Shown: positions 1 to 64,000 of the stretch, piece after piece
How positions within the stretch are numbered: the stretch's first letter is position 1
How the letters are laid out: each line of letters opens with the position of its first letter
Assembly (NCBI GenBank): GCA_934591815.1
Contig: CAKTPV010000001.1
Location: forward strand, 1-64,000
DNA from: an uncultured Oscillospiraceae bacterium
Lineage (GTDB): Bacteria > Bacillota > Clostridia > Oscillospirales > Oscillospiraceae
Direction: 5' to 3'
Length of the DNA: 64,000 nucleotides
The notes under the pieces: model-generated
What the model was told of the DNA's origin: nothing
Seen by the model: only the letters and a program-made list of their open reading frames with translations
The model's database searches: none
Translations under genes and position numbers: made by a program

Positions 1-50
1 GTCTGCATCAGGTTGATGTCCGCTCCGCAAATTCCACACTTGTTCGCCAT
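1..50 (-). CDS. DUF4428-like zinc-ribbon protein, N-terminal fragment
   Basis: Only the first 16 codons lie in the window; the gene runs off the left edge. The ATG at 50 is preceded by a good Shine-Dalgarno (AAAGGAG). The readable start, MANKCGICGADINLMQT, has the CxxC knuckle seen at the N-terminus of DUF4428 proteins, which are small proteins of unknown role usually attached to membrane or PH-like domains. The family call rests on this short stretch alone. The gene points away from the rest of the window. Confidence 0.5.
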   Translation of the reverse strand, partial: MANKCGICGADINLMQ

Positions 51-180
51 GATCCATTTCTCCTTTCAGTCGGTGCCGGTCGCCCGGCAGATTCCTATGG
101 TTTTGATGGTTTCTATGGTTCCCTGTTGAATGCTCCCGTGTCGGGGTTATTCTTGTTATGGTTTGGCCGCGTTGCCTCCG

Positions 181-564
181 TCACATGGCGTAGATCTGAT
201 CCATCAGATACTCGGCGGTCATGGAGCCGTAGAAAAACTGGTCGATCAGCCCATTCTTCTTGGCGTCCCGGATGTCCTTGGCGGCCTGCCGCTCGGTGTT
301 GGAGTCCACCATCAGCGCGATCTTGCAGTCGGGACACAGCTCCCGCACCCGGTCGCGCAGCTTCAGCCGCTCGCTGAGCCTCCACGGCGTGTAGCCCGTG
401 ACCTCCATGACAAGGGCGAAGGGCGCATACACCTGACACAGCTCCACCGTGTCCTGCGGGGACTCCGCGCGGATCACGTCGATATCATATTCCGAATTCT
501 TAAAAGCGCTCGCTACGGCGTCTGCAAACAGATAATTCTGCATATCGATCACAATTTTACGCAT
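181..564 (-). CDS. atypical response-regulator receiver-like protein
   Basis: A 127-residue single-domain protein starting MRKIVIDMQNYLFADAV. A longer in-frame start at 639 exists, but 564 fits a receiver fold. The alternating hydrophobic strand/helix pattern resembles a CheY receiver, and the last third (IALMVDS...KKNGLIDQFFYGS) resembles beta4-alpha5. The expected phospho-acceptor at the end of beta3 (usually xLMDxxMP) reads ALVMEVTGY, so Glu sits where Asp is normal and the acidic pair near the N-terminus is incomplete. It is therefore probably a pseudo-receiver acting by protein contact. It lies downstream of the sensor/regulator operon but is separated from it by two terminator hairpins, so it likely has its own promoter. 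The fold call is inference. Confidence 0.55.
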   Translation of the reverse strand: MRKIVIDMQNYLFADAVASAFKNSEYDIDVIRAESPQDTVELCQVYAPFALVMEVTGYTPWRLSERLKLRDRVRELCPDCKIALMVDSNTERQAAKDIRDAKKNGLIDQFFYGSMTAEYLMDQIYAM

Positions 565-588
565 CGAACCGCCCCCATTCCTTTCCTG

Positions 589-605
589 TATATTCATCGA
601 ATATA
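589..605 (-). promoter_or_regulatory. perfect inverted repeat upstream of the pseudo-receiver
   Basis: TATATTC-atc-GAATATA is a perfect 7-3-7 palindrome, about 25 bp upstream of the start at 564 and next to its ribosome-binding region. It could be an operator or a short leader hairpin. No regulator can be assigned. Confidence 0.4.
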
Positions 606-645
606 TTCCACTCCGACATACTTTACGCTTTATACCCATTGTAGC

Positions 646-697
646 AAAAAAGCGCGGCCCTGTCTGTCCTCGAAAGTGAGGACATATTGAGCCGCGC
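646..697 (-). terminator. terminator-like hairpin
   Basis: On the minus strand GGCGCGGC and GCCGCGC arms enclose an inner stem TGTCCTC/GAGGACA, followed by a T run at 651-646. It lies between the LuxR-type regulator gene and the pseudo-receiver. Confidence 0.65.
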
Positions 698-777
698 CTA
701 TTGATTTTTCGTGAGCGTTTTCCGTTTCCACCGAGTTGTGGTGTGCCGCCGCCGTTTCTCCGGCGCGGGCAGGGCGG

Positions 778-805
778 AAAAGAGCGCCGCTTTATGCGGC
801 GCTCT
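778..805 (-). terminator. terminator of the sensor/regulator operon
   Basis: A perfect 10-bp stem (AGAGCGCCGC/GCGGCGCTCT) with a 5-nt loop follows the stop codon at 816 and leads into a short T run on the minus strand. Confidence 0.75.
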
Positions 806-815
806 GTATGTTCAT

Positions 816-1469
816 TCAGTTCTCCTCCGCCGGCGCAAGCTGGCTGCCCGGCACCACCAGCCGCTTGCCCACCGCCGCCACCATCAGCCGGTTGCGGTTG
901 GGATAGCCTGTCTTTTCCAGCATCCGGTTGATGTAGGTGCGCACCGTGGATTCCGCCACATTCATATGGGCGGCGATCTCCGCATTGGTCTGTCCCTCGC
1001 AGAGCAGGCGCAGTGTCTCCAGTTCCTGATCGGACAAATCGCAGGACAGGGCGTTGCCCAGCCGCACCGACGGTGCGCTGTCCGGCCAGAAGCGCTTGCC
1101 GGACAGGGTGCCCTCGATGACGCCCACAAGATCACCGGCGGGAGAATCCTTGTACCAGAAGCTGTCGGCCCCGATCCGTCTCGCCCGCTCCAGAAAGCGC
1201 CCCTCCAGCATGGAGGTCACCATCACGATCTTGATGTGGGGATACGCCTTCTTGATGGCCTCGGCGGCGGTCAGGCCGTCCGAGTCATTTTCGGTGCAGA
1301 TGTCCATCAAAATCAGGTCGATCTGCCCGTCACCGCACCGGCTCAGTGCTGCGTCGGCGCGGGTCAATGCCCCCGCCACCCGGCAGTCCGCGCACCTTTC
1401 CGCGCAGGCACACAGGTACATTCTGGCCAGCGCCTGATCCTCAACGACCAATATATTTCTGACAGCCAT
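816..1469 (-). CDS. LuxR/NarL-family response regulator
   Basis: A 217-residue two-component transcription regulator. Residues 1-125 form a receiver with an acidic patch (VVEDQ), the phospho-acceptor Asp in LILMDIC, the switch Thr/Ser (MVTS) and the conserved Lys (YKDS). Residues about 145-207 form a LuxR-type helix-turn-helix (LSDQELETLRLLCEG, then NAEIAAHMNVAESTVRTYI). The ATG at 1469 has a GGAGGGG ribosome site. Its start overlaps the 3' end of the upstream kinase by 29 bp, so the two are translationally linked and it is very likely the cognate regulator. The regulated genes are not evident. Confidence 0.9.
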   Translation of the reverse strand: MAVRNILVVEDQALARMYLCACAERCADCRVAGALTRADAALSRCGDGQIDLILMDICTENDSDGLTAAEAIKKAYPHIKIVMVTSMLEGRFLERARRIGADSFWYKDSPAGDLVGVIEGTLSGKRFWPDSAPSVRLGNALSCDLSDQELETLRLLCEGQTNAEIAAHMNVAESTVRTYINRMLEKTGYPNRNRLMVAAVGKRLVVPGSQLAPAEEN

Positions 1470-2436
1470 CCGTTTCCCCTCCAGACCTTCCCTGATTTGG
1501 CAGGCCGATCACCAGCGCAAACACCGGCAGGCTCTGCACGGTCATCGTGCCGCCCGCCCGTTCGATCCGCCGCCGCAGATTGGACAGTCCGCCGCCCTCC
1601 GCAACGGGCTTTTCCGGCGGCTTGCCGTTGTTGCGGATCAGGATGTTGTACTTGTCCCCGTCCTCCCAGATGTGGGCGGTCAGCTCCGTGGCCTGCGCGT
1701 ACTGCACGGCGTTGCTCAGACAGACCTGCATGGCCGCATACAGCAGCTCCGCCGCCGCACCCACCGGCTCCGGCCCCCGCACCCTGACGGTCACGCCGCT
1801 GCTCCTTGCGTTTTCGTACAGCGTCTCCTTGGCCGGCAGGCGCAGCGCATCCCGGAAGGAGATGCTCTTCTCCCACTCCCGCAGCACCGCCTCCCCGTCG
1901 ACGCCGTGGAGATCACCGGCAAGATACTGCTTGGTCACGGTGATACAGGCGGCCAGACTGTCGTGCATGGCGGATTTGGCGGCAAGCTGCTCCTTCTCCC
2001 GTGCCACCGCCTCCACATTCTCGGAGAGGCGGCGCATCCGCTCCGCGTCCCGTTCCAGCGCCCGGTTATCCTCCGCCAGCTGGAGCAGCGCCCAGTGCAG
2101 CGCCGTCACGTCCGCGGCGGTGAACTGTATGTAAGACGTGCCGTACCGATCCGTCACGCCGGTCTTTTCAAATTTCCACACCGTTCCGTCCGGAAAGCGG
2201 TAGGTATTCTCCATCTTCTCAAGCGGCGTCACGCCCTCCGGCGGCGCGGCCAGCGCCTCCTCCAGCTCCCCCATGTATTGCAGGTCGCTGCGCAGCAGAG
2301 GCTGGCTCAGCCGGTACATCTGCCGGTTGCACAGCACGACGCCGCCGTCCCGGTCAAAAAAGCATACGGCGGTGGGGAGCTGGTCAAAGCTCTCCTTGAT
2401 GGCATTGAACCGGAAGCGCTTCAGCTTATACGTCAT
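1441..2436 (-). CDS. NarL-type sensor histidine kinase, cytoplasmic (PAS + HisKA_3-like + ATPase)
   Basis: A 331-residue soluble kinase with no membrane helix. The first about 110 residues look like a PAS sensor (LPTAVCFFDRDGGVVLCNRQ). A coiled coil follows, then a NarL-type dimerisation motif with the probable phospho-His (AKSAMHDSLAACITVTKQYL). The ATPase domain has an N box (QVCLSNAVQYA) and a G box (GGGLSNLRRRIERAGG). It overlaps the 7TM protein upstream by 11 bp and the regulator downstream by 29 bp, so all three form one transcript. Because the upstream 7TM protein lacks a clear ATP-binding domain, this protein may be the catalytic half of a split sensor. That pairing is inference. Confidence 0.85.
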   Translation of the reverse strand: MTYKLKRFRFNAIKESFDQLPTAVCFFDRDGGVVLCNRQMYRLSQPLLRSDLQYMGELEEALAAPPEGVTPLEKMENTYRFPDGTVWKFEKTGVTDRYGTSYIQFTAADVTALHWALLQLAEDNRALERDAERMRRLSENVEAVAREKEQLAAKSAMHDSLAACITVTKQYLAGDLHGVDGEAVLREWEKSISFRDALRLPAKETLYENARSSGVTVRVRGPEPVGAAAELLYAAMQVCLSNAVQYAQATELTAHIWEDGDKYNILIRNNGKPPEKPVAEGGGLSNLRRRIERAGGTMTVQSLPVFALVIGLPNQGRSGGETDGCQKYIGR

Positions 2437-4054
2437 CGTCCCGTCCTCCTATCGCCGTGCGGACGAGCCACAGCCCGTCCTCCTGCCGCACTGTCACCTC
2501 CGGCGATGCCAGCGCCGACAGCGGCGCGGCGCACTCCACCGACAGATCCATCTCGCTGTCGGAGACGGAGATGAACAGGGAGCGCAGGTCGTCCGCCGTT
2601 GCCTCCGCCACAGCCGCCAGCAGCTCAAAGAGCCGCACCACCTCCCCGGCGTACATGGGTGCCGTCGTGCGGTAGACCACGCCGCACTCCGTACCGCAGG
2701 CGGTCAGGGCGCGTACCGCCTCGTCAATGGTCAGGCGCACCTCCTGCTGCGGCAGGCGCTCATACTCACTGCTGAGGAAATACAGGTTTGCGCTGCGCTT
2801 GATGTAGGTGCCCAGCAGCAGGATCCGCTTCAGCAGGCCCTGCAATTCGGCGGGCGCGGCGCCCTCGCACTGGGCAAGGAGCTGCCGGATCCGGGCGATC
2901 TGGCGGCTGTGCTTGCCCTCCAGCGCGTCGTATATGCGGTTCTTCTCCGTCAGCTCGTGGAGCTTTTTCTGCACAAGGTAGGCATCCTGCAATTTTTTCC
3001 GGTTGCTCTCCAGCTCCGCCTTGTTCTCATTCAGCTTGGTGTGCAGCTCCAGCAGCGGGCGCACGTTGTCCTGCCAGACCACATAGCCGCCGCCGATGGG
3101 CGCCGAGGAGATCCGCATCCCGTCGGGGCGGATGAGACGCTGCCCCTCCCTGGGGCAGACCATATCCTCCCCTGCGGCGCGGGAGCGCAGGACGATCTGT
3201 CCGCCGGGGTCTGCGATGCAGGCCGCCAGCGTCGACGCCTCAAACAGCTCCGCATACCCCGTGTTGGACGGGATCATCCGGCAGCGGATGCAGCTTTCGT
3301 AGAGGGCGGCGTACAGCAGGCAGAGCATCACGTTCATATCCCCGAACCACCACCGGACAGCCGGCAGGCCCGACAGATAGAGCAGCCCGTACAGCAGCGT
3401 GACGCAGCCCAGCACAAACGGTGTCAGCCTCTTTCGCTTGCCGCCCGGAATGCGGCTCTTGTGAAACAGCCGTACCAGTGAAAAGGTGATGCACGCCACC
3501 ATCCACACAAGGCAGATAAAGTACAGCAGCCTGTGGGTAAAGGCGCTGCTGACCGGCCTTCCGGGTACGCCGTCCTTAAAGGCAAAGGCCCACTGGTGCA
3601 GATCATTGGTGATCACAAGCAGGAACAGCACGGTGGGGATGATGGCCAGCAGCCCCGCCCGCCTGGACAGGCGGTATTCCTCCGGCTTTCCCAGCAGCAG
3701 GGCAATATACACCCCCAGCAGCGGGAGAAACAGCATCGGCAGATAGTAGAGATACCACACATACCGCGCCGCCGTCACGCCGGTCACCACATGGTATTTC
3801 AGTGTCCGCAGGATCAGCCACAGAAGCATCAGCAGCGCCGTCAGGCGCAGACAATGCAGCACCCGCTTCTGTATAATACGCCGGTCAATGGTAAAGCCCC
3901 ACCACGCGAAAAGCAGCAGATACAGCGCGGAACGGATATAATTGGTATACACGCCGCCGATATCGAATTTGCCCAGCATCCGGCAGGCGTAGGCCACGGC
4001 GATGACCGTGAAAACGAAGATCATCGACAGCAGTTGTCTGGTATTCCCCTTCAA
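2426..4054 (-). CDS. 7TM-sensor protein, histidine-kinase-related (HisK_N-7TM type)
   Basis: A 542-residue protein with seven hydrophobic helices in the first about 245 residues, in the pattern of the histidine-kinase 7TM N-terminal domain. A PAS-like segment follows (about 255-330), then a long coiled coil (about 330-400) and a helical region with a His (LEGKHSRQIARIRQLL). The C-terminal about 100 residues lack recognisable N and G boxes, so ATP binding looks lost or very diverged. The start is TTG at 4054 with GAGG upstream; no better ATG is nearby. As first gene of the operon it is the likely membrane signal input, with the soluble kinase at 1441-2436 as partner. Confidence 0.75.
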   Translation of the reverse strand: MKGNTRQLLSMIFVFTVIAVAYACRMLGKFDIGGVYTNYIRSALYLLLFAWWGFTIDRRIIQKRVLHCLRLTALLMLLWLILRTLKYHVVTGVTAARYVWYLYYLPMLFLPLLGVYIALLLGKPEEYRLSRRAGLLAIIPTVLFLLVITNDLHQWAFAFKDGVPGRPVSSAFTHRLLYFICLVWMVACITFSLVRLFHKSRIPGGKRKRLTPFVLGCVTLLYGLLYLSGLPAVRWWFGDMNVMLCLLYAALYESCIRCRMIPSNTGYAELFEASTLAACIADPGGQIVLRSRAAGEDMVCPREGQRLIRPDGMRISSAPIGGGYVVWQDNVRPLLELHTKLNENKAELESNRKKLQDAYLVQKKLHELTEKNRIYDALEGKHSRQIARIRQLLAQCEGAAPAELQGLLKRILLLGTYIKRSANLYFLSSEYERLPQQEVRLTIDEAVRALTACGTECGVVYRTTAPMYAGEVVRLFELLAAVAEATADDLRSLFISVSDSEMDLSVECAAPLSALASPEVTVRQEDGLWLVRTAIGGRDDDV

Positions 4055-4145
4055 GCGGCACCGTCCTCGCTTTCTCTCTGCACCTCAGGATGCGGGCACC
4101 CTGTACGGGCAGTATAACACAAAGCGCCGCCCCCCGCAACCAAAC

Positions 4146-4166
4146 AAAAAAGAGACATCCAAAAGG
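4146..4166. repeat. 21-bp direct repeat, left copy flanking the phosphotransferase cassette
   Basis: The 21 bases at 4146-4166 (an A6 run, GAGACATCC, then AAAAGG) are identical to 5522-5542. The right copy is the first half of a complete terminator palindrome. The left copy lacks the matching second half. Confidence 0.8.
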
Positions 4167-4199
4167 GAAACACTCCGCAAGGAAGTCGTTTCCCTTTTT
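4161..4199. terminator. hairpin with A and T runs between divergent genes
   Basis: AAAAGGGAAAC pairs with GTTTCCCTTTT around an inner ACT/AGT stem. It could stop transcription in either direction. It overlaps the left 21-bp repeat. Confidence 0.5.
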
Positions 4200-4227
4200 G
4201 CTTTTGTAAGTCGTCAAAATGACTGGT

Positions 4228-4255
4228 TTGCGGAAAAATCATTTTATGATATAAT
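4228..4255 (+). promoter_or_regulatory. promoter for the phosphotransferase gene
   Basis: TATAAT at 4250-4255 is a perfect -10 box. TTGCGG at 4228-4233, 16 bp upstream, is a weak -35. The surroundings are AT-rich. Confidence 0.6.
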
Positions 4256-4260
4256 AATTT

Positions 4261-4290
4261 TCAGATAGCAAATAACTCTTTGCTATCTGA
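4261..4290 (+). promoter_or_regulatory. perfect 12-bp inverted repeat in the phosphotransferase leader
   Basis: TCAGATAGCAAA and TTTGCTATCTGA form a perfect 12-bp stem with a 6-nt loop. It lies just downstream of the predicted transcription start and ends directly at the AGGAGG ribosome site. It could be an operator or an mRNA hairpin controlling access to the ribosome site. Confidence 0.7.
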
Positions 4291-4304
4291 AGGAGGGAAA
4301 GACT

Positions 4305-5189
4305 GTGCCACAACATAAGTTTATTACAAAGCAACTAATAGATAAAGGTTGGTCAGAAGATAAAAAATACTGTCTTACTGACGAACAAGGAAAAAGATTT
4401 TTGCTTCGTGTTTCTCCGATTGAACAGTATGACAGAAAGAAAAGTGAATATGAACTTATGAGTCAGGTAGCAACTCTCGGTGTGCCAATGTGCAAACCTT
4501 TAGAGTTCGGTACATCTGATGAAGGAGTTTATTCTATTCAAACTTGGATAGATGGCGTTGATGTAGAAGAAAATGTACATAATTTAACATGCGAAGAACA
4601 ATATTCTTATGGTTTTGAAGCGGGAAGAATACTGAAGGAGATTCACAAAATCCCCGCTCCCAAAGGAATAGAAGATTGGGAAATTTACTTTAATCGTAAA
4701 GCAGACCGCAAAATCAAAATGTATGAAGAATGTCCTATCAAGTACGAAAATGGGCAAGCCTTCATTGATTACATTAATGCTCACAGATATTTACTCATCG
4801 GTCGCCCTCGAACTTATCAGCACGGAGATTATCATATCGGCAATATGATGATAGGGAATGATAAGCAACTTTACATTATTGATTTTAACAGAAATGACTT
4901 TGGAGATCCGTGGGAAGAATTTAACCGCATTGTGTGGTGTGCTCAAGCTGCTCCTTTATTTGCAACCGGAATGGTAAACGGGTACTTCGATAATGATGTG
5001 CCGGTTCAGTTTTGGGAGTTGCTCGCACTTTATATCAGCAGTAATACTTTATCTTCTGTGCCTTGGGCAATTCCTTTTGGTCAGAGCCAAATTCAAGTAA
5101 TGGTAAATCAAGCAAAAGATGTACTAATTTGGTATGATAATATGACAAAACCCGTTCCAACTTGGTACAAAGAAGTTATAAACAAATAA
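4305..5189 (+). CDS. aminoglycoside phosphotransferase-family (APH/choline-kinase fold) protein
   Basis: A 294-residue kinase-like protein. It has the APH catalytic loop HGDYHIGNMM (residues about 179-188) and a metal-binding IIDFNRND segment (about 196-203), with an N-terminal ATP lobe (KRFLLRVSPIE). Start is GTG at 4305 behind AGGAGGG. Related proteins phosphorylate aminoglycosides or other small hydroxylated molecules; the substrate here cannot be read from sequence. The gene is far more AT-rich than its neighbours, lies between 21-bp direct repeats and has its own promoter and leader hairpin, all of which suggest horizontal acquisition. Confidence 0.8.
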   Translation: MPQHKFITKQLIDKGWSEDKKYCLTDEQGKRFLLRVSPIEQYDRKKSEYELMSQVATLGVPMCKPLEFGTSDEGVYSIQTWIDGVDVEENVHNLTCEEQYSYGFEAGRILKEIHKIPAPKGIEDWEIYFNRKADRKIKMYEECPIKYENGQAFIDYINAHRYLLIGRPRTYQHGDYHIGNMMIGNDKQLYIIDFNRNDFGDPWEEFNRIVWCAQAAPLFATGMVNGYFDNDVPVQFWELLALYISSNTLSSVPWAIPFGQSQIQVMVNQAKDVLIWYDNMTKPVPTWYKEVINK

Positions 5190-5276
5190 TACGAAGCATA
5201 CGTCACCGAGTCCATAGGGATAGCGAGCATCGGATTGTGACAACACAATCCGAAAAGGAGTCAAGTGTAAAGCAGT

Positions 5277-5306
5277 TGGGGCACCTTCCTTACGGAGGGT
5301 GCCCCA
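5277..5306 (+). terminator. hairpin downstream of the phosphotransferase gene
   Basis: GGGGCACC and GGTGCCCC form a strong stem with no T run. A second perfect stem, CGGATTGTG/CACAATCCG, lies just upstream at 5231-5252. These mark the 3' untranslated part of the cassette. Confidence 0.45.
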
Positions 5307-5348
5307 AGGATGTCTCCTTGTGGCAAGCAGCCGCGAAGCCTAAAAATC

Positions 5349-5375
5349 AAAGACCGCCGTTGGCGGTCTTTTTTT
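5349..5375 (+). terminator. intrinsic terminator
   Basis: AAAGACCGCC pairs with GGCGGTCTT, followed by a T run. It probably ends the phosphotransferase transcript. Confidence 0.75.
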
Positions 5376-5521
5376 GTGGCTGCTCACCGGTTTTGTTCCC
5401 TCACCCCTGCCTATCGCAAGGAAGGGGGAGTGTGAGGGGGGAACCTTAGCGGGTCCCCCCCTCGCGTTCAGTCACCCGCCCGCAGGCGACCACTTTTGCG
5501 AAGCAAAAGTGCCGCACCAGT

Positions 5522-5555
5522 AAAAAAGAGACATCCAAAAGGATGTCTCTTTTTT
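5522..5555. terminator. terminator palindrome containing the right 21-bp repeat
   Basis: An A6GAGACATCC arm pairs with GGATGTCTCT6 around an AAAA loop. The first 21 bases equal 4146-4166. It sits directly 3' of the minus-strand tRNA-Leu gene and probably terminates it. Confidence 0.75.
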
Positions 5556-5557
5556 GC

Positions 5558-5644
5558 TGGTGCGAGCGATGGGACTTGAACCCACACGACCTTACGGACA
5601 CAAGCACCTCAAGCTTGCCTGTCTGCCGATTCCAGCACGCTCGC
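5558..5644 (-). tRNA. tRNA-Leu (anticodon GAG)
   Basis: The minus strand folds as a class II tRNA. Acceptor GCGAGCG pairs with CGCTCGC, the anticodon stem CAAGC/GCTTG carries loop TTGAGGT (GAG), there is a long variable arm, the T arm is GTGGG-TTCAAGT-CCCAT, and CCA is encoded. Confidence 0.95.
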
Positions 5645-5743
5645 GAACGGAACTTTCGTTATTATAACAAAATACCTCTATTTGTCAAGAGGCAGTCGGA
5701 AAAGCTTCCCCGAAATAGATTTCACCATTTTCGCGGAAAAGAA

Positions 5744-5778
5744 AAAACCCTCGAAGCCTTGCGGCTTCAAGGGTTTTC
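5744..5778 (-). terminator. terminator between the two tRNA-Leu genes
   Basis: AAAACCCT-GAAGCC and GGCTTC-AGGGTTTT pair immediately 3' of the second tRNA-Leu on the minus strand. Confidence 0.7.
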
Positions 5779-5782
5779 CTGT

Positions 5783-5870
5783 TGGTGCGCGAGGCGGGAC
5801 TTGAACCCGCACGCCCGTAATGAGCACTAGAACCTGAATCTAGCGAGTCTGCCAATTCCACCACTCGCGC
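5783..5870 (-). tRNA. tRNA-Leu (anticodon CAG)
   Basis: A class II tRNA on the minus strand. Acceptor is GCGCGAG/CTCGCGC, anticodon stem CTAGA/TCTAG with loop TTCAGGT (CAG), a long variable arm, T arm GCGGG-TTCAAGT-CCCGC, and encoded CCA. Confidence 0.95.
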
Positions 5871-5976
5871 GTCACGAACAAGTGAGATTATAGCTCTACT
5901 TTCTGGAAATGTCAACCCCCTTTTTTGATAATTTTTTCTTTAACGAAAACGCCCTGCAACCCCGCCCACGCCCGCC

Positions 5977-6005
5977 TTGACCTGCCGCCAAAAACTTGCT
6001 ATGAT
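5977..6005 (+). promoter_or_regulatory. promoter of the TetR-family gene
   Basis: TTGACC (5977-5982), a 17-bp spacer and TATGAT (6000-6005) lie 30 bp before the start codon. Confidence 0.7.
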
Positions 6006-6034
6006 AAAGAAAAAACTACACCAAAGGAGCTGCT

Positions 6035-6646
6035 ATGGAAAAACCGCTGACTACCCGCAAACGACAGGCATTAGAGATGCGCTCCCGCATCCAATATGTG
6101 GCGCTGGACCTGTTTGACAGGGACGGCTTTGAAAACGTGTCTGTGGAGCAGATCGCGCAGGCCGCCGGCTGCTCCGTGGGCAACATCTATCACTATTTTA
6201 AGAGTAAGGACGAGCTGATCATACACATCACCAGCAGCGTGGACGCCCAGTACGAGGTGCTGGAGCAGGACTACCTTTCCGACACCACCGTCTCCGCCCG
6301 CAGCAAGCTGCTGGATTTTGTGGGCCGTTCTCTGGATATCAGCAGCAAGGACCCCTCCCTGTACCGCAGCTTCATCCACGGTCTGAAGTACCCGGAGCAG
6401 GCCATCCTGCGGGACAACGAATCCCGTGTGTACTTCCGCGTTCTGCGGGAGCTGACCGCCGCCTGCCAGCAGGAGGGCAGCATCTCCCCCCAGCGGGACG
6501 GACAGGAGCTGGTGGCCGAGCTGGTGGCACTCCACCGGGGTATGCTGTTTGAGTGGCGTATCTACGAGAAGGGCTTTGATCTGGTGACCCGCGGCCGCCG
6601 GATGGCTGCCGCCCTGCTGGACGGCTGGCGTCAGCCGGAAAACTGA
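6035..6646 (+). CDS. TetR/AcrR-family transcription regulator
   Basis: A 203-residue dimeric repressor-type protein. The N-terminal helix-turn-helix (residues about 28-58: VSVEQIAQAAGCSVGNIYHYFKSKDEL in outline) is a clear TetR signature. The remaining helical part would bind an unknown ligand. The ATG at 6035 follows AAAGGAGC. A terminator follows, so it is a single-gene unit. It lies upstream of and parallel to the butyrate kinase/iorAB operon and could regulate it or itself, but nothing in the sequence proves the target. Confidence 0.85.
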   Translation: MEKPLTTRKRQALEMRSRIQYVALDLFDRDGFENVSVEQIAQAAGCSVGNIYHYFKSKDELIIHITSSVDAQYEVLEQDYLSDTTVSARSKLLDFVGRSLDISSKDPSLYRSFIHGLKYPEQAILRDNESRVYFRVLRELTAACQQEGSISPQRDGQELVAELVALHRGMLFEWRIYEKGFDLVTRGRRMAAALLDGWRQPEN

Positions 6647-6651
6647 AAACA

Positions 6652-6697
6652 AAGGGACTGCAAGTGCTGTTTTGCCCAGCACCGGCAGTCCTTTTTT
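6652..6697 (+). terminator. terminator after the TetR gene
   Basis: GGACTGC...GGCAGTCC with an inner GTGCTG/CAGCAC stem and a T7 run. Confidence 0.75.
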
Positions 6698-6838
6698 GTG
6701 CGATATGCCAACTTTTCGGAAATCCCCAAATCGCCGTTGACATCGGCAGCCGCCGGTGCCATAATGTGAATAGCTCATTAAATGATTCGGTGAAATTTTA
6801 CAATTTTCCGATGCCAAATACGAAAAAGGAGAGAACCG

Positions 6839-7894
6839 ATGAAGATCTTAGTTATCAACCCCGGCGCCACCAGCACGAAGATCGCGGTGTTCGACGAGGA
6901 CCAGCAGCTCTATAAGCTGGGGCTCGACCACTCCGCCGAGGAGCTGAACCAGTTTGACCGCGTCATCGATCAGGCGGACTACCGCAAGGCCGCCATTCTG
7001 GACGCCATCACTGCCGCCGGCTACAAGCTGGCGGACTTTGACGCGGTGTGCGGCCGCGGCGGCCTGTACCGCCCCATCCCCTCCGGCACCTACGCCGTCA
7101 ACGACAAGGTCATGCACGACGTGGAGACGGCGCCCTACGGCGAGCATCCGTCCAATCTGGGCGCGTATCTGGCTAAGAAGCTGGGCGACATGGTGGGCAT
7201 CCCCGCCTTCTTCGTGGATCCGGTCTGCGTGGACGAGATGACCGAGGTGGCCCACTACACCGGCTTTGCCGAATTCCGCCGCCTGTGCCAGTTCCACGCC
7301 CTGAACCACAAGTCCATCGGCCGTAAGGCCGCGCAGGAGCTGGGCAAGGCCTACGAGGACGTGAACCTCATCGTGTGCCATCTGGGCGGCGGCGTCAGCG
7401 TAGGCGCCCACCGGCACGGCCGCGTGGTGGATGTGTGCAACGTAAAGGACGAGGGCTCCATGGGTATGGACCGCGCCGGCGGCCTGCCGGTGAATCAGCT
7501 TATCGACTACTGCTTCAGCGGCAAGACCAAGGACGAGGTGAAAAAGACGCTGGGACGCCGGGCCGGTATGCTCTCCTATGTGGGTACCACCGACTTCCGC
7601 GTGGTCTGCGCCAGAATGGCGGAGGGCGACGCCAAGGCCGCCGAGGCCCATCAGGCGCTGGTCTATCAGCTTGCCAAGGATATCGGCGCCATGGCCGCCG
7701 TGCTGCATTTCGACGTGGACGCCATTGTCTACACCGGCGGCATGGCCTTTGGCGAGACGTTCTGCGATGACATCACCGCCTATGTGGGCAAGATCGCCAA
7801 GGTGATCCGCCTGCCCGGTGAGGAGGAGATGCGCGCACTGGCCGAGGGCGCGCTGCGCGTGCTCCACGGGCAGCAGGAGGCCGCACAGTATTAA
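6839..7894 (+). CDS. buk: butyrate kinase
   Basis: 351 residues, the normal length for Buk in the acetate/butyrate kinase (ASKHA) family. It opens with the phosphate-binding loop MKILVINPGATSTKIAVF and carries GRGGLYRPIPSGTY (about 73-86), DPVCVDEM and the second nucleotide loop HLGGGVSVGAH (about 181-191). It would convert an acyl phosphate plus ADP to the carboxylic acid plus ATP. AAAGGAG precedes the ATG. No phosphotransacylase (ptb) is adjacent; instead iorA and iorB follow in the same direction. This suggests ATP formation from acyl-CoA made by 2-oxoacid oxidation of amino acids, with the acyl-transfer step encoded elsewhere. That coupling is inference. Confidence 0.95.
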   Translation: MKILVINPGATSTKIAVFDEDQQLYKLGLDHSAEELNQFDRVIDQADYRKAAILDAITAAGYKLADFDAVCGRGGLYRPIPSGTYAVNDKVMHDVETAPYGEHPSNLGAYLAKKLGDMVGIPAFFVDPVCVDEMTEVAHYTGFAEFRRLCQFHALNHKSIGRKAAQELGKAYEDVNLIVCHLGGGVSVGAHRHGRVVDVCNVKDEGSMGMDRAGGLPVNQLIDYCFSGKTKDEVKKTLGRRAGMLSYVGTTDFRVVCARMAEGDAKAAEAHQALVYQLAKDIGAMAAVLHFDVDAIVYTGGMAFGETFCDDITAYVGKIAKVIRLPGEEEMRALAEGALRVLHGQQEAAQY

Positions 7895-7957
7895 ATCCGT
7901 TTAGAAGTACATGGCAATATCGTCAGGCAGTGAGAAAAAAGAAAGGTGGAAAAAGCT

Positions 7958-9733
7958 ATGAAACATCTGATGTCCGGTAACGAGGCCACCGCACGCGGCG
8001 TCTACGAAGCCGGTATCAAGGTCTGTTCCGCTTACCCCGGAACGCCCAGCACGGAAATTCTGGAAAACCTGCCCCAGTACGGCAAGGACGTCTACTGCGA
8101 GTGGGCGCCCAATGAGAAGGTGGCCACCGAGGTGGCCTACGGCGCGTCTGTGGCCGGCTCCCGCGCCTTCTGCACCATGAAGATGGTGGGTCTGAATGTG
8201 GCCGCCGACCCCCTGTTCACCGCCGGCTACATGGGTGTCAACGGCGCCTACGTGGTTGTCACCGCCGACGACCCCTCCTGCCACTCCTCCCAGAACGAGC
8301 AGGACAACCGCCACTATGCCCGGGCTGCCAAGATCGCCATGGTGGAGCCCAGCGACGCCCAGGAGTGCAAGGACTTCGTCCGGCTGGCCTGCGAGATCTC
8401 CGAGGAGTTCGACACCCCGGTGCTGTACCGCACCACCACCCGCGTCTGTCACAGCAAGGGTCTGGTGGAGTTCGGCGAGCGCACGGAGCACGAGGCGCCC
8501 GCCTACGCCCGCAACACCCGCAAGTTTATCTGCACCCCCGCCAACGCCTACCTGAACCACCCCATCGTGGAGGAGCGTCTGGTGAAGCTGGCCGAGTACG
8601 GCTGCACCCGCGCCGTGGAGAACGGCCTGAACAAGGTGGAGCTGGGCGACGGCAAGGTGGGCGTCATCACCGCGTCCATCAGCTATCAGTACGCCAAGGA
8701 GGTGTTCCCCGAGGGCACGTCCTTCCTGAAGCTGGGTCTGACCTATCCGCTGCCCATGGATCTGATCCGCGACTTCGCCGCCAAGGTGGAGAAGCTGTAC
8801 GTCATCGAGGAGCTGGATCCGTTCATGGAGGATCAGATCAAGGCCGCCGGCATCGACTGCGTCGGCAAGGAGCTGACCGGCAAGCTGTATGAGCTGAATA
8901 CCGAGCTGGTGCGCGAGCGCGTGCTGGGCATCAAGGCGGACTACAAGACCATCGACGAGGTGAAGGTGGCCAAGCGTCCTCCCGCACTGTGCCCCGGCTG
9001 CCCCCACCGCGGCTTCTTCTATACCCTGTCCAAGAATAAGAGCTATGTGGTCACCGGCGATATCGGTTGCTATACCCTGGGCTCCGCCGCGCCGCTGAAC
9101 TGCATGGACGTGTGCATCTGCATGGGCGGCGGCTTCTCCGCCGGCATGGGCATGGCCAAGTCCTTCCAGCGCGAGGGCGTCACCGACAAGGTGGTGTTCG
9201 GCGTCATGGGCGACTCCACGTTCTTCCACAGCGGCATGACCGGCGCTGCCGAGATCATCTACAACAACGGCCGCATGATCCCCTGCGTGCTGGATAACCG
9301 CATCACCGGCATGACCGGCCACCAGGAGAACCCCGGCACGGGCTTCACCCTGATGGGCGAGCCCGCTCCCATGATCAGCGTGGAAAAGGTGCTGGAGGCC
9401 TATGGCTTCGCCCCTGTCTTCACCGTGGATCCCCAGGATCTGGCGGCCATGAAGAAGACCGTGGACGAGGCGGTGGCCGCGCTCAACGAGGGCAAGCATC
9501 CCGCTATCGTCACCCGCCGTCCCTGCCTGCTGATCAAGCGCGTGAAGCACGACATCGGTATGTGCGTGGTCAACACCGACAAGTGCAAGAGCTGCAAGAG
9601 CTGCCTGAAGGTGGGCTGCCCCGCCATCTCCATGGAGAACGGCAAGGCGTTCATCGACCGCACCCAGTGCGTGGGCTGCACCGTCTGCGCCCAGGCCTGC
9701 CCGTTTGACGCCATCGAAAAGGAGGAAAAGTAA
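7958..9733 (+). CDS. iorA: indolepyruvate:ferredoxin oxidoreductase, alpha subunit
   Basis: 591 residues. I chose ATG 7958 because AAAGGTGG lies 8 bp before it; an in-frame GTG at 7946 overlaps that site. The N-terminal part is the pyrimidine-binding half of a 2-oxoacid:ferredoxin oxidoreductase (MSGNEATARGVYEAG, SAYPGTPSTE). The middle carries the TPP-binding half (CPGCPHRGFF, then GDIGCYTLG and GDSTFFHSG). The C-terminus has two ferredoxin-type clusters (CKSCKSCLKVGCP and CVGCTVCAQACP). With IorB it oxidises aryl or branched 2-oxoacids to acyl-CoA and CO2, reducing ferredoxin. It follows butyrate kinase by 63 bp. Confidence 0.95.
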   Translation: MKHLMSGNEATARGVYEAGIKVCSAYPGTPSTEILENLPQYGKDVYCEWAPNEKVATEVAYGASVAGSRAFCTMKMVGLNVAADPLFTAGYMGVNGAYVVVTADDPSCHSSQNEQDNRHYARAAKIAMVEPSDAQECKDFVRLACEISEEFDTPVLYRTTTRVCHSKGLVEFGERTEHEAPAYARNTRKFICTPANAYLNHPIVEERLVKLAEYGCTRAVENGLNKVELGDGKVGVITASISYQYAKEVFPEGTSFLKLGLTYPLPMDLIRDFAAKVEKLYVIEELDPFMEDQIKAAGIDCVGKELTGKLYELNTELVRERVLGIKADYKTIDEVKVAKRPPALCPGCPHRGFFYTLSKNKSYVVTGDIGCYTLGSAAPLNCMDVCICMGGGFSAGMGMAKSFQREGVTDKVVFGVMGDSTFFHSGMTGAAEIIYNNGRMIPCVLDNRITGMTGHQENPGTGFTLMGEPAPMISVEKVLEAYGFAPVFTVDPQDLAAMKKTVDEAVAALNEGKHPAIVTRRPCLLIKRVKHDIGMCVVNTDKCKSCKSCLKVGCPAISMENGKAFIDRTQCVGCTVCAQACPFDAIEKEEK

Positions 9734-9734
9734 C

Positions 9735-10325
9735 ATGAACGATGTGAAAAGCTGCCTGTTGGTAGGTGTGGGCGGTCAGGGCGCCATCCTGATCTCCAAG
9801 ATCATGTCCAACGGCTTTATGAAGGCCGGCTATGACGTCAAGCAGAGCGAGGTTCACGGCATGGCCCAGCGCGGCGGCAGCGTGTCCACGCAGGTCCGCT
9901 GGGGCAAGAAGGTCTACGGCCCCGTCTTCGGCAAGGGCGAGGCCGACATCATGGTGGCGCTGGAGCGGATGGAGGCCGTCCGCTATGCGGAGTTCCTGAA
10001 GCCCGACGGCGTGGCCGTCATCAATGACTACGCCATCAAGTCCACCACCATCGCCTCCGGCGCTGAGGTCTATCCCGCCGGCTGCATCGAGGCCATGGCC
10101 CGGAATTTCAAGACCATCGCCGTACCCGCCAGCGACATCGCGCTGAAGCTGGGCAATCCCAAGTGCATGAACGTGGTGCTGTTCGGCGCCATGTGCGACG
10201 CGCTGGGCTGCCCGGATATCGACTGGGAGCAGATCGTCGCCGAGACGGTGCCTGCCAAGGTCAAGGAGCTGAACCTGCAGGCGTTCCGCATGGGCCGCGA
10301 GGCCGCTCGGAAGGCCGCCGAATAA
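9735..10325 (+). CDS. iorB: indolepyruvate:ferredoxin oxidoreductase, beta subunit
   Basis: 196 residues, normal for IorB and the gamma-type subunits of 2-oxoacid:ferredoxin oxidoreductases. It starts MNDVKSCLLVGVGGQGAILI with the typical GxGGQG motif and has HGMAQRGGSV (about 38-47). The ATG at 9735 is 1 bp after the iorA stop and its GGAGG lies inside the iorA 3' end, so translation is coupled. It forms the heterodimer with IorA. A terminator at 10347-10395 ends the operon. Confidence 0.93.
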   Translation: MNDVKSCLLVGVGGQGAILISKIMSNGFMKAGYDVKQSEVHGMAQRGGSVSTQVRWGKKVYGPVFGKGEADIMVALERMEAVRYAEFLKPDGVAVINDYAIKSTTIASGAEVYPAGCIEAMARNFKTIAVPASDIALKLGNPKCMNVVLFGAMCDALGCPDIDWEQIVAETVPAKVKELNLQAFRMGREAARKAAE

Positions 10326-10346
10326 CCCGCATACATCCCGTACACA

Positions 10347-10395
10347 ACAAGAGAGCGCCCCGGCCTTGCGGTCGGAGCGCTCTCTTTGTTGTTTC
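10347..10395. terminator. bidirectional terminator between convergent iorB and PBP genes
   Basis: GAGAGCGC...GCGCTCTC with flanking CAACA and TGTTG, between convergent transcription units. Confidence 0.75.
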
Positions 10396-10424
10396 AGTAC
10401 TTTGCCGCTCGGGACGGAGACCGG

Positions 10425-12950
10425 TCATCCCCACCAGCTGGTGTGGATATCCTCGTCCCCTCCGCCGGTGTCGTCCGGCTCGTCGTCATCGCCGAAGAAG
10501 CCGCTCCAGCCATCCAGCAGCATGAAGTCGTCCTCCGCCTCAATATCCTCAAAGCCCTCCAGCCGCGGGCGGGTATAGTCCAGCTTGGAGCCGCTGCCCA
10601 CGGAGATGGTGCCGTCGTCGTTGACGAAGTTGACGGTGTAGATGGGGCTGGTGTGCATATTGCAGTAGGCCGACGGCGCGTTGTCCGCCGCCACCAGCGC
10701 CGAGTAGACCCGGCTGCCGCGGCAGTCCTCGGCACAGTTGTCCGTTGCCAGCAGGCCGCTGTCGGCGCAGACCTTCACGTAGGTCAGCCCAGAGCAGCTG
10801 AAGAAGTCCTTATCCGCCAGATCCGCGTGGATGCGGCTCATGACCTTCTGCCACATGGACGCCGCCGGGTTGCCGCTGGCGATGATGCGCTGGTTGTGAA
10901 CGTAGCCCACCCACACGGCGCAGCTGTAATACGGCGTATAGCCCACGAAATACCGATCCTGATCGTTGTTGGTGGTACCGGTCTTACCGGCCACGTGCAT
11001 ACCGCTGATCCGGCCCTCATAGCCGGTACCGCCGTTGACGACCTCCTGCAGGAGGCTGTTCATCAACGCGGCGGTGGTGTCCTTCATGGCCACGGAGGCC
11101 TTGGCCTCGTTCTCCAGGATCACATTGCCATCGGCGTCCTCCACCCGGATGAAGGTGCGGGGCGCGGTGTAGATGCCCTCGTTGGCGAAGGCTGCGAAGG
11201 CCGCCGCCATCTCCTCCGTGGTCACGCCCCGGTCAAGGCCGCCCAGACCCATGTTGCCCACCTGCTGGGCGTCCTGAGACGTCAGGGTGGTGAAGCCCAG
11301 CTTGTTGGTCATAAAGTCGTAGGAGCGGCTGGTGCCGTACTCCTGCACCACCCGGACGGCGCAGGTGTTGGTGGAGCGGGCGATCGCCGTGTGCAGCGGC
11401 GTCAGCCCCATATAGCGGCCGTTGGCGTTCTTGGGATAGACGCTGCCGTTGAGCACCATCACCGGATAGTCGTCGATGGTGGAGGCGCCGTTGATGGTGC
11501 CGTCGTCCAGCGCCGGTGCGTATACGGAGATGGGCTTGATGGCGGAGCCGCACTGCCGTGCGGACGTAGCCCAGTTCCAGACGCGGGCGCCCTCCTTGAC
11601 GCCGGCGCCGCCCACCATGGCCACCACATAGCCTGTATAGGGATCCACGATGGTCATGCCCACCTGCAGCTGCTCCGTCTCCTTTTCGCCGTAGGCGTTG
11701 GTATAGGTGCTGGTATAGGGCAGGTTGGAGGTATCCGAGCAGACCTCCTCTGCGATCTTCTGATAGTCAGGGTTCTGGGTGGTGTAGATCTTATAGCCCT
11801 TGCCGTAGACCATGTTGACACCCTGGTCGAATGCCGTGGTCACCTTGCCGGTCACGGGGTTGGTGGAATCCGTCAGACCGTACTTCTCCACCAGCGCGGC
11901 AGCCACGTCCTCGATGACTGCATCCGTGAAGTAGGACTGGCTGGACGCGGCGGTCGGCGTCTCCTCCGTTGGCTGCCCATCGGTGCCGTCCGTATCGGGG
12001 GTATCCTCTCCGCTGTTGTCCACGTCCACCCGGCCGCCCAGAATGGTGTAGCCGTTGGAGAACACCACGTTCTCCTCCTTGGCGGCGTCGTAGGCGGCCT
12101 GATCGATCTTACCCTGCTCCAGCATGGCGCCCAGCACCAGAAGCTGCCGGGTGCGGTTGTTCTCCAGACCCCAATCGGTCTGCAGCGGGTCATACAGTGA
12201 GGGGTTGTTGGTAATGGCGATCAGACTGGCGCACTCCGCCAGCGACAGCTCTGACACGTCCTTGTTGAAATACTTCAGGGACGCCGTCACCACGCCGTAG
12301 CAGCTGTACCCGAAGTACACCTCGTTGAGATACGCCTCCAGGATCTCGTCCTTTTCGTAGCGCTTCTCCATCTCCTGCGCCCGGTAGATCTCCATCACCT
12401 TGCGCTTCACCGTGTTCTGGTTGTCGCCGGTCACGTTCTTCACCAGCTGCTGGGTGATGGTAGAGCCGCCCTGTACGCTGCCGCCGAAGATGGTGCTGAA
12501 GATGGCACGCGCCGTGCCGTGCCAGTCCACGCCCTTGTGGGTGTAGAACCGCTTGTCCTCAATGGCCACCACCGCTTTTTGCAGATCCTTGGGGATCTGA
12601 TCCAGATCGGCCCAGATACGGTTCTCCGAATCGAGGAACAGCGTGTGGTACATAGTCCACTCGCCGCTGGACGGCTCCTGATAGTACAGCTCCGTGGAGA
12701 CCTTCGTCTCAAATTCGTCCAGATAGACCTCTACATGGCCCCGCATACTGCTGTTGATGTAGGCGGAAAAAATACCGGCGAAGATAGCGGCAGTCAGTAC
12801 AAAGACCAGCAGGATCGTCCCGATGACACGGCCGGCTGTACCCCAGCCGCGGCGGCGGGGACGTCTCCGCTCCTGCCCGTTGTTCTCTATCTGTCTGGCG
12901 CTCTGCTGCGTCCGGTCGGTCCGATCGGCTGCCTCTCTGCGTTTTTTCAT
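10425..12950 (-). CDS. class A penicillin-binding protein (transglycosylase/transpeptidase)
   Basis: 841 residues from ATG 12950 (AAGGAAGG upstream; a GTG at 12953 is an alternative). A basic cytoplasmic tail is followed by one membrane helix (VIGTILLVFVLTAAIFAGIF). The GT51 domain has EDKRFYTHKGVDW and GGSTITQQLVKN. The transpeptidase has SxxK as SAIK, SxN as STN and KTG as GKTGTTNN. It polymerises and cross-links peptidoglycan outside the membrane. An extra Ser/Thr/Asp-rich segment lies between the domains (DTPDTDGTDGQPTEETP), and the C-terminus ends in an acidic, Gly-rich tail. It is monocistronic and convergent with iorB. The PBP subtype (1A-like) is inference. Confidence 0.93.
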   Translation of the reverse strand: MKKRREAADRTDRTQQSARQIENNGQERRRPRRRGWGTAGRVIGTILLVFVLTAAIFAGIFSAYINSSMRGHVEVYLDEFETKVSTELYYQEPSSGEWTMYHTLFLDSENRIWADLDQIPKDLQKAVVAIEDKRFYTHKGVDWHGTARAIFSTIFGGSVQGGSTITQQLVKNVTGDNQNTVKRKVMEIYRAQEMEKRYEKDEILEAYLNEVYFGYSCYGVVTASLKYFNKDVSELSLAECASLIAITNNPSLYDPLQTDWGLENNRTRQLLVLGAMLEQGKIDQAAYDAAKEENVVFSNGYTILGGRVDVDNSGEDTPDTDGTDGQPTEETPTAASSQSYFTDAVIEDVAAALVEKYGLTDSTNPVTGKVTTAFDQGVNMVYGKGYKIYTTQNPDYQKIAEEVCSDTSNLPYTSTYTNAYGEKETEQLQVGMTIVDPYTGYVVAMVGGAGVKEGARVWNWATSARQCGSAIKPISVYAPALDDGTINGASTIDDYPVMVLNGSVYPKNANGRYMGLTPLHTAIARSTNTCAVRVVQEYGTSRSYDFMTNKLGFTTLTSQDAQQVGNMGLGGLDRGVTTEEMAAAFAAFANEGIYTAPRTFIRVEDADGNVILENEAKASVAMKDTTAALMNSLLQEVVNGGTGYEGRISGMHVAGKTGTTNNDQDRYFVGYTPYYSCAVWVGYVHNQRIIASGNPAASMWQKVMSRIHADLADKDFFSCSGLTYVKVCADSGLLATDNCAEDCRGSRVYSALVAADNAPSAYCNMHTSPIYTVNFVNDDGTISVGSGSKLDYTRPRLEGFEDIEAEDDFMLLDGWSGFFGDDDEPDDTGGGDEDIHTSWWG

Positions 12951-13172
12951 CACAGGGCACCTTCCTTTCTCTGTTATTCAGCAGGAATTCGGAGCTTTCC
13001 CAAGGGAATTCCATAAAAACCCACTATAAAAGTTATTTTACCATGGCTGTCAACTCCTCAAAACCTGCCAATTACGGAAAAAATTATACCCATACAATAT
13101 TAAACCCATTCATTTTCTCCGTTTTGCGGCATTTTCAGTCCGCCTGCGCCGGAAATATCGCGTCATTTGCAC

Positions 13173-13201
13173 TTGCATTTTTCCGCCGAAACCGTTATAG
13201 T
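13173..13201 (+). promoter_or_regulatory. promoter of the DUF1292 gene
   Basis: TTGCAT, a 17-bp spacer and TATAGT, 44 bp before the start codon. Confidence 0.55.
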
Positions 13202-13244
13202 GTACTCACCCCGGCAGGGGCACCACAACGAAGGAGGATCTCCT

Positions 13245-13541
13245 ATGAGCGAGGAATTCGGCCCCAATTTCATCACACTGACCGACGAGGACGGCAACGA
13301 GATCGAATTGGAATATGTGGACGCCATTGAGGTGGACGGCCAGACGTATATGGCATTTTTCCCCACGGTAGACGAGGACGAGGACGAGGCCAAGGCTGAG
13401 GAGTTCGGTCTGGTCATCCTGAAATCCATCACAGAGAACGGCGAGGAGCTGCTGAGCACGCTGGACAGCGACGAGGAGCTGGATCGCGTCTACGACCTGT
13501 TCATGGAGCAGCTGATGGACGACGAGGACGGCGAGAACTGA
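13245..13541 (+). CDS. DUF1292 family protein
   Basis: 98 residues, very acidic (clusters of DEDED near residue 45 and at the C-terminus). It starts MSEEFGPNFITLTDEDGNEI at ATG 13245 behind AAGGAGG. The pattern of an N-terminal strand-rich half and an acidic linker matches DUF1292 (YrzB-type) proteins, which in many Firmicutes lie near ruvX, mltG and alaS. Their biochemical role is unknown. Here it is on its own and is followed by a structured intergenic RNA region. Confidence 0.8.
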   Translation: MSEEFGPNFITLTDEDGNEIELEYVDAIEVDGQTYMAFFPTVDEDEDEAKAEEFGLVILKSITENGEELLSTLDSDEELDRVYDLFMEQLMDDEDGEN

Positions 13542-13638
13542 GAACCAGCCCCTTTTCGCCGCCCGCCGCCTGTACCTGACAGGCGGCGCACCTGCACGCT
13601 ACGCAGAGTCCGGCGGACACGGTACACCGCGTCCGCCC

Positions 13639-13818
13639 TCAGCGATGGGCAGCGGTCTTTTTTATCCTGACATTGGTTATAGGGGACGTCGGATCAACAG
13701 ATGGTTTGCAGGCCTCCCGGCTGCATCGCGCGGCTGGAAGTTGGAAGCAGTAAAGTCAGTTGGAGACGACCCACCTGCGAGTTGTGCAGGTTATAACGCG
13801 GCCGCCGCCCATCGCTGA
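13639..13818 (+). ncRNA. structured RNA, 6S RNA-like candidate
   Basis: About 180 nt closed by a 19-bp long-range stem: TCAGCGATGGGC-AGCGG at 13639-13655 pairs with CCGCCGCCCATCGCTGA near 13802-13818, with one A:C mismatch and one G:U. Inside are an unpaired pyrimidine-rich bubble (13656-13664) and shorter inner stems, then a strong terminator. Length, end-to-end stem, large bubble and intergenic position fit 6S RNA, which binds sigma-A RNA polymerase. I could not match conserved 6S bases with certainty. Two more perfect hairpins upstream (13565-13587 and 13612-13637) may be part of a longer RNA or the end of the DUF1292 message. Confidence 0.5.
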
Positions 13819-13852
13819 GCGCCCCTCCGCCAGAAGGCGGAGGGGCGCTTTT
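13818..13852 (+). terminator. terminator of the structured RNA
   Basis: A perfect 14-bp stem AGCGCCCCTCCGCC/GGCGGAGGGGCGCT with an AGAA loop and TTTT. Confidence 0.85.
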
Positions 13853-14025
13853 CTCTGTTTTCCCCGGCAGACCCGGCTATTTTCCGGTAGTCCGTCCGTT
13901 TCTTTCCGGAAGATTCATAAATTCCCGGCAGTTTCCCCTTGCAGAACCGCCTTATATCCTGTATAATAACTAGGCATTTTATCACCAAGGGCGTATTATG
14001 CCCGTTTTTGAGAGGAATGAAACAA

Positions 14026-15591
14026 ATGAGCGCATCAAGAGAAAAGAAGAACCGCCAAGATCTGGCCAGTCAGGGTATCAAGGACCCCAAGGCCATCCGC
14101 GAGGCGGAGGAGAGAGCCAAGCAGCGCAAGACCAACCGTCTGTATGGCACCATTGCCGTGGTGTTCGTGGTGGTGGCTGTTTTGCTGCTGGTGATGAAGT
14201 CCGGCGTCCTGTACCGTGACCCCGACGCCGTCACCATCGACGGTCAGAATTATACCGTGGCACAGGTAAACTACTACTACCGCGGTCTGGCAAACAACAT
14301 TGCCAAGGCCGGCTACTACGGCCTGGATAACTCCAAGCCCCTGACCCAGCAGGTCATGAACGACACCGCCAAAATGCTGCTGCAGGTCACCGACGAGGGC
14401 GACGTCACCTGGGATCAGTTCCTGAAGGAGTACGCCGTCAAGCAGCTGTCCATCCGCACCATGGTCGCCAAGGAGGCCGAGGCCAACGGCATGGGCGCCG
14501 ATGACGAGGCGAGAGCTGAGGTACAGGCGACCCTCGACAATCTGAAGAAGTCTGTCAAGAGCGAGGGCTACTCCTTCAAGGCCTACCTGAAGGCCGCCTA
14601 CGGGCAGGGCATGACCCCCAGCCTGTTTGAGGAGATGCTGACCACGGAGGAAGTCACCGCCCGCTATATGCAGCACTATCAGAGCAGCCTGACCTATACC
14701 GTCGACGAGCTGGAGGCGGACTATCAGGAGCATCCCGACTCCTTCAACGTGGCCTCTTATGAGTATATCTACTTCAAGGGCAGCGCCCCCTCCACCACCG
14801 ACGCCGACGGCAACACCGTCCAGCCCACGGAGGAGGCGTCCGCCGCCGCCAAGAACGCTGCCGCTGCCGCTGCCAAGGCTGCGCTGGCGCGCTATCAGAA
14901 CGGCGAGAGCCTGGCCGAGATCTCCGAGGACTTCAAGGATCTGGGCACCTACGGCAGTGTGGATGCCGGCTCCAACAACGGCTCCGCCATGAGCGCATGG
15001 GCGTTTGACAGCGCCCGCACCGCCGGCGAGGGCGCCGTTGTGGAGGATGACCCCAACAGCTATGTGGTGGTCTTCCGCTCCATCGGCCGCGAGGAGTACA
15101 ACACCGTGGACGCACGCCACATCCTGTTCCTCGTGGACAGCTCCGCTCTGGACAAGAATTCCGAAACCTATGACGCCGACCTGCAGGCGCTGAAGGACGG
15201 CGCCAAGGCCAAGGCCGAGGACGCGCTGGCACAGTGGCAGGCCAACGGCGGCACGGAGGATGCCTTCGCTGCGCTGGCCAACGAGCTCAGTGAGGATGGC
15301 GGCTCCAACACCAATGGCGGTCTGTACACCAAGATCACCAAGGGTCAGATGGTCACCGAGTTCAACGACTGGTGCTTCGATCCCGCCCGCAAGGCCGGTG
15401 ACACCGGTATCGTCTACAACGAGGGCAGCTACACCGGCTACCACGTCATGTACTTCGTGGGGCAGGATGTACCCGCGTGGCAGGTGTCGGTGGAGAAGCA
15501 CAAGGCCAGTGAGGATTACAACACCTGGACAGAGTCTCTGCTGGAGCAGGCCAACGCCCAGGAGCTGGACGGCATGAAGGACGTCGGCTGA
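14026..15591 (+). CDS. membrane-anchored parvulin-type peptidyl-prolyl isomerase/foldase
   Basis: 521 residues from ATG 14026; an earlier ATG at 14017 sits on top of the AGAGG site and is less likely. A charged N-terminus (many K/R/E) precedes one membrane helix (about 42-62: TIAVVFVVVAVLLLVMKSG), so the bulk is extracytoplasmic. A SurA/PrsA-like helical N domain follows. The C-terminal part has a rotamase-like segment starting VDARHILFLVD and including GGLYTKITKGQMVTEF and GYHVMYFVG. There is no lipobox, unlike PrsA. An Ala/Lys-rich stretch (KNAAAAAAKAALA) lies in the linker. The likely role is folding of exported proteins. The next gene starts 4 bp after its stop. Confidence 0.88.
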   Translation: MSASREKKNRQDLASQGIKDPKAIREAEERAKQRKTNRLYGTIAVVFVVVAVLLLVMKSGVLYRDPDAVTIDGQNYTVAQVNYYYRGLANNIAKAGYYGLDNSKPLTQQVMNDTAKMLLQVTDEGDVTWDQFLKEYAVKQLSIRTMVAKEAEANGMGADDEARAEVQATLDNLKKSVKSEGYSFKAYLKAAYGQGMTPSLFEEMLTTEEVTARYMQHYQSSLTYTVDELEADYQEHPDSFNVASYEYIYFKGSAPSTTDADGNTVQPTEEASAAAKNAAAAAAKAALARYQNGESLAEISEDFKDLGTYGSVDAGSNNGSAMSAWAFDSARTAGEGAVVEDDPNSYVVVFRSIGREEYNTVDARHILFLVDSSALDKNSETYDADLQALKDGAKAKAEDALAQWQANGGTEDAFAALANELSEDGGSNTNGGLYTKITKGQMVTEFNDWCFDPARKAGDTGIVYNEGSYTGYHVMYFVGQDVPAWQVSVEKHKASEDYNTWTESLLEQANAQELDGMKDVG

Positions 15592-15595
15592 CACC

Positions 15596-16321
15596 ATGAA
15601 CGAGGCGTTTCTGCGCACACAGATGCTGCTGGGCGCTGACGCGCTGGACAAGCTCTCCCGCTGCCATGTGATCGTGTTCGGTCTGGGCGGCGTGGGCAGC
15701 TATGCTGCCGAGTGTCTGGCCCGCAGCGGCGTGGGCGAGCTGACGCTGGTGGATCAGGATACGCTGTCGCTGACCAACATCAACCGTCAGCTGTACGCGC
15801 TGCACTCCACCGTGGGACAGTACAAGGCGGAGGCGGCAGCCCGCCGCTGTCTGGACATCAACCCCGACCTGCGGGTACACCCCGTCTGCGCCACCTACGA
15901 CGCAGCCCACCGCGACGATTTCTTTACCGCGCATTACGACTACATTGTGGACGCCATTGATCTGGTCAGCTGCAAGCTGGATCTGATCGAGCAGGCCCGT
16001 CTGCGGCGTATCCCCATCCTGACGGCGCTGGGTACCGGCAACAAGCTGGACCCCACGCTGCTGCAGGTGGCGGATATCTCCAAGACCTCCGGCTGCCCGC
16101 TGGCCCGCGTCATGCGCAAGGAGCTGCGGGCCCGGGACATCCACCATCTGAAGGTGGTGTTCAGTCCGGAGCAGCCTGCCGAGACCCAGCAGCTGGAGGC
16201 GCCCCCTCCCGGACGGCGCTCCGTCCCCGCCAGTGTGGCGTGGGTACCGGCCACCGCCGGACTGCTGATGGGCAGCGTGGTGATCCGCGATCTGATCGAC
16301 GGCACGGGCATGATCCCGTAA
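15596..16321 (+). CDS. tcdA: tRNA threonylcarbamoyladenosine dehydratase (E1-like, TcdA/YgdL family)
   Basis: 241 residues. The Rossmann nucleotide motif GLGGVGSYAAE lies at about 26-36, and the E1-like signatures VDQDTLSLTNINRQ and ALGTGNKLDP are present. TcdA uses ATP to cyclise t6A to ct6A at position 37 of ANN-decoding tRNAs. The start overlaps the context of the preceding gene's stop by only 4 bp, so the two are co-transcribed. There is no strong ribosome site, which fits coupled translation. Confidence 0.92.
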   Translation: MNEAFLRTQMLLGADALDKLSRCHVIVFGLGGVGSYAAECLARSGVGELTLVDQDTLSLTNINRQLYALHSTVGQYKAEAAARRCLDINPDLRVHPVCATYDAAHRDDFFTAHYDYIVDAIDLVSCKLDLIEQARLRRIPILTALGTGNKLDPTLLQVADISKTSGCPLARVMRKELRARDIHHLKVVFSPEQPAETQQLEAPPPGRRSVPASVAWVPATAGLLMGSVVIRDLIDGTGMIP

Positions 16322-16348
16322 GCCGCGCCGCACCGCTTCTAACACCGT

Positions 16349-16384
16349 AAAAAGCATCGCACTCCGTTGGAGTGCGATGCTTTT
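16349..16384. terminator. bidirectional terminator
   Basis: A perfect 16-bp stem AAAAGCATCGCACTCC/GGAGTGCGATGCTTTT between convergent tcdA and the SDR gene. Confidence 0.85.
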
Positions 16385-16386
16385 GT

Positions 16387-17184
16387 TTATTTCCCGTAGA
16401 GCTGATAGATGAGCCAGTTCAAAAAACGCGCCGGCAGCACCTTCGTCAGGAATACGAAGAACTTATAGTCGAAGCGGATGGCGTACAGCGGGTGGCGGTT
16501 CCCCTCCCGCAGGGCCACCTTGGCGATGTAGCCGCCGGCCTTGGCGGGATCCATGCCCGTCTCCTCGTCGTGCTCCATCCGGGCCACAGAACGGGCGATA
16601 CGTCCCTGATAGATGTCGTCTCCCTCCCCGATCTTCCGGCGGGCCGCCGTGAAGCCGGTGTGGATGTCGCCGGGCATCACAGCACATACCGTCACGCCAA
16701 AGGGACGCAGCTCGTTGGCCAGCGCCATGGTGTAGGCGTTCACCGCCGCCTTGGTGGCGGAGTAATAGGTCTGGAACGGGATGGGTACCGGCGCCGCCAC
16801 GGAGCTGAGGTTCACGATGCGGCCATGCCCCGCCTCACGCATGATGGGCACCACCACGCGGTTCATGCTGACCATTCCGAAAAAGTTCACGTCGAACAAC
16901 GCCTTGGCGTCCTCCGTGTTGGTGAACTCCACTGCGCCGGAGATGCCGAAGCCGGCGTTGTTCACCAGAATGTCGATGCGGCCCTCCCGCGCCATGATCT
17001 CCGCCACAGCGGCGCGGATGGTCTCCTCCTTCGTCACGTCGGCGGCGATGTGGTGCAGCCCCTCTACGCCCTGCGCGCGGCGGGACAGCTCGTACACCGT
17101 GCAGCCTGCCTCCTTCAGCGCCAGCGCCGTGGCACGGCCGATGCCGGAGGTGCCGCCGGTGACGATGGCAACGCGGTTACTCAT
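16387..17184 (-). CDS. short-chain dehydrogenase/reductase with C-terminal membrane segment
   Basis: 265 residues of the classical SDR family. Cofactor loop TGGTSGIG (about 9-16), NNAG (about 86-89), catalytic Ser in LSSVAAPV, and YYSATKAA (YxxxK, about 148-152) are present. The C-terminus is hydrophobic and basic (FFVFLTKVLPARFLNWLIYQ) and could bind the membrane. It overlaps the alpha-oxoamine synthase gene by 8 bp and is downstream of it. That pairing resembles serine palmitoyltransferase with 3-ketosphinganine reductase, so the likely substrate is the 3-ketone made by the synthase. The substrate is inference. Confidence 0.85.
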   Translation of the reverse strand: MSNRVAIVTGGTSGIGRATALALKEAGCTVYELSRRAQGVEGLHHIAADVTKEETIRAAVAEIMAREGRIDILVNNAGFGISGAVEFTNTEDAKALFDVNFFGMVSMNRVVVPIMREAGHGRIVNLSSVAAPVPIPFQTYYSATKAAVNAYTMALANELRPFGVTVCAVMPGDIHTGFTAARRKIGEGDDIYQGRIARSVARMEHDEETGMDPAKAGGYIAKVALREGNRHPLYAIRFDYKFFVFLTKVLPARFLNWLIYQLYGK

Positions 17185-18361
17185 GGGCCATCACCTCACC
17201 GATAATATCCATGGCCTCGTCCAGCAGCGCCTCCGTATGGGTGGCCATGTAGCTGGTACGCAGCAGCGCCTCGCCCTCCGGCGTGGCCGGCGGCAGCGTG
17301 GGATTCACGTACACGCCCCGGTCGTAGATATCCGCCGCCACACGCAGGGTGCGGTACGTCTCGTAGGTGTAGATGGGGATGATGGGCGTAGGCGCCTCCA
17401 GCGCCGAGGGACGGATGGCCAGCCCCCGCGCCGTCATGCCCTTTCGGGCGTAGATGCTCAGTTGGCGCAGCCGTTCCGGCAGCTCCGGACGCCGCTCCAG
17501 CTCGTGCAGCGCCGCCAGTGCCGTGGCGCAGTTGGCCGGTGGGATGGACGCCGAGAAGATGAAGGGCCGGGAGGCGTGGCGCACATACTCCGCCACCTCC
17601 GCGGATGCAGCCATGTAGCCGCCCAGCGATGCCAGCGACTTGGAGAACGTACCCATGTACACGTCCACCTTGTCCTCCAGGCCGAAGTAGCTGGCCGTAC
17701 CGCGGCCGCCCTCGCCCAGCACGCCCAGACCGTGGGCGTCGTCCACCATCACCCGTGCGCCGTACTTCTCCGCCAGCGCGCAGATCTCCGGCAGCTTGGC
17801 GATGTCGCCCCCCATAGAGAATACGCCGTCTGTGACGATCAGCGCGCCCGCCGTCTCCGGCACACGCTGGAGGCACTTCTCCAGCTCCGCCATATCGCTG
17901 TGGCGATAGCGCAGCATCTTGCCGTAGGACATCTGGCACCCGGCGTAAATGCTGGCGTGGTTCTCCCGGTCGCAGATCACATAGTCGTGGCGTCCCACCA
18001 GCGCGGAGATAATGCCCACGTTGGACTGAAAGCCGGTGCCGAAGGTGACCACGCCGGGCTTACGCAGGAACTTGGCCAGCGCGTCCTCCAGCTCCAGATG
18101 CATCTCCAGCGTGCCGTTGAGGAACCGGGAGCCGGAGCAGCCGGTGCCGTACTGCTCCAGCGCCTTGATGCCCGCCTCCACCACCACCGGGTCGGTGGTC
18201 AGACCCAGATAGTTGTTGGAGCCCAGCATGATGCGGCGCTTGCCCTCCATCATCACCTCCACGTCCTGCCGGGACTGGAGCGCGTGGAAGTAGGGGTACA
18301 CCCCCTTCTCCTTCAGCTCACCGGCCAGCGAGGGCGCGTAACATTTCTCAAAAATATCCAT
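17177..18361 (-). CDS. alpha-oxoamine synthase (PLP; KBL/BioF/SPT family)
   Basis: 394 residues, fold-type I aminotransferase family. It has SNNYLGL (about 48-54), GTGCSGSRFLNG, the cofactor-binding DDAHGLGVLG (about 208-217) and the Schiff-base Lys in GTFSKSLASLGGY (about 238-243). The family condenses an acyl-CoA with an amino acid, as in glycine C-acetyltransferase, BioF and serine palmitoyltransferase. No threonine dehydrogenase or other bio genes are adjacent; an SDR with a membrane-type tail is. This favours lipid long-chain-base-like synthesis over biotin or threonine degradation, though annotation pipelines would call it BioF or KBL. A consensus promoter lies upstream. Confidence 0.85.
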   Translation of the reverse strand: MDIFEKCYAPSLAGELKEKGVYPYFHALQSRQDVEVMMEGKRRIMLGSNNYLGLTTDPVVVEAGIKALEQYGTGCSGSRFLNGTLEMHLELEDALAKFLRKPGVVTFGTGFQSNVGIISALVGRHDYVICDRENHASIYAGCQMSYGKMLRYRHSDMAELEKCLQRVPETAGALIVTDGVFSMGGDIAKLPEICALAEKYGARVMVDDAHGLGVLGEGGRGTASYFGLEDKVDVYMGTFSKSLASLGGYMAASAEVAEYVRHASRPFIFSASIPPANCATALAALHELERRPELPERLRQLSIYARKGMTARGLAIRPSALEAPTPIIPIYTYETYRTLRVAADIYDRGVYVNPTLPPATPEGEALLRTSYMATHTEALLDEAMDIIGEVMAHE

Positions 18362-18445
18362 AGACGATTTCCTTTCTCGTTCTAATATAGCATATTACAT
18401 ACAGAGTTTTTGTTTTTGCGTATGTCATATTTTCTTATGAAAAAT

Positions 18446-18474
18446 ATTATATAGAACGAAGAAGCAGTTGTCAA
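18446..18474 (-). promoter_or_regulatory. consensus promoter of the oxoamine synthase/SDR operon
   Basis: On the minus strand TTGACA (18474-18469), a 17-bp spacer and TATAAT (18451-18446) are a perfect sigma-A match. An AT-rich partial dyad (ATATTTTC/GAAAAATAT) overlaps the start region and could be an operator. Confidence 0.85.
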
Positions 18475-18481
18475 CGGACAT

Positions 18482-18571
18482 TCAGCGGCCAATGTACTCA
18501 ATTGCCTTCAGGATACCCCTGGACAGTGCGGCGGCGCCGCACATGGTGCAGATCACGGAAATTGCGGTCAT
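18482..18571 (-). CDS. 29-residue small protein of unknown function
   Basis: An ATG at 18571 with a very strong ribosome site (GAGGAGGGG) opens a 29-codon frame reading MTAISVICTMCGAAALSRG...EYIGR. It has a short hydrophobic stretch, two Cys and a charged end. It is too short for standard gene callers. It lies directly upstream of the oxoamine synthase promoter and is probably made from an upstream minus-strand transcript. I do not recognise a family. Confidence 0.5.
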   Translation of the reverse strand: MTAISVICTMCGAAALSRGILKAIEYIGR

Positions 18572-18743
18572 ATGACTCCCCTCCTCTGTTTGGCGTGCGC
18601 TCTCGTCAGGGGCGCACGGCTCTTTGCCGCGTTGTACCCAGCTTATCAGAGGATGTGTCCCGAAATCGGGACAACGACCGCAACGGACAAAAAAAGAGAG
18701 ACGCAAGGTTCCCTGCTGGTAAGACAGTAAAATCAAAATTCTT

Positions 18744-18775
18744 GGAACAGGCATGATTTCGGTCATGCCTGTTCC
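18744..18775 (-). terminator. terminator overlapping the recombinase stop codon
   Basis: A perfect 13-bp stem GGAACAGGCATGA/TCATGCCTGTTCC. The stop codon at 18763 lies inside it. Confidence 0.65.
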
Positions 18776-20418
18776 GCTTTTAGCAGCTCATCCACGGGAA
18801 TGTAGCCCACAAGGTCGTACTCGATATGTACCTTCTGTCTGCGCTTGCCGCTGGACTTGTCAGGTGCATCTACATAGACCGCCTTGACAAGCTCTCTGAG
18901 GGCATAGGGCGTCAGCTCTGTGAGGGTGCTGTTCCTCTTTACCCGCTGAACAAACTGCTCTATATTCTCTGCCTGTTGTTCCTGTTCATGGATTTGCTGT
19001 TGCAGACCCTTGACCTCGGCTTTGAGGTTTTTCTGTTCCTCGGTGTAGTTCCTACTCATCATGGCAAAGCGCTCATCGTCCAACCGACCTGCGACATTGT
19101 CCTCGTAAATGCGGATGAAAAGACGGTCAAGTTCTCCGATCCGCTTCTCAGCCTGTGCCAGCCGCTTCTGATACAGCCGCAGCGATTCCTCGCTCTGTAT
19201 ACGGAGCTTTTGCTCCATTTCAGAACGGAAATACGCCTCATAGCGAGTGACTACCGATATGACCTCCTGAATGTGCTTCCAGACGATTTGTTCCAGCACA
19301 ACGGCACGGATATAATGTCCGCTGCACTTGTCCTTGTTGGCACGATGGGTGGAGCAGATGAAGAAGTCCTGACGCTTTTCAAAATAGCTGGTGGTAGAGT
19401 AGTAGAGCTTCTGCTTGCAGTCGTTGCAGAACACCAGACCGGAGAACATATTGCTCTTTCCCGTTGCCGTTCTGCGGTGCCGCTGCTGCCTGATCTCCTG
19501 CACCTTATCAAAGACTTCCAGAGAGATGATTGCCGGGTGGGTGTTATAGAAAATCTTGCGATTCTCCATTGGATTTTCCCGCTGCTTCTTGTCCCAGATG
19601 GAGTTGGTGTAGGTCTTGAAATTGACCGTGCAGCCCGTGTACTCCATGTATTCGAGGATATAAGCAACGGTGCTTTCGTGCCAGCGGTACTCATTCTCCG
19701 GAGTCTGATGCGGTGTTTTTCTGCCCTCCCGCTGCTTGTAGGCGGTGGGGTTCAGCACCTTCTCCTTTTCCAACAGAGCGGCGATCTGGCTCGGTCCTTT
19801 TCCCTCCATACAGAGTGCGAAGATCCGCTTCACAATCTGCGCCGCTTCCTCGTCAATCACCCATTTCTTGGGATCGTCAGAGTCATGTTTGTAGCCGTAG
19901 GGAACGTTGGTGGTCAAGCGCTCTCCACGTTCACCCTTCGCCTTGTTGACGGCACGGATTTTGCGGCTGGTATCCTTGGAGTACCACTCATTGAACCAGT
20001 TCTTGATGCCTGCCATGTCGCTGTCGGTGCTGTTGGGGTCAATGGTGTCGAAGTGGTCGTTGATGGCAATATACCGCACGCCGTACTGAGGAAACGTGTA
20101 GTTGATATAAAGCCCTGTCAGCGAGGAATTACGACCGAGTCTTGAAAGGTCTTTCGTAATCACCACTTCCACATGACCGGCTTCAATTTCCGCAAGCATC
20201 TTCTGAAAGCCGGGGCGGTTGGAAAAATCCACGCCGCTGTACCCGTCATCAATAAAGAACGTCGGGTTCGGAAAGTGCTGAGATTTTGCATACTCCATTA
20301 ACATGATCTGCTGATGCTGGATGGAGTTCGACGGGTCATCCTTGCCGTCTTTTTCTTTGGTGTCCTCCACGGACAGTCTGCAATAAAGCGCTGTGATTTT
20401 GTCGGTTGCCCTTAACAT
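18763..20418 (-). CDS. large serine recombinase of an integrative element
   Basis: 551 residues from ATG 20418 (AAGGAGG upstream). An alternative in-frame start at 20499 adds 27 residues, has GGAGG and overlaps the upstream gene. The resolvase domain has the nucleophile Ser at about 16 (ALYCRLSVED), then SRLGRN. A recombinase domain follows, then a zinc ribbon (CNDCKQKL...CSTHRANKDKCSGH) and a coiled coil (about 440-510). This is the TnpX/TndX-type class that moves clostridial transposons and ICEs. It is one of few transfer functions left in the 18.7-23.3 kb element. No relaxase or type IV genes remain, so the element is probably a remnant. Confidence 0.9.
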   Translation of the reverse strand: MLRATDKITALYCRLSVEDTKEKDGKDDPSNSIQHQQIMLMEYAKSQHFPNPTFFIDDGYSGVDFSNRPGFQKMLAEIEAGHVEVVITKDLSRLGRNSSLTGLYINYTFPQYGVRYIAINDHFDTIDPNSTDSDMAGIKNWFNEWYSKDTSRKIRAVNKAKGERGERLTTNVPYGYKHDSDDPKKWVIDEEAAQIVKRIFALCMEGKGPSQIAALLEKEKVLNPTAYKQREGRKTPHQTPENEYRWHESTVAYILEYMEYTGCTVNFKTYTNSIWDKKQRENPMENRKIFYNTHPAIISLEVFDKVQEIRQQRHRRTATGKSNMFSGLVFCNDCKQKLYYSTTSYFEKRQDFFICSTHRANKDKCSGHYIRAVVLEQIVWKHIQEVISVVTRYEAYFRSEMEQKLRIQSEESLRLYQKRLAQAEKRIGELDRLFIRIYEDNVAGRLDDERFAMMSRNYTEEQKNLKAEVKGLQQQIHEQEQQAENIEQFVQRVKRNSTLTELTPYALRELVKAVYVDAPDKSSGKRRQKVHIEYDLVGYIPVDELLKAEQA

Positions 20419-20491
20419 ATTGTTGTCCTCCTTCGGTGGGGCAACTGTCTGAACAGGATTGGATTTTTGGTTTATATCAAGAGAAACGTCG

Positions 20492-20887
20492 TTACTCATC
20501 GGCGTCCTCCGTGATACTACTTTTATCATCGGCAGCGTTCTGCTCCATAATGCGTCTGAGCTTCTTGTCGAGGGTTTCCGTTCCCTCGTAGCTGCCGGTT
20601 ACGGTGTATTCCGTGCCGCCGTGTTCCTCCACGATTTTGACGTCGGGCAGCCAAAAGGCGGACGGATTTTTCACCACGATGTTGCCCTTTTCATCGAAAG
20701 AAAACTCCCTCTTGGGGGCATCGTCGGGGCGCGGCTTGACCTTGGCATACGGGTCAGGATTGGAGAAATAAAACGAGCGGATTTCACCGTCCTCCTCGCC
20801 GTTATCAAAATCATTATCGGCGAAAATCTCATCCAGTTCCTCGTCGGTCAGTTCGATGATCTCATTGTCTTTTTCTTTCGGATTCAC
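20492..20887 (-). CDS. hypothetical acidic protein co-transcribed with the serine recombinase
   Basis: 131 residues, acidic at the N-terminus (IELTDEELDEIFADNDFDNGEEDGE). A middle part has a repeated pattern of a short basic stretch plus FSFDEKGNIVVKNP. It precedes the recombinase with a stop/start overlap (TAA at 20492, possible recombinase start at 20499). No conserved enzyme motif is visible. Position suggests a regulator or directionality partner of the recombinase, but this is a guess. Confidence 0.65.
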   Translation of the reverse strand: MNPKEKDNEIIELTDEELDEIFADNDFDNGEEDGEIRSFYFSNPDPYAKVKPRPDDAPKREFSFDEKGNIVVKNPSAFWLPDVKIVEEHGGTEYTVTGSYEGTETLDKKLRRIMEQNAADDKSSITEDADE

Positions 20888-21093
20888 TTCGTCAAGCCTC
20901 CTTCGCTTCGATTCATTTCATTCAAAATTATAGTCGGAGTAGCAAAACAGCCGACCGCCGTCAATGGTCAAGATGAACGGCTTCGCCGCCATTGACTTCC
21001 GTCCGTCTGTTTCGCTTTTTGGCAGACAAGGCGGCGGTTGCCGCCGATTTCCATTTGGGAAATGGCGCTTGCTAACATGGGAAACGGAGAATA

Positions 21094-21345
21094 GCAAGCA
21101 CAGCAAGTGTATGTACACTTGCGAAATCCGGCGTGGTACGACCGGGATTTCCTTGCAGAATAGCAAGCAAATCCGGTGAGTACCCACACCGGAGCTTGCC
21201 ATTCTGGCAAGCAATGCACGGCGGTACCCACTTCTCATTACCTGCCAACTGCGAAACGCACTTGGCAAGCAATGCGCGTGTTTATACACCCGTGCAATCT
21301 TGTTGGGGAAATACCCCAAACCCCTGAACGATTTCGGAGAAATCG
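21094..21345. repeat. array of GCAAGC units and hairpins in the decayed integrative element
   Basis: GCAAGC recurs at 21094, 21163, 21207 and 21265. Hairpins follow or lie between them: GCAAGTGTA/TACACTTGC (21103-21122), AAATCC...GGATTT (21125-21150), TCCGGTG/CACCGGA (21172-21193), GCTTGCC/GGCAAGC (21194-21212) and an imperfect TGCGCGTGT/ACACCCGTGCA (21272-21296). TTGGGG/CCCCAA (21303-21319) and CGATTTC/GAAATCG (21329-21345) follow. The location beside a MobC-like gene suggests an origin of transfer or a structured RNA. No coding frame is convincing in 20888-21392. Confidence 0.6.
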
Positions 21346-21392
21346 GCTACGCTCCTGCGGAGCTGCACATCAATCTATCTTCGGAAAGTAAG

Positions 21393-21587
21393 TCAGGGAT
21401 TTTTGGTTTCACGGCGTTCAGGCAAATTCGGTTTTTCCTCATATCCGTCGATTGCCACTTGGCGAAGGTAAGCGCTCATATTCTCTATCCCAAGCTGTGC
21501 CATCCTTGCCTTTATCAAGCCGAGTTCTCTTTCATCTACGAAAAATTTGACCTGTATCGGTCGCTTGCGATTCCTGTTGTCTGGCAT
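21393..21587 (-). CDS. MobC-like relaxosome protein, short and probably truncated
   Basis: 64 residues (MPDNRNRKRPIQVKFFVDER, then IENMSAYLRQVAIDGY). This is the start of MobC/ribbon-helix-helix relaxosome proteins of clostridial elements, which are usually about 110-130 residues. Here the frame ends shortly after the conserved IDGY stretch, and no relaxase follows. I read it as truncated by the deletion that removed the mobilisation genes. It begins at the stop of the PPase-like gene. Confidence 0.65.
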   Translation of the reverse strand: MPDNRNRKRPIQVKFFVDERELGLIKARMAQLGIENMSAYLRQVAIDGYEEKPNLPERRETKNP

Positions 21588-21943
21588 TATTCGACCTCTC
21601 TGCGTATCAGTATTCCTTTCATAAGCTCCGAATCATTATGGAAATCGCAGACGGTTTTCATTTCATCTTCCGTACAGCCGATCAGCAGCTTGATCTCGGA
21701 ATCCCTTTTTAGCAGATCAACAGTGCAAATGATAGCATTGACATTGACAGAAGATAGAGAGCCTTTCCAAACGTCTATGCCATCGCCATCCATAGATGTG
21801 GTATTTTCAATATAGCCGTAATCCACGTCATACCGGATATGCGGAAACCGGGGATGCGTGCTGCCTTTCGGCCTGTCAATTACAATTTTCCCAGAAGATA
21901 CAAGCGTATCGATCGCACTCCAAAAATCATGATCGTATTTCAT
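21587..21943 (-). CDS. inorganic pyrophosphatase-like protein
   Basis: 118 residues. The segment DYGYIENTTSMDGDGIDVWKG matches the metal/pyrophosphate site of family I inorganic pyrophosphatases (DGDxxDV). The protein is shorter than a typical about 175-residue PPase and lacks some of its core strands. It may act on pyrophosphate or a related phosphoanhydride. It precedes the MobC remnant and follows the Nudix gene with a 15-bp gap, forming a cargo group with it. Confidence 0.7.
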   Translation of the reverse strand: MKYDHDFWSAIDTLVSSGKIVIDRPKGSTHPRFPHIRYDVDYGYIENTTSMDGDGIDVWKGSLSSVNVNAIICTVDLLKRDSEIKLLIGCTEDEMKTVCDFHNDSELMKGILIRREVE

Positions 21944-21958
21944 ATCCTCACCGTTTTG

Positions 21959-22408
21959 CTATTTCAAGACATACTTCCATGCACTGCTTTCTTGATAGTA
22001 GAAAAACTCGCTCAGATTTTCTTCTTTGAAAACCCGGAGCATATCACGCATATCCAAAGACAACTTGAGATTAGGCAGATTGGCAATATCTTCCCACCAA
22101 ACCCGACCTTCGGAGCTGGAATGTAATTCGCCATCAAAACAAGTTGTCTTATAAAGCAGCACAACAAACCTGCACTGATTTTCACACCAGTCTTTGATAC
22201 CGCAGAGCTGGGGAGAACGGATATGCAGTCCAGTTTCCTCCTGCACCTCACGAATCACGGCATCCGTAAAGGATTCTCCCGGCTCTATATGACCTCCGGG
22301 GAAGGTGATGCCCGGCCAGTCCCGCTTTTTCCGGTCGATCACGACAACTCGGCTGCCATCACAGATCATGCACATATTTGTAAATTCAACCGTTTCGGTT
22401 CTTGCCAT
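21959..22408 (-). CDS. Nudix hydrolase (8-oxo-dGTPase/MutT-like)
   Basis: 149 residues. The Nudix box is complete: GGHIEPGE, then REVQEETGL (about 38-60), with all the Glu residues that bind metal. The start shares one base with the stop of the DinB-like gene upstream. It would cleave nucleoside diphosphate-X compounds; the substrate is unknown. With the PPase-like neighbour it could remove damaged nucleotides and the pyrophosphate produced. Confidence 0.88.
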   Translation of the reverse strand: MARTETVEFTNMCMICDGSRVVVIDRKKRDWPGITFPGGHIEPGESFTDAVIREVQEETGLHIRSPQLCGIKDWCENQCRFVVLLYKTTCFDGELHSSSEGRVWWEDIANLPNLKLSLDMRDMLRVFKEENLSEFFYYQESSAWKYVLK

Positions 22409-23130
22409 TATGTTAAAACTCCTTCATCAAAAAAGTAAAACGGATTTACAATGCTCTCCACACCAAAAACTTTTGTAGCCATTCGATACATTGCCTTGGC
22501 GTGAATGCGGTCATGCCAAATAAATCGACGAAGCACCTTACGGAGAGACCAATCTTCTCCATAGCTACCTGCGACGACTACATTTTCAAGAAAATCTCCC
22601 GTTGCTTCCAGCGCCTCAAATCCGCGTTTGCGGCACGCATAGATGCTTCCGTCATTGTCGGCATCAACATGAATCTCCGAAAAATAGTATTCGTTTACAT
22701 TTTTCGTATGTGCATACATTTCATCAGCTGAGCGCGGAACTTTGCCGTAAAAGGTCTTGCGTTCGGGAGCAGCCGTTGCATTCTTATCGGGAACAGAATC
22801 ATACAAGGCAAGAAAATCCTGCGCTGATTTCAGCGCAAGTGCCTTTAACTTTTTATATTCTTCTGCTGTCAGCGGTGCTTTTTCACTTTCAAAAAGCACA
22901 TCAGAGTCCGCGTCGCAGATCGCAAGCTCGGAAACCTTTTCTCCGATGATGGTGATATCCATGCTTGTTACTGCTTTTTTGCCGCACCATTTGAGATAAG
23001 AGCATATTTCTGCTTGCATTTTCCGGACAGCGGCTTCCAATGTTTCTCCGCGGGTGTATGCACCTACAAAATCCACCGCATAAAGCAAGGTGTCTCTGCC
23101 GTTATGCTCCCATACACAGTTGATCGTCAT
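22408..23130 (-). CDS. HicB-like N-domain fused to DinB-like helical domain
   Basis: 240 residues from ATG 23130 with GGAGAG upstream. Residues about 1-75 resemble a HicB-type fold (TRGETLEAAVRKMQAEICSYLKWCG). The C-terminal about 110 residues carry a DinB-like pattern of scattered His (WHDRIHAKAMYRM and IHVDADNDG). DinB-family proteins bind metal and often act as thiol or nucleophile transferases. The fusion and role here are unclear. It heads the minus-strand trio with the Nudix and PPase-like genes. Confidence 0.6.
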   Translation of the reverse strand: MTINCVWEHNGRDTLLYAVDFVGAYTRGETLEAAVRKMQAEICSYLKWCGKKAVTSMDITIIGEKVSELAICDADSDVLFESEKAPLTAEEYKKLKALALKSAQDFLALYDSVPDKNATAAPERKTFYGKVPRSADEMYAHTKNVNEYYFSEIHVDADNDGSIYACRKRGFEALEATGDFLENVVVAGSYGEDWSLRKVLRRFIWHDRIHAKAMYRMATKVFGVESIVNPFYFFDEGVLT

Positions 23131-23154
23131 ATGGTATCTCTCCAATCGTCTGCT

Positions 23155-23289
23155 TCATGATAATAATTGAGCCTGATCTAAAGGCTGATATTCCGTGACC
23201 ACTTCGAGATGCGCCTTTGAATCGCCATTCAAAACGATGACGGCATACGTCAGCAGGTCATTGTAGATCAGATCGTCAAACGTGCCCAC
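23155..23289 (-). pseudogene. C-terminal remnant of an element-encoded protein
   Basis: An open minus-strand frame of about 45 codons (VGTFDDLIYNDLLTYAVIVL, ending DQAQLLS) ends at 23155, just upstream of the DinB-like gene. It has no ribosome site or clear start. It looks like the tail of a longer protein cut by the element's right-hand decay. No family identified. The region 23290-23630 holds nothing further that I can support. Confidence 0.3.
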
Positions 23290-23631
23290 TCGTTCGTGTG
23301 TACACACAGTATAACACAGCAATCATTCTATTTTCAATAGGCGCGACGGAAGTTATCGCCATTTAGCAATATTATTTTGTGCTAAAATCTGATTTTTCGA
23401 TTCTTACAGTGTCAATCATACTCTGCATCGAAATACCTATCTATCGACTTTACGGTTTTGAGGGGTATTTTGCTTGACCGCAAATATACGCACTCCCCAG
23501 CGAACGGTATCCGCTATGCAGCGATTCGCTGTTTCACAAAAGAACCGCACAGAGGCGATAACTGTTTCACCCTTTTTACTATCCTTGCTTTACAGGGCAG
23601 AAAGTCGGTGATTTTCAACCCTTAGCTGTAC

Positions 23632-23674
23632 AAAAACAGGCAGCACCCAACCGAAGTTGAGTGCCGCCTGTTTT
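23632..23674 (-). terminator. terminator of the ribosomal protein operon
   Basis: AACAGGCGGCAC-CAAC pairs with GTTG-GTGCTGCCTGTT, followed by T5 on the minus strand, about 105 bp after rplL. Confidence 0.75.
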
Positions 23675-23779
23675 GTTGTCCAATCCTGCTTGGCAGATGC
23701 CGATTTTGTAGTTTTCTCAGATTACTGTCTTATCGGCACACGGCTAAAGCGTCTCTCTTTTTTTCACTGTGTAAGAAAC

Positions 23780-24151
23780 TTACTTCAGCTCGACCTTGCC
23801 GCCGACCTCTTCGACCTGCTTCTTCATGGCCTCGGCGTCGTCCTTGGACAGAGCCTCCTTCAGGGTGTGGGGAGCGCCCTCGACAGCAGCCTTGGCCTCA
23901 GCCAGACCCAGACCGCAGATCTCGCGGACGACCTTGATGACCTTGATCTTCTGAGCAGCGTCAAAGCCGGTCAGGACCACGTCAAACTCGGTCTTCTCCT
24001 CAGCAGCGGGAGCAGCAGCGCCGGCAGCGGGAGCAGCCATGGCAGCGGCGGAAACGCCGAACTCCTCCTCCAGAGCGTGTACCAGCTCGGACAGCTCCAG
24101 AACGGTCAAACCCTTGATCTCTTCGATCATAGCAGTAATCTTCTCAGACAT
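23780..24151 (-). CDS. rplL: 50S ribosomal protein L7/L12
   Basis: 123 residues. The N-terminal dimerisation helices ([19 protein letters not shown]), an Ala/Pro-rich hinge ([14 protein letters not shown]) and the conserved C-domain ending [14 protein letters not shown] are all present. It forms the L12 stalk that recruits translational GTPases. It is the last gene of the block, after rplJ. Confidence 0.98.
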
Positions 24152-24226
24152 TGTGATAGCCTCCTGTTTGTGAGATTTTTGTAAAGTGTGTGCGGGCCTG
24201 CCGCCCGCGGGGGACAGGGAGCCGAT

Positions 24227-24736
24227 TTACTCGGCAGCAGCGCCGTTCTTCTCGGCGATCTGCTTCAGCACGCAAGCCAGGCCGGAAATGGGAGCCAGCA
24301 TGGTACCCAGAACCTGTGCCTGCAGCACGGGCAGCGTGGGGATGGAAGCCAGAGCATTGACAGTCTCCATGGAGACGACCTTGCCGTCCATGAAGCCGCC
24401 CTTGATCTCGAACTTATCCTTCAGCTTCTTGGCGTAATCCGCGATCACGCGTGCGGGGGCGACGGGATCATCAGCACAGATAGCCAGAGAAGTGGTACCG
24501 TTGAGCTGCTCATCCAGTTCGTTCATACCGCAGTTGTTGAAAGCGAAACGCAGCAGGGTGTTCTTGATGACAGCGTATTCCACGTTGTTGTTGCGGCACT
24601 CAGCGCGCAGAGCGGTATCCTCTGCCACGGTGATGCCCTTGTAATCAACGATGACGCCAGCGGCTGCGTTCTGCAGCTTTTCGGTCAGCGCCGCCACGAT
24701 CGCCTGCTTTTCAGACAGAACCTTTGCGTTGGGCAT
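24227..24736 (-). CDS. rplJ: 50S ribosomal protein L10
   Basis: 169 residues, normal for L10. It starts MPNAKVLSEKQAIVAALTEK and contains YKGITVAEDTALRAECR. It anchors L12 dimers to the ribosome. A typical L10 leader lies in the 219 bp between rplA and this gene, so L10-L12 synthesis is probably autoregulated. Confidence 0.98.
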   Translation of the reverse strand: MPNAKVLSEKQAIVAALTEKLQNAAAGVIVDYKGITVAEDTALRAECRNNNVEYAVIKNTLLRFAFNNCGMNELDEQLNGTTSLAICADDPVAPARVIADYAKKLKDKFEIKGGFMDGKVVSMETVNALASIPTLPVLQAQVLGTMLAPISGLACVLKQIAEKNGAAAE

Positions 24737-24761
24737 TCTTTGTTTTCACCTCCGTCAGAAT

Positions 24762-24886
24762 TGTCGGTGCGTTCGACAAAAAAGGAAACCGTCCCCATGC
24801 CAAAGGACATGAGGACGGTAAAAGCAATCATAACGATGTGCCATCCTCGGCAGGATTTACGGCTTACACCACCTGCTGTCTTTGGA
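24762..24886 (-). promoter_or_regulatory. ribosomal protein L10 leader
   Basis: The minus-strand leader between rplA and rplJ contains the characteristic TGCCGAGG element and a following hairpin (ACCGTCCTCAT/ATGGGGACGGT) with T-rich sequence. L10(L12)4 binding to this leader represses rplJ-rplL in Firmicutes. Confidence 0.85.
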
Positions 24887-24954
24887 ACGCAACCAATATT
24901 ATATCCAAGGCTTCACAGCTTGTCAAGCCTAAGATAACGGTTTTTTCAGCTTTT

Positions 24955-25647
24955 TTACAGCTGCTTGTTGGCGTTCATCTTCACGCCGGGGCCCATGGTG
25001 GAAGCAGCCACGCAGGACTTGATATACTGACCCTTGGCAGCGGCGGGCTTGGCCTTGATGATGGCGCCGATGAGAGCGGAATAGTTCTCAAACAGCTTGT
25101 CAGCACCGAAGGAAACCTTGCCGATGGGGCAGTGGATGATGTTGGTCTTGTCCAGACGGTACTCGACCTTACCGGCCTTCGCCTCCTGCACGGCCTTGGC
25201 GGCGTCGGGGGTCACGGTGCCGGACTTGGGGGAGGGCATCAGACCCTTGGGGCCCAGCACCTTACCCAGACGGCCGACGACACCCATCATGTCGGGGGTG
25301 GCGACGACGACGTCGAAGTCAAACCAATTCTCCTTCTGGATCTTCTCGACCAGATCCATCTCGCCCACATAGTCGGCGCCGGCAGCCTTGGCAGCCTCAG
25401 CCTTGTCGCCCTTGGCGAACACCAGCACGCGGACGGACTTACCGGTACCGTTGGGCAGCACGATGGCGCCGCGGACCTGCTGGTCGGCGTGACGGGAGTC
25501 AACACCCAGCTTGACGTGGAGCTCGACGGTCTCATCGAACTTAGCGCTGGCAGTCTTGCAGATCAGCTCCAGACCCTCCTTGGGATCATACAGCGTGCCC
25601 TTATCGATCTGCTTGGCGCTTTCCTGATACTTCTTACCTCTAAACAT
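24955..25647 (-). CDS. rplA: 50S ribosomal protein L1
   Basis: 230 residues from ATG 25647 (AAGGAGG upstream). It starts [20 protein letters not shown] and has PNGTGK and the L1 signature [17 protein letters not shown]. It binds 23S rRNA at the E-site stalk. It follows rplK closely. Confidence 0.97.
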
Positions 25648-25660
25648 CGTTACACCCTCC

Positions 25661-26086
25661 TTACTCGCCGACGACAACGCCCATGGAACGGGCGGTACCG
25701 GCGATCATGCTCATGGCTGCCTCAAGAGACGCGGCGTTCAGGTCGCGCATCTTCAGCTCAGCGATCTTCTGGATGGAGGCCTTGGAGATGGTAGCGACCT
25801 TTTCCTTGTTGGGAACGCCGGAACCGGACTCAATGTTGCACTCCTTCTTGATCAGAACGGCAGCGGGAGGGGTCTTGGTGATGAAGCTGAAAGAGCGGTC
25901 GGCATAGACGGTGATGACCACGGGGATGATCAGGCCCATGTCGTTCTTGGTGCGCTCGTTAAACTCCTTGGTAAACGCGGCAATGTTGATGCCGTGCTGG
26001 CCCAGAGCGGGGCCAACGGGGGGTGCGGGAGTTGCTTTGCCCGCGGGGATCTGCAGTTTGACGTATCCAACTACTTTCTGTGCCAT
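25661..26086 (-). CDS. rplK: 50S ribosomal protein L11
   Basis: 141 residues. It starts [20 protein letters not shown], has [14 protein letters not shown] and ends [16 protein letters not shown]. It binds the GTPase-associated 23S region. It precedes rplA in the usual order. Confidence 0.98.
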
Positions 26087-26216
26087 TTGTAGGCACCTCC
26101 TTCAATAAGATGTGGTAGCGGCCGGCCCATACCGGAACCGCTCTTGGCGAGATGGCGTGCATCTCTCCCACTTGCGCCGGAGTCGTACTGCTCCGGCCTG
26201 TACGGCTGCGCCGTAC

Positions 26217-26744
26217 TCAGTTGCTGCTGACCTCCACCTGATCCAGCTCCAGATCCACCGGCGTTTCACGGCCAAACATGGAGACGACAACGCGGACACG
26301 GTTCTTGTCCGGTTCGATCTCCTCCACCGTGCCGGTAAAGCTGGCAAGAGGACCTTCGGTGATGCGGACGGTGTCGCCCACATGGTACAGCACGACGATC
26401 TCGCGCTTCTCCATGCCCAGAGCGGCCACCTCGTCCTCCGTCAGGGGGATCGCCTTGTTGGCCTCGCCCACAAAGCCCGTGACGCCGCGGATATTGCGGA
26501 TCAGGTGCCATGTGTCGTCGGTCATGACCATTTTAATGAGAACATAGCCGGGGAATACCTTACGCTGGATCTCCTTGGCGACACCGGACTCGGTGATCTC
26601 GGTGACGGTCTCCATGGGGATCTCGATCTGGAGAACCATGTCCTCCATGCTCCGATTCACCACAGCCTTTTCAATGGCGATCTTCACCGCGTTCTCATAA
26701 CCGGAATAGGTATGTGCCACATACCACTTCGCGTTATCAGCCAT
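26217..26744 (-). CDS. nusG: transcription termination/antitermination factor NusG
   Basis: 175 residues. The NGN domain has [15 protein letters not shown] and [24 protein letters not shown] domain follows ([19 protein letters not shown]). It binds the RNA polymerase clamp. It sits between secE and rplK as is normal. Confidence 0.98.
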
Positions 26745-26754
26745 TTCCGTTTCC

Positions 26755-26967
26755 TCAGGCGAACAGGCCGATCAGTGTGTTCACCGCCAGAACGCTCACT
26801 GCATCAAAGATCCAGATGCAGGCGCCCACCAGCAGGGAGCACAGGATCACGGTGCCCGTGTTCTTCATGGTGGTCTTGCCGTCAGGCCATACGACCTTCT
26901 TCAGCTCGCTTCTCATTTCGCGGAACCACTTGCCGTGGTCCTTCTTGACCTTCTTCTCTTCAGCCAT
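26755..26967 (-). CDS. secE: preprotein translocase subunit SecE
   Basis: 70 residues. A basic amphipathic N-terminus (WFREMRSELKKVVWPDGKTT) precedes one membrane helix (TGTVILCSLLVGACIWIFDA). It is the essential SecYEG subunit. Confidence 0.95.
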   Translation of the reverse strand: MAEEKKVKKDHGKWFREMRSELKKVVWPDGKTTMKNTGTVILCSLLVGACIWIFDAVSVLAVNTLIGLFA

Positions 26968-26987
26968 AGCGCACTATCTCCTTCCGG

Positions 26988-27137
26988 TTACTTCGTCTCA
27001 GTGTGGACGGTGTGCTTTCTGCAGAAGGGGCAATACTTGTTCAGCTCAAGCTTGTCAGGGGTATTCTTCTTGTTCTTCATCGTGTTGTAGTTTCTCTGCT
27101 TGCACTCGTTGCATCTCAGGGTGATCTTCACGCGCAT
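26988..27137 (-). CDS. rpmG: 50S ribosomal protein L33
   Basis: 49 residues, too short for most ORF lists. It starts [20 protein letters not shown] and ends in a [14 protein letters not shown] segment. The two CxxC pairs mark the zinc-binding form. AGGTGCC precedes the ATG at 27137. It is the first gene of the rpmG-secE-nusG-rplK block. Confidence 0.95.
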
Positions 27138-27269
27138 TAACGGCACCTCCTTATTAGATTAGGCTCCCCTGTGGGGACGCCCTTTTGCCTCCCTGCCGGC
27201 TGTCATCTCTCCGCGCCCTCGAAGCGAAAAAGCGCGCAAAAAGAAAACACCCACTCACAGGTAATGCCC

Positions 27270-27298
27270 AGTATAACACGGTTTTTTCGTGAGGTCAA
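27270..27298 (-). promoter_or_regulatory. promoter of the rpmG-secE-nusG-rpl operon
   Basis: Minus strand: TTGACC, a 17-bp spacer and TATACT, about 130 bp upstream of rpmG. Confidence 0.75.
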
Positions 27299-27413
27299 CT
27301 GATTTTTTACAAAAAATACAGCTTTTTCGAGGGTTTTGCGGCTTTTCCGGTTGCAGGCGGCGGTATTTTTGTGTATGATACCATCATTGAACAGAAAGTG
27401 CAGGTGCATTTGC

Positions 27414-27839
27414 ATGAAGATCATGGCTATCGATTACGGCGACGCCCACACCGGCATCGCCATTTCAGACTATACCGAGACGCTGGCGGGGTACTCCGAC
27501 GTGCTCCACAGCCGCAAGCAGGAGGAGGTACTCTCCGGCATCCGGCAGCTCATCGCCGAGCATGACGTGAAGCTGCTGGTGCTGGGCTATCCCCGGAACA
27601 TGGACGGCACCGAGGGCCCCCGGGCCGAAAAGTGCGCTGCCTTCGGGGAGCTGCTGCGGCAGGAGACGGGGTTGGAGGTGATCCTCTGGGATGAGCGGCG
27701 CACCACCATCGACGCCCACAATATCCTGTTCCAGAACGGGCAGAATGCCAGGAAACGGAAAAAGACGGTGGACGCGGTGGCGGCGGCGCTGATGCTGGAG
27801 GGCTATCTCACCCGCCGCAGGCTGGAGGCGCAGAAATGA
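27414..27839 (+). CDS. ruvX: RuvX/YqgF-type Holliday junction resolvase-like nuclease
   Basis: 141 residues from ATG 27414, normal for YqgF. It has the RNase H-fold signature MAIDYGDAHTGIAIS with the first acidic residue, LGYPRNMDGTEGPRAEKC, and WDERRTTIDA with the last acidic residues. It is implicated in 16S rRNA 5' maturation and/or recombination. The stop overlaps the next start by 4 bp (ATGA). Confidence 0.92.
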   Translation: MKIMAIDYGDAHTGIAISDYTETLAGYSDVLHSRKQEEVLSGIRQLIAEHDVKLLVLGYPRNMDGTEGPRAEKCAAFGELLRQETGLEVILWDERRTTIDAHNILFQNGQNARKRKKTVDAVAAALMLEGYLTRRRLEAQK

Positions 27840-29038
27840 GCCGGGACGTCATCATCATCGGCGGCGGTGCCAGCGGCATGATGGCGGCGCTGGCCGCCGC
27901 GGAAAACGGCTGCCGCGTCACGCTGCTGGAACGGCAGAGCCGGGTGGGGCGCAAGCTGTTGGCCACCGGCAACGGGCGGTGCAACCTGACGAACCACAAT
28001 GCCTCCCCCGCCCACTATCACGGCGGCGGCGGGTTCTGCGCCTATGCGCTGAACGCCTTCGATGTGGGGGCGACGCTGCAATTTTTCGCCTCGCTGGGCC
28101 TTCTGACAGTCGCCGAGGACAACGGGCGCGTCTATCCCATGAGCAATATGGCGGGCAGCGTACTGGACGTGCTGCGCTACGCGCTGGAGCGTCCCGGCAT
28201 CGAGGCCGTCACCGGTCAGGCGGTCTCCTCCGTGAAAAAGACGTCCGGCGGCTTCACCGTGCGGACGGAGACGGACACCTTCCACGCCGAAAAGCTCATT
28301 CTGGCAGCCGGCGGCTGCGCCGGCAGCAAGGTGGGCGGCGTCATGGACGGCTATCAGCTGGCCAAGAGTCTGGGACACCACAGGACACCGCTCTACCCCT
28401 CCCTCGTCCAGCTGAAGACCGACCCCACCTACCCCCGCGCGCTGAAGGGCATCAAGGCAGAGTGCGGCATCGCCATCCGGCGAGGCAATGCGCCGGTGGC
28501 GGAGAACCGCGGCGAGGTGCTGTTCACCGAGTACGGCATCAGCGGCCCCGCCATCTTCGACCTCTCCCGCGCCGTTTCCACCGGCGGAGAGGGGCTGTAC
28601 TGCGTGCTGAACTTCTTCCCCGACTGGGAGCCCGAGGAGGTGCTGCACTGGCTGCACCGGCGGCGGCAGGCCATGGCCGCCCACGAGGCCTCCACCCTGC
28701 TGGTAGGCTCCTGCCACACCCGGCTGGGACAGATGCTCTGTAAAGCCGCCGGCTTCACCAATCAGCCGGCCGCCTCCCTTACAGACGATGACCTGCGCCG
28801 CATCGCCGCGCAGGCCACAGGCTTCGCCCTGCCCATCACCGGCACCTGCGGCTTCGATCAGGCGCAGGTAACGGCGGGCGGCTTGCAGACCGGTGAGTTC
28901 GACCCCCGGACCATGCAGAGCCGTCTGGTGCCGGGGCTGTACGCCTGCGGCGAGGTGCTGGACGTGGACGGTGACTGCGGCGGCTTCAATTTACAGTGGG
29001 CGTGGTCCTCCGGCTGGCTGGCCGGGCAGCTCCGATAA
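27836..29038 (+). CDS. NAD(P)/FAD-dependent oxidoreductase, HI0933/YhiN family
   Basis: 400 residues. It begins with the FAD dinucleotide motif VIIIGGGASGMMAALAAAENG and has GRKLLATGNGRCNLTN and a C-terminal GELLDVDGDCGGFNLQWAWSSG-type end (here GEVLDVDGDCGGFN), which together define the HI0933-like family. The biochemical role is not established. It overlaps ruvX by 4 bp and is followed by a strong terminator. Confidence 0.9.
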   Translation: MSRDVIIIGGGASGMMAALAAAENGCRVTLLERQSRVGRKLLATGNGRCNLTNHNASPAHYHGGGGFCAYALNAFDVGATLQFFASLGLLTVAEDNGRVYPMSNMAGSVLDVLRYALERPGIEAVTGQAVSSVKKTSGGFTVRTETDTFHAEKLILAAGGCAGSKVGGVMDGYQLAKSLGHHRTPLYPSLVQLKTDPTYPRALKGIKAECGIAIRRGNAPVAENRGEVLFTEYGISGPAIFDLSRAVSTGGEGLYCVLNFFPDWEPEEVLHWLHRRRQAMAAHEASTLLVGSCHTRLGQMLCKAAGFTNQPAASLTDDDLRRIAAQATGFALPITGTCGFDQAQVTAGGLQTGEFDPRTMQSRLVPGLYACGEVLDVDGDCGGFNLQWAWSSGWLAGQLR

Positions 29039-29053
29039 AAAAGAAAACGAACC

Positions 29054-29095
29054 GGCCCCTATTTCCGGCGGCAGCCGCCGGAAATAGGGGTTTTT
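29054..29095 (+). terminator. terminator of the ruvX operon
   Basis: A perfect 16-bp stem CCCCTATTTCCGGCGG/CCGCCGGAAATAGGGG with loop CAG and T5. Confidence 0.9.
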
Positions 29096-29205
29096 GCCGT
29101 TTTTGGCGGAAGGCCGCCTCCGACCGTTTCCGCCGGAAACAGATGCTATAATCCTCCGCGAAAGGCAAAGACCTTGCCGCACTGACACAGGCAGGAGGAT
29201 GGAGC

Positions 29206-31980
29206 ATGAACGAATACAGAAGGATCGCAGGGCGGCTGCTGGGCGGTCTGCTGGCGCTGGCGCTGTGCGCCGCACTGCTGCCGGCAGGAGCCGCGTATGC
29301 CGCCGGAGATATCTACGATGTAGAGGAGGACAGCACCTACACCGTGGGCGCGGATACGATGATGAGACTGCGGCGTGCTGCGCCCCGGGGCGTACAGGAC
29401 AATGTGACCATGCACCTGTTCGACTACGACGGCTCTCTGAACCGGTACGGCGGGCGGGTGCTGACATTCTGCAACAGCGCCGGGCAGAACTCCAAGGACG
29501 GCACGCTGCAAAAAAGTGACGACCGGCCGGTGATGGCCCCCACGCTGGAAAACGGCTGGCCCAAGGTGCTGGGCGTCAATGGCCCCACGGCGGAGGACCA
29601 CAGCGGCAGTCTGCAATACCTCTTTGATCCGGGCATGACGGTGGCGGGTAAGGAAATCTACGACGTGGGACACGGCGGCAGCACCGGCCTGTTCCAGCGG
29701 GACAGCAAGGGGTATCTCTACTACGACTCCCTGCAAAACGCCGCCAGCTACGACGCTGCCGACGGCCGATTCCAACTGGGGAACTATCTGCTGCGTCCCT
29801 ACTACACCAAGTATGTGACCCCCAACGGCAAAACGGCGGAGCAGGACTACACCCAGGCCTTCAACGGCAACTTCTTCCCCTTCAACACGGCGGAGGGTGC
29901 GGAGGAGCTGCCCAAGGGCAACGCCCTGCCCACCTACCGTCTGCCGGACGGCGCGGTGGATCTGTGGTTCGGCATGACCATGGAATTTGACTTCTATATG
30001 CCCGCCGGCGGACAGATCGGCGGCGAGGATATGGTGTTCCAGTTCCTGGGTGACGACGATGTTTTCGTGTACATCGACGACGTGCTGGTGCTGGACATCG
30101 GCGGCACCCACGCCGCCAACAGCGGCTCCGTCAACTTCGCCACCGGCGCGGTGCGCCATCCCCGGGAGGATGTCATCGGCCCGGCGGGCGAGCAGTACAC
30201 GGATACCACACTGGCGGCAAAATTCGCCGCCGCCGGGGTGGGCGGCACCTTCAACGGCAGCACCTTCGGCGACTACACCAAGCACACCCTGAAATTCTTC
30301 TATCTGGAGCGGGGCGGCTGCGTGTCCTACTGCTATCTGCGGTTCAATATGCCCACGCTGCCCAGCAACTCCCTGACAGTGGCCAAAGAGCTGTCCGGCG
30401 GCGGCGAAGCGCTGAACGGCTACCTCTCCGGCGCGCTGGATTACCGCTTCCGGGTGCTGCGGCCCGATGGAACGCTGTATGTCCCAGCAGGCACGGCGTA
30501 TCAGGTGCTGGAGGGCGCCTCCGCCGTGGGCAGCGGCACGGTGGCGGACGGCGGATACTTCACTCTGAAGGCAGGGCAGATGGCGCAGTTTACGGACATG
30601 ATGGCGCTGGGCGGCGGGCAATACGCCTATGTGGTGGAGGAGACGATGCCCTCCGGGCTCACCGGCCAGTATGAGCAGGTGCAGTACACCGTGGGCAGCG
30701 GCACCGGCACCGCCGCTACCCCCTCCGTCTCTACGGACTTCACCGGCTACCGCACCGATACCCTCACCGCCGCCGAGACGCAGCTGGTGACATACCGCAA
30801 CGTGGTGGACACCCATGCGCTGGGCGAGCTGCGGGTGACAAAGCAGGTGGCGGAAGGCTCCGTCTGCCCCGACGGGCAGACGTTTGACATCGCCGTATCG
30901 CTGGGCGGCAGCCCCGTCCCGGCAGGGACGCCCTACACGGTGAACGGACAGCGCCGCAGCGTAGAGGCGGCGGGCATTGTGCCGCTGGCCCATGGTGAGA
31001 CAGCGGTGTTCACCGGTCTGCTGGCAGGCACGGCCTACGCGGTATCGGAGACGCCGCCGGAGGGCTTCCGCGCCAGCTATGCCGCCTCCGTCACGGCGGA
31101 GGGGCAGACCGTACCCGCCGCAGCCGCCGGGGAGGTGCCGGTAGGCGGCCGCGTGGCGGTCACCGTGACCAACGCCACCTACGACTACGCCATCGAGATC
31201 CCCCTGACCAAGACGCTGCTGGGTGGGGCGGCGGGACAGTCCGAGACGTTCCGCTTCCTGCTGGAGGAGGTGGACAGCCGGGGCGATATACTGCGGCAGC
31301 TGCCGGGGACGGCTATCTCTGTGACGGGTGACGCTCCCGGCGGCGGCCGGGTGGTACTGGGCTTCACCTCCGGCGACACCGCGCCCCACTACTACCGCAT
31401 CCGGGAGGCAGACGCCAACGGCTATTGGCAGGGCGGCGAGGTCTACCGCCTCACGGTGCTGCCCAACGGCGCAGACAGCGCGGCGCGCATCACCGTCAAC
31501 GGCGGCACGTGGGACGATACGGCGCTGCCCTTTGTAAACCGGACGCGGCAGACGCTGACCGTCAGCAAGACGGTGCGCGGCGAGCTGGGCGACCGCACCA
31601 AGGCATTTTCGTTCACCGCCGCCATGACGCTGGACGGCGCCGCCGTCCCCTTCCCCGCCGGTACGGGCTATACCGTGGAGAACGGGCAGGCGGTGTTCTC
31701 CCTGCGCCACGGGGAGAGCCTGACCTTCACCAGCCTGCCCTACGGCGCGGTGGTGACGGTGACGGAGACGGACCACGACGGCTACGCCGTCACCAACAGC
31801 AGCCGCAGCGGCGACAGCGGCGCAGTGGAGTTGACGGGCGCGGCCTCGCTGCAATTCGTCAACACCAAGCGCGCCGTGCCGGACATGGGGCTGCCCACCC
31901 CCACCGCACTGCCGGTATTCCTGCTGGCAGGGGCCTGCGGCGCGCTGGCGCTGCTCCGACGGCGGAGGCACCCCCTGTAA
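29206..31980 (+). CDS. large surface protein: fibro-slime domain plus SpaA/DUF5979-type repeats
   Basis: 924 residues. A signal peptide (residues 1-32, LLALALCAALLPAGAAYA) is followed by a fibro-slime-type region at about 265-390 (FQFLGDDDVFVYIDDVLVLD and NMPTLP). Four beta-rich repeats follow (LTVAKELSG, LRVTKQVAEG, IPLTKTLLG and LTVSKTVRG starts), resembling Cna-B/SpaA or DUF5979 domains. The C-terminus has MGLPTPTALP, a hydrophobic helix and RRRRHPL, a cell-wall sorting-like tail with a non-canonical motif. AGGAGG precedes the ATG. It is the largest of three pilin-like genes and is probably the tip adhesin. No sortase gene is visible here. Confidence 0.8.
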   Translation: MNEYRRIAGRLLGGLLALALCAALLPAGAAYAAGDIYDVEEDSTYTVGADTMMRLRRAAPRGVQDNVTMHLFDYDGSLNRYGGRVLTFCNSAGQNSKDGTLQKSDDRPVMAPTLENGWPKVLGVNGPTAEDHSGSLQYLFDPGMTVAGKEIYDVGHGGSTGLFQRDSKGYLYYDSLQNAASYDAADGRFQLGNYLLRPYYTKYVTPNGKTAEQDYTQAFNGNFFPFNTAEGAEELPKGNALPTYRLPDGAVDLWFGMTMEFDFYMPAGGQIGGEDMVFQFLGDDDVFVYIDDVLVLDIGGTHAANSGSVNFATGAVRHPREDVIGPAGEQYTDTTLAAKFAAAGVGGTFNGSTFGDYTKHTLKFFYLERGGCVSYCYLRFNMPTLPSNSLTVAKELSGGGEALNGYLSGALDYRFRVLRPDGTLYVPAGTAYQVLEGASAVGSGTVADGGYFTLKAGQMAQFTDMMALGGGQYAYVVEETMPSGLTGQYEQVQYTVGSGTGTAATPSVSTDFTGYRTDTLTAAETQLVTYRNVVDTHALGELRVTKQVAEGSVCPDGQTFDIAVSLGGSPVPAGTPYTVNGQRRSVEAAGIVPLAHGETAVFTGLLAGTAYAVSETPPEGFRASYAASVTAEGQTVPAAAAGEVPVGGRVAVTVTNATYDYAIEIPLTKTLLGGAAGQSETFRFLLEEVDSRGDILRQLPGTAISVTGDAPGGGRVVLGFTSGDTAPHYYRIREADANGYWQGGEVYRLTVLPNGADSAARITVNGGTWDDTALPFVNRTRQTLTVSKTVRGELGDRTKAFSFTAAMTLDGAAVPFPAGTGYTVENGQAVFSLRHGESLTFTSLPYGAVVTVTETDHDGYAVTNSSRSGDSGAVELTGAASLQFVNTKRAVPDMGLPTPTALPVFLLAGACGALALLRRRRHPL

Positions 31981-32052
31981 GCTCTGTGCTGCACCGCGAA
32001 ACGCGGTTTTGATACAGCGGCAAAACACACTACTATTCAAGGAGGACTACGT

Positions 32053-33090
32053 ATGAAAAAATGCTTTTCCCTGCTGTTGGCGCTGGTGCTGGCGCTGGGA
32101 CTGACCACCACGGCGCTTGCCGCCGAGGTACGTCCCGCCGTCACGGTGGGCGACACCGTCTATGAGGACATCACCGAGGTACCCATCGCCAAGCTGTACC
32201 AGCTGGTCAATGACGGTACCGTCAGCCCCGCTGAGACATTCCACTTCCGGCTGGAGGCCGTGGGCGTCACCGACTCCACCGAGACGCTGGCCACCATGCC
32301 CATGTTCGGCTCCGGCACCTCCGCCCAGCCCTACACCTTCGACATTGGCTTTGCCGAGGGCGGGGCCACGGCGGACGGTGACGTCAACGAGGCGGTGCTG
32401 CCTCTGCCCGCCTACACCACCGTGGGCATCTACACCTACAAGATCACCGAGATCGTCGAGGATACCGCGCGCACAGCGGGCGTCACCTACAACACCCAGC
32501 CTCTGTTCCTGAAGGTCACGGTGCTGCAGGCGGAGGACGGCATGGTTCGCGTGGCCGCCATCCATCTGGGTACGGAGGATGGCGACAAGCAGGCGCACAT
32601 CGTCAACACCTACTCCGCCGGTACGCTGGACGTGACCAAGACCGTGGCCGGTCATCTGGGCGACCGCACCAAGGATTTCCGCTTTACGGTGACCCTGACC
32701 AAGCAGGCGGACCTGCTCATGAACAGCACCATCGGCCTGACCGTGGCCGGTGTGGAGCAGCGGGATTTCGCCCCCGACTGGGATGACAGCGGCGTATGCA
32801 CCGTGTCGTTCACGCTCAAGCACGGCCAGACCGCCTCCCTGACCAACCTGCCCTACGGCATGACCTACACCGTCACGGAGGATGACTACACCGCCGAGGG
32901 CTATACCACCGCCAAGACCGGCGACAGCGGCACCATCGCCGCCGATGCCGTCACCGCCGCATTCACCAACACCAAGGGCGGCACGGTGGACACCGGCGTG
33001 CTGCTGGACAGCGCCCCCTATGTGGTGCTGCTGCTTCTGGCGGCGGGCGGCGCGGCGCTGTTCCTGCGGCGGCGCATCCACCGGAGCTGA
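32053..33090 (+). CDS. pilin-like surface protein (Spy0128/FctA-type domain)
   Basis: 345 residues. The signal peptide is MKKCFSLLLALVLALGLTTT. Residues about 35-185 resemble the Spy0128/FctA isopeptide-forming pilin domain (FHFRLEAVGV, then YTYKITEI and LFLKVTVL). A second module (about 195-320) starts TLDVTKTVAGHLGDRTKDF and ends VTAAFTNTKGG. The tail VDTGVLLDSAPYVVLLLLA plus RRRIHRS is sorting-like but lacks LPXTG. GGAGG precedes the start. It probably forms the fibre backbone with the 29206 protein. Confidence 0.75.
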   Translation: MKKCFSLLLALVLALGLTTTALAAEVRPAVTVGDTVYEDITEVPIAKLYQLVNDGTVSPAETFHFRLEAVGVTDSTETLATMPMFGSGTSAQPYTFDIGFAEGGATADGDVNEAVLPLPAYTTVGIYTYKITEIVEDTARTAGVTYNTQPLFLKVTVLQAEDGMVRVAAIHLGTEDGDKQAHIVNTYSAGTLDVTKTVAGHLGDRTKDFRFTVTLTKQADLLMNSTIGLTVAGVEQRDFAPDWDDSGVCTVSFTLKHGQTASLTNLPYGMTYTVTEDDYTAEGYTTAKTGDSGTIAADAVTAAFTNTKGGTVDTGVLLDSAPYVVLLLLAAGGAALFLRRRIHRS

Positions 33091-33097
33091 CGGCGCC

Positions 33098-33682
33098 ATG
33101 ACCAGAAGGATACCGGCCGCAGCGGTGCTGCTGGCGCTGCTGACGGCGCTGTGCGTCACCCCGGCTATGGCGGCAGCCGCGGCAGAGCTGCCGGTGCGCA
33201 TTACGGTCAGCGGCGACGCCCCCGCTGTGCCGGAGACGTTCACCCTGACGCTGCGGGCGGCGTCCGACAACGCGCCTCTGCCGGCGGGCGGGCAGGACGG
33301 CGTGTACACCTGCACCGTCTCCGGCGGCGGCACGGTCACGCTGTCCATCCCCGCCGACCGGGAGGGCAAGCACCTCTATACGCTCCGTCAGGAGCCGGGG
33401 CGGCTGTCCCGCGGCGCATACGACGACCGGACGTACCATATCGCCGTGACCGTCGCGGCGGATGGCCGCTGCACCGCGGCGGTGTATGGCGACCCGGCGC
33501 TGGAGGGCGACAAGTACGACGCCATCGTCTTTGCCAACCGCTACCGCTCCCGCCCTGCGCCGGAGGAGCCGCTGCGCCCCTCCCCCAAGACGGGCGACGG
33601 TGGCATGGTGCTGTATGCTGCGCTGGCACTGGGCAGCGTGGCGGGCATCGCGGTGCTGACCGGGCGAAAAGAAGGGTTCTGA
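33098..33682 (+). CDS. small pilin-like protein with SPKTG sorting signal
   Basis: 194 residues from ATG 33098. A signal peptide (AAVLLALLTALCVTPAMAAA) is followed by a single FctA/Spy0128-like domain (PVRITVSGDAPAVPETFTLT, then HLYTLRQEPG and YHIAVTVAADG). The C-terminus has PSPKTGDGG, a hydrophobic helix and GRKEGF. SPKTG matches the motif recognised by Clostridioides difficile sortase B. This suggests anchoring of the assembly by a class B sortase encoded elsewhere. The gene starts 8 bp after the preceding stop. Confidence 0.75.
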   Translation: MTRRIPAAAVLLALLTALCVTPAMAAAAAELPVRITVSGDAPAVPETFTLTLRAASDNAPLPAGGQDGVYTCTVSGGGTVTLSIPADREGKHLYTLRQEPGRLSRGAYDDRTYHIAVTVAADGRCTAAVYGDPALEGDKYDAIVFANRYRSRPAPEEPLRPSPKTGDGGMVLYAALALGSVAGIAVLTGRKEGF

Positions 33683-33685
33683 ACG

Positions 33686-33720
33686 AGGAGAGGGAGACGC
33701 GCTCTGCGTCTCCCTCTCCT
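33686..33720 (+). terminator. terminator of the pilin operon
   Basis: AGGAGAGGGAGACGC pairs with GCGTCTCCCTCTCCT. Confidence 0.7.
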
Positions 33721-33777
33721 CTTAATAGATTCTTAATCCGCCGCTTTCTTGTTTCTTAAGGGCTTTTTCTCTACCAT
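33721..33777 (+). promoter_or_regulatory. promoter with 11-bp-spaced CTTAAT boxes upstream of the GT2 gene
   Basis: TTGTTT (33749-33754), a 17-bp spacer and TACCAT (33772-33777). Two CTTAAT boxes start exactly 11 bp apart at 33721 and 33732, just upstream of the -35. That spacing is typical for tandem binding by an OmpR/PhoB-family regulator, and one is encoded downstream at 35144. Confidence 0.55.
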
Positions 33778-33810
33778 AAAGGACACAGAGAAAGAAAGGA
33801 AGTGTTCTGT

Positions 33811-35073
33811 ATGGAAGCGACCCTGCGCACCGTGAACGCGCTGATCTCCGCACTGTTTTTTATCTGCTACGCCTATCAGTTCCTATATATCCCGCTGGTG
33901 CTGGCCAGGAAGCAGCGCCCCCTCCCCTGCCCGCCGTCGCCCCACCGCTACGCTGTGCTCATCGCGGCGCGGAACGAGTCCGCCGTCATCGGCGGGCTGC
34001 TGGACAGCCTCCGGCAGCAGACGTATGACCCCGCCCTGCTCACCGTCTTTGTGGCGGCGGACAACTGCACCGACGACACCGCCGCCATCGCACGGCGGCA
34101 CGGCGCGGTGGTATACGAGCGGTTCAACCACGTCAACGTAGGCAAGGGCTACGCCCTGGATTTTCTGACCCAGCACATCCAGGCCGATTATCCCGACGGC
34201 TTCGACGGCTACTTCGTGTTCGACGCCGACAACATCCTCGCCCCGGACTACATTGAGAAGATGAACGCCGTGTTCTCCAACGGCTACGAGATCGTCACCA
34301 GCTACCGCAACAGCAAAAACTACGCCGACAACTGGATCAGTGCCGGCTACGCCCTGTGGTTCCTGCGGGAGAGCCGCTACCTCAACGGCGCACGGATGAG
34401 GCTGGGCTCCAGCGCCGCCGTGGGCGGGACGGGCTTCCTGTTCTCCCAGCGTATTCTGGACAAGACCGGCGGCTGGCGCTTCTACCTGCTGACGGAGGAT
34501 ATCGAGTTCTCTGTCCGCCACATCACCGACGGCGAGACCATCGCCATCTGTGAGGACGCGGTGCTGTACGACGAGCAGCCCACCAGCTTCCGTCAGTCCT
34601 GCCGCCAGCGTCTGCGCTGGGCCAAGGGCTACATTCAGGTGTTCTGGTACTACGGCGGCCGGCTGCTGAAGGGTGCTGTCAAGGGCAGCTGGAGCTGCTT
34701 CGATATGGCTATGGCCATCATGCCCGCCTTTGTGCTGACGTGCATCAGCATCCTCGCCAACGTGACGCTGGCGGCCATCGGCCTTGCCGAGGGCGCGGGA
34801 CTGTGGTTCGCCATGCGCTCTCTGCTGGAGTGTCTGGGCGGCATCTACCTGACGCTGCTGGTCATCGGCGGCATCACCACCGCCACCGAGTGGCGGCAGA
34901 TCCACGCTCCGGCGTGGCAGAAGGTGATGTACACCTTCAGCTTCCCCCTGTTCATGTTCACCTACATCCCCATCTCCTTCGCCGCCCTGTTCATGAAGGT
35001 GGAGTGGAAGCCCATCCGCCACGGCGCACCCGCCCGGCTGCCGATGCAGGGCGTAAACTTAATGAAAAACTAA
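33811..35073 (+). CDS. family 2 membrane glycosyltransferase
   Basis: 420 residues from ATG 33811 (AAGGAA upstream). An N-terminal hydrophobic segment is followed by the GT2 domain: IAARNESAVIGGLLDSL, DAD metal motif (FVFDADN, about 140), TED (about 230) and the processive-type motif RQRLRW. At least three C-terminal helices follow (LTCISILANVTLAAIGL, LTLLVIGGI and FTYIPISFAALFM). It resembles processive polysaccharide or hyaluronan/cellulose-type synthases. The product is unknown. The two-component genes that follow in the same direction could control it. Confidence 0.88.
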   Translation: MEATLRTVNALISALFFICYAYQFLYIPLVLARKQRPLPCPPSPHRYAVLIAARNESAVIGGLLDSLRQQTYDPALLTVFVAADNCTDDTAAIARRHGAVVYERFNHVNVGKGYALDFLTQHIQADYPDGFDGYFVFDADNILAPDYIEKMNAVFSNGYEIVTSYRNSKNYADNWISAGYALWFLRESRYLNGARMRLGSSAAVGGTGFLFSQRILDKTGGWRFYLLTEDIEFSVRHITDGETIAICEDAVLYDEQPTSFRQSCRQRLRWAKGYIQVFWYYGGRLLKGAVKGSWSCFDMAMAIMPAFVLTCISILANVTLAAIGLAEGAGLWFAMRSLLECLGGIYLTLLVIGGITTATEWRQIHAPAWQKVMYTFSFPLFMFTYIPISFAALFMKVEWKPIRHGAPARLPMQGVNLMKN

Positions 35074-35143
35074 TACTTCCCCTATTGTGCCGCGCCCCTT
35101 TTTCCCGTATGATGTTTGGAGTACGAAAAGGAGGGCGCGGCAT

Positions 35144-35836
35144 ATGTATACCATTCTGGTCTGTGATGACGAACGGGATATCGTTTCGGCGCTGGAGATC
35201 TACCTGACGGCGGAGGGCTACCGCGTCCTGAAGGCGTATAACGGCAAGGAGGCGCTGTCCGTCGCCGCGCGGGAGGACGTGCATCTCATCCTCATGGATA
35301 TCATGATGCCGGTGATGGACGGTCTCACCGCCATGGCCCAGCTGCGGCAGGCCAGCAATGTGCCGGTGATCCTGCTGACCGCCAAGAGCGAGGACACCGA
35401 CAAGGTGCTGGGCCTGAACGTAGGCGCGGACGACTATATCACCAAGCCCTTCAACCCGGTGGAGCTGCTGGCGCGGGTGCGCTCCCAGCTGCGGCGGTAT
35501 TTGCAGCTGGGCGGCGGTACGGTGCAGCCCAGCACGCTGGTCATCGGCGGTATCCGGCTGGACGACAACGCCAAGACCGTCACCGTGGACGGTGAAAATG
35601 CCGCACTGACCCCCAAGGAGTATGACATTCTGCGCTTTCTCATGCAGAACGCGGGCACCGTGTTCTCCCCCAGCGAGATCTACCGCCGGGTGTGGGACGA
35701 CGTGCCCCTCAACGCCGCAGGCGCCATTGCCGTCCACATCCGGCACCTGCGGGAAAAAATCGAGATCAATCCGTCTGAGCCCCGGTACATCAAGGTGGTC
35801 TGGGGTAAGGGCTATAAAATGGAGGGCAGCAAGTGA
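35144..35836 (+). CDS. OmpR/PhoB-family response regulator
   Basis: 230 residues from ATG 35144. The receiver has the acidic pair CDDE, the acceptor Asp in LILMDIMMP, the Thr in LLTAKSED and the Lys in TKPFNP. The winged-helix domain has LTPKEYDILRFL and VWGKGYKME. Similar proteins include VanR-type regulators of cell-envelope genes. It overlaps the kinase start by 4 bp. Confidence 0.93.
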   Translation: MYTILVCDDERDIVSALEIYLTAEGYRVLKAYNGKEALSVAAREDVHLILMDIMMPVMDGLTAMAQLRQASNVPVILLTAKSEDTDKVLGLNVGADDYITKPFNPVELLARVRSQLRRYLQLGGGTVQPSTLVIGGIRLDDNAKTVTVDGENAALTPKEYDILRFLMQNAGTVFSPSEIYRRVWDDVPLNAAGAIAVHIRHLREKIEINPSEPRYIKVVWGKGYKMEGSK

Positions 35837-37788
35837 AAAGCTGGTTGGGTAAAATGTGGGCAAAGGCCGCCGCCTTTACGCTGACGCTGGTGTTGGGCGG
35901 TCTGACCGTGCTGGGCGGCGCCGGCATCGGCGTGCTGGTCAGCTACGGCGTCTTTCTGGACGACGGCGCGTTCCTGCGGCAGACCCTGTATCAGGAGCAG
36001 TGCTATGACAGTCTCAGCATGGCCAACGACTATCTCTGCGCCCAGCTGGACAGTGTGGGACTGCTGGACAGGTCGTACTACTTTGTCAATACGGATGCGG
36101 CCGCCACCGCCGCCGACTATAACGCGGAGGCCGCCCAGCAGCTTCTGTCGGAGCTGCCCCGTCTGTTTGCCGACGCATTCTCCCGGGAGCTCTCCTCCTG
36201 CCAGCTTGTTGTGTCCGACCCGGACACCGGCGAGACGTATCTGTCCAACTTCGACCTGACGGAGAGCGATAAGCTGCTGTATGACACACAGGAGCTGTAT
36301 GTCTACCACCTGTCGGAGAGCACGGGCTTCACCACCGTGCAGGTCGCCATCACCGCCACCCTGCTGGAGAAAAGCGGCCAGGCCCCCAGCTACTCCTATC
36401 TGGTCTGCTCGTGGCTGCTGGCCCACACCGGGCTGGCCATCTTCCTCACGGTGCTGTGCGGCCTCCTGACGCTGTTTTGCTTCTGCTTCTCCATGGCATC
36501 CGCCGGACACTGGCAGAACCACGAGGGCATCCACCTGACGTGGCTGGACAAGATCCCCACCGACGTGTGGATCATCGCGCTGCTAAGCGCCTTCTTCATC
36601 GGATGGAACACCTTCTATTCGGGATTGGGGCAGGTCCTTTTCTGTGCAGCGCTGATACCGGTCATACTGCTGTTCCTGTGCGTCTTTGCCGCCCAGTGCA
36701 AGGCCGGCACCGTCATCCGCGGCTCCCTGACCGCCCGGGTACTGCGGCTGCTGTGGCACATCCTACGGAGCGTGACCCTGTGGCTGTGGCGCATCGTCAC
36801 CGGCATCCCGCTGGTGTGGAAAACGGCGCTGGTGGGGCTGGGTCTGGCGCTGCTGGAGATCGGACTGTATCAGATGAATTACTACGGAGAGTATTTTCTG
36901 GTGCTGAAGCTCGTGGAGCTGCTGGCGGTGCTGGCCATCGCCCTGAACCTGCGGACGCTGGAGAAAAACGGCAAGCAGCTGTCGGAGGGTGACCTGTCCA
37001 CGCCGGTGGACACCAGGCGGCTGTTCGGTGCCTTCCGGCGGTACGGGCAGGCCATGAACCGGCTGCAAAGCGGCATGGAGAGTGCCGTGCAGGAGCAGAT
37101 GCGCGCCGAGCGGATGAAAACCGAGCTGATCACCAACGTGTCCCACGACATCAAGACGCCGCTGACATCCATCGTCAACTACGTGGATCTGCTGAAAAAG
37201 GAGGACATCCCCTCCCCCGCCGCCCGGGAGTATATCACCGTGCTGGACCGGCAGAGCAAGCGGCTGAAAAAGCTGACGGAGGATCTGGTGGAGGCGTCCA
37301 AGGCGTCCTCCGGCGCGCTGCCGGTGGATCTGCAGCCCACGGATGTGAGCGTGCTGTTCAGCCAGATCACCGGCGAGTATCAGGACCGGCTGGCGGACTG
37401 CCATCTGACGCTGGTGACCCAGCCGCCGGCGGGGCAGCCCGTGGTGCTGGCCGACAGCAAGCTGCTCAGCCGGGTCATGGACAATCTGGTGTCCAATATC
37501 TGCAAATACGCCATGCCGGAGACGCGGGTCTATGTGTCCGGCGTCACGGCAGACGGGCAGATGACCATGAGCTTCAAGAATGTATCCCGGGCGGAGCTGA
37601 ACATCTCCCCCGAAGAGCTGATGGAGCGCTTTGTACGGGGGGACACCTCCCGCCACACGGAGGGCAGCGGGCTGGGGCTTTCCATTGCGCGGAGCCTTGT
37701 GCAGCTGATGGGCGGCACGTTCCGGCTGTCCATCGATGCGGATCTGTTCCGGGCGGATGTGACGCTGCCGCTGGTGCCGCCGGGCTGA
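35833..37788 (+). CDS. sensor histidine kinase with multiple transmembrane helices
   Basis: 651 residues starting at GTG 35833, overlapping the regulator stop (GTGA). An N-terminal helix, an extracytoplasmic about 150-residue loop and several further helices (around 200-380) precede the catalytic core. The H box is SHDIKTPLTSIVNY (phospho-His about 440), the N box DNLVSNICKYA, and the G box GSGLGLSIARSL. It phosphorylates the adjacent regulator. The signal is unknown; the pilin genes and the glycosyltransferase nearby suggest an envelope role. Confidence 0.92.
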   Translation: MKSWLGKMWAKAAAFTLTLVLGGLTVLGGAGIGVLVSYGVFLDDGAFLRQTLYQEQCYDSLSMANDYLCAQLDSVGLLDRSYYFVNTDAAATAADYNAEAAQQLLSELPRLFADAFSRELSSCQLVVSDPDTGETYLSNFDLTESDKLLYDTQELYVYHLSESTGFTTVQVAITATLLEKSGQAPSYSYLVCSWLLAHTGLAIFLTVLCGLLTLFCFCFSMASAGHWQNHEGIHLTWLDKIPTDVWIIALLSAFFIGWNTFYSGLGQVLFCAALIPVILLFLCVFAAQCKAGTVIRGSLTARVLRLLWHILRSVTLWLWRIVTGIPLVWKTALVGLGLALLEIGLYQMNYYGEYFLVLKLVELLAVLAIALNLRTLEKNGKQLSEGDLSTPVDTRRLFGAFRRYGQAMNRLQSGMESAVQEQMRAERMKTELITNVSHDIKTPLTSIVNYVDLLKKEDIPSPAAREYITVLDRQSKRLKKLTEDLVEASKASSGALPVDLQPTDVSVLFSQITGEYQDRLADCHLTLVTQPPAGQPVVLADSKLLSRVMDNLVSNICKYAMPETRVYVSGVTADGQMTMSFKNVSRAELNISPEELMERFVRGDTSRHTEGSGLGLSIARSLVQLMGGTFRLSIDADLFRADVTLPLVPPG

Positions 37789-37814
37789 CCGGACAGGCGG
37801 ATGAAATAGGCAAA

Positions 37815-37857
37815 TCGCAGCGAGGCGCAGAAAATCTGCGCCTCGCTGTTGCTTTTT
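37815..37857 (+). terminator. terminator of the two-component operon
   Basis: CAGCGAGGCGCAG pairs with CTGCGCCTCGCTG, followed by a T5 run. Confidence 0.85.
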
Positions 37858-37976
37858 CCGCCGCGTCATGGTAGGATAGGTAGGTATTATTTAGGTATCT
37901 CTCATGATTCTTGGCCATATGCGGAGCGAGCTTTCGCCCTCCACATCGCCGTGGTATCATGGCAGAAATTGAATAT

Positions 37977-38014
37977 CCGGGTATAGCGAAGTTGGTATCG
38001 CGCTTGATTTGGGA
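37977..38014 (+). pseudogene. tRNA-Pro 5' half, older copy
   Basis: Acceptor CCGGGTA, TA, D arm GCGA-AGTTGGTA-TCGC, and anticodon 5' strand CTTGA with loop TTTGGGA. No matching 3' half lies in the window: the anticodon strand cannot pair with the 3' half at 63905, although the acceptor could. Confidence 0.65.
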
Positions 38015-38200
38015 GTGCCGTGGCGGTATCCGGGACGGGGCATTGTGAAACGCCGCAAAGCCTTGCAACACCTGCGTTTGCTGGATTTTCCCCGATTGCC
38101 GAAAGCGGCACAAAAGCGGCTTTGACCACATAAATGACCACAGACAGAAAAAACTTTATTTTTACCCCTCGCCGTGGTATCATGGCAGAAAAATGAATAT

Positions 38201-38238
38201 CCGGGTGTAGCGAAGTTGGTATCGCGCCTGGTTTGGGA
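38201..38238 (+). pseudogene. tRNA-Pro(UGG) 5' half, left half of the split tRNA gene (attL)
   Basis: Acceptor CCGGGTG, TA, D arm GCGA-AGTTGGTA-TCGC, G, anticodon strand CCTGG, loop TTTGGGA. It pairs throughout with the 3' half at 63897-63942 to make a 76-nt tRNA. GTTTGGGA at 38231-38238 is the shared 8-bp core. Confidence 0.8.
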
Positions 38239-38391
38239 GCGGGCCGCTCCCCCTTCGAGCCGGAAAACGCTATGTCCGCAATCCCTTGATACGCCTGCGA
38301 TACAGGCACTTCCCCCGCAAGCCGAGGTGGTCAAAAAATTGCCGTGACCACATGTTTGACCACATCTGGCGCAAAACTCAATAACCTAAAT

Positions 38392-38467
38392 CCGGGATTA
38401 GCGCAGTTGGTAGCGCGGGTGGTTTGGGACCATCAGGCCGGGAGTTCGAGTCTCCCATCTCGGACCA
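38392..38467 (+). tRNA. tRNA-Pro (anticodon TGG), intact, inside the island
   Basis: 76 nt with acceptor CCGGGAT/ATCTCGG, D arm GCGC/GCGC, anticodon stem GGTGG/CCATC with loop TTTGGGA, T arm GGGAG-TTCGAGT-CTCCC, discriminator A and encoded CCA. It lies 154 bp inside the left end of the island and could replace the host gene split by integration. Confidence 0.95.
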
Positions 38468-38469
38468 CA

Positions 38470-38500
38470 GCCCCCTGAAATCGAACGATTTCAGGGGGCC
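38470..38500 (+). terminator. terminator of tRNA-Pro
   Basis: CCCCCTGAAATCG/CGATTTCAGGGGG. A near-identical hairpin follows the orphan 3' half at 63946-63977. Confidence 0.8.
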
Positions 38501-38534
38501 GTTTTCTTATTTAAGTACGCATTTCTTTGAACAG

Positions 38535-39851
38535 TTAAAATATTATTGCTCTTTTGAATTCTTGTTCGCAGATTTTCATTCTCGCGGAAAATTCAGCGTA
38601 ATTTAGCGCATCCACAGGAATTTTCAAGCCGCGCTTGGTAAGGCTGATGTCGTCACGCGGCATAACATTTTTCTCATAGGTAGAACCGCAATTCATCCGC
38701 AATTTCAAATCGGCAGAGCCTTCTGCTTCTGGATAGAGATAATAGCCAGTCTTCGCATCAAAGCGGAACATATAGGCAAGTACCTGTAAATAATCTCGAT
38801 TGCCGATGTTATCAACGGGCTTGTACTTGGCATCCGCAATAATCCGCGTTTCGCTGTTCCGGCTGATGAAATCCGGATATATCAGTCCCACATTCCCGTC
38901 AAACAGTCTCTGTGCGCCCGCGCCGTTCTTGTTCATCGGGTGATAGAAAGTTTCTTTGATGAGCGAGTTGATATACTCCTCCCACAGCCATGCACCGTCA
39001 AACAAAATGCCGTATATCTGCCTCGCCCCTGTGCCGATTTGGTGTTTCTGGTGTTGAAGGATCAGGAGGCACAGCCTCTGCAATGCGAGATACTCACGGA
39101 AATAGGCATGGCGGACAGTATTCTTCTTATTCTGCTCAATGATTTTCTGTCGATCATACGGCTCATATCCCGGCGTTGCATCTACAACGAGTTTTACCTC
39201 ATCTTTTACTTTGACAAGCAGGTTGTTCCCATAAGGCTTTCTCTTAACAAACTCTATGGTATGCCGTACCAACTCCATTAGACAGTTGTCATAAGAAAAC
39301 TCACGCTGGCTGTATGCAACATTTCCAACAAACGGAGTGTTCTTCTCTATATGCCTTGCAACATCAATCGTACCCTTTATGTTCCCGTTATTGTACCTAT
39401 ATCGGATATACTTCTTGAATAAGCCCTTCCGCATAGCGGTCTTGAGGTAGTACGGGAACAGGAACAGCAAAAAATTGAACAGCCGATTATCTTGATTGGA
39501 ATCAGACTCTAAATCAACAACATTCGGGAAGTCCAGAACCTTGTCCAAAAGATACTGGAAAAAGAAATCTTCACCCTCTCCGCAAAAACGAGACTCGATT
39601 ATTAGCCGCTCATCACCGCAACCAAGAAAGCCCATCACATTACTCGCGCGGTAGGTATCATTGACGCTTTGAAGGATCATCTGATCTCGCGAAATATCCC
39701 CTGCGTCCTTTACGGTTTCGGGAAATACGAATATACCTTCGCGCTCAAGCTGTCCCAATGTTTTATCTGCAATTTTACCTGTCAGCTTCGCTACTTGAGA
39801 AAAAGCATCTTTTTTCTGCTGGGAGTTATCCTTGATCCTGAGCAGCTTCAT
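38535..39851 (-). CDS. mcrC: McrC-like restriction nuclease subunit
   Basis: 438 residues. ATG 39851 is chosen because AGAGGTG lies 7 bp upstream; GTG/ATG at 39860/39857 overlap that site. The C-terminal PD-(D/E)xK nuclease core is visible as YPDFISRNS (Asp about 327) and IIADAKYKP (Asp 340, Lys 342). McrC pairs with the McrB NTPase to cut modified DNA. The start overlaps the end of mcrB by 26 bp. It is the left-most cargo gene of the island, next to the intact tRNA-Pro. Confidence 0.88.
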   Translation of the reverse strand: MKLLRIKDNSQQKKDAFSQVAKLTGKIADKTLGQLEREGIFVFPETVKDAGDISRDQMILQSVNDTYRASNVMGFLGCGDERLIIESRFCGEGEDFFFQYLLDKVLDFPNVVDLESDSNQDNRLFNFLLFLFPYYLKTAMRKGLFKKYIRYRYNNGNIKGTIDVARHIEKNTPFVGNVAYSQREFSYDNCLMELVRHTIEFVKRKPYGNNLLVKVKDEVKLVVDATPGYEPYDRQKIIEQNKKNTVRHAYFREYLALQRLCLLILQHQKHQIGTGARQIYGILFDGAWLWEEYINSLIKETFYHPMNKNGAGAQRLFDGNVGLIYPDFISRNSETRIIADAKYKPVDNIGNRDYLQVLAYMFRFDAKTGYYLYPEAEGSADLKLRMNCGSTYEKNVMPRDDISLTKRGLKIPVDALNYAEFSARMKICEQEFKRAIIF

Positions 39852-41919
39852 TCTCATCACCTCTGGCGGGTTTCTGATAGCCGTATGCCCTCGCGAACCG
39901 CTTCATGATCCCCTCCTCATCGTACATCCCCTGAATGTACTCCTGCAGGAGCGGCTGCAGGTAATCTGTCCAAAGCTGGTCAAAATCAAGCGTTCTCAAC
40001 TTCGCAAAATAGGCTGCGCCAATCTGATAATTTTCGTTCAGATCCTCAACCTCGGCGATTGCCTTATTGAGCTCACTCATTCTTCTGATTGCTTCAGACC
40101 TACGATCTTCGTCCTCTATCGACTCATTAATTGCTTCGAGATGTTTATCCGCTTTAAGCTCCACAAAGCGGAAGCGGCGGCGCATGGCAAAGTCAAAGCT
40201 ATCCACAGAGCGGTCGATATCATTCATGGTGCCGATAATATATACATTTTCAGGAATATAGAATTTTTCATCGGGATCGGAGTGCAGATTAGAATATTGG
40301 GTCGAGATTTCTCCAGCTTTACCGCGATAACCGGGATCTATGGCAAAGAACAGTTCTCCGAAAATCTTTGATATCTCGCCGCGGTTGATTTCATCTATGA
40401 TGAATATGTATTTCTTCAGTTCTGCCTGTTTTGTTTTTTCCTTTGACGTTGTGAATTTCTTTGCTTGGATGGCTTTGTAGATGGCAAAGTCATAGGAGTA
40501 TCCCTGCGTTGCAAACGTTTTGCCAAAAAAGGTTGTAATATCCTTTATTCTCCCGAACTTCTGCCCGGATTCCAACATCCTTCTCACTTCATCCAAATTC
40601 AGAGCAATCCTGTTGACAGTTGCATTTCCGGGGATGGATATGTTGATGTGTTTGTCATCCACACCGGTGATGGTAAATTCATTTCCGTTGATTGTCTTAA
40701 ATGTATCAACGCCAAACTCAATATCAGAGAAAAACTCCTCCATGGACTCCTGAACCGTGACCTCTTTTTCCACGTCTTCTCTGGTTTTTTGTGAGTCCTC
40801 ATAGTTCTTTCTGGCGCGGGCGACAAACTTCTTAAAAATGCCGTCCTGCAATTCAAAGCCCATCGTCCCGTCATCGTTGACCTTTGGTCTCAGGCCCTCA
40901 ACAAAATCAGAGTAATCATAACTCGGATGAAACTGGACAAACTCTATCTGTTTTTTCTGCTCGTCAGTAAGGAGCGTATAGTCTTTAAAGTACCCATCGC
41001 TGACGATATCCGCAGCGATCTCCTTGGCAAGATAGGATTTACCGGTACCGGGCGCTCCTCTGAAAATCAGATTTTTTGATTTGATCAGCATAGAAGAGAA
41101 TTCATTCAGATACTTTTTAGCCCTCTGATCAAGATTTATCTGGGCAGTCGGTTCCGCCGCTGCGGTTTCCTTCTCATCTTTTTCGCGGTACACAAGGACG
41201 AATTGATCCCCCGGTTCGCCAAAACGCTTCAAGCATTCCTGCACAAAGACAACCGTAGTAAAGATATTCCAGCTGTAGATCACAAATTGGCGGCCGTTAT
41301 CATAACTATATGTCAGGTATTCTATCGTGTTGCGGTGTTTTTTGAATTCATCCACACTCGTATAGATACCTCTGATTATGTCGCTGTCCGGATTATATTT
41401 ACAGACAGGAAAGTTCTCCTTATCCTCAACCGACAATGTGGCAAGCTGCTTCTCAAAAACCTGGCAGGCAATGCGCGGCAGAGTCTGATTTGTGTTTCTT
41501 CTTTCGCCTTTGTTATAGGCACGCCTGATTATATCCCCATTCGCTCTTTGGAAATAGGCATCCAAAGGCTTATAGTTATCACCGAGGCTCAGATTATCCA
41601 TTGTAAAACGTTCATCTGTTGACTCGACACTTTCGGCAGTAATGGCAAGTTCAAACTTCTCCTGCTGCTTAGTCTCGATGGTAAATCCCTGCCCCTCCAA
41701 ATAGTTTTTCGCTTCAACAGCATTAAATCCAGTTGTTGAAATATCTGTACCGTTTGCCAAATGGTCAGCAACAGCCACCACATACTTCGGCGGATATTTT
41801 TTCCCGTCCCCAGACACAAGTGCATATTTTACGCTTGCATTATGGTCGGGAACTCCCTTCTCGTCGATGAATTTCAGAGCATCAATAATATTCTGCTTTT
41901 TCAGCTTCGGTATAGCCAT
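39826..41919 (-). CDS. mcrB: McrB-like AAA+ NTPase of a modification-dependent restriction system
   Basis: 697 residues from ATG 41919 (GGAGGTG upstream). The AAA+ core has Walker A GAPGTGKS (288-295), Walker B IIDEINR (507-513), TMNDIDRS (564-571, the McrB-type sensor) and arginines RRRF. A separate about 90-residue head at the N-terminus (KKYPPKYVVAVA, then AVEAKNYLEGQGF) resembles heads of McrA/McrB-type restriction proteins and probably reads a DNA modification. A small beta-rich insertion (about 400-470) interrupts the AAA core. The modification recognised cannot be predicted. Confidence 0.88.
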   Translation of the reverse strand: MAIPKLKKQNIIDALKFIDEKGVPDHNASVKYALVSGDGKKYPPKYVVAVADHLANGTDISTTGFNAVEAKNYLEGQGFTIETKQQEKFELAITAESVESTDERFTMDNLSLGDNYKPLDAYFQRANGDIIRRAYNKGERRNTNQTLPRIACQVFEKQLATLSVEDKENFPVCKYNPDSDIIRGIYTSVDEFKKHRNTIEYLTYSYDNGRQFVIYSWNIFTTVVFVQECLKRFGEPGDQFVLVYREKDEKETAAAEPTAQINLDQRAKKYLNEFSSMLIKSKNLIFRGAPGTGKSYLAKEIAADIVSDGYFKDYTLLTDEQKKQIEFVQFHPSYDYSDFVEGLRPKVNDDGTMGFELQDGIFKKFVARARKNYEDSQKTREDVEKEVTVQESMEEFFSDIEFGVDTFKTINGNEFTITGVDDKHINISIPGNATVNRIALNLDEVRRMLESGQKFGRIKDITTFFGKTFATQGYSYDFAIYKAIQAKKFTTSKEKTKQAELKKYIFIIDEINRGEISKIFGELFFAIDPGYRGKAGEISTQYSNLHSDPDEKFYIPENVYIIGTMNDIDRSVDSFDFAMRRRFRFVELKADKHLEAINESIEDEDRRSEAIRRMSELNKAIAEVEDLNENYQIGAAYFAKLRTLDFDQLWTDYLQPLLQEYIQGMYDEEGIMKRFARAYGYQKPARGDENEAAQDQG

Positions 41920-42129
41920 GCTGCACCTCCGATATTTCAAGTTCATTTATGGCTCACGATAGAAGCGTTCGTCAAATGCCTGCTGGATGATGTGGTAGTT
42001 TTCTGCCGTGAGGCCGCACACAACATAGTACCATCGATTTTAGCAAAAGACAAGAATTCGCATTACGCATACGCAATACTGTCATAGAATTATTTTAGTT
42101 TTTTACATATTTCATCTATATCAAAACAG

Positions 42130-42175
42130 GAAAAACAGAGGCAAGGATTCCAATCAATCCTCTTCGCCTCTGTTC
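42130..42175 (-). terminator. terminator of the recombinase pair
   Basis: AACAGAGGC/GCCTCTGTT with inner AGGATT/AATCCT, just 3' of the integrase stop at 42193. The rest of 41920-42129 has no gene I can support. Confidence 0.65.
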
Positions 42176-42192
42176 TTGCATTTCCGTGATTT

Positions 42193-43770
42193 CTATTTTC
42201 TCCCCAGCATTGCCGCTACCACCCCATAATGTTTCTTCACCGTATTTCTTGCAAGCCCGGTTCGTTTGGCAAGGGTCGAGAACTCTGTGACCTCCGGGTG
42301 GAGGCGCATATAGTCCCACAGCTTGCGCTGTTTCTTGGTCAACTTTTCCGGCGGGGCGATGCCCGCAAGTTGCTCCTTGAGATTTTTGCGCTCCTCGTTC
42401 ATCTCCGTGATCAGCGCCTTGAGCTTTTCCTCGCACTCCTTGCGGGTATGGGCGTAGACGTTGCGGGAATGTTGCGTCCCGTCCGGCCATATAGGAGAAT
42501 AGCGTCCCTCAAACAGGTGGTCATTGAGTTCGCTGACGCAGCCGGTGCCTGGTTTCCTTTTCTTCCCCACATAGGGCTGGAAGTCCACGATGCCTTTCTG
42601 CTCCAGCTCCGCTTCTTCCTGCGGCTCTGCCTTGCCGATGCTCCGGTCGATGCTGGCGGCGGCTGCACGCTGCATATCGCCGGTGATGTGGGTGTAGATA
42701 TCCAGCGTTGTCACCGCCGACACATGGCCCAGCATGGCGGAGAGGGTCTTTACGTCCATGCCGTTCTCCAGTGCCAGCGTCGCGAAGGTGTGCCGCAGAT
42801 CATGAAATCTGACACGCTTGCAGTCTGCCCGCTCCAGTATCGTCTGAAGCCGTCTGCGCGCCACGCCGGGCGTGATCGGTCGGTCCGCCTTCACCGGGGA
42901 CGGAAACATCCAGCGGGAATCCACCTTCTTGCGATATTCCCGCAACACGGCCAGCACCGCAGGTGGCAGCACCAGCTTTCGGACAGATGCCTTGGTTTTG
43001 GGCGGGATGATCTGCAATTCGCCGTTTACCGTGTACGCCTGCTTGTTGACGGTCAGCACGCCGGTTTCAAAGTTCAGATCCTCCCATTGAAGCGCTATCA
43101 ATTCACCCCGCCGCAGGCCGGTGCAGAGATCCAGCAGGAACAGCTCGTAGTACCCGTCCGCCTGCGCCTGAATGAGAAATTTCTGCAATTCCTCCCGATC
43201 CAGCACCTGCATTTCCTTTGCTTTTTTCGGCGGTAGCTTGCAGCCGATGGCCGGGTTTGTATGGAGCAGGTCATCCCGCACGGCCCGTTCCAAGGCGGAG
43301 CGGCAGACCGCGTGGCACATCCGCACCATGCGGTCGGAAAGGCCCGCGCCGTATTGCTCCGTCAGACGCTTGCGGCCGTTCTTTTTCAGCCGCCCGTAGA
43401 ACTGCTGCAAATCATTCTGCGACAATTTGTTCAGCGGGATCTTCCCGATCTCCGGCAGGACATGGTTGTAAATGACGTTTTCGTAGTTGTTCTGTGTGGA
43501 GGCGCGGAGCGTCGGCTTGCTGTGGTTTTCGTACCAGTAGCACAGCCAGTCCCCGAACAGCATATCCGACTTAACTTTTCGGTCATTTCGCCCCACCATG
43601 CTTTCGGTGAGCTGCCGTAGCTTCTCCTGACATTCCCGCTTTGTTTTGGCGAGAACATTCTTCGTTTTGGGAAGGCCGCTGTCATCATAGCCGATGACAA
43701 CGCGGCCCTCCCACCGGCCGTCGCCGCGCTGTCTTACGGTGCCGGTTCCGCTTTTCCGTTTCTTTGCCAA
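42193..43770 (-). CDS. tyrosine recombinase with C-terminal extension
   Basis: 525 residues from TTG 43770, 8 bp after AAGGAG. Upstream in-frame sequence overlaps the other recombinase in a different frame and is rejected. An N-terminal arm-binding domain (TGTVRQRGDGRWEGR) and SAM-like core-binding domain precede the catalytic domain with Arg (CTGLRRGE), HDLRHTFA, GH (MLGHVS) and Tyr (LDIYTHI). Beyond the normal end there are about 130 extra residues: a second arm-like stretch (NVYAHTRKECEEKLKALI) and a helix-turn-helix-like tail (STLAKRTGLARNTVKKHY). Its start overlaps the paired recombinase by 37 bp. Confidence 0.88.
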   Translation of the reverse strand: MAKKRKSGTGTVRQRGDGRWEGRVVIGYDDSGLPKTKNVLAKTKRECQEKLRQLTESMVGRNDRKVKSDMLFGDWLCYWYENHSKPTLRASTQNNYENVIYNHVLPEIGKIPLNKLSQNDLQQFYGRLKKNGRKRLTEQYGAGLSDRMVRMCHAVCRSALERAVRDDLLHTNPAIGCKLPPKKAKEMQVLDREELQKFLIQAQADGYYELFLLDLCTGLRRGELIALQWEDLNFETGVLTVNKQAYTVNGELQIIPPKTKASVRKLVLPPAVLAVLREYRKKVDSRWMFPSPVKADRPITPGVARRRLQTILERADCKRVRFHDLRHTFATLALENGMDVKTLSAMLGHVSAVTTLDIYTHITGDMQRAAAASIDRSIGKAEPQEEAELEQKGIVDFQPYVGKKRKPGTGCVSELNDHLFEGRYSPIWPDGTQHSRNVYAHTRKECEEKLKALITEMNEERKNLKEQLAGIAPPEKLTKKQRKLWDYMRLHPEVTEFSTLAKRTGLARNTVKKHYGVVAAMLGRK

Positions 43771-44936
43771 GGTCTCAACTCCTTCCCGAAGATTTCCTCC
43801 ATGAAGCCTCCAACGATGCCGCTGGCGGCTTTTTGCATATCCGGTGTGACGTGGGTGTAGGTGTCCAGCGTGAAGCTGGCGTTGGTATGCCCCAGAATCC
43901 CCGACAGGGTTTTGGCGTCCACGCCGCTGGCGATGGCGTGGGTGGCGAAGGTATGCCGCAAATCGTGGAAGCGGATGTCCGGCAGTCCTGCCTTGTGCAA
44001 AATCGCTTTCATGTGCGTGTAGGCGCAGTTCGGAGACAGCGGCAGCTCCGGTCGGACAGGGTCTGGGAAGATCCATTGTGTGATTGCATTCTCTTTTCGG
44101 CGGCGCAAAATTTCCGCCGTGCTGCGGGGCAGGACGATGGTGCGCTCACCGCTGCGGGTCTTGGTCTTGCCCAGCATATCGACCCCCAGCTTTCGGTTAT
44201 GAAGGGTGCGGCGCACTTGCAGGACGCCGTTCCGCGCGTCAAAGTCCTGCCACATGAGTCCGCAGATCTCGCCCCGCCGCAGGCCCGTGGTCAGCTCCAC
44301 GTAGAAGAAGTCACCCCATATCTTGTCTTCCCGCACGGCGTCCAGAAATGTGTCCAGTTCTTTGTCGGTCAGGACACGTTTCGGCGCATGGCTTGCCTTT
44401 GGCACCGTTGCGCCCACAGTGGGATTCTTGGCGATGATATGCGCGTGGAAGGCATCCTCCATCGCCTGATGGAAGATGGCGTGGAGGCGGTTGATGGTGG
44501 TATCCGACAGGGCGGAACCAAACCCCGGATGCTCCCTGACCCGGCCGTTCTCTTTCAGCTTGCGGTAGAGCTTCTGCACATCCTGCGATGTCACCAGCGA
44601 CACCTGCTTGCCTCCGAGCTGCGGCTTGATATAGTTTTCGATGCAGCTTCGATACCCCGCAAGGGTGCCGGGGCGGACGGTGTTCTCCTTATAGTCCGTC
44701 AGCCAGCGGTCCAGCCACTCCCCCAAGGTCATCCGGCTGTCCTCGGTCAGCTCCACGTCCTGATAGCGTTCGATATTCTGATGGAGCTTTTCCGTCAGCT
44801 CCTTTTGTGTATGAGCATAGGCATGCTGAAAGATGGGTGTACCGTTTTTCTTGTGGCCCACCACGATGCGGCCCTCCCAGCGGCCATCCTCCCGCTTGCG
44901 CACCATGCCGTCACCGGACGGTCTTCGTTTTGCCAT
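43734..44936 (-). CDS. tyrosine recombinase (integrase) of the island
   Basis: 400 residues. It has an arm-binding domain (GDGMVRKREDGRWEGRIVVG), a core-binding domain and the catalytic residues Arg (TTGLRRGEICGL), HDLRHTFATHA, GH (ILGHTN) and Tyr (LDTYTHV). The ATG at 44936 follows AGGAGGTG. It is the most likely integrase for the tRNA-Pro anticodon-loop site, alone or with the overlapping second recombinase. It is about 30% similar to its partner by eye, so the pair probably arose by old duplication. Confidence 0.9.
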   Translation of the reverse strand: MAKRRPSGDGMVRKREDGRWEGRIVVGHKKNGTPIFQHAYAHTQKELTEKLHQNIERYQDVELTEDSRMTLGEWLDRWLTDYKENTVRPGTLAGYRSCIENYIKPQLGGKQVSLVTSQDVQKLYRKLKENGRVREHPGFGSALSDTTINRLHAIFHQAMEDAFHAHIIAKNPTVGATVPKASHAPKRVLTDKELDTFLDAVREDKIWGDFFYVELTTGLRRGEICGLMWQDFDARNGVLQVRRTLHNRKLGVDMLGKTKTRSGERTIVLPRSTAEILRRRKENAITQWIFPDPVRPELPLSPNCAYTHMKAILHKAGLPDIRFHDLRHTFATHAIASGVDAKTLSGILGHTNASFTLDTYTHVTPDMQKAASGIVGGFMEEIFGKELRPWQRNGKAEPAP

Positions 44937-44998
44937 TCAGGTCACCTCCTTTTTGTAACCAACATACATACCACAACTCCGTGGGGAAAGCTATCTCT

Positions 44999-45035
44999 TT
45001 TTCTTTGTCTATTGCCATGCAGATTTTAAACCGCC
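44999..45035. repeat. 37-bp direct repeat, left copy bounding the mobilisation module
   Basis: Begins TTTTCTTTGTCTATTGC and ends GCAGATTTTAAACCGCC, directly 3' of the relaxase stop codon. It matches 50230-50266 at 35 of 37 positions. Partial copies occur at 63583 and 63981. Confidence 0.8.
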
Positions 45036-47006
45036 TCACATGCTCGGCTCCATGTACTTGTAGTTCAACTCGTTTTCGCGGTCATTCCATTTATGGCCCA
45101 TTGCCATCTTCTTTTCCCGCAGGCGTTGTAGGCGTTTATGGTCGATCTGGATGCCCGCGGGAACGGTGGGACGCGGCGCGTTGTTCCGGAAGATGTTACT
45201 CATGTGGTGCAGCAGGCGCGTGGCTGACAGCAGGATATTGGGCGGTGGCACTTCCTCCTGCCGTTCCATGCGGTCGAGAAAATATCCGGCGTAAGCATGG
45301 CCGTTCTGCTCCGCCACGGAAAACCAGTATTGTGCGGCTTCCTTATCCTTTGGAATGCCCTCTCCCATGAGGTACAGCTTCCCCAACAGATATTGTGCAT
45401 AGGCGTTTCTGTTGTTCGCGGCCTGCCGCAAATATGACACTGCTGTTTCGGCATCTTTTATCGTATTTTTGCCGCTGAGATATTCCTTGCCCAGCCGGTA
45501 GGCGGCGAAATCGTTGCCGTTGTCCGCCGAGCGTTTCAGCCAATAGATGCCCTTGGCAGAATCGTGCACGTCGGCTTCATCGGAAAGGTACAACTTGCCG
45601 ATGGCGTACTGTGCTACGTCCAAGTCCTGTTCGGCGGCGCGTTCCAACAGCTTTTGCGCTTTGGCTGCGTCCGGTATCAGCAGTCCGCCGTCACGATACG
45701 CCGTGCCGATGATGTATTGGGCGTGGGCATCGCCTGTATCCGCAAGCTGCTCCAACTGCTCCGCCGCCTCGTCCCGCTCTGCCAACGGGAAACTCTCATT
45801 GTTCGCCACGCTTTGCAGATCCTGACACTCGTAACTCATGTCATAGGCGCTGATCTGTTCGCCGTCATCCTGCATTTCCTCGTCCTCAAAGGAAAATTTG
45901 TTCATGTGAAGATGCTCCGCCTCTTTGATGACGGCGTTCTTGATCTGGCGGAATTCCTTTTGCTGAGACAGCGGCGGACGCAGACGTTTCTTTCCCTCGG
46001 AGTAGTAATCTTCTACCTGACATTGCAGTTCCCACCATGTCTGGTAGCACGTATCCACAGTGGGCAGCCGCGCCATCTGATCGACGATCTCATCCACCAG
46101 CTTCTTCATCGGCTTCGGCAGATAGCCGTAGGTTTTCTTACCGCCGACTTGACCGAGCTGCCGCGACAGTTTCCAGATCATCTGCTCCGCCTCCGGGTGG
46201 ATGCAGGTCATCTCCCGCATGGCCTTCGCCAATTCCAGCATGGCTTTTCGTGTTTCCGCCACCAGTTCGTCTCGCGATTTGCTTTTCTGCTCGTAGACAT
46301 GCAGCAGCTCCTGTCGGAAAATTTGGTTGGTGAGCGTGGACTTGATCTGCCGTATCCCATCTTTGGACAGATATGCCTGATTCGGCTTTGCCGACCACGC
46401 CATCATGTGGACGTGAGGATGATTGCCCTCGTCATGGAAGGCGGCGTACCAGCGAAAGTCCTCCGGCGGGATCTTCATCGCCGCCGCAATATCATTGCGG
46501 TGGGTACGCAGTAATGTGCGCCATGACTCCGCGTGATTGTAGCCCAGCCGCTCCGCATCCTCCCGGTGGAGGGAGCTGATGTGCGTCCACACGTTGCCGG
46601 TGTAGTGATCCAATTCGTCCGCGACAGCGGCGAGGTCAACGGCATCGTCATCACCGAACAGGCCGTGTTCCCCCAGCCGCTCCACTCTGGGCCGCAGGGC
46701 GATGTACTTGGCGTAGCCATCCATCGAGGAGAGCCTGTCCCAATTCGATTCCAGCGCCAGCGTGATGAGCGCGGACGCCGTTGCTTTTGTCGGGTGTGAG
46801 AGGTAGTCCTCGTACTCCATCAGCTCTTTGGCGTCAGGGAAATCCTTCACCAGTTTTTCGATGAGCTGCGTCTGCTTGTTGGTGGGCGGACGGTCATCCG
46901 GGATGATCTCCACCCGCTCCCGCGTGGCGATGTACTTGAGATACCCACCGGCGTGTTTCCCGCCGCCGCACTTGATGTACGGACTTTTGACGATCAGCCT
47001 TGCCAT
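45036..47006 (-). CDS. MobP-type relaxase with Sel1-like repeats
   Basis: 656 residues. The N-terminal relaxase domain starts MARLIVKSPYIKCGGGKHAG and has the His-rich metal motif HDEGNHPHVHMMAW (191-204). The middle is helical. From about 415 to 600 there are Sel1/TPR-like repeats (AQYIIGTAYRDG, AQYAIGKLYLSD, AAYRLGKEYLSG and AQYLLGKLYLMG). Such MobP3-like relaxases with Sel1 tails are found on clostridial mobilizable elements. It would nick the origin of transfer and lead DNA into a recipient through a helper's machinery. Its start overlaps the accessory gene by 13 bp. Confidence 0.88.
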   Translation of the reverse strand: MARLIVKSPYIKCGGGKHAGGYLKYIATRERVEIIPDDRPPTNKQTQLIEKLVKDFPDAKELMEYEDYLSHPTKATASALITLALESNWDRLSSMDGYAKYIALRPRVERLGEHGLFGDDDAVDLAAVADELDHYTGNVWTHISSLHREDAERLGYNHAESWRTLLRTHRNDIAAAMKIPPEDFRWYAAFHDEGNHPHVHMMAWSAKPNQAYLSKDGIRQIKSTLTNQIFRQELLHVYEQKSKSRDELVAETRKAMLELAKAMREMTCIHPEAEQMIWKLSRQLGQVGGKKTYGYLPKPMKKLVDEIVDQMARLPTVDTCYQTWWELQCQVEDYYSEGKKRLRPPLSQQKEFRQIKNAVIKEAEHLHMNKFSFEDEEMQDDGEQISAYDMSYECQDLQSVANNESFPLAERDEAAEQLEQLADTGDAHAQYIIGTAYRDGGLLIPDAAKAQKLLERAAEQDLDVAQYAIGKLYLSDEADVHDSAKGIYWLKRSADNGNDFAAYRLGKEYLSGKNTIKDAETAVSYLRQAANNRNAYAQYLLGKLYLMGEGIPKDKEAAQYWFSVAEQNGHAYAGYFLDRMERQEEVPPPNILLSATRLLHHMSNIFRNNAPRPTVPAGIQIDHKRLQRLREKKMAMGHKWNDRENELNYKYMEPSM

Positions 47007-47407
47007 GTTTCGCTCTCCAGCTCACGGAGCTTCTGTTCCAACCGCAGCTGACCGTTGGTGCGCTTGACGGCGGCGATGCTCTTGGCCCGCTCCTGCCGCA
47101 GCACTTCCTCGCTCACATTGAGACTTTGCAGGAGGATGGACATTGCCATGTCCATCTCCACCGCCTGCTTGTAGAGCAGCGACGCAATGCGATCCTCGAA
47201 GAGCTTCAGCCGACTGTCGATGGCGGATTGCACCGCGCGGGGCAGCGTGGTGCTTTCGCCTGCGGCGAGCATATCCGCGTAGCAGTTCACCGCCTTTTCG
47301 ATGAACTCGTTTTTGCTGCGGCAGTTATCTTCCTGATACCACCGCTCTATTTTTTGCTTGGTCTCCGGCTCCGGCCGGTAGGTCAAGCGATCCTTGTTAT
47401 CACTCAT
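46994..47407 (-). CDS. ribbon-helix-helix-like relaxosome accessory protein
   Basis: 137 residues. The N-terminus (RLTYRPEPETKQKIERWYQE, then SKNEFIEKAV) has a ribbon-helix-helix pattern, and the rest is helical coiled coil ending KLRELESETWQG. The position directly upstream of the relaxase and overlapping it by 13 bp fits a MobC-type accessory that binds the origin of transfer. A hairpin-rich non-coding region lies immediately upstream of it. Confidence 0.7.
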   Translation of the reverse strand: MSDNKDRLTYRPEPETKQKIERWYQEDNCRSKNEFIEKAVNCYADMLAAGESTTLPRAVQSAIDSRLKLFEDRIASLLYKQAVEMDMAMSILLQSLNVSEEVLRQERAKSIAAVKRTNGQLRLEQKLRELESETWQG

Positions 47408-47409
47408 AA

Positions 47410-48096
47410 AATGCCTTCTTTCTCGCTAAGACGCCGTCGAAAAGCCTGTACTCATCGGCCTTTCACGGACGTTAGACGCCAATCGTACAAAAAATCTTCC
47501 GAATAGACGCCACAACCGCCTGCGCCGAAACCCCCGTCAACTGCCCGCACTGCGGGCAGAAGTGACCGGGCGGAGCGTCGGTTCCGACGCCAACCCTTTA
47601 TCCTGCTATAAATAAAATCCTCCGATAACCGCCCAATCTGCCGAAGCTACGTCCCATACGGCGTGGGAAAGTCCTCTCCGGAGCGGTTTCAAATCACACT
47701 CGCACAAACGCCGCAACGTTCGTTTCAAGGGGCTGCGGCGGGTACACACCCCACCCCAGCCCCTAACCGCGCACACAGCGGCTCACACGGCGAAACACGG
47801 GGCGTTTTGGATGGGGGGTGGTATCACTACCCTCGGAGCGTTTTGCGCGGTTCGGAAACCCTGCGTGGCCGGGTGTCAGAACGGCGTACTTTGCCGCTTT
47901 TAGGTCTTGGTCGAGGGTGCTCCCAAAGAACGCAGAGAGCCTTTGGGACAGCGATGCGCTTATGCGCGTCGCTGTCCCGAGGCGTCGCGGCCCCACTGGG
48001 CTGCGTGATCCCATGGCTGTTTCCCTCACCGCACCGATGGGTTTCTCGGTTCTCTTTGGTCACAGCAATAGAACGCAGAGAACATATCTGCCGGTT
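47410..48096. other. hairpin-rich non-coding region, candidate origin of transfer
   Basis: About 690 bp with no convincing gene but many stems: CTGCCCGCA/TGCGGGCAG (47541-47559), GCGTCGG/CCGACGC (47575-47590), CCCAAAG/CTTTGGG (47922-47947) and GGGACAGCGA/TCGCTGTCCC with inner TGCGC/GCGCG (47945-47978). It lies between the relaxosome genes and the HTH/excisionase genes, the usual place for oriT or a replication origin. GC-rich frames across it are shadows. Confidence 0.5.
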
Positions 48097-48510
48097 TCAC
48101 ACGCTGGTCTGCTCCATGCGTCTTGCCACCTGCTGACGTTCCCGTGCCCGCTCCGCAGCATCCAACTGCCGCTGATAAAACTGGTCGATGGAAAACTGGA
48201 TGGGCAGGATCGTGTAGAGCAGACTTCCGTTTTGCTTGCGCCCGTCCCGCGTGATGATGCTGGTGCGCTCGGTGCGGATGAGTCCGCGTTCCTCCAACTC
48301 CTGCACGTACTTCCGCACGGTGTTGCGGCTCATGCCCACCGCCTTGCCGATGGTGGCGTAGCTGGGATGGCACTGATATGTCCTGCGGTCTTCGATGCGG
48401 AGCAGGTAACCGTAGACAGCGATCGCGCCGTGAGACAAACCCAACTGATAGATCTCATTGGGCAGAGGAAAATAATTCTTGACCGGATCGCGCTTTGTCC
48501 AAGTTCTCAT
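48097..48510 (-). CDS. helix-turn-helix, replication-initiator-like protein
   Basis: 137 residues from ATG 48510 (GAGGTGCC upstream). It has a winged-HTH opening (NYFPLPNEIYQLGLSHGAIAV), an HTH motif (TIGKAVGMSRNTVRKYVQEL) and a basic tail with ERARERQQVARRM. Similar proteins on clostridial elements are annotated as replication initiator-like or transcription regulators. It overlaps the excisionase-like gene by 4 bp, so they are co-transcribed. Confidence 0.75.
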   Translation of the reverse strand: MRTWTKRDPVKNYFPLPNEIYQLGLSHGAIAVYGYLLRIEDRRTYQCHPSYATIGKAVGMSRNTVRKYVQELEERGLIRTERTSIITRDGRKQNGSLLYTILPIQFSIDQFYQRQLDAAERARERQQVARRMEQTSV

Positions 48511-48731
48511 CTGGCACCTCCAGTCTGCCGCTCTACCCACTGTTGGAATTTATCCTTGGGCACCACGAACCGACTGCCGATGCGCACAGACGGAAATACT
48601 TCTTCGTGCATCAGCTCGTAGGCACTGGAGATGGACACGCCCAGCACCTTTGCCACCAGTTCCGCGTTGAGGAACAGCGGCAATTCATCGTAGCTGTGAT
48701 AGGTCGATATTTTCAAAATCGTTACCTCCAA
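48507..48731 (-). CDS. excisionase-like helix-turn-helix protein
   Basis: 74 residues. PLFLNAELVAKVLGVSISSA and SVRIGSRFVVPKDKFQQW match the MerR-like HTH_17/excisionase family. It would act as the recombination directionality factor with the tyrosine recombinases. It overlaps the next gene by 4 bp (ATGA). Confidence 0.85.
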   Translation of the reverse strand: MEVTILKISTYHSYDELPLFLNAELVAKVLGVSISSAYELMHEEVFPSVRIGSRFVVPKDKFQQWVERQTGGAR

Positions 48732-49226
48732 TAGAATTCAGAGAAAAATTACTTGCGTTTCGGAGGTCCCTCTGTTAGACTGTTTGCAGATGGAGTCTGC
48801 GTTTTCCGAAACGCGGCACGCCGCTGGACTGCTGCAACAGTTCAGCGGTTTTCCTTTTTGCAGGAACGATGTATGTTTCTTCCCCCTTTCTTTGTTCTCT
48901 GCCACGCACCGTACCCGTTCCTGCCCTGCGGCCTTGTTTGACCTGCACGGCGTTTTCGCTGCCTTGGTACGCTCGACCGCTTTGCCGCGGCGTCCTGGCG
49001 TTACTTCTCCGGCGTGTATCATCTCCGGTGATGGGTATTCAGTTGTCGAGGTGCTTTTTCGGATTTGTGACCGTCTTTTTCATTGACAATCCGCAGTCCC
49101 CGTGTTAGACTAACTGTAAATTACTTTTGACAGTCTTTCCGTGTTTGTATGGTAACATACTTTTCACCCCTTGTCAAGACTGTCTGTATTTTCATATTAC
49201 GATTGTCTATTTTGAGGTGATCTGCC
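48732..49226. other. long leader/intergenic region
   Basis: 495 bp between the divergent xis and DUF6076 genes. A minus-strand frame of 94 codons (48738-49022) has no usable ribosome site and no family, so I do not call it. The right end holds overlapping divergent promoters and dyads. If the minus promoter is used, the excisionase message has a leader of about 400 nt. Confidence 0.5.
49127..49177. promoter_or_regulatory. divergent promoter/operator region
   Basis: Minus strand: TTGACA (49177-49172), 17-bp spacer, TACCAT (49154-49149). Plus strand: TTGACA (49127-49132) with a weak -10 near 49148-49155. TGACAGTCTT at 49128 and AAGACTGTC at 49176 form a spaced dyad overlapping both -35 boxes, so one regulator could control both directions. 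Confidence 0.55.
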
Positions 49227-50195
49227 ATGTGGTATGCCAAAATGTATTTCTCTGAGGGCAGAGAGATTTTCCAGTATGATTCCCTTGGTATGCAGGGCGT
49301 TCCGGATGTCCAGAGGGAGCTTCCCTTTCTGGAGAGCCTTCTCTCCTTTCAGGAATTGGACTGCGCAGAAGTGACGCCGATGCTGCAGAGCATCGCAGAT
49401 AACTGGAGCCGATTCATTAGCGAGGATGACAAAGAGGCTCTTGTGAACGCCATGAAAAAGCTGGGCGAATTAGCCTCCGTACATATTTATTTTCAGCTTC
49501 TCTATGTCCATTGCTACTACCGTCAGACGGCAATGTTCATTCAAAATGACCGTGGCAGTGCAGAGGATGCGCAGATATTGGACGAGCTGCGCCAGCTCCC
49601 CGAGCAGCTTCCGCGGTATCAGCAGCAGATCCAACGCTTTTTTGAGTTGGTGCTGGATGTAGACAGCGCGGGGCGGGAGCCGCAGGCGCAGGCGGCAAGG
49701 AATTATACCTACGATATGCCGAAAGATCCCGGCCTGTTTTGTTTCCACCCCATCCCGCTCAGCTTTGAGCCGGTGGAGCCGGGGCGGTGTTCGCCGGTGC
49801 TGTATTCCTCCAGCATCCGGGACATGATCGACTACTCTCTGCGGAGCTGCGTGGAGCGGAACATCACCGTGCGGCGCTGCAAGAACTGCGGACGATGGTT
49901 TCCGCAGACCGGACGGGTCAGCGCGGAATATTGCGAGCGGCCTGTTCCCAAAGGACAGCAGCGCTGCCGCGACATCGGCGCTCTGAAGCAGTGGACGCTC
50001 CGGCAGGCAAACAATGACGCTTTCAAGGCTTACCGCAAGGAATACAAGCGGCGCTTTGCGTGGATCAAGGCCGGACGGATCACCGACCAGCAGTTTTACG
50101 ATTGGAGCGAGCGGGCCAGAGCGGAAAAGGATAAATGTGAGCAGGGGCTGATCTCTCAGAAGGAACTGGAAACCTGGCTGAAGGAATCCAAATGA
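49227..50195 (+). CDS. DUF6076-type mobile-element protein with zinc ribbon
   Basis: 322 residues. The N-terminal about 200 residues are helical without motifs. The C-terminal part carries a zinc-ribbon-like region (VRRCKNCGRWFPQTGR, then EYCERPVPKGQQRCRDIG), followed by a helical RQANNDAFKAYRKEYKRRF, which is typical of DUF6076 proteins of clostridial integrative elements. Function unknown. It is transcribed away from the mobilisation genes and ends in a perfect terminator. Confidence 0.65.
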   Translation: MWYAKMYFSEGREIFQYDSLGMQGVPDVQRELPFLESLLSFQELDCAEVTPMLQSIADNWSRFISEDDKEALVNAMKKLGELASVHIYFQLLYVHCYYRQTAMFIQNDRGSAEDAQILDELRQLPEQLPRYQQQIQRFFELVLDVDSAGREPQAQAARNYTYDMPKDPGLFCFHPIPLSFEPVEPGRCSPVLYSSSIRDMIDYSLRSCVERNITVRRCKNCGRWFPQTGRVSAEYCERPVPKGQQRCRDIGALKQWTLRQANNDAFKAYRKEYKRRFAWIKAGRITDQQFYDWSERARAEKDKCEQGLISQKELETWLKESK

Positions 50196-50235
50196 AAAAG
50201 CGTGTGCTGACCTTGCGGTCAGCACACGCTTTTCT
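50196..50235 (+). terminator. terminator of the DUF6076 gene
   Basis: A perfect 17-bp stem AAAAGCGTGTGCTGACC/GGTCAGCACACGCTTTT with a TTGC loop. The right 37-bp repeat begins in its T run. Confidence 0.85.
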
Positions 50236-50266
50236 TTGTCTATTGCGAGGCAGATTTTAAACCGCC
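50230..50266. repeat. 37-bp direct repeat, right copy
   Basis: The same sequence as 44999-45035 with two mismatches. It overlaps the 3' end of the broken BRO gene. Confidence 0.8.
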
Positions 50267-51109
50267 CCATTTTCTTTATTCCCCGCATCTTCCAGCAGAT
50301 TTGTAACCACTTCGCTGAGCTGCGCGGCGTTCTTGGAAGTGATGACAGGAACGCCGGTCTGCGTCTCAATGGCCTTTCGCGCATCGCCAGCCACCTTGCC
50401 TCCGGCACGGGCCACGTCGATGTTTTCCGAAAGGGTTGCCGGTGCTTTCTGTTTGGAAATTTCCGTGGTGGTGGCCTCCGCCAGCATATTCAGTACCAAC
50501 TCCAGCGTGGTCATGTTATCGCGTAGGTTTTCCTTTTTCAAACCTTTTAAGTTTTTGTACTGCCGGGTGGACATCCCCGACCATGCACGGGAGATCTCAT
50601 CGGTGAGGATGGCGTAGCACGCCGCGGGCATTCCATTCATCGGTCAGTTCTTTGCGGACTTGGATGGCTTGCAGCCGCTGGTTGATCCACTCGCGGGTGT
50701 AGCCTTTCTTGAGGTAGGTTTCCAATGCCCGCTCGATGGTCAACTCCGGGTCGATGGTTTCTTCAATGTGCTCACGTCCCACCTGTGCCAGCCAGAGTTT
50801 GAACGGCTCCGCCTTGGGTGACGGGATGGACTGGATGATGCGGAGGAGCTGTTCGGTATCGGCCACATCGGTCAGGCGTTTTTTCCCGTCTGGAGCAGTC
50901 ATTTTCAAACCGTGACAATTTGTCACGGTTTCATTGCCCTCGGCCTTCAACCGTTGTTTAAGTTTGCGCCAATACGCCGTGGGATCAACGCTGTCCGTCA
51001 GTACGCCAACCACATCGACAATGGAGAAGTACCATTCTTCCTTTTCTTCATCCCACGCCGTGCGAATATGCTGATTTTCAAAAAGCTGGATTTTATTATT
51101 TAGCTCCAC
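50257..51109 (-). pseudogene. BRO/DinD-family antirepressor-like gene, frameshifted
   Basis: The first frame (51109-50597) encodes MELNNKIQLFENQHIRTAWD, IVDVVGVLTDSVDPTAYWRK and YLKKGYTREWINQRL, a BRO-N domain. The second frame (to 50257) continues the family with YAILTDEISRAWSGMSTRQY and NMTTLELVLNMLAEATTTEI. Together they equal one normal BRO/DinD-like protein of about 280 residues. The break lies near 50600-50640, where a few codons and the frame are lost between RGV and YAILTDE. Phage-type origin; probably inactive. Confidence 0.8.
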
Positions 51110-51366
51110 TATCTATCGCTTCCCTATTTGTGTATTATTTTTAGCATACTACAAAACAGATTTGATAGCAATTTATGTATTCCAAATTACACTACTTTAC
51201 TCACAATTGACTGGCGAATATCAGTCAAGAAAGATATCTTTCAAAGCCGCTCTATAAAATGCTGGATTTTTGGGTAGAAAACTTATATAATAAAAATTAA
51301 TATTGACAATTTTCTCATTTCAAGTTAAATTACCACAATCCTTTTGTATTGGAGAGATTATATATT

Positions 51367-52482
51367 ATGGCAAACAAAAAAATAAAAATTTTTTCATTTT
51401 TTTCAGGCTGTGGTTTTTTGGATCTTGGCTTTGAGAAAAACGGCTATGAAATTGTGCTTGTCAATGAATTCTTTAAACCTTTTCTTGACGCATATAAGTA
51501 CGCAAGATTGAATATGGGGATTCCTAAGCCAATGTACGGCTACTGGAATACCGACATTAACCGTTTTCTTTCTGATGATAAAAATGTCTTAACCGAGTAT
51601 ATTAAAAATGCAAGAGATGACGGTAGTCTGGTCGGATTTGTCGGTGGCCCTCCGTGTCCCGATTTTTCTGTAGCAGGCAAGAACAGAGGTAAAGAAGGGG
51701 AAAACGGCAAGCTTTCCCGTTCTTATGCCGATTTAATTATTAACGCAAAACCAGACTTCTTTCTATTCGAAAATGTAAAAGGCCTCTGGCGTACTGCACG
51801 ACACCGGGCCTTTTTTGAAGAACTGAAAGCTGATTTTGCAAATGCTGGATATGTACTTGCGAACCGACTAACAAATTCGCTGGAATATGGTGTTCCTCAG
51901 GACCGTGACCGTATTTTGTTAATTGGAATCAAAAGATCTCTACTGCCTAACAGTTGCATTGATGGCAATGAGATTTCAAATTTCCCCTGGGAGAAGCACC
52001 AAAAGTATGTAGCTGATGCAGTAAAAGGTCTTGCTTGGCCTACAATAACCAGCTTTGGGAGTAATGCAGGCTTACCAGCAGGACTGCCAAAAGAACTAAC
52101 TGTTCAATACTGGTTTGATAAGAATGATGTAGAAAACCATCCCAATAGCAACAATTACTTTACTCCTCGTAAGGGACTTGACCGGATGCAGACAATTGCT
52201 GAAGGTGACGTAAGCAGAAAATCATTTAAGCGCCTACACCGTTGGCGCTATTCTCCAACTGTTGCATATGGGAATAACGAAGTCCATTTGCACCCAACAA
52301 AAGCGAGACGCTTGTCTGCAGCAGAAGCACTTTCTTTGCAATCGCTTCCTAAAGAATTTATTTTGCCACCGGATATGAGCTTGTCACATATGTTTAAAAC
52401 TGTGGGAAACGGTGTTCCATATCTTTTATCTGCTGGGATTGCAACTACATTACGCGAATATCTTCAAGAATTTGTTCTATAA
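51367..52482 (+). CDS. DNA (cytosine-5) methyltransferase of a type II restriction-modification system
   Basis: 371 residues from ATG 51367 (GGAGAG upstream; an in-frame TTG at 51349 is the ribosome site itself). Motif I is FSFFSGCGFLDLGFEKNGY, motif IV GGPPCPDFS with catalytic Cys 97, motif VI FENVKGLW, and motif VIII QDRDRILLIG. It has motif IX/X residues near the end (LQSLPKEFILP, then VGNGVPYLL). PCP instead of PCQ is a known variant. It is strongly AT-rich. It converges on the endonuclease gene 56 bp away; methylation of that enzyme's site is the obvious role. Confidence 0.92.
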   Translation: MANKKIKIFSFFSGCGFLDLGFEKNGYEIVLVNEFFKPFLDAYKYARLNMGIPKPMYGYWNTDINRFLSDDKNVLTEYIKNARDDGSLVGFVGGPPCPDFSVAGKNRGKEGENGKLSRSYADLIINAKPDFFLFENVKGLWRTARHRAFFEELKADFANAGYVLANRLTNSLEYGVPQDRDRILLIGIKRSLLPNSCIDGNEISNFPWEKHQKYVADAVKGLAWPTITSFGSNAGLPAGLPKELTVQYWFDKNDVENHPNSNNYFTPRKGLDRMQTIAEGDVSRKSFKRLHRWRYSPTVAYGNNEVHLHPTKARRLSAAEALSLQSLPKEFILPPDMSLSHMFKTVGNGVPYLLSAGIATTLREYLQEFVL

Positions 52483-52537
52483 ACGCAAAATGGTCACCTC
52501 TGCATCTATACATCTATATGTAGAAGTGACCATTTTC

Positions 52538-53515
52538 TCAAGTACAAATCAATTTAATCTTCTCAGTTACCTGCGAAGGTGTTTCACAATCGTATAGAGC
52601 ATCAATCGCACGTGTAGCCCCAACTGCCTCATTGAATAGACTTGCAAACATGATTAAGCCGTCCAGTGCTTCATGATCCGCAGGTTTAGACGATTCTAAG
52701 GAAAAAGCATAGTATTTATTCATCATGAGCTTTCCGACCTTAAGATCACTTTCTTTGCTAAATGCGGTTGCGTATAAACCTTTTGTGCTGTTTCCCTCAA
52801 CAATAAACTGATATCTGCGGTCAGAGCGTGTTGATGCTTTAATTGAGATAAAAGCAATAATTTCTTCTAACTTATGCACTTTTCCGACATATTTTGAGAA
52901 CAAGCTATCAATCTCGTTCTGTGTATCAAGTGAAATATTGCCGATTTTGGAATATGGTGACAAATTTCCAGAGTAGCTATCTCTGGGCAAACGAAGAATC
53001 ATTGCGTCAGGATTACTTGCCTCCAGCTTTGAGTTCTCACCTACAAACAAGTCAGTCTTTTTTCGTTCAATACGCTCTATATGCACTTCATCTAATATAC
53101 TTGTCCATGATTCCGAAATTCGTTCTTCATGGTTTGGTGCATCAGCGACAGTGCTATTGGGAAGCTTTATATAAATGTAAGGATCAATATCAGGATTAGC
53201 TTGATTAATTTCTGCGAGAGCATTCCATGCATAAATAGCAAATATGTATTCCAGCCAGCGTCCATTACAATTGTTGAATGAGCCAGCAGTTGGTGCGATC
53301 AATTTCTTATGTGTGCCAGGTATTTTCTTTTTAGAAAAAAAGGCTTTTGTATTTTTCTGGAGGAACTTCTTTAATTCCGGAAAGGTAATTTGATCTGAAG
53401 GCAAGCTGGTTTCATAAACACAGCCGATTACTTCCTTGCTTGGAACCATGGCTTTCCACTTTTTATCTGGTCCTTGTTTGGGCTTGATTGCATCTAAAAC
53501 GATTTTGGAATTCAT
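52538..53515 (-). CDS. type II restriction endonuclease, Cfr10I/Bse634I/NgoMIV-like
   Basis: 325 residues. NPDAMIL (Asp 170), SIKASTRSDRRYQ (Lys 226) and Glu 240 give PD-x55-K-x13-E, the permuted active site of the Cfr10I/Bse634I/NgoMIV family, in which the final Glu follows Lys by about 13 residues. STRSDRR after the Lys matches the DNA-recognition stretch of those enzymes, which read CCGG-centred sites (RCCGGY, GCCGGC). NNCNGRWLEYIFAIYAWNAL at about 81-100 is a second typical block. Target CCGG is therefore a prediction. It converges on the C5 methyltransferase. Confidence 0.75.
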   Translation of the reverse strand: MNSKIVLDAIKPKQGPDKKWKAMVPSKEVIGCVYETSLPSDQITFPELKKFLQKNTKAFFSKKKIPGTHKKLIAPTAGSFNNCNGRWLEYIFAIYAWNALAEINQANPDIDPYIYIKLPNSTVADAPNHEERISESWTSILDEVHIERIERKKTDLFVGENSKLEASNPDAMILRLPRDSYSGNLSPYSKIGNISLDTQNEIDSLFSKYVGKVHKLEEIIAFISIKASTRSDRRYQFIVEGNSTKGLYATAFSKESDLKVGKLMMNKYYAFSLESSKPADHEALDGLIMFASLFNEAVGATRAIDALYDCETPSQVTEKIKLICT

Positions 53516-53634
53516 ATACTTTTCCTCCCAAGTTTTCTATTCATTTTAACACACAGTAAGAATGACGTCAAATTAGGCGGAAAAATTATAGATTCTTGCC
53601 GCAATTCGTGATACAATATAGTTGAGGTGAGAAT

Positions 53635-54708
53635 ATGCAGAAAGTGACTGGGTACAATTTGGTGTCAGCAATCAACCAGCTGCCGAAGAACCGCGATTAT
53701 AACTATATTAATCCTAAAACTAAAGGCCTGATTCGTATTGTCCAGGTCGAACTTCCTGCAGGTCCCATTGTCATCAAACGGTGCAACCCCGATAAAGGCG
53801 AAAACTTTTCTGACGCAAAAGAGGTTTCAATCTCTACAGAAATGATTTGGCGCGTAGCAAATGCATTTTATGAGGGGCAGCCAATCAATGTTGACCGAAT
53901 TTTGGGAGCAAGCTATAACACCCGTTCTGTATTGGAAAGTCTAATTGCATATACTCCCCAATTCTCTTATTGCTACCCTGGCCGTATTGCAGATATTGCA
54001 GGTCAGACCACTATTGAAAAAGGACATAAACATCTGGTATGGCTTCCTGATGAGCCTCATAAGGCAGGAGAGTTTTCAGAACTCAAAATTGATGTGGCAA
54101 TCTCTGAGATTCCTACATCAGCTGTAGTTTATGATAGTCTCGATGTGCCGGATACATTAGATTTCCACGGGATGGATATTGAAGTTGCCCGCCGACATGT
54201 CCAAATCCAGATTGCACTTTACCTAATTGGAAAGCAGTTTGGATATGAAACATGGATTGCCCAAAATGATAAGGGAATTAAGTACCAAGGAAAAGCATTA
54301 CTTGAACACGAAGGTATTCTGAAGTCCATTTCGGAGAAACCGCTTATTGGTCCATATTCTGGCGCCTCAAATGCAGGTAGGTTTATTGATTGCATTTGGT
54401 TCGTCGGCGACTTGGATATTCCTGCTGTAATGGAGGTGGAGCACACCACGGGCGTGACAAGTGGATTGGACCGCATGAAAAATTTCCGCGACCACATACC
54501 GCCTATCGGTTCCCGTTACGTAATTGTCGCCCCCGATGAGGACCGGGATCATGTATTAGCAGAAGGCCGCAAACCCATGTTTAAAGATATGGATGTTCGC
54601 TTTTTCCCCTATTCGTCCGTTGAGGAGCTGTATATTCTGTGTCAACGGCGTCATCTTAAAGGTATTACAAAAGAATTCCTTGACTGCTACATGGAACAGG
54701 TGAATTAA
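53635..54708 (+). CDS. putative PD-(D/E)xK-like nuclease next to Vsr
   Basis: 357 residues; not recognised with certainty. The C-terminal part has RFIDCIWFVGDLDIP and AVMEVEHTTG, then RYVIVAPDEDR. Acidic residues spaced as D-x14-ExE with flanking strands resemble endonuclease cores in which Glu replaces Lys (BamHI-like). The N-terminal 200 residues are beta-rich and unassigned. It is 3 bp from the vsr gene and close to the methyltransferase/endonuclease pair, so it is probably a restriction or repair nuclease of the same locus. AGGTGAG precedes the ATG. Confidence 0.5.
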   Translation: MQKVTGYNLVSAINQLPKNRDYNYINPKTKGLIRIVQVELPAGPIVIKRCNPDKGENFSDAKEVSISTEMIWRVANAFYEGQPINVDRILGASYNTRSVLESLIAYTPQFSYCYPGRIADIAGQTTIEKGHKHLVWLPDEPHKAGEFSELKIDVAISEIPTSAVVYDSLDVPDTLDFHGMDIEVARRHVQIQIALYLIGKQFGYETWIAQNDKGIKYQGKALLEHEGILKSISEKPLIGPYSGASNAGRFIDCIWFVGDLDIPAVMEVEHTTGVTSGLDRMKNFRDHIPPIGSRYVIVAPDEDRDHVLAEGRKPMFKDMDVRFFPYSSVEELYILCQRRHLKGITKEFLDCYMEQVN

Positions 54709-54710
54709 GT

Positions 54711-55133
54711 ATGTCAGACACAGTATCACAAGAACGGCGTAGTGAAATAATGTCACATATTAAGGGCAAAAACACATCTATAGAACTACTCGTGAGAAAA
54801 CAGCTCTTTGCATTAGGTTATCGATACCGTATAAACTACACGAAGCTTCCAGGTAAACCTGACATCGTATTCACGAAAAAGAAAGTTGTTATTTTTATTC
54901 ACGGCTGTTTTTGGCACGGTCACGATATTGGATGCCGCTATTCACATGTTCCCCAATCGCGTGCAGAATATTGGAATGAAAAGATTATCCGTACCAAAAA
55001 ACGGGATGCAATCCATCTTAACGAGCTTACTGATAACGGGTGGCATGTTTTTACGGTTTGGGAATGCGAAATTCGCAAGGATTTACGAAGTGTCATTGAG
55101 CAGATTGTAGATTTTCTAAAATCCTATGAATAA
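54711..55133 (+). CDS. vsr: very short patch repair endonuclease
   Basis: 140 residues. It has the Vsr signature ERRSEIMSHIKGKNTSIE, the active-site block GKPDIVFTKKKVVIFIHGCF with Asp and the WHGHD His/Asp cluster. It nicks T:G mismatches made by deamination of 5-methylcytosine. That fits the C5 methyltransferase nearby. It follows the nuclease-like gene by 2 bp. Confidence 0.93.
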   Translation: MSDTVSQERRSEIMSHIKGKNTSIELLVRKQLFALGYRYRINYTKLPGKPDIVFTKKKVVIFIHGCFWHGHDIGCRYSHVPQSRAEYWNEKIIRTKKRDAIHLNELTDNGWHVFTVWECEIRKDLRSVIEQIVDFLKSYE

Positions 55134-55259
55134 AGGTATCAGTTCTAATAAGGAGTATAGTTATTGACCTGTCTATAGTACTGCCATTATTAATTCCATA
55201 TCTCTATAGAAAGTGTCTGTATATGCTCATTGAATAATTATCCTAACACAGTTCAAGGA

Positions 55260-55300
55260 GTAGGCGCCACCTCAAGAATAGAGGTGGCGCCTACTTTGTA
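55260..55300. terminator. bidirectional terminator between vsr and the PIWI gene
   Basis: A perfect 14-bp stem GTAGGCGCCACCTC/GAGGTGGCGCCTAC between convergent units. Confidence 0.8.
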
Positions 55301-55308
55301 CTATCTAT

Positions 55309-57783
55309 TTATACTTTGAAAAGGTACTCTTCAAGACCTTTTGCCAGATGGAGCGGTAAAGGCAAAACCGTCGACTGATTGTACTGAATCGGAAGAGCTC
55401 TCAATGCATTGGTATAGAAGATCCAGCCTGCTGCATCATCCCCCGGTTGAAGCTGCAATGGGTACAATTCAATCATGTCCTTTTCGGCAAATGGATGCCC
55501 AGGGCAATTGATCTTAGATTCTCTAAAACTCCGTGTGTAACGATCATCATTTGGTCTCAAATGGATTCCCCAATACACATCTTCATATTTAAAAATACCC
55601 GATGCAGAAGAACGCTGCAAATTTTCGTCAGTAGCTTTTGCGCTCAACTCCGTGAAATAATCCGGAACTTCTTGATTACTTCTGATTCGGACGATCCGCA
55701 CGCCTGAATCTGCTAATGAGAGTAAATATGGACTTTGTGGTGTTCCGACATTGATCTGGGATGGGCAATACTTATCTACCATGGCATATCCACCAATCTC
55801 CTTGTCGGAGATACCGCCCCATACCGCTCGTGTATTTCCATCGGATTGAACCAAAACCAACACGCCGTTTTCCGGCGTATTGTACCGGTTTTTCAGCTCT
55901 ATGAGTTTTTTCTTCGCAGGGGTGCGGCTTGCAGCAACACAGCGCTGTTCCAAATCGCTTTTCCAGAAAAGCTGCGCCATCTCGAGACACGCTTCCCGAT
56001 AAGAGACCGTCCGCTTTGAGAATGCGTCACAATGTATTTGCACCCTTCCCTCCATCAAATCAACCGTAATGTAAAGCGGAAGAAAACGCGCTTTATTGGA
56101 AATTCCCTGAACTTGCGTACACAAATGCATCCCCACACAAGGCGTATGCGCCAAATCGGGCTGGTCTCGTTCAGGATCCAGCAGGGTTACAACACCTAAC
56201 TGTCGATAGAGATCGTACACAGCATTTTCAATTTTGTTCTGGCTGGCATCCTCCTCAGGAGTAACAAACTGTACAACTCGTCCCGTTTTGGCAAACGCAT
56301 TGCGAAGGACAGATTTCGGATCGCCGACAACATAGTTCTCTTGCCCGGGCAAAACGAAAATACAAGCCGTCACCCCATCGGTATCGCCTAATAGCCCGGC
56401 GATTTCGCCGCATCGTGTAATCTGCGTTTGCAGCTTATCGTCCGGCATGCTATCTGCAAGATCGCCGACTTCTTTACACACATACTGCACTTTCAAACCG
56501 GATATATCCTTTTCATCGCCAAAATCCTGTTTAATTTTGGTCTCAATCTGTTTCAGCAGTCTTTGCTGTGAAGCATCCTTCCACAGGCCATACAGCTCGA
56601 ATGTGATTTGGTCTGTCTCCGTGCATCGGCTGACCCAGTTCCGGAAATCTTCAGAATCCTCATATTCCTGCGGAGAGTTATATTTTTTGAGTTTCTGTCC
56701 TCGCAGCATGACCCGTTCCGCTTCGGGCTGCTCACAAATCATATCACCGAGCAGAGCAGACACTGACTGGTACAGTGACGCCTTGTCAACAACGGACACA
56801 CCAACTCCAATTTTGGAAGCTACAAAACCGGCCATGCCGTTTTTGTAGGGAAGGAGGATTTTTTTCGTGTATGCCGCGGGATTTTTTACAACAGCTTCCG
56901 CCGACGGTAATTGTGCATATCCCCAAATATTGTAGCACTCCTTGTCCTGTTCTTTCCATACGGGCTGTTTGGCCGTGTAACCATAGACAATGGGCACTTG
57001 ACAATACTTATCCTCTGAAATCTTAATATGAGCATTGACCGCATTCGTTAAAAACGGGGGCCGCTCTTTATTGCGGTTATCGGGGATCCAGCGGCGAATG
57101 CTCATCTGGCACAGCAGCAGCGCTTTTCTCCCCGGAGGAGTTGTCTGTACAGATAGATCAAATACAAAAGAGTATTGATGATGACTTTTCATATCCGTGA
57201 TCGGATCGCTGACCAGCTGATTCTTGGCGGCATAGCACAGGTGCAGCGTTTGCCCGCTCAGGGTAATCTCTTTTCCCAACAAACGGTTGATCGCCAGAAG
57301 CGGAATCGCCTGATAAGCGGCTTCGCAAACCGTTCCGTTCTCAAGCGTAAGACAGACTTCGCCCGTGGAGCGAACCGCCGCAAGTTCTTCCCAATTCATC
57401 GTATCGCAAAATTCTTTTGCGAGTTTTTTTGCTATGGGGTTTACTCTTGAAGACGTGACATATGTGGCTTTTACCCAGGTCATAATAATGCCGCACAATG
57501 CCCGCAAATTCTCCTCGGAGTATTCATAGCAGGACGTAAGCCAACGCTCATCATGGCTGTCCTTTTTTAGCGGAGCTAAAGCGATGATACCTTCCATCCA
57601 ACTGTCGACCAGCTTCTTCAGCGCATTCGTTGGAAGTCCATACTCATCCTTAAACTTCGGGTTCGTCTTCCGTGCAATGTTTAGCAGGGCCGCTTTCCAG
57701 AATGCGGGAAACCCCAAATAATACAGGGTGCAGGTTTGTTTGGGAGACAGTTTATATGCCAGCGGATAGATTTTATGATTCAT
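55309..57783 (-). CDS. pPIWI-RE family PIWI (RNase H-fold) protein
   Basis: 824 residues from ATG 57783; an upstream in-frame extension lacks a ribosome site. The C-terminal PIWI-like RNase H domain has PLYITVD (Asp about 575), VQSDGNTR (Asp about 648) and the family-defining Arg...Glu block RIVRIRSNQEVPDYF (Arg 699/701, Glu 705). A MID-like region precedes it, and the N-terminal half is helical and beta mixed without motifs. These features match the pPIWI-RE family (Burroughs et al. 2013), prokaryotic Argonaute relatives predicted to bind guide or R-loop nucleic acid. It overlaps the helicase by 11 bp. Confidence 0.85.
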   Translation of the reverse strand: MNHKIYPLAYKLSPKQTCTLYYLGFPAFWKAALLNIARKTNPKFKDEYGLPTNALKKLVDSWMEGIIALAPLKKDSHDERWLTSCYEYSEENLRALCGIIMTWVKATYVTSSRVNPIAKKLAKEFCDTMNWEELAAVRSTGEVCLTLENGTVCEAAYQAIPLLAINRLLGKEITLSGQTLHLCYAAKNQLVSDPITDMKSHHQYSFVFDLSVQTTPPGRKALLLCQMSIRRWIPDNRNKERPPFLTNAVNAHIKISEDKYCQVPIVYGYTAKQPVWKEQDKECYNIWGYAQLPSAEAVVKNPAAYTKKILLPYKNGMAGFVASKIGVGVSVVDKASLYQSVSALLGDMICEQPEAERVMLRGQKLKKYNSPQEYEDSEDFRNWVSRCTETDQITFELYGLWKDASQQRLLKQIETKIKQDFGDEKDISGLKVQYVCKEVGDLADSMPDDKLQTQITRCGEIAGLLGDTDGVTACIFVLPGQENYVVGDPKSVLRNAFAKTGRVVQFVTPEEDASQNKIENAVYDLYRQLGVVTLLDPERDQPDLAHTPCVGMHLCTQVQGISNKARFLPLYITVDLMEGRVQIHCDAFSKRTVSYREACLEMAQLFWKSDLEQRCVAASRTPAKKKLIELKNRYNTPENGVLVLVQSDGNTRAVWGGISDKEIGGYAMVDKYCPSQINVGTPQSPYLLSLADSGVRIVRIRSNQEVPDYFTELSAKATDENLQRSSASGIFKYEDVYWGIHLRPNDDRYTRSFRESKINCPGHPFAEKDMIELYPLQLQPGDDAAGWIFYTNALRALPIQYNQSTVLPLPLHLAKGLEEYLFKV

Positions 57784-60700
57784 ACGGAATGTCCTTTCGA
57801 TAAGCTTTATAAAATGGAGCATACAGCGTTTCGGCAATTTCCGCACTGTCTTTGCAGGTCATCAATGCATCTAAGTACCTGCCCAACTCGGAGAGACAGT
57901 CAAAGTCACCTTGCTTTTCTTCGCGGCCGCGAAATGCTCCGTCAATAAAATAAACATGCGGTTCCGGCTTTGTCACATCCGTTACACGCGCCAACCGGCC
58001 AAAAATCTGAAGGATCAAAACAAACAGTGTTGCAACCACATCTTTCCGCTCTTCGGCATCCAGCTCAGCCAAACCAAACGATTTGCTTTTGCTCATCTTG
58101 GCCCACTGCTGTGCCGCAAATTGCCGGATGCGCACATTGTATGCGAACAGAGATTCCTGTGGCCCTCGATGACAGTGGGATTCCACAAATCCATTGAGCT
58201 TGCTGCCCTTCTGCTGGATATCGTCAGGAACAGCCATCGGCCGCACCATGAAAAACACCGCGCAAAGGGCAGAGTGGCCGTACTCATCGACAATGTTGTG
58301 TCCGCGTTCGATCGCCATAGCGGGCGCAATCAGGATCTCCTCTTTCATCCCGGCAAACCGGCTGACCTCCCCCCGGCGCACCGTTCCCTGAACATTCTCG
58401 CTGCTGACGGCATCAGAGATCATCCGGCAAACCTGTGCAGGGCAATTGACCTTCCGCAGGGCCGTTTCCAGTGTTCGCTGTACTTTCTGTGCCTGAACAT
58501 AGCTGTTGACGACCAACAGGATCTTCCCGGTTTTTCTTTCATATTCTCTGACGATCAGATCGACTGTCTTTTCGGTTGCAGACCGCAGCTGCAGCATGCG
58601 TTGATCATCTGACGCGCCGGAAATACGCTCCGGAAACCCGGATTCAAAGAAACGCGTTTTTTCTAAAAATGCGCGTTTCTCACCATCCGCCTCCAAGATA
58701 TAGTTCACCGGCCGATTTACGTGGTACTCATATGAACCCTCCGCCCAGCTGGAACCGGACAGCATAATCACATGGGGGCCCGCAGGATTGCCCTGTGCGT
58801 CAGTGCGCAAATACGGAAGATCCTTCATCAAACTTCGTCCGAATGCAAACTGACGGAACAGAATAATATCCTCGTCATCTGTCTTTTTCAGGCCAAACAG
58901 GTTGCCGCACAGCGCGGAGGGCAGGAAATACTGCTGCTGCCGAAAACGGGTTTGCAGGAATCCAAACAGTTCATTTTGTCCGTAAGAGGTTTCGTGGCTG
59001 GCCTCATACGCATCGCTGAGGTCTCGGATAAAGTGATCAAAATAAATGAGCCGCAAAATAAGCTTGATGCGGGCATCTTGGATTTGTTTCACTTTATCCT
59101 TCTCAGGCCGCGGAAAATCATCGCCCAGCTCATTCAGCCAAGCGCGGTACATTTGGTGAAAGAACGTCTCGTCGGTACTCTTACAGGAGCTCTCAAGGAC
59201 GGCCCATAGCGTACTCTGGCGAATGTCATCGTCATCCTGCATATCGATCAAGTCATAGATGGCTTGATAGACGGCATACGGAATTCTATATTCCGACTCA
59301 TCCCGGTACATATCCTCTAAGAGGGTAAGGGCTGAAAAAGGATCTCCATGCGCAATTCTCTTCCATGTACCCAATTCATGGTGCAGAGATTTTACGAGAC
59401 AGCTCAGGACTGTCACGCTCTGGCGCTGCATTTCATCGTATCTCTGCTCGGCCAGATTCTCCTCTCTGCGTTTGCTGCTCAGCCGCATATAGGCGCTGCA
59501 ATCTTCGGCACATTCGCGGATATAGCTATTAAAGCTCGTTTCCGGCATAAAAAAGTGATCAAGCGTTTTTTGAACCCTGTCGCTTTCATCAAAGACGACC
59601 ACATCAAAGCCGCGCATTACCAACTCCAGAAAGGTTTCCCGCTGCGCTCCTACCCGAGATGCCGCAAAGCCCGCAACTGTTGTGATAACAACGGAAGCGG
59701 TATAGCATTCACGGAGCATTCTGGTGCCCATGCACTGATGAAAATACGGACACAGGTAATTCTTGTTCCCTTTTTTCAGGGCGTAGCACGGCTCTTTGCC
59801 GAAAGCGACCGCTTCGCTGTGCTGCGCATCCATTCCATCAACCAAACATAACGGCGTTAAGTATTGGGAAAATCCTGCCGGCAAGCAAGTCTCACAGGGC
59901 TGCGCGATCTGATTGATATATTTCAGCCTTTCACCGCGGCCAATCAACGGGCTTGCTGCAACCCCAAAGGCCGATAAATATTTCTGCAGGTTCATGACTT
60001 CGGCTACCGTGTCAACAACGATCGTCATTCGGTACCCATTTTTATGACACCAAAATGCCAACACCTTGATCAGTGTGGATTTGCCCGCGCCAACCATGCC
60101 AATGATATTGATGACCTCAAGGATCGTGAGCTCCGTACATGTACTGACGGAAGCTCCTTTGACCTGCTTGAGAACATTGGTCGATAAAATCGCATAGCAC
60201 GGGTCACCGGGATACATCCCGGCCATTTCCTTTGCGGTGCTCAGCAGTTCATCCAGAGTGACGGAAATTGGTTCTCTGCGTCCCTTTTCAGGAATTCCCG
60301 GCGGAACGGGTGCGGTACAGTCATTGTCAAATCTGACCGAAACAGTTTCGGTTTCCCCGGTTTCCAGATTCAGATACGGATAGCGATATGTTCCGGCTCC
60401 GGCATAAGAAGGCGGCTTGGCTTCTTCAAGCTCTTCCGGCCAAAACCGCTCCCACTCCCTTTGGCGCCGCTCATACGGATAGGGATATTCCCCCTCCGAT
60501 TTGGAAAACGAACGACTTTCCCCCGATTTCTCAAACGAAAAAGCGCGAACCGCATCATATTTCGGAGCCTGATATGCCTGCAAATCATCCTGCCAGTATT
60601 TTTGAGAACGATAGTACCCCAATGTGTGCCGGGCCTGCTGCAAGGTGTGTTCCATAGCCGTACACGCCGTTGTGCCAATAAGCTGATATTGGGTAAATAA

Positions 60701-60856
60701 CAGATAGGCCTTTGCCGGATCGGCGGCCGGTGCATTCAGGGCAAGCAAATGCAGAACCGCTTCGATCGCCGCAAATCTGGCAAGCGGCATGGGTTCGTCT
60801 ATGCCTTGAAATTGTGCCGCAAGCGGAGTGTACCAGCCGTCTTTGGTCTTATTCAT
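57773..60856 (-). CDS. pPIWI-RE system DinG/XPD-like helicase
   Basis: 1027 residues from ATG 60856 (GGAGGCGG upstream). Walker A is GMVGAGKST (253-261), Walker B VVVFDESD (419-426), and motif VI-like FGRLARV lies at about 951-957. Between A and B are six Cys (321, 324, 337, 357, 369, 375), a probable XPD/DinG-type iron-sulfur cluster. An about 230-residue N-terminal region matches the pPIWI_RE_Z-type module by position only. It would unwind DNA or R-loops for the PIWI and REase partners. It overlaps both neighbours, 8 bp upstream and 11 bp downstream. Confidence 0.83.
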   Translation of the reverse strand: MNKTKDGWYTPLAAQFQGIDEPMPLARFAAIEAVLHLLALNAPAADPAKAYLLFTQYQLIGTTACTAMEHTLQQARHTLGYYRSQKYWQDDLQAYQAPKYDAVRAFSFEKSGESRSFSKSEGEYPYPYERRQREWERFWPEELEEAKPPSYAGAGTYRYPYLNLETGETETVSVRFDNDCTAPVPPGIPEKGRREPISVTLDELLSTAKEMAGMYPGDPCYAILSTNVLKQVKGASVSTCTELTILEVINIIGMVGAGKSTLIKVLAFWCHKNGYRMTIVVDTVAEVMNLQKYLSAFGVAASPLIGRGERLKYINQIAQPCETCLPAGFSQYLTPLCLVDGMDAQHSEAVAFGKEPCYALKKGNKNYLCPYFHQCMGTRMLRECYTASVVITTVAGFAASRVGAQRETFLELVMRGFDVVVFDESDRVQKTLDHFFMPETSFNSYIRECAEDCSAYMRLSSKRREENLAEQRYDEMQRQSVTVLSCLVKSLHHELGTWKRIAHGDPFSALTLLEDMYRDESEYRIPYAVYQAIYDLIDMQDDDDIRQSTLWAVLESSCKSTDETFFHQMYRAWLNELGDDFPRPEKDKVKQIQDARIKLILRLIYFDHFIRDLSDAYEASHETSYGQNELFGFLQTRFRQQQYFLPSALCGNLFGLKKTDDEDIILFRQFAFGRSLMKDLPYLRTDAQGNPAGPHVIMLSGSSWAEGSYEYHVNRPVNYILEADGEKRAFLEKTRFFESGFPERISGASDDQRMLQLRSATEKTVDLIVREYERKTGKILLVVNSYVQAQKVQRTLETALRKVNCPAQVCRMISDAVSSENVQGTVRRGEVSRFAGMKEEILIAPAMAIERGHNIVDEYGHSALCAVFFMVRPMAVPDDIQQKGSKLNGFVESHCHRGPQESLFAYNVRIRQFAAQQWAKMSKSKSFGLAELDAEERKDVVATLFVLILQIFGRLARVTDVTKPEPHVYFIDGAFRGREEKQGDFDCLSELGRYLDALMTCKDSAEIAETLYAPFYKAYRKDIPYES

Positions 60857-61973
60857 CGTTGCATGCCGCCTCCTTCTTCGCAATTGCGGTTTTCAGCGTC
60901 TTCAGAGTCACACACTCTACATTTTTTTGATCCTTCAGTACGCGGTTGATGATCGCGGTATAGTTTCGCTGATTGACTGTGTATTCGCTGGGGATCACAA
61001 AATAGCCGCGCGCATAGTCCCCGGAAGGGAACCCACCGTCATTCTGAATCTTCGTGCGGAGCGCGATGGGATTTCGATATGCCTTTGCGTCAATTTCCCA
61101 AACATCCCCGTCCGGGAACCGGATCTCCACATCATAGCGGTCCATCTGCGGCCACAATGCCCAGCGAAGCTTCTTTTTCTCACAAAACGCCGCAATTTCA
61201 AGTTCAAGCTTTCCCGGCGCAGCAAAATACCGCATAACGCCTTTCTTTAACCGATAGAGATCGCCGGCCGAACTATCCAGCTTCATCTCATCTGTGAGTT
61301 CGGGGAGGGTATCTGTGCAATGCGTCGAATGACAGCTGTATCCGTATTTTCCTTGCATCATCGTCCATCCGCACCGAGGACAGTGGTAGCATTCCTCCGT
61401 AATTTCCTCGTAGGCAAACTGGAAGGCGTCTCTGGCCATCGGATCATCGGCCAGCTCAAGAGACATAGCGCGCCTGTCCTCAAGCGTGATAATCGGATGC
61501 TCGATGATATATCTTCTGACCCTGCAGTAATCTTCTTGACTTAACGTAATTATTTTTTCATAGAGAATACGCTCGTCTGTTCCGTTCATGATGTCACTGT
61601 CCTGCGTTTCCAGGAACTCATAGCAATCCGAGCTGGGAACATATACGTTACCGGCTTTTTGATACGCAAAGGCGTCATAGGCATAAAAAGGCTCTTCCTG
61701 AAGATGCAATTGCTCGACAGCTCCCGATTCCCATGTATCGAACCATTCCTCAACAGGTCTGGTGATAAAATGTGCAAGGAAAGAGACCTCGTCGGGATAC
61801 TCGACAGCGGCTTGGCTCCCCGCCCATTGACTTGCGGCTAAAAACATATTGATTCCATGCTGCATAGCTTTGCTGTAGGGATACCTTGTCGGTTCCGTCT
61901 GCAGAAGCTGTTCTTTCTCAATCAATCCTTTTGCGATCAGCGCAAATGTTTTTCGCATAAATGCCGTATCCAC
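60849..61973 (-). CDS. pPIWI-RE system REase-fold nuclease with zinc ribbon
   Basis: 374 residues starting at GTG 61973 (AGGAGGG 6 bp upstream; a later ATG lacks a site). A zinc ribbon (CPRCGW, Cys 198/201, and CHSTHC, Cys 214/219) is followed by the restriction-fold core LELEIAAFCEKKKL, RYDVEIRF (Asp 281) and VWEIDAKAY (Asp 295, Lys 297). This matches the REase partner of pPIWI-RE modules. It is the first gene of the operon after a consensus promoter and a hairpin leader. All three pPIWI-RE genes look intact. Confidence 0.83.
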   Translation of the reverse strand: MDTAFMRKTFALIAKGLIEKEQLLQTEPTRYPYSKAMQHGINMFLAASQWAGSQAAVEYPDEVSFLAHFITRPVEEWFDTWESGAVEQLHLQEEPFYAYDAFAYQKAGNVYVPSSDCYEFLETQDSDIMNGTDERILYEKIITLSQEDYCRVRRYIIEHPIITLEDRRAMSLELADDPMARDAFQFAYEEITEECYHCPRCGWTMMQGKYGYSCHSTHCTDTLPELTDEMKLDSSAGDLYRLKKGVMRYFAAPGKLELEIAAFCEKKKLRWALWPQMDRYDVEIRFPDGDVWEIDAKAYRNPIALRTKIQNDGGFPSGDYARGYFVIPSEYTVNQRNYTAIINRVLKDQKNVECVTLKTLKTAIAKKEAACNDE

Positions 61974-62003
61974 GGAAATCCCTCCTGTCTTGAAGCAAAA
62001 TAA

Positions 62004-62036
62004 AACGGCTCTCTTGATATGTACAAGAGAACCGTT
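62004..62036 (-). promoter_or_regulatory. leader hairpin/operator of the pPIWI-RE operon
   Basis: AACGG and TCTCTTG pair with CAAGAGA and CCGTT, interrupted by one mismatch, around loop ATATGTA. It lies 31-63 nt before the GTG start, downstream of the promoter. It may be an operator dyad or an RNA hairpin. Confidence 0.6.
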
Positions 62037-62127
62037 GAAAATACAATATGACCGGAATATATAAATCGTGAAACAAAATCTATATACCGAATCGATGCGC
62101 TTTTAACTTTTCTCGTGTACAAATACA

Positions 62128-62156
62128 ATTATATGAATTGCCTTACGGCTTGTCAA
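62128..62156 (-). promoter_or_regulatory. perfect consensus promoter of the pPIWI-RE operon
   Basis: TTGACA (62156-62151), a 17-bp spacer and TATAAT (62133-62128) on the minus strand. The leader would be about 145 nt. The region 62160-62319 holds nothing else I can support. Confidence 0.85.
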
Positions 62157-62319
62157 GAAGCATTTTCACTTTCTTCGTATATTGTGGCTGATGAGCATTT
62201 CAGACAGGACTGGTGATGAAGGCACAACAAAGTTCATAGCACAGGCTATTCATACTTACTTCGGAAATTGATTTTTCTTTGTTTATGGCGCTACTGTACA
62301 CGGTCTTTCAAGACGCCCA

Positions 62320-62358
62320 AAAAGACCGCCCCTGCTCATACGAACAGGGGCGGTCTTC
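62320..62358 (-). terminator. terminator of the fic gene
   Basis: AAGACCGCCCCTG/CAGGGGCGGTCTT, a perfect 13-bp stem, between fic and the pPIWI-RE promoter. Confidence 0.8.
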
Positions 62359-62385
62359 TAAATTGTTGCTTTTATTGGAGGATAT

Positions 62386-63432
62386 CTAATTCAGTCTGAA
62401 ATAGCAGGTATTCTTCCCGCGACCTTCTTTTTTCAATTCTCCGGCGGCAACCAGCTTGCGCAAGGCCCCCTCAATGGAACTGTCGCTGAGCGTCGGGCAA
62501 AGTTCCCGGATGTCCTGCTTATTGAATCGCCCGATTCTATTCTTGCTTGCTCTGCGCACCATTTCCAGTGCGGGCAGCTTGGTTTCCACAAGCACCACGC
62601 GATCCTCAAAGTCCTTATAGGCCGCAAGGATCGTTCCGAGCAGGTACTTGATGAAAGGCACTACATCCTCGGTGCCTTCGTGCCAGCCGGTTTGCGCCTG
62701 TGCAAGCGCATCGTAGTACAGATCCTTGTTTTTGGCGATTTTGGCTTCAAGGGAGATATACTTGCCGACATAAAAGCCGTTTCGGTACAGAAGCAGCGTC
62801 GTGAGCAAGCGGCTCATTCTTCCGTTTCCGTCATTGAAGGGGTGGATGCACAGAAAGTCATGGATGAACACCGGAATCGTAATCAACGGCTCCAGTTCCA
62901 TATTCCCGATTACGCGGTTGTATTCCTCGCAGATTCTGTCCAGTGCTTCCGGCGTTTCATAAGGGGCAAGCGGTGTGAACAGCGTTTCCACATGACCGTC
63001 CGGATAGGTGGCAGTGATATAGTTCTGCGTAGCTTTGGTGCGGCCCGCAAGCGGGTTATTCATGTGGCTGTACAGGATTTTATGAAGCTGCAGGATATAG
63101 TTCTGCGTAATTGGAATCGCGTCAAAGCTCTCGTGAATGATACTCAGCACATCGCGGTATCCGGCAATTTCCTGCTCGTCACGGTTTCTCGGCGTGGTTT
63201 TCTCCTCGACGAGCTGCCGGATTCGGGTACTCGTGGTGACGATGCCCTCGATGGCATTCGATGCCTCGGTGCTCTGTATCTTGGCAATCTCCACGAGCTT
63301 TTCGAGCTCCTCCGGGCGCTGCTTCAAATACAGCTCCTGCTTGCCGGCTTCCTTGTATATGGCCGCAATCAGGCCAAGAACATCCGAGTCCCATTTTTGT
63401 TCCTTAATTGCGGAGTAATTGAAGGTTCTCAT
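62386..63432 (-). CDS. Fic-domain protein (probable AMP transferase)
   Basis: 348 residues. The Fic motif HPFNDGNGRMSR is complete (197-208). An inhibitory helix of the SxxxEG type is encoded upstream (SNAIEG, residues 58-63), so this is a class II, self-inhibited Fic enzyme. The C-terminal about 80 residues form a winged-helix domain (RRASKNRIGRFNKQDIRELC). It would transfer AMP from ATP to a protein Thr/Tyr/Ser. No antitoxin gene is adjacent. It lies between the pPIWI-RE operon and the right end of the island. Confidence 0.92.
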   Translation of the reverse strand: MRTFNYSAIKEQKWDSDVLGLIAAIYKEAGKQELYLKQRPEELEKLVEIAKIQSTEASNAIEGIVTTSTRIRQLVEEKTTPRNRDEQEIAGYRDVLSIIHESFDAIPITQNYILQLHKILYSHMNNPLAGRTKATQNYITATYPDGHVETLFTPLAPYETPEALDRICEEYNRVIGNMELEPLITIPVFIHDFLCIHPFNDGNGRMSRLLTTLLLYRNGFYVGKYISLEAKIAKNKDLYYDALAQAQTGWHEGTEDVVPFIKYLLGTILAAYKDFEDRVVLVETKLPALEMVRRASKNRIGRFNKQDIRELCPTLSDSSIEGALRKLVAAGELKKEGRGKNTCYFRLN

Positions 63433-63715
63433 TCCCTCACCTCTCTTTGTTTTCCCTTAAATGATATCGAAAAATAAGAGAATAGTCAATAGGCTGTGCC
63501 ATAAATCCCTTACTATTATGTCCGTATTAAGGGATTTATACCCAGGGAGCAAGAAAGGTACCTCTGCCTATCTACCTGCCTATTCTTTGTCTATAGCGAT
63601 GCAATTTCTGCGCCTCTTATCCTTGCACAAAGGACTTGCTTAACCTTTCCAGCAGAGGTAAAATACAGCAAACTGAAGTGTCGATTCACTCGTCTGTAGC
63701 ACTTTGGCAAACCAT

Positions 63716-63765
63716 AAAAACCGCTTTCTATCCCCTGTCGCGAGGGTGTTCAGAAAGCGGTTTTT
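63716..63765 (+). terminator. hairpin near the right end of the island
   Basis: AAAAACCGCTTTCT/AGAAAGCGGTTTTT with inner CCCCT/AGGG. The 3' arm runs into GACCACATGTTTGACTACA (63766-63784), which matches 38346-38364 near the left end with one mismatch. 63433-63715 holds no supported gene. Confidence 0.6.
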
Positions 63766-63896
63766 GACCACATGTTTGACTACAGACAGCCGTGGAGTGT
63801 GCGGAAACAGTGGAGCCAAGAGTTGCGAAGAGCACCTGTAATAAACTAAAATTGGCTATAAAGCGGCTAAAAAAGTAGAAAAATTCTTATTCAAAA

Positions 63897-63942
63897 GTTT
63901 GGGACCAGGAGACCGTGCGTTCGAGCCGCACTACTCGGACCA
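63897..63942 (+). pseudogene. orphan tRNA-Pro 3' half (attR)
   Basis: Core GTTTGGGA, anticodon 3' strand CCAGG, variable AGACC, T arm GTGCG-TTCGAGC-CGCAC, acceptor 3' strand TACTCGG, A and CCA. It completes the 5' half at 38201-38238. A terminator hairpin CCCCTCTGAAATC/GATTTCAGAGGGG follows at 63946-63977. Confidence 0.85.
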
Positions 63943-64000
63943 AAACCCCTCTGAAATCGTTGATTTCAGAGGGGTTTTCTTATTCTTTGTCTATTGCGGC

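Follow-up and report, generated by a model that had tools for sequence, protein, structure and literature searches.

Sequence analysis placed a REase, a DinG-like helicase and a PIWI protein with a predicted Argonaute fold in one overlapping operon on the minus strand of the window (the whole stretch of 64,000 nucleotides that was analysed). The first gene (60849..61973; 374 aa, GTG start) encodes the pPIWI-RE REase, with a Y domain and a zinc ribbon; the second (57773..60856; 1027 aa counted from the ATG) encodes the DinG-like helicase, with a Z domain; and the third (55309..57783; 824 aa from the ATG) encodes the pPIWI-RE protein, with X, MID and RNase H/PIWI domains. All three are open frames, and the overlaps of 8 bp between the REase and helicase genes (60849-60856) and of 11 bp between the helicase and PIWI genes (57773-57783) were as reported in the initial annotation. 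The order REase-DinG-PIWI, with ends that overlap or lie close together, is the one by which a pPIWI-RE system is recognised. An inverted repeat in the sequence 3' of the third gene (55259..55295, no strand assigned) is the probable operon terminator; it also marks the 3' edge of the module found to be conserved by blastn.

Assignment of the three proteins to pPIWI-RE families

Profile searches placed all three proteins in pPIWI-RE families above the cut-offs, in agreement with the family originally proposed. The first gene product matched the Pfam families pPIWI_RE_REase (79.2 bits, cut-off 26.1) and, barely above its cut-off, pPIWI_RE_Y (27.3 bits against 26.7), and was identified by PADLOC as PprRE. 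The helicase matched pPIWI_RE_Z (50.1 bits, cut-off 25) and the PADLOC model PprDinG (325 bits), and the PIWI protein matched pPIWI_RE_X (132.1 bits, cut-off 30.5), MID_pPIWI_RE (51.4, cut-off 26.6), RNaseH_pPIWI_RE (79.8, cut-off 25) and the PADLOC model PprPIWI (279 bits). An NCBIfam profile search with the three proteins gave no model above its cut-off.

The predicted structure of the third protein, analysed by fold search, had an Argonaute/PIWI fold, as had been claimed for the 824-residue protein. Because the profile search and the PIWI model both agreed with that claim, neither of the two outcomes that the initial annotation had set against it, a placement outside the PIWI/RNase H families or a model lacking a PIWI fold, occurred. 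The predicted fold is common to this protein and the classical prokaryotic Argonautes; in contrast to these, it had no match to the classical Piwi/PAZ Pfam families at E 0.1, the pPIWI_RE families being the only ones found. Identity to the classical long prokaryotic Argonautes was 14%, and fixed REase and DinG partners further distinguish pPIWI-RE from them. Structure prediction for the REase was weak (pLDDT 65.0, pTM 0.43). A sequence search of solved structures with A3 gave two matches at E 0.64 and 0.66, too weak to be credible.

The operon is an ordinary and intact example of a rare system already known, and it was named correctly. The family was defined in 2013 by Burroughs, Iyer and Aravind, who proposed R-loop-directed restriction and predicted that invading DNA is restricted via DNA-RNA hybrids (PMC3702460). 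It shares with the system outlined in the main text of that study the three protein families, their internal domain order, the strict gene order, the overlapping termini and the Cys-rich DinG-type helicase.

Conserved residues and the putative active sites

The zinc ribbon, the REase residues of PD-(D/E)xK type, the Walker A/B motifs and four Fe-S-type cysteines were all present and conserved. In the REase, the zinc ribbon (C198/C201/C214/C219) and the PD-(D/E)xK-like residues (D281..D295-x-K297) were invariant in 10/10 clade members, and the motifs were also found in four distant members. The helicase carries a Walker A motif (GMVGAGKST), a DESD motif and Fe-S-type cysteines at positions 337, 357, 369 and 375, which were kept in all 15 aligned helicases.

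In the model of the PIWI protein, D575 lies at the end of the first PIWI strand and D648 just past the fourth. From their place in the PIWI part of the model, rather than by superposition, these residues probably form the catalytic pair; H812, probably also catalytic, and E597/E601 are further candidates. Asparagine replaced aspartate at position 575 in 7 of 25 aligned sequences (aspartate in the other 18) and at position 648 in one of 25, and H812 was constant. The window's protein retains both aspartates. The relative from Pseudomonas stutzeri, PsPIWI-RE, is an RNA-guided DNA nuclease and DNA-guided RNA nuclease in which cleavage was lost when alanine replaced either catalytic aspartate, the R and E residues being dispensable (PMC10991935). 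Since either substitution abolished cleavage there, some natural members of the window's clade are probably binders and not cutters. With PsPIWI-RE, as presented in the accessible part of that report, the window's operon shares the catalytic aspartate pair, the overlap with an upstream dinG gene and a clustered nuclease gene; its clade differs in having members with asparagine at the first position, and the operon in a leader, considered below, that is undescribed in that part. The earlier statement that function is inference now holds only in part, since this relative has been characterised biochemically.

R696, R699, R701 and E772 were invariant in 46/46 sequences, two distant members included; E705, unlike E772, lost its invariance once those two members joined the alignment. 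R639 and E718 of PsPIWI-RE lie 79 residues apart (PMC10991935), and on account of this spacing and of the invariance of E772, E772, and not the one within RIRSNQEVPDYF, is probably the glutamate to which the RE name refers. The family's arginine would be one of R696, R699 and R701, its identity, like that of E772 as the glutamate, being inferred from spacing. The R and E that the family conserves in the extension of its RNase H sheet are represented in the protein.

Genomic context and distribution of the operon

Blastn comparison of the window with L028, from genome G183, revealed a common block at 55259-62182 (92% identity). It is bounded by the inverted repeat that follows the third gene and by a point just upstream of the -35 box, and so takes in the promoter, the leader and the genes. 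The next shared pieces were at 63583-63942 on the right (83%) and, on the left, short integrase pieces only. These limits indicate that the leader and genes travel together and that the neighbouring restriction-modification genes lie outside the unit. The block common to the window and Agathobaculum (L001) also takes in a Fic gene.

The description of the surroundings as a defence island was borne out by restriction, integrase and relaxase genes around the operon: the island encodes McrBC, two integrase frames, a MobL relaxase, an m5C methylase, two restriction enzymes and Vsr. Its ends are a complete tRNA-Pro gene (38392-38467) and a 3' tRNA-like remnant near 63897-63945, and in L001 sequences matching both ends adjoin at an intact tRNA-Pro gene. 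When ten flanking proteins of relatives were scanned with PADLOC, five matched (type IV restriction, PDC-S02, PDC-S62, RT-Toprim and type III methylase). A search for the island DNA in plasmids gave a single 220-base match only.

The operon was found in 4/394, 4/295, 2/300 and 2/398 genomes in four samples, every sample including the positive genome on which it was centred, which agrees with its earlier description as rare. A second homologue search, seeded with a distant PIWI protein, gave two proteins. No PIWI protein match was found in phage records, and none of 29 stretches of viral contigs that fitted the search pattern encoded a relative. The relatives belong to the Clostridia, and for several the name or isolate points to a gut origin.

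The system is probably of an anti-virus kind. That the operon mainly serves replication or the repair of DNA, a function put forward for the P. stutzeri protein because of a ciprofloxacin phenotype, is unlikely: deletion there raised ciprofloxacin sensitivity, with about 15-fold lower survival and filamentation (PMC10991935), but such a role fits poorly with the patchy presence of the operon among sampled genomes, with the defence-type matches in half of the ten flanking proteins and with the setting at a tRNA gene, in an island that also holds genes for restriction, an integrase and a relaxase.

A conserved predicted leader RNA precedes the operon

The perfect consensus promoter noted previously was confirmed (TTGACA-17-TATAAT, sigma-70/A type, 12/12 consensus matches; 62128..62156, minus strand). 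It is followed on the same strand by a conserved structured leader RNA of about 120 nt (62001..62122), counted from a predicted +1 at 62120 through a terminator. Within it lie a 5'-terminal motif, GUACACGAGAAAAGU (62106..62120), at the predicted transcription start, a variable internal hairpin (62050..62093, limits set by a single-sequence fold) and an intrinsic terminator hairpin before gene 1 (62004..62036), the 5' arm of which can also pair with the 5' end of the leader (P1). The initial annotation was silent on this terminator-like hairpin (62036-62004) between promoter and gene 1.

The leader was present at all 12 clade operons found via their proteins (the window, L001-L010 and L028, the last entered for G183 as L013/L028), and a thirteenth (L037, genome G1361) was found by leader search. 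TTGACA was exact in 13/13 leaders, with a spacer of 17-18 and a -10 box with five or six of six matches. The G of GUACAC falls at position 7 after the -10 box in nine leaders, 8 in three and 6 in one; since it therefore sits 6-8 nt past the -10 box in 13/13, the predicted transcription start marks the beginning of GUACACGAGAAAAGU. The motif corresponds to columns 3-17 of alignment A5, in which 13 of the 15 columns were identical in 11/11 leaders and the other two differed in one leader (one change, one gap). At least four T residues followed the hairpin in 11/11 aligned leaders, and the terminator end lay 24-32 nt from the start codon in 12/13 (58 in L005). Leader lengths were 105-130 nt (121 in the window), and the L001 leader was identical to that of the window. 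The ends of the leader were nearly invariant, its inner region was strongly variable, and upstream of the -35 box no stretch was conserved across the set. Within the leader-bearing clade, PIWI identity was 65-97% among the 120 proteins listed and 65-91% in the loci.

A covariance model, R1, was built from ten leaders, the decayed L010 being left out; the window's leader, itself a training sequence, matched it with E 1.8e-18. Among 394 genomes of the order, R1 gave four matches, which were the four with the REase family, the reference carriers coming from a same-sized genome draw and the R1 run having stricter filters. This result speaks for specificity and not sensitivity, because all four leaders were in the training set or identical to one that was. 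Eleven of 11 operon-bearing genomes, ten of which had supplied the training leaders (L010 had not), carried exactly one R1 copy with E <0.05, at the operon; other matches had E of at least 0.07. Outside the training set, R1 recovered the decayed L010 and the new G1361. In genus samples it matched 1/4, 1/25, 4/41, 2/60 and 1/9 genomes, namely eight known carriers and G1361, where the leader lies directly 5' of an operon whose proteins are 74-83% identical.

R1 matched none of seven distant loci with pPIWI-RE-type helicases (L025-L027 and L029-L032), so the leader is tied to the operon in one clade only and is not a requirement of the pPIWI-RE family at large. In the upstream regions of four distant operons that were scanned, terminator-like hairpins were found in L025 and L026 and none in L027 or L029. 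The leader was absent from the phages and plasmids searched, as was its pattern from viral contigs.

No Rfam family explained the leader: all 18 matches up to E 10 in 61800-62400 fell below the gathering score, the abiF RNA motif RF03085 was absent from these 18, and no match exceeded gathering at L003 or L037. Direct or tandem repeats, a trait of type III toxin-antitoxin systems, were not detected at the settings used. A leader peptide was rejected, since none of 11 leaders combined a start codon, a Shine-Dalgarno-like site and at least seven codons. The words 'terminator', 'leader' and 'attenuat-' are absent from the main text of PMC3702460, and the leader, conserved here within a clade of gut Clostridia, sets these operons apart from the system as portrayed there. 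Searches of the accessible literature on pPIWI-RE and on attenuation or defence found no account of it; the match to PMC7641849 was to 'Piwi-related' only. The leader is conserved, operon-specific within its clade and undescribed by the literature searches made.

Predicted alternative folds of the leader RNA

The window's leader RNA folded better than 198 of 200 shuffled sequences (z -3.08). Pairs were counted over the 11 distinct leaders of A5, L001 having been removed as identical to the window's; since the leaders are related, the counts of changes are not independent. In the terminator stem, changes on both sides were counted at 5 of 13 pairs and in 11 cells; of all cells 96.5% were paired, and the covariation score was reached by 0/500 shuffles.

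P1, in which the 5' end pairs with the 5' arm and loop of the terminator, had 92.6% of its cells paired, compared to 28-64% when the strands were slid. Its covariation was limited to a single compensatory change (L004) and two wobbles, with a non-significant shuffle control (155/500). Breaks occurred at the outermost pair in L037, at pair 12-107 in one leader and at pair 13-106 in seven; G104 was invariant though outside P1. Shuffled 5' ends equalled the observed P1 pairing in 104/3300 trials, and in at most 39/300 for one leader.

In transcripts cut before the 3' arm, the probability of P1 was 0.99-1.00 in 11/11 leaders; with the 3' arm included it was 0.00-0.01, and that of the terminator was 0.87-1.00. 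For the five terminator pairs in the P1 core, the 5' arm had changed in 0/55 cells and the 3' arm in 6/55; with the two edge pairs of P1 added, the figures were 5/77 and 10/77. This asymmetry is only suggestive, because of the kinship of the leaders and because the choice of the core followed inspection of the data. When the read-through RNA was extended 12 nt into the gene, proper P1 formed in L001 only, of 13; window RNA ending just before the start codon had P1 in its fold. The occurrence of P1 in read-through folds thus depends on the cut point.

The interior could not be aligned and was assessed by z-scores in place of covariation counts. The mean over ten leaders was -1.83 (range -0.28 to -3.65), with weak values in L006 (-0.28), L009 (-0.82) and the window (-1.11). 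RNAalifold kept four interior pairs, each with 1-4 breaks or gaps.

These data bear on two further explanations. That the leader is conserved merely through recent kinship of the operons, its hairpin being a plain terminator of something upstream, is hardly credible. Every leader-bearing operon found does fall in one clade, but the leader ends are nearly invariant while nothing upstream of the -35 box is conserved, the internal hairpin persists in most leaders despite strong variation, the terminator pairs covary and the promoter lies upstream of the terminator. Very unlikely, too, is that a repressor uses as DNA operators the two TGTACA-n-GAGAA copies, one at +1 and the other, in inverted orientation, within the terminator arm, and that the terminator is incidental. 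Both repeats are conserved and inverted, and the +1 copy is where a repressor could sit; against this stand the run of T residues behind every aligned hairpin, the covarying stem, the G-U wobbles that account for two of the rare changes in P1, and a lack of any recurring regulator family among 14 flanking proteins scanned of 40 listed. A MerR/TipA-type gene was seen upstream of L028, a single locus.

Discussion

The best explanation of the locus, with a probability of about 0.6, is an intact three-gene pPIWI-RE member in which a dedicated RNA element opens the transcript and acts as an attenuator. Of the two features of an attenuator, an intrinsic terminator does lie between the promoter and the first gene in the sequence; for the other, a mutually exclusive antiterminator, P1 is a predicted candidate that is retained but hardly covaries. 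The strong promoter would produce the structured leader of about 120 nt. As comparison among the leaders supports, an intrinsic terminator would close this leader immediately ahead of gene 1, where most transcripts should therefore end. Pairing of the transcript's 5' end with the terminator 5' arm (P1) would serve as antiterminator. With nothing bound, the terminator would win and expression of the operon would be low; a factor that favoured P1, or loss of one that held the 5' end, would allow RNA polymerase to pass. Most speculatively, the factor could be the pPIWI-RE protein itself, with the feedback lifted once the protein was occupied by invader nucleic acid. By analogy with the family, the PIWI protein would bind a DNA/RNA hybrid or an RNA guide on invading DNA, the helicase would remodel the R-loop and the REase would cut.

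A similar layout of SigA promoter, structured ncRNA with Rho-independent terminator and defence gene is found in the AbiF/RCd22 system of Clostridioides difficile, in which the ncRNA acts in cis by premature termination, limiting expression, and in trans by protein binding (PMC12373285). As set out in the accessible part of that report, the AbiF effector is unrelated (Abi_2/Cas13-like) and RCd22 carries two abiF motifs (RF03085), which were not found in the window's leader.

This likeness lends some plausibility to a second reading, possible if clearly less probable, in which the terminated RNA of about 120 nt is the product and binds the pPIWI-RE complex in trans, as an inhibitor in the manner of RCd22 or as a guide or scaffold whose 5' end sits in the MID pocket; P1 would then close the RNA body and there would be no antiterminator. 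In its favour, the conserved motif starts at the predicted +1 and extends beyond P1 into bases that P1 leaves unexplained, and PsPIWI-RE binds and uses RNA guides of at least 10 nt with no 5'-base preference in cleavage (PMC10991935). In contrast, the nearly fixed terminator-to-start spacing is what a cis element would need, and the leader has neither the abiF motif among its Rfam matches nor repeats like those of type III antitoxins. A fixed phage-directed guide was rejected: the 15-mer occurred in 25 viral contigs compared to 36 for one permuted control of equal composition, and therefore was not enriched.

The attenuator and the RNA partner could also be combined, in a proposal that we regard as improbable. 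The MID pocket of the PIWI protein would bind the 5'-terminal GUACACGAGAAAAGU of a dedicated RNA component; free protein would hold the 5' end, giving termination, low expression and a quiet protein, and invader DNA/RNA hybrids would release it, so that P1 formed and the operon was switched on. If true, an Argonaute-like defence protein would have its own encoded sensor RNA.

The leader resembles an on/off switch built into the operon or a functional RNA partner, either role being inferred. It offers a handle on the control of the little-studied pPIWI-RE system and bears on two questions: what guides these proteins in vivo, and what restrains a set of nuclease, helicase and PIWI protein that may damage its own cell. 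No phage-defence experiment was found for any pPIWI-RE in the literature covered. Named gut bacteria available in culture, such as Agathobaculum butyriciproducens DSM 100391 and Flintibacter muris DSM 110149, carry this conserved, operon-specific RNA, which has a motif at the 5' end predicted for it, so that these questions are open to direct experiment. If its role holds, the promoter-ncRNA-terminator-gene layout of AbiF/RCd22 and the type III toxin-antitoxins would gain a further unrelated effector.

One operon of the clade, L010, was found to have decayed to gene fragments, with a stop in the REase gene. P1 was lost from its leader, a point in favour of the attenuator reading; the z-score of the interior was -0.07 and the R1 score of 68.6 bits was the lowest of the twelve operon loci searched.

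Position and content of the island

The island was bordered on one flank by an intact tRNA-Pro gene (window 38392-38467) and on the opposite flank by a 3' tRNA-like remnant (window about 63897-63945). Between these borders were McrBC, integrases, MobL, restriction-modification genes, the pPIWI-RE operon and Fic. In the Agathobaculum locus L001, the counterparts of the sequences that flank the island adjoined each other at an intact tRNA-Pro gene; this arrangement of sequences has the appearance of an insertion hot spot at tRNA-Pro.

Within the island, the G+C content of window 51349-55133 was 40%, compared to 49-59% in the adjacent gene stretches that were measured. This segment encoded a single m5C methyltransferase, a Vsr nickase and two restriction enzymes, one of the Cfr10I/Bse634I type and the second another type II enzyme. 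Two integrase-type frames (627 and 400 aa), which overlapped each other, were located at window 42193-44936.

Variation among related operons

Alignment of 25 PIWI sequences revealed that residue 575 of the PIWI protein (window 55309-57783), the probable first catalytic Asp, was Asn in seven of these close relatives; this substitution hints that slicing was lost within one clade. In locus L010 (304-3220) the operon had decayed, with its genes in fragments and a stop in the REase gene; the leader retained its match to the covariance model R1, and the long-range P1 pairing of its 5' end with the terminator 5' arm was gone. In genome G183, ACG was found at the REase start-codon position (L028 8595) in place of ATG or GTG.

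CAP-domain protein genes were located immediately 5' of the leader in two genomes (L003 3342-4472 and L037 7414-8643). The distant locus L030 (4394-14844) was part of the Bradyrhizobium plasmid pS15H; there, the helicase gene was followed by one very long annotated CDS with an RNaseH domain (record 243023-252325), and a divergent WYL-domain gene lay 24 bases from gene 1.
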